20,455 nt of DNA from Proteiniphilum sp. (GTDB taxonomy: Bacteria; Bacteroidota; Bacteroidia; Bacteroidales; Dysgonomonadaceae), in NCBI GenBank assembly GCA_031284475.1, contig JAISZV010000138.1:1-20455 (forward strand), in the 5' to 3' direction. Positions 1-20,455 of the stretch are shown piece by piece. Position 1 is the stretch's first letter, and each line of letters opens with the position of its first letter. Position numbers and translations under genes: made by a program. The notes beneath the pieces were generated by a model. It saw only the letters and a list, made by a program, of their open reading frames with translations, did not search any database and was not told the DNA's origin.

Positions 1-56
1 CTCTAATTACGGCGCCACAATAACCGGTAATCTCAACGATATACTATAGCAGATAT

Positions 57-87
57 TTTGCAATAATACCATAAATTGATATATTTG
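57..87 (+). promoter_or_regulatory. Bacteroidetes-type promoter for the parD/parE operon
   Basis: A -33 element TTTG (57-60) and a -7 element TATATTTG (80-87) are separated by exactly 19 bp. This matches the Bacteroidetes primary sigma factor consensus (TTTG, about 19 bp, TAnnTTTG). Transcription would start near position 94, giving a leader of about 20 nt before the antitoxin ATG at 113. It is the best-formed promoter in the window. Confidence 0.7.
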
Positions 88-112
88 TAAGGCTAATGAA
101 AAAGAAACAATT

Positions 113-367
113 ATGGCAAAAAATAGATCAATATTACTGGGGAAATCTTTTGACAATTTTATATCAGAACAAGTCAAATCAGGGAAATATGCATCGGCAA
201 GTGAAGTCGTGAGAACAGCCTTACGCCTATTTGAACAGCAAGAAAACAAAGCTAAAATTCTTGTAAACGAATTGAAGGTTGGAGAAAAATTGGGAATGAT
301 ACCAAATTTTGACAAAGAAAAAGCACTTTCCAATTTCCACGAAAAATATTTAAGAGATAATACTTGA
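113..367 (+). CDS. parD: ParD/CopG-like ribbon-helix-helix antitoxin
   Basis: This 84-residue protein looks like a ParD-type antitoxin. These proteins bind DNA as ribbon-helix-helix dimers, repress their own operon and neutralise a ParE toxin. The N-terminal part (about 5-45) carries the family pattern: SILLGKSFDNFISEQVKSGK, then YASASEVVRTALRLFE, as in ParD antitoxins. The acidic and basic tail from residue 46 would wrap the toxin. The ATG at 113 lies about 25 nt after a strong -7 box and is the only sensible start. The downstream toxin frame overlaps the last few codons, the usual arrangement for co-translated TA pairs. The locus is more AT-rich than the window average, which suggests horizontal acquisition. 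The family call is firm; the partner's activity is doubtful because of its missing start codon. Confidence 0.88.
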   Translation: MAKNRSILLGKSFDNFISEQVKSGKYASASEVVRTALRLFEQQENKAKILVNELKVGEKLGMIPNFDKEKALSNFHEKYLRDNT

Positions 368-656
368 TATAAGTGAAAAAACTTTTGAAGATATTGAGAA
401 GATTTGGCTTTATACGGCTGAAACATGGTCTGTTGAACAAGCTGACAGATATTATAATCTGATTTTTGACGAAATCGAATATATCATAAGAAACCCTTTA
501 TCAGGAAAGGATTTTTCTCACATACGGAGAAGTTACAGATGTTCCAAAGTAAAGTCTCATCTAATATTTTACAAATACAGGAAATCAGGGGAAATAGTAG
601 AAGTCATCAGAATACTTCAACAAAATATGGATATTGAAGAAAGGCTAAGCGAATAA
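360..656 (+). CDS. parE: RelE/ParE-family toxin, complete frame but no standard start codon
   Basis: The frame from 360 to the TAA at 654-656 encodes about 98 residues that read as a ParE/RelE toxin. It has the pattern FEDIEKIWLYTAETWSVEQA, then NPLSGKDFSHIRRSYRCSK, a HLIFYKY strand, and an ending ILQQNMDIEERL, all typical of ParE-fold toxins that act on gyrase or the ribosome. The frame is closed upstream by TAA at 351-353. Between there and the first conserved residues there is no ATG, GTG or TTG, only ATA (357-362) and CTT. The start given is the first ATA that would yield I-L-D-I-S-E-K. Either AUA is used, or the ATG has mutated and the toxin is silent. The 8-nt overlap with the antitoxin stop is typical of such pairs. 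Family is confident; expression is not. Confidence 0.72.
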   Translation: MLDISEKTFEDIEKIWLYTAETWSVEQADRYYNLIFDEIEYIIRNPLSGKDFSHIRRSYRCSKVKSHLIFYKYRKSGEIVEVIRILQQNMDIEERLSE

Positions 657-740
657 AAACAGGACGAACAAAAAATTCAAGTGAAGAATGGGTAAATTCA
701 GAATACGGTTAACAGACTTTGACCGGATTGCTCCGACGCA

Positions 741-1004
741 AGTTCAATTAATAAATGCAACCGGAGGTTGAAGTTGCTTTTGTTGCTTGAATCTGCCTAA
801 CGGAGACCGAAAATTTTTTTATGCTTGACGGAGAAATTTCTCTTACTTGAAAAAAATATTTCTCTACTATGAAAAAATATTTTCTCTTACTTGAGAAATT
901 TTCGTCCGAAGTAAGAGAAATAAATATACTTACTATTGCCTCAAAGCTTGGCCGGATGAATAATGAAATCAACAGGCCGGTTGCATTTGTTACTTGAATC
1001 TGCC
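741..1004. repeat. Cluster of three copies of a ~25-nt motif in an intergenic region
   Basis: The 366-bp gap between the toxin and pbpC holds no gene. A 24-nt motif ending in ACTTGAATCTGCC occurs at 774-797 and 981-1004 with two mismatches. A third, more diverged copy lies inverted at 741-764. The segment AAATGCAACCGG (753-764) is a perfect inverted match to CCGGTTGCATTT (977-988), so the outer copies face each other about 210 bp apart. Between them lie the shorter repeats described separately. This resembles a small intergenic palindromic element, but I cannot assign it to a named family. Confidence 0.5.
870..920 (-). terminator. Possible intrinsic terminator downstream of pbpC
   Basis: Positions 881-892 (TTTCTCTTACTT) and 909-920 (AAGTAAGAGAAA) form a perfect 12-bp stem with a 16-nt loop. 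Read on the minus strand, the stem is followed by ATATTTTTTC (880-871), a T-rich run suitable for Rho-independent termination of the pbpC transcript, whose stop lies about 100 nt upstream. The stem is AT-rich and therefore weak. One arm also belongs to a ~22-bp tandem repeat (836-890), so termination is inferred. Confidence 0.4.
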
Positions 1005-1022
1005 CTTTAGAAATGCCTGTAT

Positions 1023-3428
1023 TCACTGGATTTCAAACCGTATCGCTAGCGAGACGCCATCCTCATCGACAACGGTAAGGGTATGCTCTCCCGGATCGGG
1101 AGAGAGTTCCATTTGATGAATACCGGATGTTTCTCCCAGATAATCCGTACCGAGGTGCCAGAAAACGCGCGCGGAGGGGGTTCGGTGCGCCAGCTCAAAA
1201 ACGGCTTTTCCCCGCGAACCGTCTAATTGTTTTGTTATTCTGAGGATTGCTCCCGGATAGGGGTAAATAAACTGCATCACCGCATCGGACAGGTTTCCGG
1301 AAACACATTCGGGAGAGAAAGGGGGAAGCGATCTATAATCCGGACGCCGTTGCTTGTAGTACCACTCCCACGACGGCGGTAACTGGAACCATGAAACGGA
1401 ACGAACGCCCCTACCCCCGGCGCATTGTTCATACACCCGGTATTGCCCGTCGTCCGACACATGAATCCGTTTGTGATAACCGCATACCGCTCCCTGCAAC
1501 CCTTTTGCCGGGATCAATAAGGTATCTACGGAGCTTTCGGGACAATACATTCCCTTCAACTGCCCGCTTTCACGACACACCGCCGCTTCGGCCAGATCTC
1601 CGTAGGGCGTTTTGAACCACCCGGTGGCAGGCAGGATGTTGAACAGGTCGAACATCACCTGCGCCGACGTTCGTGCTCCTGTGAGTCCGGGACGGCCTTC
1701 GCCGCTCGCATTACCCGCCCATACGGCAACCAGATACCCGGGCGTGACGCCGACCGACCACGCATCGCGGAAACCGTAGCTTGTACCCGTTTTCCACGCC
1801 ACCTTCCGGACAGACGGCACAAAATCCCAGTTCAACTCTTCCGGCCGGTTCACGTTGGTCAAAGCCTGCAACGTAAGCCACGCGGCGCCGGCGCCGAATA
1901 CCGGCGATTCATCCTGTTTCCGTTCTACAGGGTGATGATCGTGCAGCAACCTGAATTTCTCCCGCTCGTAGTATGTTCCGTCGCGGTTATAATCCGTTAC
2001 GGCATGCGCCATTCCGGCATACGCGTTGGCAATGTCCCACAACGTACCTTCCGTACCGCCGAGGATCAGGGAAAGCCCGTAATGATCGGCCGGGCGGTTA
2101 AGCGTAGTCAGCCCTTCCTTTTTCAAAAGATCGTAGAACTTCGGTACGCCATATTTCCGTAGCGAGACCACTGACGGGACATTCAACGAACGCGCCAGCG
2201 CCTCATCGGCATGTACCGCACCGTCGTATGCAAGGCTGAAATTCTTAGGGGCAAAGCCGTTTATATTGATGGGTATGTCGGGAAGCAACTCCGTGGGTAG
2301 CAGCTTTCCCTCCTGCAACATCGCGCAATAGAGGAACGGTTTCAGTATGCTGCCCGTACTCCGGGGCGACTGAATAATATCGACCTGACTGCCGTAAGCA
2401 TTGGCGAAGAACCCCACGTTTCCGTTGTAAGAAAGCACTTCGTTTGTTTCTAAGTCAACAATCAGCGCAGCAAGGTTGAAGACGCCGTTGTGCGAAAATT
2501 CGGTATTCCATCGCTCCAATATCTCTTCGGCACGCACCTGTAGGTGTTTATCTACAGTGGATAGGATATGGGTTCCGGGGTTTTGCAGATAGGCCTGTGT
2601 TACTAAATGAGGGGCGATTTGCGGCAAAGGATGCGGATGAGCGGGTAACGGTTCCGACACGGCCAGTTCGTAATCTGTCCGGTTGATGATATTGTTGTCG
2701 AACAACCGGCGCAAAAGACGGTTCCGTTTCTGTAATAATCCCTCCCTGTCATGGCCGAAGTGCATCATCGCGGGCGAATTGGGCAATACGGCCAATACGG
2801 CCGCCTCCGCCCATGAGAGCGATCCGGCGCCATGGCCGAAATAGCGCCACGATGCGGCGTCGAGACCTACCACATTTCCGCCCATCGGCGCATGCGAGGC
2901 ATACAAGGCCAGTATCTGATCTTTAGAACGCGATAATTCGAGCCGCGTAGCGAGAATGGCCTCGATGAACTTTTGGAAATAGGTGCGTTTATTCCGGCGC
3001 ATCAGCCGGACGGTCTGCATGGTGATGGTGCTTCCCCCGCTCACCACCTTTCCCGCTTTCGCGTTCTGTATCACGGCCCGGCCAAGCGACAAAGGATTTA
3101 CGCCCGGATGATAACGAAAATACCTATCCTCAAATTGAATAAGACAGATTTCATATTTTCCGGGCACGCTGTCGGCCGGCGGAAACCGCCATTGTCCGTC
3201 GGATGCGATGCGCGCTCCCAGCAACTCGCCGTTCCGGTCGGAGACCAGCGTACTGTATGGTGAGCGGAACAAGGTGCGGGGCAGGGAAAACAGGTACCAA
3301 ACCAACAGGAAAGCAAGCGCCAATAGTGCGACTTTTTTTCGCAAATTTAATGCACAAAGCTGTTCCAATAACGTTTCCGCATATGAGGCAATACGCTTCC
3401 CTATCTTCCTTACGGTATTCCTTATCAC
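1023..3428 (-). CDS. pbpC: Penicillin-binding protein 1C (bifunctional transglycosylase/transpeptidase)
   Basis: PbpC polymerises lipid II glycans and carries a transpeptidase-type domain; it acts at the outer face of the inner membrane. The chosen start is GTG at 3426-3428, which overlaps the upstream gene's TGA as GTGA and gives 801 residues. A longer frame to 3494 would overlap that gene by 70 nt. In the 801-residue numbering there is a membrane anchor (about 33-49) and a GT51 domain with EDRYFRYHPG starting at the catalytic Glu100 and GGSTITMQ (131-138). The penicillin-binding domain has SILK (Ser360 and Lys363), SLN (414-416) and KTGTS (546-550). A C-terminal PBP1C-specific beta domain covers roughly the last 95 residues. 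All catalytic motifs are intact. The pbpC-macroglobulin pairing is also found in Escherichia coli (yfhM-pbpC), which supports a role in repair after envelope attack. Confidence 0.95.
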   Translation of the reverse strand: MIRNTVRKIGKRIASYAETLLEQLCALNLRKKVALLALAFLLVWYLFSLPRTLFRSPYSTLVSDRNGELLGARIASDGQWRFPPADSVPGKYEICLIQFEDRYFRYHPGVNPLSLGRAVIQNAKAGKVVSGGSTITMQTVRLMRRNKRTYFQKFIEAILATRLELSRSKDQILALYASHAPMGGNVVGLDAASWRYFGHGAGSLSWAEAAVLAVLPNSPAMMHFGHDREGLLQKRNRLLRRLFDNNIINRTDYELAVSEPLPAHPHPLPQIAPHLVTQAYLQNPGTHILSTVDKHLQVRAEEILERWNTEFSHNGVFNLAALIVDLETNEVLSYNGNVGFFANAYGSQVDIIQSPRSTGSILKPFLYCAMLQEGKLLPTELLPDIPININGFAPKNFSLAYDGAVHADEALARSLNVPSVVSLRKYGVPKFYDLLKKEGLTTLNRPADHYGLSLILGGTEGTLWDIANAYAGMAHAVTDYNRDGTYYEREKFRLLHDHHPVERKQDESPVFGAGAAWLTLQALTNVNRPEELNWDFVPSVRKVAWKTGTSYGFRDAWSVGVTPGYLVAVWAGNASGEGRPGLTGARTSAQVMFDLFNILPATGWFKTPYGDLAEAAVCRESGQLKGMYCPESSVDTLLIPAKGLQGAVCGYHKRIHVSDDGQYRVYEQCAGGRGVRSVSWFQLPPSWEWYYKQRRPDYRSLPPFSPECVSGNLSDAVMQFIYPYPGAILRITKQLDGSRGKAVFELAHRTPSARVFWHLGTDYLGETSGIHQMELSPDPGEHTLTVVDEDGVSLAIRFEIQ

Positions 3429-6400
3429 TCCACAACCTTTACCCACAGTCCCTTGTTTCTGGCTTCTTCCTGCGGCGCATACATTGCCCGGCACGATACC
3501 GGCGGCAGATAATAATTACCCCGGTAAGCCGCCTGTAAGCGCACACGGAAGGTTTTCACCTGTCCGACGCCGAGATTGAAATAGGTCAGCACACGGTCGT
3601 CGCGAATATCCCGGTAATTATATCCGTTGTCGGGAACGGACGCATCTCTTTCGAGCATCCGTTCATTGAAGATTTCCCAACCGGACGGGAATATCTGTGT
3701 CAACGCCAGATCGGTAAACGCCTGTTCTACGCTGTTCCGGACGATTACTTCCGCCGTAAATTCCGTTCCCTGCGGGAGCGATTCCACATTCAGCGGGTTA
3801 CCGTTCAAATCGGCGTACCTTACTGACATCTTAAAGCGTCCCTCCACCGGCTCGTATTCCGTACCGACTTGCGGCTGTGTCCGCGCCGAGAGGCGCGCAT
3901 AAAGCGCGCTCTTTCCCTTATTGGTAAGATTTACCGAAAAGTTCGCATCCGGTTTTATCTCTATCTGATGTATCGCTTTGGGTGTATTCGCCTCTTCCAT
4001 TTTCTTCCCGTTCAATGTCCAATCAATATCGATATTGCCCGTACCTACTTTCGAGGCGAGTTGCGCCATTGCCACCAGGCCGAATGCTGCTGTTTGTGTA
4101 GAAATATAACCGGAAGACAACGATTGAGCCACCGACGGCGCCAGCGACATCGCTTTTTCCACATTGTCGAGCAATAGGTATGTTTCCAGGATCATCGCCT
4201 TATCCCGCCCGGATGTTCCATAGGTATCATTATTGAAATCATACTCTTCCACCTCATCCGATACATTGAAAACAAGCGAATTGGCTACATCCTTTCTACC
4301 AGCCAGGGCGTATGCGGCGGCCAACCGCCAGCGCGCCTGCAACGACAAACCGGATAATTCACGCATACGGTTCATAGCGCCGAGTTCCGTGCTTTCGTTC
4401 AGAGCCAGGGTATATAAACGATAAGCCTGTTGCAATTCGATCATCGAAACAGCGTAATAACTACGATTGGGATTCGTGGGCAGCCAGTTTTGCGCAAGCC
4501 TCCTCTGGAATTGCGTCCATCGAGACAGTACGCCCTCCGGCACTTCATACCCCCTGTTTTTCGCTTCAACCAGAAAATGTCCGGCATAGGTGGTTACCCA
4601 CTCCGACGCATAGTTATCTCCATACCAGTACATAAAACCGCCATCTGCCAATTGCCGCGATGAAAGCATCCGGATCACTTCGTTCACTTTTGCCGTCATC
4701 CGCCTCTTTTCATCTTCCTTCAACGCGGTAAATTCCTCGATATAGAGTAACGGAAAAGCCTGCGAAGTGATCTGTTCGGAACATCCGTGCGGATATTCCA
4801 GCAAATAATTCATATTCCGGCTGAAATTAACACCCGGCAAACGCGAGAGTTCGAGGGTAGCCCAATCATCCGGCTTCACGCCATCGGTTTGAATGTTGAG
4901 CGTTGCCGACTCTCCCGGTTCGATGAGTTGCGACTCTGTAAGCACTATCGGCGGATTCGGGTTACGGATCGCTATATCGATGGTCTCGATGAACGACGTG
5001 CCGTTGCCCGAAGTTTTAATTTCCACCTGTTCGGCCCCGGTTTTCTTACCGGATGCAAGTTTGAAGAACACGGTTTTATCGCCCGGCTTGTCGAACGATA
5101 CGCTCTTGGTCGTTCCATCCGTTGGCGTAAGCAATCCTTTTGTGCGAATAGCGACCTGTACATTTCTCACGTTATTTTCTATAGTAAAAACATTGACCGG
5201 AAGCCACACTTCTTCCTCCGGCCCTATCACGCGCGGAAGCGTGGAAAGCGTCATCAGGTCGTTTTTCACCGCAACAGTTTTCTCGGCGTTGCCGTAAGCG
5301 CCTTCTCCTCCGGCCACCACCATCACACGTACCGACCCTATATACTGCGGAAGCCGGATTGTATGCTCTTTTGTCTCGCCGCTCTTCAAAGCAAACGGCC
5401 CAATGAATTTCACCACCGGCTTAAAACGGTTCACATTGTCACGCGACGACCTCAGCGCCTCGTCTCCGCCAATACTCAGCAATGGCCCCATAAGGCCGCT
5501 GTTCGCCCCCAATACGCGGTCAAACAAATCCCATGTCCGTACGCCAAGGGCTTCACGGGCATAAAACTCGCTCCACGCATTCGGCGTTTTAAAAGCGGTG
5601 AGATCAAGTAAACCCTCATCGACAATCGCCAGCGTATAAGTCATCGGTTTTTTTGATTTTTCCGATACGGAGACTGTGAACTCTTTTTCGGGATGAAGCG
5701 TGTCGGGCGTCCGGATAATCGGTTCGAGAATACTGTTTTTGTTTTCCACACTCACGTTCACTACGCCGTACATACGGATAGGCAGGTCGTTCACCGTCTG
5801 CGAATGCGGCTGTAGCATGGTAGCAAAGACATAGAAGTTGGGCGCCATTTTCCCGGTAACTTCTATTTTATATTTCGTATCTTCTTTACCGGAAGTTTTT
5901 ACCCATTCGCGATGAAGGATTCCCGACCCGTTTTCGATGCTGACTAATACGCGGCCTTCCGAACTTTTAGGGATAATGACCGTAGCCTTCTCCCCTACTT
6001 CGTACGAGGGTTTGTCGGTAGAGAACGACAGCATTGTCAACCCCTCCGGGTCGGTTTTTGCAGAACGTCCCCGCCATGAAGGCCAATCGGCATAAAAGAC
6101 CGTTCCCGTGGTATGCCTGCCCGATTTATCTTTCACTAAGAGTAAATAGCGCCCCCAATCGGGATAATTTACCTGAAAATTAATTTTTCCCTTTCCGTTG
6201 GCGAGTGTTACTTCCCCGTTTGCCGCTATGTTGGCGGCAGTATTGTTTACGTAGGAGCCCAGATCTTCTCCGGCGCTGTTCCACCACCAGCTCCAGTTGA
6301 GTTTGTAAACAGCGTATTCCACATTCCCCGAAACAGGTTTGCCGTAAACATTTACCGCAACCACATCAAACAGAATCGGGCTGTCGGTTTCCAGGAACTC

Positions 6401-8995
6401 GCCGGCCCGTACGGCGGGCGATCTCACGCCTATATATGTCTTATAGGGTGAATAAAAGACCGTTTGGGCATAAAAACTCATATCCCCGCCGGATTCGTAT
6501 ACGCGTGAAAGAATATTTCCGCGCAACAACCCCGGCGCATTTTCAGCCGCGGGTACTTTGGCGTTTACATCCGCCACGCCGGAGGCATTAAGCGCCCCTT
6601 CAAATATTTTCGTTTTACTTGTTTCAAAGTTCACTACCGGATTATTGAACGAATAACCGGTATATCCCTTGAACGGGTTATCGGATGCGTAGAGCGTCAG
6701 GTCCACTTCCGCTTTCAGGTTCGAAGCAGGCGCACCGTGCAGCCACTGCGATGTGAGCGTACCGGAAATAACGCCATTCGCCGCCTCGATGATGGAGTCG
6801 GTATCTAAGCGAACTCTCAGCCGGTTGGGTTTAATGGTCTCTATGCGAAGCGACTTGTGGAAAGTTGTGCCGCCCACTTTTACCAGTCCCTGCCATATAC
6901 CGGTCTCCGCATCCGGGTCGGTGGCAACACTGAAAGTATAGAATCCGTTTACACCGCCGCTTTTTACCTGCCTTTGATAGAATTGCCCCCGGGGCGTATA
7001 GACTTCGAGCGTCACAGGGTGCTTTTCCGGCAGTTTTCTTTCCTTATCTTCCAGGATGAATGATACGAAGATGGTATCTCCGGGACGCCAAACGCCGCGT
7101 TCGGCATACACATATCCTTTCAGTCCTTTCTGTATCTCTTTTCCGCCTACATCGAACCGGCTGAGCGATAACGACGCTTCGTCCTTCACTTCCAGATAAC
7201 CGGTATCACCGCCTTTGGTAGCTGTTACAACAAACGGGCTCCCCTTTTTATAGTCGATTTCCACAAAACCGTTACCGTCGGTTTTGCCCGATCCCAAAAC
7301 CTGCATCTGATAGTTATATACGGTTACTTCCGCTTCGGACATAGGCTGGGTAGTGAGAATATCGGTCACGGCGACGCTCATTGTGCGATTCTGTCCCGCT
7401 TTGGCAATAATGCCCACGTTCGACGCCATTACCATTGTCCGTACCATGTCGTTCCTCATATAATAGGTCGGTTTACACGGGTCGTCACGCTCTTCCCATA
7501 CATATTCGCTCCAGTCCATCGGTTCGTAGTAATAAGGCGATGTTTCATCCCATACGGCTTCGTCTTCTTCGGAGATTTCGCTATCGGAGAAACGCTTCAT
7601 GACCTCTTCATCGGGAACCTGGGGTTGCATTCCGTCGCATGTATAAAGCGAATAACCGGACTGCATCGAAAGCTGTACCACATACAGTGCGCCGGGATCT
7701 TTCTCCATCATTTGCGAAAGATCAATGGTAAAATTGTTCCATTTCGACAAATCCAACTTTTTATCCCTGTCCAAACGTATCCGCTTTTTCATTACCAGCC
7801 GTCCGAAACGACGCAACTCGCCGCCCGACCGGTTGTTGTTCAGGGAAGACGATTGCAGGTAATAAAGGAGGTTATTGCTATACACTTTTATCACTTTTGC
7901 ATCTACCGCCCAAAGGTTTACGGCGCTGAAAGGCAACATTAATTGCTCTGCATCGGGGAGAATATTACCGCTCTTTTCAAATTTTATCTGCGGTTTGTCG
8001 TTTTTGATTTGCAGTTGATAGAGGTAAGTTTTGTACAGGTTCAGTCCGGAGTTATTTTGAATACCCTGATTGATTTGCAGCTCTATTTGTCCTTTCGGAA
8101 AAGTTTCAGGATATATCTTGATCACATTCTTATCGATACGGTAGGTGAAATTACCCACTCCGGAGGGCGCGATCAATCCTTCCATATCCTGCGTTTGTGA
8201 AACGGGATCGCTGAAGGTAAGCCGGATATGAGGGTCGGCAACCTGTATTACACGCACATCCGTCATTTCAAAATATTCCTTTGAAAATGCGGGAATATCG
8301 ATCTTGTATTCGAGTTTCTTTTTCGAATCAATCGCTTTCCCGTCAATAGTCAATAGATATTCTCCGGCCTTATCCGTCCGCTGCAAACTGTCTATCAAAA
8401 CGCGGAATGAAGCGGCGCCGGCAGGTATCACACGTACCTGTTTGTGTTGCCCCCCTTTTATATCGAACATTTTGCCTACGTCGTCCGGCGAAACGGGGTT
8501 GGATAAATTTAGCGTTACTTCTACCGAATTCCATGCGAGGTCTGACGCGCTCATCGGCGAAAACGGAAATACATCGGCAGTGAAACTCTGCTCATTTACA
8601 CGAATGGCGAAGTCAAATTGCCGGAATCCCTCGTCTACTTTCAGCACCTTATCCAGATGGAAAGCAACTTTGTATTCCTTTCCCGGTTTCAATTCCCCCA
8701 CACCGGGCACAAAACGGACGGTGTTCCCGTCTATCCAGAAAGTTTGTCCTTTCAACGAAGGAGAAAACGAAAATAATTGCTCTTTTACTTCCGCATTTAA
8801 CTCCACTGTAGGGATTTCCTGGACGAGTTCAATTTGGACAAATGCGTCGGAAGAGACGTTTCCATACGTAAATGCCGAAATGTAACGGGCAAATTCAGGG
8901 TCAACCTCTTTGGCGTTTTCTGTATTACATGCGGTTGACAGCAGAAAAATAGCCGTAAGAAAAGCAAGGAAAAAACGAAAAGATAAATGTTTCAT
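3425..8995 (-). CDS. Bacterial alpha-2-macroglobulin-like lipoprotein
   Basis: This 1,856-residue protein belongs to the bacterial alpha-2-macroglobulin family, periplasmic lipoproteins thought to trap attacking proteases through a reactive thioester. The ATG at 8993-8995 is chosen because it directly precedes a signal peptide with hydrophobic core FLAFLTAIFLL and a lipobox-like STAC ending at Cys23; an upstream TTG at 9028 would add 11 unneeded residues. The large N-terminal half is a string of macroglobulin-type beta domains. The thioester motif GCSEQ is intact: Cys1405 and Gln1408 in the context YPHGCSEQITSQAF, followed by an alpha/alpha thioester-domain region (about 1410-1690) and a C-terminal receptor-binding-like beta domain. 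Its TGA overlaps the pbpC GTG, so the two are translationally coupled. Length and order fit the Bacteroidetes members. I saw no frameshift. Protease trapping is known for the family; the target here is unknown. Confidence 0.93.
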   Translation of the reverse strand: MKHLSFRFFLAFLTAIFLLSTACNTENAKEVDPEFARYISAFTYGNVSSDAFVQIELVQEIPTVELNAEVKEQLFSFSPSLKGQTFWIDGNTVRFVPGVGELKPGKEYKVAFHLDKVLKVDEGFRQFDFAIRVNEQSFTADVFPFSPMSASDLAWNSVEVTLNLSNPVSPDDVGKMFDIKGGQHKQVRVIPAGAASFRVLIDSLQRTDKAGEYLLTIDGKAIDSKKKLEYKIDIPAFSKEYFEMTDVRVIQVADPHIRLTFSDPVSQTQDMEGLIAPSGVGNFTYRIDKNVIKIYPETFPKGQIELQINQGIQNNSGLNLYKTYLYQLQIKNDKPQIKFEKSGNILPDAEQLMLPFSAVNLWAVDAKVIKVYSNNLLYYLQSSSLNNNRSGGELRRFGRLVMKKRIRLDRDKKLDLSKWNNFTIDLSQMMEKDPGALYVVQLSMQSGYSLYTCDGMQPQVPDEEVMKRFSDSEISEEDEAVWDETSPYYYEPMDWSEYVWEERDDPCKPTYYMRNDMVRTMVMASNVGIIAKAGQNRTMSVAVTDILTTQPMSEAEVTVYNYQMQVLGSGKTDGNGFVEIDYKKGSPFVVTATKGGDTGYLEVKDEASLSLSRFDVGGKEIQKGLKGYVYAERGVWRPGDTIFVSFILEDKERKLPEKHPVTLEVYTPRGQFYQRQVKSGGVNGFYTFSVATDPDAETGIWQGLVKVGGTTFHKSLRIETIKPNRLRVRLDTDSIIEAANGVISGTLTSQWLHGAPASNLKAEVDLTLYASDNPFKGYTGYSFNNPVVNFETSKTKIFEGALNASGVADVNAKVPAAENAPGLLRGNILSRVYESGGDMSFYAQTVFYSPYKTYIGVRSPAVRAGEFLETDSPILFDVVAVNVYGKPVSGNVEYAVYKLNWSWWWNSAGEDLGSYVNNTAANIAANGEVTLANGKGKINFQVNYPDWGRYLLLVKDKSGRHTTGTVFYADWPSWRGRSAKTDPEGLTMLSFSTDKPSYEVGEKATVIIPKSSEGRVLVSIENGSGILHREWVKTSGKEDTKYKIEVTGKMAPNFYVFATMLQPHSQTVNDLPIRMYGVVNVSVENKNSILEPIIRTPDTLHPEKEFTVSVSEKSKKPMTYTLAIVDEGLLDLTAFKTPNAWSEFYAREALGVRTWDLFDRVLGANSGLMGPLLSIGGDEALRSSRDNVNRFKPVVKFIGPFALKSGETKEHTIRLPQYIGSVRVMVVAGGEGAYGNAEKTVAVKNDLMTLSTLPRVIGPEEEVWLPVNVFTIENNVRNVQVAIRTKGLLTPTDGTTKSVSFDKPGDKTVFFKLASGKKTGAEQVEIKTSGNGTSFIETIDIAIRNPNPPIVLTESQLIEPGESATLNIQTDGVKPDDWATLELSRLPGVNFSRNMNYLLEYPHGCSEQITSQAFPLLYIEEFTALKEDEKRRMTAKVNEVIRMLSSRQLADGGFMYWYGDNYASEWVTTYAGHFLVEAKNRGYEVPEGVLSRWTQFQRRLAQNWLPTNPNRSYYAVSMIELQQAYRLYTLALNESTELGAMNRMRELSGLSLQARWRLAAAYALAGRKDVANSLVFNVSDEVEEYDFNNDTYGTSGRDKAMILETYLLLDNVEKAMSLAPSVAQSLSSGYISTQTAAFGLVAMAQLASKVGTGNIDIDWTLNGKKMEEANTPKAIHQIEIKPDANFSVNLTNKGKSALYARLSARTQPQVGTEYEPVEGRFKMSVRYADLNGNPLNVESLPQGTEFTAEVIVRNSVEQAFTDLALTQIFPSGWEIFNERMLERDASVPDNGYNYRDIRDDRVLTYFNLGVGQVKTFRVRLQAAYRGNYYLPPVSCRAMYAPQEEARNKGLWVKVVE

Positions 8996-9145
8996 ACTAT
9001 GATTCTTATAAAACCGGTGGACGTTCAATAAATATAGACTATTTGAGTCGCTTTCGCTCCTCGGTTTTGGATGAAAGGGCCTTTAATAATTTGCGTAAAA
9101 ATAAAAAATATCTCTCAGACAGACAAGATAATGATTAAATTATCC

Positions 9146-9904
9146 TCAAAACTCCAAATAGGGTTCAAGGCGGAGGACATCTTCCGGAGTAAACTCATCA
9201 AGCAGGGAGAGTTCACGGATAGAGGTAATATCTCCTTTTCTGCGGCGAAGCCCCATGATAGCCTGCACCTGTTTGTAATTCAAATACGGATGGCGCAACA
9301 ACTCCCCGAACTCCGATCTATTGACCTGTATCCTGCGGAAATTGCCGTCGGACTCAATATAAACAACAATACGGGAGAAAAGTTCCTGATCAATACCATA
9401 TACCTCCAACAGTTGTTCAACCGCTACAAAACCGCCCAACAGGTCGCGGTACTTCACAATACGGGAAGCATAAGCGCTGCCGACGCCGGGGATTTTCTTC
9501 CACTGGGCCGTATCGGCCTCGTTCAGGGAGATGGTCTCCCCCTCGGAGAGTTTTTCTGTGGCCGGATAGAAAGCATGGGAGGAAGACCCGCCCCCGCTCT
9601 GTGGAACATACCGTTCAGCGTAACGGGAAGCGCTTTCATGCGAAGAACCGCTCCGGCCCGGCGACTGCTCCACGGAACCCTTTCCCTTTTCCGAAGCGAC
9701 AACGGACGGCTCTCTCACCGTTAGTGTCCGGCGAAATTCCGCAAATTCCCGAACCAGCGAATCGTTCTGCATCAGGACAACATCCGACGAGTTTTTGTAC
9801 CTGAGAAGTGCATTCAAAATAAGGGTCAACACAATAAGGATGAGCAATAGAATTACCGCCGTCCTTGAGCCTTTTTGAAAATATAAAAAATCTTTCCAAC
9901 GCAT
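9146..9904 (-). CDS. Membrane-anchored helix-hairpin-helix (ComEA-like) protein
   Basis: This 252-residue protein has one N-terminal transmembrane segment (about 15-35, AVILLLILIVLTLILNALL). A low-complexity, Ser/Gly-rich linker (about 70-120) follows. Next come two helix-hairpin-helix units: IPGVGSAYASRIVKYRDLLG followed by GFVAVEQLLEVYGI, and the region around NYKQVQAIMGLRRRKGDITS. Such motifs contact DNA backbone non-specifically, and ComEA-type proteins bind DNA outside the inner membrane; small HhH anchors of this kind are common in Bacteroidetes. The ATG at 9902-9904 is the natural start. It lies 150 bp upstream of the macroglobulin gene on the same strand. Its promoter box TAACTTTG (9970-9963) sits at the edge of a 123-bp repeated element. 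A DNA-uptake role is conceivable, but no other competence gene is visible. Confidence 0.82.
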   Translation of the reverse strand: MRWKDFLYFQKGSRTAVILLLILIVLTLILNALLRYKNSSDVVLMQNDSLVREFAEFRRTLTVREPSVVASEKGKGSVEQSPGRSGSSHESASRYAERYVPQSGGGSSSHAFYPATEKLSEGETISLNEADTAQWKKIPGVGSAYASRIVKYRDLLGGFVAVEQLLEVYGIDQELFSRIVVYIESDGNFRRIQVNRSEFGELLRHPYLNYKQVQAIMGLRRRKGDITSIRELSLLDEFTPEDVLRLEPYLEF

Positions 9905-9962
9905 ATTTTTGACAGAAATGTAATAAAATCGTTCCTTAAACTATCAGGTTGAAATCCAATAA

Positions 9963-9970
9963 CAAAGTTA
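9963..9970 (-). promoter_or_regulatory. -7 promoter box of the HhH protein gene
   Basis: The minus strand reads TAACTTTG, a perfect TAnnTTTG match, about 59 nt upstream of the ATG at 9904. The -33 region is not convincing here: the TTTG found at the equivalent place in copy B is TATG in this copy. Confidence 0.55.
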
Positions 9971-10085
9971 GCATAAAATACTCAATTACACACATACGAA
10001 TAAAAATGGTTTGCAAAATTTATAGGGGAAAAGTACATGAAAATCTTACGGTTTCCAAACACGCGCAGATGAAAAAAGTTTTTTG
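9963..10085 (-). repeat. 123-bp conserved element, copy A, upstream of the HhH gene
   Basis: This sequence matches the reverse complement of 15267-15389 at 115 of 123 positions with no gaps. Similarity stops abruptly at both ends. Read on the minus strand it runs toward the HhH gene and ends precisely with the promoter -7 box TAACTTTG (9970-9963), about 59 nt before that ATG. Copy B has the same relationship to mnmG. On the plus strand a short frame crosses the element, but six of the eight differences between copies change the amino acid, so it does not behave like a protein gene. There are no obvious terminal inverted repeats or target duplications. It is best read as a dispersed upstream regulatory module of unknown function. 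Confidence 0.75.
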
Positions 10086-10117
10086 TTGTATTTCAAATCA
10101 ACAAAATACTGCTCCCA

Positions 10118-10151
10118 TTTGGGGTAGTTTTAAATACAATCACTACGTTTG
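10118..10151 (+). promoter_or_regulatory. Promoter upstream of the ATPase pseudogene
   Basis: TTTG (10118-10121) and TACGTTTG (10144-10151) form a Bacteroidetes-type promoter with a 22-bp spacer, slightly longer than ideal. The broken ATPase reading frame begins 27 nt downstream at 10178. This favours that ATG over the in-frame GTG at 10151, which lies inside the -7 box. Confidence 0.5.
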
Positions 10152-10177
10152 TGCAAAATAGAAATCTTATTTATGAT

Positions 10178-10557
10178 ATGCACAAACTTGTTGATAGAAA
10201 TATAGAAGCGTTTGTAACAGAGAATCTAAACATATTTCCTGCAGTTGCCGTTTTGGGGCCGAGACAATGCGGAAAGTCTACTTTGGTAAAAATGCTCTAT
10301 CAAAATTCGGAAACCTGCCTGTATTTAGACCTTCAGAATTTGGATGACCTTAATAAGTTGAGAGGGGCACGCGTACGATAGCCGTAGAATGTAAGGCCTC
10401 ATCGGCGCCACAGGTAACCAAAGGTTTTTGGAGCGCCATAGAAACCACGAAACCGGATAAAACATATATCGTTGCCCCCGTATCAGCATCTTATCTGTTT
10501 AAAAAGGACGTGGAAGTTTGCGGATTGAGCGATTTTTTGAAAAAAGTGGAACTGTAA
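10178..10557 (+). pseudogene. DUF4143-type P-loop ATPase, internally deleted and frameshifted
   Basis: Two parts of one gene remain in different frames. The N-terminal part (10178-about 10370) encodes MHKLVDRNIEAFV, then a Walker A motif GPRQCGKST and the strand CLYLDLQNLDDLNKL, the usual opening of ATPases with an AAA_14 domain followed by DUF4143. It then closes at TAG (10379-10381). From about 10364 another frame reads IAVECKASSAPQVTKGFW, then KTYIVAPV and VEVCGLSDFLKKVEL, ending at TAA (10555-10557). This is the nuclease-like C-terminal end of the same family. Full-length members are about 380-400 residues, so roughly 250-280 residues are missing between the parts. The gene was evidently inactivated by a deletion near 10350-10375. 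The original function of such ATPases is poorly known; they are mobile and frequently pseudogenised in Bacteroidetes. Confidence 0.8.
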
Positions 10558-10574
10558 ATATGCTCTGTTTTAAT

Positions 10575-10937
10575 TTAAAAATCATCGTTACAGCCATATA
10601 TGTATCCGAAAGCTCCGCTAAATAAACTCCAATACATTGACTTTCGCACATCATCATCGTAGAATCTCCCGTTTTCTTCTTTGAAGTATTTAGGAATATC
10701 TTCATATCTTGGTTCCGAATCCATGCACGGTTTTACAGGCACTTTATTATAATCGGCAACGATGAGCCGCTTTACTATTTCGAATGTAGCCTGCATATAC
10801 CCTCTCTGACAGATATTGAAATCCTGCCGTTCGCTTTTGTGAAACCATTGAGATGAGGAAGCCTCTCCCGATGGATGATATGTCATCAGATGGTTTTTGT
10901 CTTCTTTTTCTTGAAAATCCGATTGAAATTTGAAAAG
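10575..10937 (-). pseudogene. Remnant of a DUF4038/GH140-like glycoside hydrolase
   Basis: The frame contains KNHLMTYHPSGEASSSQWFH, then IVADYNKVPVKPCMDSEPRYED and YWSLFSGAFGYIYGCND. This matches the order and spacing of the catalytic barrel of apiosidase-like DUF4038 (GH140) enzymes, including the conserved PVKPxxDxEPRYE segment near the catalytic glutamate. Only about 100-120 residues remain of a domain normally more than 300 long. Upstream the frame is closed by TAA at 10938-10940 with no start in front of the conserved part. Downstream it stops just after GCND, where intact homologues continue. It is truncated at both ends and converges on the ATPase remnant. I infer the debris of a lost polysaccharide-utilisation gene. 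Confidence 0.68.
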
Positions 10938-11256
10938 TTATTAATCCACATAAGTTATGTATGCTATGCGTTGTAGAGACGAGCATGCGGATAGCATCTC
11001 CTAACCTTATATCATTTCAATGAGTATATAAAAGTTTGTCCTGTGCGCCGTTTAAGAAATCTACTAAAGGTTACTTCGTTCATCCTTACCGGATTTGCGG
11101 CATCAGAAAGCATGTCGTTTAGTTAAGGAAATTCTTACGATCTTTTGAAAAAGGTTTGAAATTATATTGTTTTCTTTCTTAAAAATAGTCATAAATTGTA
11201 TCTTTGGCGAATCTTTGTCCGTTATATATCCGTCTAATCGCAAATTTCCGCAAGAT
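10938..11256 (+). promoter_or_regulatory. Intergenic region with -7 box of the SpmA-SpmB gene
   Basis: No gene is seen in these 319 bp. A clear -7 box TATCTTTG lies at 11199-11206, with the ATG of the gate-domain protein 51 nt downstream at 11257. A matching -33 TTTG at the right distance is not evident. The left part probably consists of further decayed sequence next to the GH140 remnant. Confidence 0.45.
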
Positions 11257-12489
11257 ATGGTATTGAATTACATTTGGATTGCTTTTTTTCTGATCGCTTT
11301 CGCAGTGGCTTTGGTAAAGCTCATTTTCTTTGGAGACGTAAACGTCTTTACCGAGATCATGAATTCTACCTATACGTCGGCCAAAACCGGTTTTGAAATC
11401 TCGCTGGGATTAACGGGAGTGCTTTCTCTATGGCTCGGTATAATGAAGATAGGCGAACGGGGAGGAATGGTGGAGCTTTTTTCCAGGGCTGTCACCCCTC
11501 TTTTTTCCAGGCTCTTTCCCGGTATACCCAAGAATCACTCCGCCTCCGGTTCGATCCTGATGAACATATCGGCCAATATGCTGGGGCTCGATAATGCGGC
11601 CACCCCTTTCGGCTTGAAAGCGATGCAGGAGTTGCAGGAGATCAACCCGAAGAAAGAGTCGGCCTCCGATTCCATGATCATGTTCCTGGTACTGAATGCA
11701 TCGGGACTGACGCTGATTCCGGTCACCATCATGGTGTATCGCGCACAGTTAGGCGCGGCCAACCCTGCCGACGTATTTATCCCGATCATGATCGCTACCT
11801 TTGCCGCTACCTTAGTCGGCATGATTGCCATCTGCCTGAAACAGCGCATCAACATCTTCAACAAGGCGATCATGGGCTTTCTTTTGGTTATGGCGGGCAT
11901 TATAGGCGGTACAACGGTTCTTTTCCGGTCAATGCCCCAGGAGCAGATCAATATTGTTTCCGGTCTTGCCGCAAACATCTTTCTTTTCTCCATTATCGTG
12001 CTTTTCATTGTAAAGGCGCTACGCCGAAGGATCAATATCTTCGACACATTTATCGATGGCGCGAAGGAGGGATTTAAAACTGCCGTGACCATCATTCCTT
12101 TCCTTATCGCCATACTGGTAGGCATTGGCGTTTTCCGCGCTTCCGGGGCGATGGATTTCCTGATGGAAGGGCTACGGGATGCGGTGGCGCTGACAGGTTT
12201 GGACACCCGGTGGGTGGACGGTATGCCCACGGCGCTGATGAAACCGTTGAGCGGTAGCGGCGCCAGAGGAATGATGATCGACGCCATGCAGACTTTCGGG
12301 GCCGATTCATTCGCCGGCAGATTGTCGGCCGTATTTCAGGGTGCAACCGACACTACTTTCTATATTGTGGCGGTTTATTATGGAGCCGTGAACATCAAAA
12401 ATTCGCGCTACACCGTTCCCTATGCGCTTTTGGCCGATCTGGCAGGTATTATTGCCGCTATTTTTGTGGCCTACCTCTTTTTCGGATAA
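11257..12489 (+). CDS. Fused SpmA-SpmB nucleoside-recognition (Gate) membrane protein
   Basis: This 410-residue polytopic membrane protein combines the two spore-maturation subunits SpmA and SpmB in one chain, as in non-sporulating Bacteroidetes. The first Gate domain covers roughly 40-200 and includes MLGLDNAATPFGLKAMQELQ, the SpmA signature. The second covers about 250-410 and includes MPTALMKPLSGSGARGMMID and VFQGATDTTFYIVAVYYG, the SpmB signature. Gate domains also occur in nucleoside transporters and FeoB, but the substrate of this family is unknown. The start is ATG 11257 (MVLNYIWIAFFLIAF), which begins the first membrane helix. An earlier frame start at 11167 would place the promoter box inside the gene. 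The stop is 38 nt before ybeY, which suggests co-transcription. No defect is visible. Confidence 0.88.
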   Translation: MVLNYIWIAFFLIAFAVALVKLIFFGDVNVFTEIMNSTYTSAKTGFEISLGLTGVLSLWLGIMKIGERGGMVELFSRAVTPLFSRLFPGIPKNHSASGSILMNISANMLGLDNAATPFGLKAMQELQEINPKKESASDSMIMFLVLNASGLTLIPVTIMVYRAQLGAANPADVFIPIMIATFAATLVGMIAICLKQRINIFNKAIMGFLLVMAGIIGGTTVLFRSMPQEQINIVSGLAANIFLFSIIVLFIVKALRRRINIFDTFIDGAKEGFKTAVTIIPFLIAILVGIGVFRASGAMDFLMEGLRDAVALTGLDTRWVDGMPTALMKPLSGSGARGMMIDAMQTFGADSFAGRLSAVFQGATDTTFYIVAVYYGAVNIKNSRYTVPYALLADLAGIIAAIFVAYLFFG

Positions 12490-12527
12490 AAAATAAAGGA
12501 TTCTCCGGGTAAATAAATGTAAATAAA

Positions 12528-12950
12528 ATGGCTATCACTTTTGACGCTGAAAATATCGACTTCCCGAAAATCAAAAAAAGGGCGACGGCAAACTGGATAA
12601 AATCCGTCGCGGAAAATTACGGTAAGCAAACGGGCGATATTTCATACCTTTTTTGTACCGACGAAAAAATTCTGGAGGTCAACCGGCAATACCTGCAACA
12701 TGATTTTTATACCGATATTATTACCTTCGATTATTCCGAAGGCGACCGTATTTCGGGAGATATTTTTATCAGTCTCGATACGGTATTGTCAAATTCAATT
12801 CGATATGATACCGGTTTCACGGAGGAGTTGTACCGGGTGATTATTCACGGCGTCCTCCATTTGTGCGGGATCAATGATAAGTCGGAGGCCGAAGCCGAAG
12901 AGATGCGCAAGGCTGAGGAGGCCGCGCTGGCAATGCGGGGAAGCATGTAA
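12528..12950 (+). CDS. ybeY: YbeY endoribonuclease / rRNA maturation factor
   Basis: YbeY is a metal-dependent RNase involved in 16S rRNA 3'-end maturation and ribosome quality control. This 140-residue protein has the family core YTDIITFDY (61-69), SGDIFIS (76-82) and the metal site HGVLHLCGIND (107-117). His107 and His111 are present. The position of the usual third histidine (GYDH in many species) is Asp117, a substitution I believe is common in Bacteroidetes. The gene follows the SpmA-SpmB protein by 38 bp. Its 3' end is unusual: the final Met140 and TAA lie within sequence that, read on the other strand, belongs to a truncated dinD-like gene. The original YbeY C-terminus was therefore probably replaced at a rearrangement junction near 12941. 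Only the non-conserved tail is affected, so the enzyme is probably functional. Confidence 0.92.
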   Translation: MAITFDAENIDFPKIKKRATANWIKSVAENYGKQTGDISYLFCTDEKILEVNRQYLQHDFYTDIITFDYSEGDRISGDIFISLDTVLSNSIRYDTGFTEELYRVIIHGVLHLCGINDKSEAEAEEMRKAEEAALAMRGSM

Positions 12951-13207
12951 TCTTCAACTTCACGCTTTGCGCCGCTACCGAGTTCGACCATTTTCGTGAC
13001 CTCACGAAAATGGTCATCCATATTGATACCCTGTGTTTTACAAGATTCAACCGCGCGTTGTATGGCCACAAGGAAATTTTCCCAACGGGCATATCCCAAC
13101 ACGGCTTGCAGTTCTCTTGCAAACCAAACTTCTACCTGTTCTTTCTGCTCGTTTTCAATATGTTGTACAATAGCATCAAACAAAGGTTTGTATTGAGTGA
13201 TTTTAAG
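12941..13207 (-). pseudogene. dinD-like (DNA-damage-inducible protein D) N-terminal remnant
   Basis: Read on the minus strand this encodes ITQYKPLFDAIVQHIE, then EVWFARELQAVLGYARWENF, a stretch from ESCKTQ, and DDHFREVTKMVELGSGAKRE followed by VEDYML. This is the N-terminal third of DinD-like proteins, which normally continue with S/T-RYACYLIAQNGDP and reach about 280 residues. Here homology ends abruptly at the ybeY stop codon (12948-12950). No ATG or GTG precedes the conserved part. The only in-frame start is a TTG at 13183 inside it, and the frame is closed upstream at 13229-13231. The gene is broken at both ends. It appears to have arrived by a rearrangement that cut it against ybeY. Confidence 0.75.
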
Positions 13208-13242
13208 TTTATCTATATTTCTTACTCTTTATTTTCTATTGT

Positions 13243-13267
13243 TTTGTGCCACGTGTTGTGGCACAAA
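13243..13267. repeat. Perfect 10-bp inverted repeat (hairpin or operator)
   Basis: TTTGTGCCAC (13243-13252) and GTGGCACAAA (13258-13267) are perfect inverted arms around a 5-nt spacer. The site lies 18 bp beyond the outer-membrane gene's stop and about 35 bp upstream of the dinD remnant. Neither strand has a T-run directly after the stem, so an intrinsic terminator is not well supported. A dimeric repressor operator left over from the dinD promoter is the alternative. Confidence 0.5.
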
Positions 13268-13285
13268 TGACCGGTTTCAGCTCGG

Positions 13286-14098
13286 CTAAAAACAGAAATC
13301 AATAGCGGCGGAAAGCCCTATTCTACTAATTTTTCTGGAGAGATCTCTATTTTCATACTGTTCATTTATAATATTATAATACCTCATTTCAGACAATGAG
13401 GCATAGAGGCCATTGGTTTGTACGCTTATCCCCGCAAAAGGCGCGATCTCATAACGGATCGCCGCCGACAAGGTAAAACCAACTGTAACACCCTTTTGGT
13501 CGGATACCGTTTCATAATATTGCTCATATATTGTGTCATCAATCAAATCCAAACCGCCTGGAATGATTCCATTGCGTCCGGCTTTTATTGTTATTATTTT
13601 CCTATTTATTCCTAACAAATTATTGTGCAGGACAACCACCCCCGCATTAGCCAGAATCATCCATTTTGAATTGCCCAAAGGCCATCTTGTATAAACTGCG
13701 GGGCCAAACAGATGAGTTTTTTCATTAAAAGCGAGAATCGTTGATTCATACGTATAACTCATTTCGTCTATAAGGTCAAGAGAAGATTCTTTTTTATAAT
13801 CTGATGTGTAAAAACCATATTTTATGCCGACGCCATAGTTTTTCGAGAAAAACCAGGCGGCGTCAAACCCCGGGGAGAATCCTCTTTTGGTGGCAGGAAG
13901 GACAAGATTATAACCTGGTTCGGTCATCATCCCCGTATAACCTAAATCGGTACTCGACGACCCCAATGCGAAATCCCAACCGGCGTTCACAGACAGGTAG
14001 AACTTCGGGTATTCCGGTACATTGTTATCGGATTGTCCGTATGCAGAAAAGGTAAGAATCATACAGACTGTTGCGAAGAAAAATTGTTTCATATTCAT
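13286..14098 (-). CDS. Outer-membrane beta-barrel protein, function unknown
   Basis: This 270-residue protein has an N-terminal signal peptide (core FFFATVCMILTF, cleavage expected after SAYGQ near residue 22). Alternating hydrophobic and aromatic strands follow, such as KFYLSVNAGWDFALG, YGVGIKYGFYTS and GVTVGFTLSAAIRYEIAPF, and it ends in AAIDFCF with the terminal Phe typical of barrels. About eight to ten strands could form a small barrel. I recognise no specific family. ATG codons at 14098 and 14092 are both possible starts (MNMKQ or MKQ); the first is given. It is transcribed toward the dinD remnant. Its 5' side faces a 195-bp region that leads to the AGTAGCTACT palindrome array, so regulation by that array is possible but unproven. 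Confidence 0.75.
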   Translation of the reverse strand: MNMKQFFFATVCMILTFSAYGQSDNNVPEYPKFYLSVNAGWDFALGSSSTDLGYTGMMTEPGYNLVLPATKRGFSPGFDAAWFFSKNYGVGIKYGFYTSDYKKESSLDLIDEMSYTYESTILAFNEKTHLFGPAVYTRWPLGNSKWMILANAGVVVLHNNLLGINRKIITIKAGRNGIIPGGLDLIDDTIYEQYYETVSDQKGVTVGFTLSAAIRYEIAPFAGISVQTNGLYASLSEMRYYNIINEQYENRDLSRKISRIGLSAAIDFCF

Positions 14099-14293
14099 TA
14101 TCAAAGATTTTTAAGATTGTTTTCCTATATGAGAACTTGTTTAAATTTATAGAACGTGGATTATCACTCTTATTTTTCACCCGTTTCCGGCAAGAAAAAA
14201 TTTATCAAAGTAGATTCATTTTTTATTACTCAATTAGAAAAGCGCCCTGCCTGGCGCAGGCTCTTCTCAATGACTGTCCACTAAATAAAAAAT

Positions 14294-14392
14294 GAGTAAC
14301 TACTCCTTTGCAATTTAGTAGCTACTAAAATAAAATGAGTAGCTACTCGTTCGCAATTTAGTAGCTACTAAATTTTGAATAAGTAGCTACTA
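14294..14392. repeat. Phased array of AGTAGCTACT palindromes
   Basis: Five cores occur at 14295-14304 (degenerate, AGTAACTACT), 14316-14325, 14338-14347, 14359-14368 and 14382-14391. The start-to-start spacing is 21, 22, 21 and 23 bp, about two helical turns. Copies 2 and 4 lie in a perfect 16-bp palindrome TTTAGTAGCTACTAAA. Copy 3 lies in GAGTAGCTACTC. Identical flanks AATTTAGTAGCTACTAAA show a partly duplicated ~43-bp unit. The array lies between the 3' end of the HU-like gene (ends 14409) and the 5' end of the outer-membrane gene (starts 14098). It looks like a multi-site binding array or iterons on one DNA face. Since each copy can pair with any other, RNA hairpins are also possible. Confidence 0.8.
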
Positions 14393-14408
14393 AATTTTGA
14401 ACGCTTGC

Positions 14409-14792
14409 CTATACTTTTGTAAATTTCGCCGCATCGCGCATTTCACGCAACCTTTTGCCGGGCGTAAAAATAAAGCCCATTTTCTTGACCGACGCCGCAG
14501 TTACCTCTTCGGCTCTATCTTTGCCCTCGCTGCTGATAGTGACACGCAAACTGCCCAAATCGCCCAAACGGACGATTCTTCCATCAGACAAACCTGCTAC
14601 GGCTTCCTCTACCATTGCATAAAGTACGGCCCGGATGTCCGCGCCATTCACCGTACTGATTTTTTCGATGGCTTTTGTCAGGCTGTCGAGGCTTACTTCC
14701 CTGTCATGCACCGGGCTGGCGTAAAATTTCTTCACTCCGCCACCCGCTACTCCCGGTTGCGGACGTTTTACTACTTTAATTCGTATTGCCAT
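14409..14792 (-). CDS. HU/IHF-like DNA-binding protein (Bacteroidetes long form)
   Basis: This 127-residue protein belongs to the HU/IHF (DNABII) superfamily in the longer form common in Bacteroidetes. Its N-terminal extension includes IRIKVVKRPQPGVAGGGVKKFYASP (read in two parts around residues 4-28). The HU helices come next (SLDSLTKAIEKIS, then ADIRAVLYAMVEEAVAGLSD). The body strands RIVRLGDLGSLRVTISSEGK follow, with a beta-arm region around EEVTAASVKKMGFIFTPGKR. Such proteins bend DNA and organise the nucleoid or specialised loci, and several copies per genome are usual. The ATG at 14792 starts MAIRIK. Immediately past its stop lies the AGTAGCTACT array, so an architectural partner for that site is conceivable. 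No clear TAnnTTTG promoter is seen upstream. Confidence 0.88.
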   Translation of the reverse strand: MAIRIKVVKRPQPGVAGGGVKKFYASPVHDREVSLDSLTKAIEKISTVNGADIRAVLYAMVEEAVAGLSDGRIVRLGDLGSLRVTISSEGKDRAEEVTAASVKKMGFIFTPGKRLREMRDAAKFTKV

Positions 14793-14983
14793 AATTTAGC
14801 TGTTTTATGTCCTGATTGGGACGGTTTATACTATGGTTAATTGTTTTGTTGTTCTATTTAACTTAAAAACCCACCTGTTATGCAAGGGAGTAATGCAATT
14901 CAGGCTTTGCCTTTAGCATATTAAGAATTTTCGGTGGCGCAACCATGGCCCGTCAACCGCCTGAAAAAAATTCTCATAAACAA

Positions 14984-15083
14984 AAAACCGGCTTTCTACC
15001 GTAATCCGGCACAAACCCTGACAGGGGAAATGCTCCACGCCGCCAGGACAAAACCGGCCCTTTATCGTAATCCAACACAAACC
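14984..15083. repeat. Two 34-bp direct repeats with 66-bp period
   Basis: Positions 14984-15017 and 15050-15083 both begin AAAACCGGC and end CACAAACC, with CGTAATCC in between. They match at 28 of 34 positions and all six differences are transitions. On the minus strand they lie in the 5' region of the HU-like gene, so a regulatory role for that gene is possible. Alternatively they are the remains of a tandem repeat. Confidence 0.5.
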
Positions 15084-15195
15084 ACAAATATACGGTTAAA
15101 TCCGAGAATTTGTCATCAAAAAAAATCCTTTTTTTATTATTTTTTTTCGGTCGTCCTTTTTTTTGCTAATTATTGCCATTTGCCCTAACGCCCCC

Positions 15196-15237
15196 ACAAT
15201 GCTTTGTTTAGTTGATAAATATTTAACGAAGCATTGT
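15196..15237. repeat. 13-bp imperfect inverted repeat (hairpin)
   Basis: ACAATGCTTTGTT (15196-15208) can pair with AACGAAGCATTGT (15225-15237) through 13 base pairs, one of them a T-G wobble, around a 16-nt loop. Six T's follow at 15245-15250 on the plus strand, so it resembles a terminator. However, no plus-strand gene lies upstream to be terminated. It borders the 123-bp element copy B. Confidence 0.4.
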
Positions 15238-15266
15238 TATGCGGTTTTTTAGTATCTTTTCCTCTG

Positions 15267-15389
15267 CAAAAAACTTTTTTCATCTGCGCGCGCTTGGAAA
15301 CCGTAAGATTTTCATGTACTTTTCCCCTAAAAATTTTGCAAATCATTTTTATCCGTTTGTGTGTAATTGAGGATTTCATGCTAACTTTG
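15267..15389 (+). repeat. 123-bp conserved element, copy B, upstream of mnmG
   Basis: This is the reverse complement of 9963-10085 with eight substitutions and no indels. It starts CAAAAAACTTTTTTC, contains the longest identical stretch (TTGGAAACCGTAAG through TTTTCCCCTA, about 36 nt), and ends with the promoter box TAACTTTG (15382-15389), 18 nt before the mnmG ATG. It lies mainly upstream of the predicted transcription start, so it should act as DNA rather than as an RNA leader, unless it is transcribed from the other strand. The identical placement relative to two unrelated genes is the main evidence for a regulatory function. Confidence 0.75.
15356..15389 (+). promoter_or_regulatory. Promoter of the mnmG-apt-uvrC-dtd block
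   Basis: The -7 box TAACTTTG (15382-15389) is a perfect TAnnTTTG match, with TTTG (15356-15359) 22 bp upstream as a possible -33 element. Transcription would start near 15395, giving a leader of only about 13 nt before the mnmG ATG at 15408. Confidence 0.6.
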
Positions 15390-15407
15390 CTCTTTCAAAA
15401 CAAGCAA

Positions 15408-17282
15408 ATGACTTTCAACTACGACGTCATAGTGGTGGGCGCGGGGCACGCCGGATGCGAAGCGGCCGCGGCCGCGGCCAATCTGGGATCAAAAACGCTG
15501 CTGATCACGATGGACATGAACAAGATTGCCCAAATGAGTTGCAATCCTGCCGTAGGCGGCATTGCAAAGGGGCAGATTGTGCGTGAAATTGATGCATTGG
15601 GCGGACAGATGGGAATTGTGAGCGATAAGACTGCCATTCAATTCCGCATGTTGAACCGCTCGAAAGGGCCGGCCATGTGGAGCCCCCGCGTACAGAGCGA
15701 CCGGATGAAGTTCATCGGGACATGGCGCGAAATTATCGAAAACACGCCCAACCTGGATATGTGGCAGGATATGGTAACCGGACTCATCTGCAAAAACGCA
15801 GTAATCACCGGCGTAAAAACCGGTATGGGCGTAGAATTTTTCTCCAAAGCGGTGATCCTTACAAACGGCACGTTCCTGAACGGACTGATCCACATAGGCA
15901 AGGTACAGATCGGCGGAGGGCGCATCTCCGAACCGGCTTCTCTCGGAATGACGGAGCAGTTGCGCGATCTGGGATTCAGCGCCGACCGGATGAAAACAGG
16001 CACTCCGGTGCGTATCGACGCGAGAACGGTCGATTTTTCCCAACTGGAAGAACAGAAAGGGGATGAAGATTTTCACAAATTCTCCTACCTCCCGGAAGTG
16101 CGACGAACGCTAAAACAAAAAAGCTGCTGGATAGCATATACCTCCGGGGAGGTGCATGAGGCCGTACGCGAGGGGCTTCACGATTCCCCGCTCTATAACG
16201 GACAAATACAAAGTATCGGGCCGCGCTATTGCCCCAGTATAGAGACCAAGATCGTCACTTTCTCCGAAAAGACAAGCCACCAGTTATTTCTGGAACCGGA
16301 AGGAGAAACAACCCACGAATATTATCTCAACGGCTTCTCCTCTTCCCTCCCCTTACAGACGCAATTGAACGCTTTACAACGCATACCGGCTTTCAGGAAT
16401 GTACATATTTTCCGTCCGGGTTACGCCATAGAATACGATTTTTTCGACCCGCGCCAACTGCATCCGACATTAGAAGCAAAGCAGGTAAAGAACCTCTTTT
16501 TTGCGGGGCAGATCAACGGTACTACGGGTTATGAAGAGGCGGCGGGACAAGGGCTGATAGCCGGCATCAACGCGCATATCAACTGCCACGGGGGCGATCC
16601 TTTTGTTTTACGCCGGGATGAAGCCTATATAGGCGTGCTGATCGACGACCTGATCACCAAAGGGGTAGATGAACCCTACCGGATGTTTACCTCCCGCGCC
16701 GAATACCGCATTCTTCTCCGTCAGGACAACGCCGACGAAAGGCTCACAAAAAAAGCGCATGAAATAGGATTGGCAACCAACGAGAGGCTGGAACTGCTTC
16801 ACCGGAAAGAGGAAAAAACAGCGCAAATCATCGATTTCGTGCGCAATTTTTCCATCAAAGCAGACCGCATCAATCCGTTTCTGGAACATATCGGAACAGC
16901 GCCGTTAAAGCATGGGGTAAAGCTGTATGATCTGCTTACAAGACCCCACATAGACCTGTTGTTGACGTCGCAGGAGGTCGCCCCGCTCAAAGAACTGTTA
17001 GAAACCATCGGCGAACGTAAAGAGGAAATCATTGAATCAGCCGATATACAAATAAAATACGACGGTTATATCAAACGCGAACGCACCATGGCCGACAAGA
17101 TTACCCGCCTGGAAGATATCCGCATCAAAGACAAATTCAACTATAACGAAATACAATCACTCTCAACAGAAGCAAGGCAAAAACTAACGAAGATCAACCC
17201 AGAAACCATCGCGCAAGCAAGCAGAATACCGGGCGTTTCGCCCAACGACGTCTCCGTTTTACTTGTACTGTTAGGGCGTTAA
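15408..17282 (+). CDS. mnmG: tRNA uridine-5-carboxymethylaminomethyl modification enzyme MnmG (GidA)
   Basis: MnmG works with MnmE to install the carboxymethylaminomethyl group on wobble U34 of certain tRNAs, using FAD and a folate one-carbon unit. The protein is 624 residues, the usual length. The start ATG 15408 gives MTFNYDVIVVGAGHAG, placing the FAD-binding GAGHAG at residues 11-16. The frame stays open to 15234, but that extension would run through the promoter and the repeat element. Other family signatures are SCNPAVGGIAKGQIVREIDA, RMLNRSKGPAMWSPRVQSDR, GGGRISEPASLG and NGTTGYEEAAGQGLIAGINA. The C-terminal helical domain ends SRIPGVSPNDVSVLLVLLGR and binds MnmE and tRNA. It leads a five-gene co-directional block. 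No defects are seen. Confidence 0.97.
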   Translation: MTFNYDVIVVGAGHAGCEAAAAAANLGSKTLLITMDMNKIAQMSCNPAVGGIAKGQIVREIDALGGQMGIVSDKTAIQFRMLNRSKGPAMWSPRVQSDRMKFIGTWREIIENTPNLDMWQDMVTGLICKNAVITGVKTGMGVEFFSKAVILTNGTFLNGLIHIGKVQIGGGRISEPASLGMTEQLRDLGFSADRMKTGTPVRIDARTVDFSQLEEQKGDEDFHKFSYLPEVRRTLKQKSCWIAYTSGEVHEAVREGLHDSPLYNGQIQSIGPRYCPSIETKIVTFSEKTSHQLFLEPEGETTHEYYLNGFSSSLPLQTQLNALQRIPAFRNVHIFRPGYAIEYDFFDPRQLHPTLEAKQVKNLFFAGQINGTTGYEEAAGQGLIAGINAHINCHGGDPFVLRRDEAYIGVLIDDLITKGVDEPYRMFTSRAEYRILLRQDNADERLTKKAHEIGLATNERLELLHRKEEKTAQIIDFVRNFSIKADRINPFLEHIGTAPLKHGVKLYDLLTRPHIDLLLTSQEVAPLKELLETIGERKEEIIESADIQIKYDGYIKRERTMADKITRLEDIRIKDKFNYNEIQSLSTEARQKLTKINPETIAQASRIPGVSPNDVSVLLVLLGR

Positions 17283-17291
17283 AACCGGAAA

Positions 17292-17307
17292 TGTTTCACG
17301 TGGAACA
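17292..17307. promoter_or_regulatory. Candidate parS centromere site (ParB binding)
   Basis: TGTTTCACGTGGAACA is a 16-bp near-palindrome. Its reverse complement, TGTTCCACGTGAAACA, matches the parS consensus TGTTNCACGTGAAACA at every position. It lies in the 56-bp gap between mnmG and apt. Chromosomal parS sites cluster around the replication origin, and mnmG (gidA) is origin-proximal in many bacteria. ParB spreading and SMC loading would start here. An in-frame ATG at 17291 would add MFHVEH to Apt, but these residues are simply the parS sequence read as codons. Confidence 0.75.
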
Positions 17308-17338
17308 TTCAAATAAAAATAAATATCGAACAATAAAA

Positions 17339-17863
17339 ATGAGTATCGAAACACTTACTTCCGCTGTCAGGAACATCCCTGACTTCCCCATACCGGGGAT
17401 CCAGTTCAAAGACATTACCACGCTGTTTCAATCCGCTTCACACCTGAAAGAGCTTTCGGAAATCCTGTATGAAAGGTATAAAAACAAAGGGATTACCAAA
17501 GTGGTGGGGATCGAATCCAGAGGGTTTTTTATGGGGCCGGCCGTAGCGACCCGGTTAGGGGCAGGATTTGTTCCTATCCGTAAGCCCGGCAAACTCCCCT
17601 ACAAGGTGATCGAGGAAACCTATACAAAAGAATACGGGGAGGATATTATACAAATCCATGAGGATGCATTGACAAAAGAAGACGTGGTATTACTCCACGA
17701 CGACCTGTTGGCAACCGGCGGAACAATGGCGGCCGCTTACAACCTTGTAAAAAAATTAGGCGTAAAAAAGATCTATATCAACTTTCTTATCGAATTGGAA
17801 GAACTGAACGGCATGAAACATTTTCCGAAAGACGTGGAAGTGAGTTCGGTTATCAAATTTTAA
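17339..17863 (+). CDS. apt: Adenine phosphoribosyltransferase
   Basis: Apt makes AMP from adenine and PRPP in purine salvage in the cytoplasm. The protein has 174 residues from ATG 17339, close to the family norm. It has the N-terminal IPDFPIPGIQFKDITTLF, IESRGFFMGPAVATRLGAGF around residues 58-77, the loop RKPGKLPYKV (81-90), and the PRPP-binding motif VVLLHDDLLATGGT (116-129) with acidic pair Asp121-Asp122. His120 replaces the more common Val in this motif, a conservative-looking local change outside the acidic pair. The upstream in-frame ATG at 17291 is rejected because it would read through the parS site. It follows mnmG and precedes uvrC by 16 bp, so it is probably in the same transcript. 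Confidence 0.95.
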   Translation: MSIETLTSAVRNIPDFPIPGIQFKDITTLFQSASHLKELSEILYERYKNKGITKVVGIESRGFFMGPAVATRLGAGFVPIRKPGKLPYKVIEETYTKEYGEDIIQIHEDALTKEDVVLLHDDLLATGGTMAAAYNLVKKLGVKKIYINFLIELEELNGMKHFPKDVEVSSVIKF

Positions 17864-17879
17864 CCATCCCTACCCTATC

Positions 17880-19670
17880 ATGACCGACGAAATTAAACAC
17901 ACGCTTGCCGTTATCCCTCATCAACCGGGCTGCTACCAGTTTCTTGATGAGAACGGCGCCGTTATTTATGTCGGGAAAGCCAAAGACATGAAAAAAAGAG
18001 TCAGCTCCTATTTCAACAAATATATTGATCATCCGAAGACCCTCACCCTGGTAAAGAAAATCCGGCAGATAAAATATATTGTCGTCAACTCGGAAGAGGA
18101 TACATTCTTACTGGAAAACAACCTTATCAAGCAGTTGAAGCCACGCTACAACGTGATGCTGAAAGACGACAAATCCTATCCTTTCATCGTGGTGAAAAAT
18201 GAATATTTCCCACGTGTTTATAAAACCCGGAATGTGGTGAAGGACGGATCCAGGTATTTCGGCCCTTATACATCGGTGCAATCGGTCAATGCGCTATTAG
18301 ATATTTTCAGGCGGGTTTATAAAATACGTACATGCCATCTTAATCTGACGCCCGAAAATATAACCGCCGGCAAATTCAAGGTATGCCTCGAATACCATAT
18401 CAAACGGTGTGAAGGAGCGTGCGAGGCATTACAACCCCTGAATGAATACAATAAAAATATCGAAGAAATCTGTGAGATTCTGAAAGGGAACATCGCCATT
18501 ATCGAAAAGCAGATACATGAAAGAATGCAGTTCTTTGCCGATCAACTGCACTTTGAAGAGGCGCACAGATTAAAAGAAAAATTGCTTCTGATCCGGAATT
18601 TCAGGGAGAGGTCGCAGGTGGTGGGCAATATCAACTACAATCTGGACGTTTTTTCCATCGAAGAAGACGAGAACTCTGCATATATCAACTACTTACATGT
18701 TACAAGCGGAGCTATAACACAGGCATATACATTTGAGTATAAGAAGAAACTCGACGAGTCGCCGGAGGAACTGCTCGGAATGGGAATTGTGGAGATGCGC
18801 CAACGGTTCGGCAGCGAAATGAAAGAGGTCATTGTCCCTTTTATCCCGGAATTGAAGTTACCTGAAGTAGAATTTATCATACCACAGCGGGGAGAAAAGC
18901 GAAAACTTCTCAGCTTGTCGGAGAAAAATGTAAAACAATACAAGATCGACAAACTGACAAAAGCAGAGATGCTCAATCCCGAGCAACGGACAATCCGGAT
19001 ATTGAAGGGCGTAAAAGACGACCTGCAATTGAAAGAAATTCCGTGGCATATCGAGTGCTTCGACAACTCCAATATACAGGGAACAAATCCGGTGGCAGCC
19101 TGTGTTGTTTTCAAAAAAGCGAAACCCTCGAAAAAAGAGTACCGCCATTACAACGTGAAAAGCGTTGTAGGCCCCGATGATTTCGCATCAATGCGCGAGA
19201 TTGTGGAAAGACGCTACTCTCGGCTGCTTAACGAGGGCGCTCCCCTACCCCAACTCATTGTAATTGACGGAGGTAAAGGACAATTAAGCGCCGCCGTAGA
19301 ATCGCTCAAAAAAATCGGATTGTACGGCAAAATTGCAATCATAGGCATCGCCAAGCGTTTGGAAGAAATATATTTTCCGGAAGACTCTATTCCGCTCTAT
19401 ATCGACAAAAATTCCGAAACGTTAAAACTCATTCAGCAGGCGCGGAATGAAGCGCACCGGTTCGGAATCGCTTTTCACCGGCAAAAAAGAAGTAAATCGC
19501 AAACAACGTCAGAACTGGATCAGATCAAAGGGATCGGCGCCGAAACAAAAAAGAGATTGCTGATACACTTCAAGAGCATCAAACGGATCAAAGAGGCAAG
19601 TAAAGAGGAGATCGTCTCTCTGATTGGAAAAAATAAAGGAGAGATCATCGGCAAATGGATAGATGGATAA
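17880..19670 (+). CDS. uvrC: UvrABC system protein C (excision nuclease subunit)
   Basis: UvrC makes the 3' and 5' incisions around DNA lesions after UvrA/UvrB recognition. The 596-residue protein has all expected parts. The N-terminal GIY-YIG nuclease shows GCYQFLDENGAVIYVGKAK (17-35). A four-cysteine cluster reads C..., CLEYHIKRCEGAC (about 153-180), the pattern bound to an iron-sulphur cluster in homologues. A UVR helical pair (about 208-245, FEEAHRLKEKL) binds UvrB. The RNase H-like nuclease includes IECFDNSNIQGTNPVAACVVF, VIDGGKGQLSAA and EAHRFGIAFHR. Tandem helix-hairpin-helix motifs (IKGIGAETKKRLLIHF, then IVSLIGKNKGEIIGKW) close the protein. ATG 17880 is the natural start, 16 bp after apt. 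No frameshift or missing catalytic residue is seen. Confidence 0.97.
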   Translation: MTDEIKHTLAVIPHQPGCYQFLDENGAVIYVGKAKDMKKRVSSYFNKYIDHPKTLTLVKKIRQIKYIVVNSEEDTFLLENNLIKQLKPRYNVMLKDDKSYPFIVVKNEYFPRVYKTRNVVKDGSRYFGPYTSVQSVNALLDIFRRVYKIRTCHLNLTPENITAGKFKVCLEYHIKRCEGACEALQPLNEYNKNIEEICEILKGNIAIIEKQIHERMQFFADQLHFEEAHRLKEKLLLIRNFRERSQVVGNINYNLDVFSIEEDENSAYINYLHVTSGAITQAYTFEYKKKLDESPEELLGMGIVEMRQRFGSEMKEVIVPFIPELKLPEVEFIIPQRGEKRKLLSLSEKNVKQYKIDKLTKAEMLNPEQRTIRILKGVKDDLQLKEIPWHIECFDNSNIQGTNPVAACVVFKKAKPSKKEYRHYNVKSVVGPDDFASMREIVERRYSRLLNEGAPLPQLIVIDGGKGQLSAAVESLKKIGLYGKIAIIGIAKRLEEIYFPEDSIPLYIDKNSETLKLIQQARNEAHRFGIAFHRQKRSKSQTTSELDQIKGIGAETKKRLLIHFKSIKRIKEASKEEIVSLIGKNKGEIIGKWIDG

Positions 19671-19704
19671 AAATCCATTGGTTAAAAACAAATATCGGCA
19701 ATTT

Positions 19705-20157
19705 ATGAGGTTACTTGTTCAACGCGTAAAAGAAGCGGCCGTTCATATCAACGGGCAGAAAAAAAGCGGTATAGGAGAAGGCTTATTACTTTTTGTGGGT
19801 ATAGAGGAAGCCGACAATGAAGAAGATATTACCTTTTTATGCAAAAAAACGGTAAATTTACGTATATTTGACGATGAAAAAGGAGTTATGAACCGGTCGA
19901 TACTGGAAACCGGCGGCAATATATTAGTGGTTTCACAGTTTACGCTGCATGCCAGCACAAAAAAGGGAAACCGCCCTTCTTACCTGCGCGCCGCCAAACC
20001 GGATATATCCGTGCCGCTCTATGAACGGTTTTGCTCTACCCTGTCGGAGATGCTGCAAAAACAGGTAGCCACCGGCGAGTTTGGCGCAGACATGCAGGTA
20101 GAGTTGGTAAATGATGGCCCTGTAACGATCTGGATCGATTCAAAAAACAAAGAATAA
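19705..20157 (+). CDS. dtd: D-aminoacyl-tRNA deacylase
   Basis: Dtd hydrolyses D-amino acids (and glycine mischarged on tRNA-Ala) from tRNAs, protecting translation from D-residues. From ATG 19705 the protein is 150 residues, the standard size, and begins MRLLVQRVKEAAVHING. The two active-site signatures of the homodimer are present: SQFTLHAST (77-85) followed by KKGNRPSY (86-93), and NDGPVT (136-141), the cross-subunit Gly-Pro motif region. A longer frame from 19663 would overlap uvrC by 8 nt and add 14 uncharacteristic residues, so the inner start is preferred. It lies 34 bp after uvrC and is probably in the same operon. Confidence 0.95.
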   Translation: MRLLVQRVKEAAVHINGQKKSGIGEGLLLFVGIEEADNEEDITFLCKKTVNLRIFDDEKGVMNRSILETGGNILVVSQFTLHASTKKGNRPSYLRAAKPDISVPLYERFCSTLSEMLQKQVATGEFGADMQVELVNDGPVTIWIDSKNKE

Positions 20158-20212
20158 AGTATTCCGGAACGTTTTTATCCGTTCAAAAGAATATACGGAA
20201 ACTCTTGTTCTT

Positions 20213-20220
20213 TAATTTTG
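20213..20220 (+). promoter_or_regulatory. Possible -7 promoter box before the mazG-like gene
   Basis: TAATTTTG fits TAnnTTTG in the 153-bp gap between dtd and the pyrophosphohydrolase gene, 91 nt upstream of its ATG. No good -33 TTTG is found at 19-22 bp, so this is tentative. Confidence 0.35.
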
Positions 20221-20310
20221 TTTCTTAACAGAATAGATGAGACGGAGAAAACCGGAAAAAACATTCTTTACCGGACTATTCACTCAAGCAATGATAAATA
20301 CAAACGAAAC

Positions 20311-20455
20311 ATGACAATACCGGAAGCCCAACAACAGGTAGATCAATGGATCAAAACTTATGGCGTACGCTATTTCAACGAACTGACTAATATGGTTATC
20401 CTCACCGAGGAAGTAGGCGAACTGGCGCGGATCATGGCGCGGACATACGGCGACC
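20311..20455 (+). CDS. MazG-like nucleotide pyrophosphohydrolase (partial, cut by window end)
   Basis: Only the first 48 residues are present: MTIPEAQQQVDQWIKTYGVR, then YFNELTNMVILTEEVGELAR and IMARTYGD. The EEVGELAR segment holds the ExxE half of the metal-binding EExxE-type helix of the all-alpha NTP pyrophosphatase (MazG/dUTPase-like) superfamily. These enzymes remove non-canonical or damaged NTPs by cleavage to NMP and pyrophosphate. The ATG at 20311 is the first in frame after a TAA at 20296-20298. The gene is on the same strand as dtd, 153 bp downstream. Full-length Bacteroidales relatives are about 110 residues, so more than half lies outside the window. Confidence 0.85.
   Translation, partial: MTIPEAQQQVDQWIKTYGVRYFNELTNMVILTEEVGELARIMARTYGD

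Follow-up and report, generated by a model that had tools for sequence, protein, structure and literature searches.

Why does one 20,455-nt stretch of Proteiniphilum DNA, here called the window, carry the same 123-bp sequence twice, each time ending at a promoter -7 box ahead of a different gene? By direct alignment, the reverse complement of positions 9963-10085 matched 15267-15389 at 115 of 123 positions without gaps, with a longest identical block of 36 nt (TTGGAAACCGTAAGATTTTCATGTACTTTTCCCCTA), and TAACTTTG formed the terminal -7 box of both copies, as the earlier note had described. Judged by position, that note was also right that the conserved part is promoter-upstream DNA rather than an mRNA leader. 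Its claim of sharp borders held in part: the DNA flanking the pair is unrelated on either side, but the left border is not the true edge, because other copies extend further left to CCTCTG, directly 3' of a TAnCTTT box. At mnmG the insert thus covers 15261-15389 and follows an old -7 box at 15253-15260, whereas copy 1 (9963-10085) and a few others have no left box edge. Midway along the 123-mer lies another -7 box, TACTTTTC, which is present because the sequence is a tandem of two separate units, A and B, each also found alone (Table 1). This internal box, the A/B composition, the left-hand box and the IS110 origin described below are features beyond the earlier note.

Table 1. Features of the two 123-bp copies and their downstream genes (window positions)
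Feature	Positions	Strand	Basis
TATCTTTT, old native mnmG -7 box, now the left edge of the insert	15253..15260	+	alignment, mnmG sites of relatives
Unit A: CCTCTG left end, A/T tract, TTGG (15294-15297), 19-bp spacer	15261..15316	+	copy comparison, model R1
TACTTTTC, -7 box of A, junction common to A and B	15317..15324	+	solo A copies stop here
Unit B: CCCTAAAAATTTTG... to ...GGATTTCATGC	15325..15381	+	copy comparison, B models
TAACTTTG, new -7 box brought by the right end of B	15382..15389	+	alignment
mnmG, start codon 18 bases past the TAACTTTG box	15408..17282	+	
Copy 1, unit A minus left edge	10036..10085	-	alignment
Copy 1, TACTTTTC box joining A to B	10028..10035	-	alignment
Copy 1, unit B, more diverged than other B copies	9971..10027	-	alignment
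Copy 1, TAACTTTG box	9963..9970	-	alignment
HhH protein gene, 252 aa, downstream of copy 1	9146..9904	-	

Three readings of the pair had been offered: a small RNA read from the opposite strand, a dispersed regulatory module or a mobile promoter cassette. The small RNA is unsupported, with no Rfam match in the window at the gathering score; the 10 weak matches below that score between 9900 and 15500 were taken as chance. Other repeats occur in the window, including nested inverted repeats around GTAGCTACT at 14284-14398 (arms of 25-43 nt; sub-threshold Rfam matches only) and AT-rich direct and inverted repeats at 738-1004, one of which is a 43-nt inverted repeat spanning 836-921. By eye, the start of an ATP-binding protein gene (GPRQCGKST) at ~10180-10500 stops early and is followed by sequence resembling a later domain, so that the gene looks internally deleted.

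Searching the 363 contigs of the same assembly (78% complete) with a 141-bp query returned 19 places at E ≤ 1 and 14 at E < 1e-6, query included. This is a repeat family far beyond chance, so the pair is not a single two-copy duplication. Units A and B occur together at five places (L001-L005), A alone at five (L008-L012) and B alone at two (L006, L007), while L013 and L014 carry a partial B or a relative; L010 and L012, both near contig ends and with similar flanks, may be one locus. Measured from -7 box to -7 box, A is 63-64 bp long and B 65 bp. Unit A contains TTGG, 19 bp and TACTTTTS; to its left a TAnCTTT box appears again, with unrelated DNA beyond it. Both array orders exist, A-B in this genome and B-A at L161 and L402, and the units have therefore inserted at each other's -7 box. 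The spacer of the A core also holds an inverted repeat, TTGGAAAW-N6-WTTTTCA, between -33 and -7, which is perhaps an operator or part of an IS end; the A/T palindrome of A may represent two sub-terminal IS repeats joined together.

Comparison with relatives revealed what the units had interrupted. At all four testable genes (mnmG, sufB, a radical-SAM gene and a sugar-phosphate-isomerase-like gene), empty sites were found in relatives, and the inserts sit exactly at the native -7 box. The empty mnmG site reads TTTTTTAGTATCTTTG ahead of a short leader in 20 of the 28 relatives having upstream sequence; in the window, the filled site reads TTTTTTAGTATCTTT, A+B, TAACTTTG and then the leader CTCTTTCAAAA. 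For sufB, an empty site of GATGAAAAAGCAGTATCTTTG followed by TACAACAAAAGC compares with a filled site of GGTGAAAAAACGCTATCTTT, A+B and CGCAACAAAAGC, and for the radical-SAM gene AATGATATGAATTGTTTATCTTTG followed by CTTTATAAATAA compares with AATGATATGAATTGTCTACCTTT, A+B and CTTTATAAATAA. The isomerase-like gene received A alone (empty CTTAATAAAAACAGTATCTTTG, filled CTTAATAAAAATAGTATCTTT followed by A), and its leaders are only roughly alike. When 400 bp upstream of each gene was scanned by model, A or B was found in 0 of 28 (mnmG), 0 of 29 (sufB), 0 of 28 (radical-SAM) and 0 of 24 (isomerase-like) relatives; among the genomes scanned, only this one had a unit at these genes. The same scan found no unit upstream of the HhH gene of copy 1 in 29 relatives, where upstream DNA was too diverged to align, and the gene behind a solo B had no homologue among the other 38 genomes of the genus.

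A further empty/filled pair came from G059, in which one contig reads ATACACGCAAATACGCTATCTTTG and TGCACGTCAAGGCCACA without interruption and another has unit A inserted between them (64 bp from box to box, with TATCTTT on its left and GTGCACG on its right). The left flanks of the two sites agree at 57 of 59 bases; the right flanks agree over the first 18 bases and diverge after that (29/40). Insertion took place at TATCTTTG; read on the opposite strand, the interrupted DNA is the beginning of a gene for an IS110-type transposase. With unit A lying inside a transposase gene, target choice therefore follows sequence and not promoter function. Across the four genes and this pair, insertion was sequence-specific around a short core, TAnCTTTG in every case. 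Separately, an A copy in another genome (L084) has the left flank of L410 and also interrupts the beginning of a gene for an IS110-type transposase.

Left edges were also examined in bulk, using the 64 of 214 distinct A copies with a recognisable left end and leaving out the remaining 150 (IS ends, truncated or decayed copies). The box-to-box length was 63-66 bp in 57 of the 64. Directly 5' of the left end, TAnnTT was found in 41 copies and TAnCTT in 34, compared with 3.9% and 0.4% of control windows, respectively. Taken together, the sequences ahead of the left boxes had no clear -33 (TTG) peak, so it is the ortholog comparisons that identify the left flank as a native promoter.

Such regular edges bear on the idea that short-homology template switching or gene conversion at -7 boxes spread promoter DNA from locus to locus without a recombinase. 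Both edges are -7 boxes and hence offer microhomology, there is no close transposase in the same genome, and core copies are slightly more alike within (0.862) than between (0.829) three genomes. We nonetheless consider this route highly improbable given the defined left end CCTCTG, the constant length and ends that are the same in kind as those of complete IS110 elements.

The A core extends well beyond this genome. Its pattern matched at least 119 stretches in genome contigs, and the 80 titled matches among those listed were all named Bacteroidales or Bacteroidia, with hosts including Dysgonomonadaceae, Proteiniphilum, Petrimonas, Seramator, Tannerella, Prevotellaceae and Symbiothrix. Using a sequence-only model of the core, we detected it in 28 of the 39 congeneric genomes (E ≤ 0.1; 0 to 23 matches each) and 1 to 112 times per genome (E ≤ 0.01) in 24 genomes selected for already having A core pattern matches; because about 150 candidates were scored per genome, the high counts may be too low. 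Plasmid and phage collections contained no match to the repeat at E ≤ 1e-5, and viral contigs none to the A core pattern.

Most sampled copies lie just upstream of an ORF, which answers the concern that copies might mainly fall away from promoters. Among the matches listed, an ORF starts within 350 bp of the A core in 110 of 119, at a median of 31 bp past the box; clustering the proteins of these 110 downstream ORFs yielded just 9 clusters with more than one member. In four termite-gut or related genomes, 27 of 31 copies with enough sequence had an ATG-started ORF within 150 bp, compared with 64 of 165 positions chosen at random and 11 of 24 controls read leftward. By eye, A copies at L137, L126 and L039 precede a tRNA-like sequence and FMN/TPP riboswitch-like leaders.

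This proximity to start codons, together with a promoter-like core (TTGG, 19 bp, TAnnTTTG), could point to a regulon, in which selection through one transcription or sigma factor maintains an extended promoter, TTGGAAAW-N6-WTTTTCATG-TAnnTTTG, ahead of many genes, with no mobility. A regulatory palindrome would likewise predict the complementarity of the spacer pair -24/-17 of the A core, seen in 93 of 118 copies where shuffling expects 52 (uncorrected for relatedness). As the sole cause, however, a regulon is opposed by the precise empty/filled pairs, the near-identity across ~130 bp ahead of unrelated genes, the insertion within a transposase gene and the ends common to IS110 elements, and we regard it as highly improbable. 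Since the copies mostly precede genes that differ from one another, and one of them interrupts a transposase gene, the dispersed regulatory module is not needed, and the mobile promoter cassette was the right option of the three proposed, based on the empty and filled sites and the transposase-gene insertion. A regulatory role on top of mobility, such as a palindrome-bound factor, may form an added layer.

The units of the window carry no gene of their own, and their ends point to a parent. Seven different sites combine an IS110-type transposase with an A core that points away from it, ~96-126 bp from the transposase start. Complete elements sharing the ends of A are L458 from Seramator thermalis (1,627 bp) and L087 (1,602 bp), in which the left end is TATCTTT followed by CCTCTATAAATC (CCTCT) and the right end is TTCATGTAATTTTG (the A core). 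Both encode transposases with PF01548 (DEDD) and PF02371 (Transposase_20) domains; L459 keeps these ends in a deletion form of 609 bp. In L043 and similar copies in the genus, CCTCTTAAAAACCTTGATTTTTATTTTATGCGCTTGG is the IS left end joined directly to the IS right end. A third complete element, L452 (1,703 bp), begins with TATCTTT followed by CTTCTATAAATT and has a transposase 41% identical to that of L087; its transposase and that of L458 match NF033542. A narrow B model missed the end of L452, and a broader model derived from 11 B-like ends recovered it (E = 1.3e-5 over 11 loci); this end agrees with the right end of B at 37 of 46 bases ungapped, where shuffles reached at most 28 (n = 40). 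B therefore points to a second IS110 lineage. Thus A shares both ends with a complete IS110 element, and B shares the right end by model and the left by eye only. Another IS110 relative, L451 in G002 (49% identical), apparently has distinct ends at TAnnTTT boxes and is perhaps a third family.

The parent itself is often missing: at E ≤ 1e-20 no close IS110 transposase turned up in the window's own assembly (78% complete), and of 24 genomes carrying A copies only 3 gave a match at E ≤ 1e-50. Repeats often drop out of such assemblies. The IS110 right end contains a conserved block that includes AGARGAAA, as the IS end does; when right-end blocks were compared with the own end in four elements, one of four was significant (p = 0.176, 0.014, 0.666 and 0.54), and the fold of a candidate bridge RNA gave no signal in the two elements considered (z = 0.2 and 1.0).

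These ends also bear on whether the cassettes were moved by a CTnDOT-type tyrosine recombinase. The CTnDOT core sequence is GTAnnTTTGC, which resembles the -7 box, a resemblance of the core alone. A literature search on this link found nothing, a tyrosine-recombinase motif was present in 0 of 138 loci (a crude motif and a weak test), and IS110 ends explain both edges; such a recombinase is in our view a very remote prospect.

We conclude that A and B are very probably minimal, non-autonomous IS110-family derivatives that are targeted to the -7 box and carry a predicted outward promoter, a reading built on the repeat family, the exact native -7-box position, the transposase-gene insertion and the IS110-shared ends. 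They would be two different IS110-family elements reduced to little beyond their two ends and, like their full-length relatives, would insert by site-specific recombination at TAnCTTTG, here a promoter -7 box. Insertion would split the host promoter within the box, leaving the old upstream DNA and a copy of the box at the left edge, while the right edge would supply a new predicted promoter (in A, TTGG, 19 bp and TAnnTTTG) fused to the leader that the host gene already had. The fresh -7 box at the end of every unit would offer the next one a landing site, which would account for arrays in the order A-B or B-A. For 64-bp units, mobilization in trans by an IS110 recombinase and its bridge RNA would be plausible. 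A double-stranded circle of 64 bp is stiff, which counts against mobile units, and the A+B pair bears ends of two different IS types, which counts against simple joint spread.

The consulted parts of two papers on IS621 (PMC11208160, PMC11208158) describe circular excision with a promoter arising at the end junction, specific targets with a core dinucleotide in which T almost always occupies the second position, and recombination for which a 22-bp donor suffices when bridge RNA is supplied in trans. With NT as the core, the boxes would place it at positions 4-5 of TATCTTTG. As far as those parts describe the IS110 family (IS110 and IS1111 groups, IS621), the relatives found here share its PF01548 plus PF02371 transposase, the lack of long terminal inverted repeats, short-core sequence-specific insertion and promoter sequence at the end junction. 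Unlike the described elements, our units are 63-65 bp long and transposase-free, their target is a promoter -7 box, and the predicted promoter on the LE side points outward. A limited literature search found no report of -7-box targeting by IS110 and nothing on IS110 with MITEs and promoters in Bacteroidetes.

MITEs are likewise small, non-autonomous elements with the ends of an autonomous IS; in the portion of the Coxiella study consulted, a MITE is the target into which IS1111 inserts and not a derivative of it, whereas A and B are IS110 derivatives (PMC5896051). A and B differ from MITEs in having neither terminal inverted repeats nor target duplication beyond the box. Classification as a classical MITE was rejected, as the CCTCTG and TAnnTTTG ends are not inverted repeats and only the box recurs at both edges. 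IS elements with outward or fusion promoters, as covered in the part of PMC9330008 consulted, resemble A and B in that an IS end can drive a neighbouring gene; in A and B, by contrast, recombination falls in the -7 box itself, so the host gene retains its leader and spacing. A further precedent is the putative mobile promoter (Matus-Garcia et al. 2012, as cited in PMC8049555), which the excerpt consulted describes as homologous promoters ahead of unrelated genes in one genome. Our genome likewise has homologous promoter DNA upstream of non-homologous genes, and here, unlike in that excerpt, the sequences reveal which IS is the probable parent, what is targeted and exactly where the junctions lie.

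The family, very probably one of minimal IS110-derived mobile promoters inserting at the -7 box, is real and widespread. More tentatively, and with somewhat less than even confidence, we propose that an IS110 lineage uses the -7 box as the core of RNA-guided recombination, that the same recombinase and bridge RNA move ~64-bp end-only passengers in trans, and that in some Bacteroidales the resulting promoter swaps have placed dozens of genes per genome under new control. If so, each insertion would exchange promoters, with the host promoter reading the element and the element promoter reading the host gene, which predicts one-step promoter swaps at housekeeping genes. Mobile promoters would thereby gain a concrete parent (the IS110 family), a target (the -7 box) and a route of replacement that keeps the host leader, and these natural 64-bp substrates would offer a way to gauge how little DNA an RNA-guided IS110 recombinase needs.
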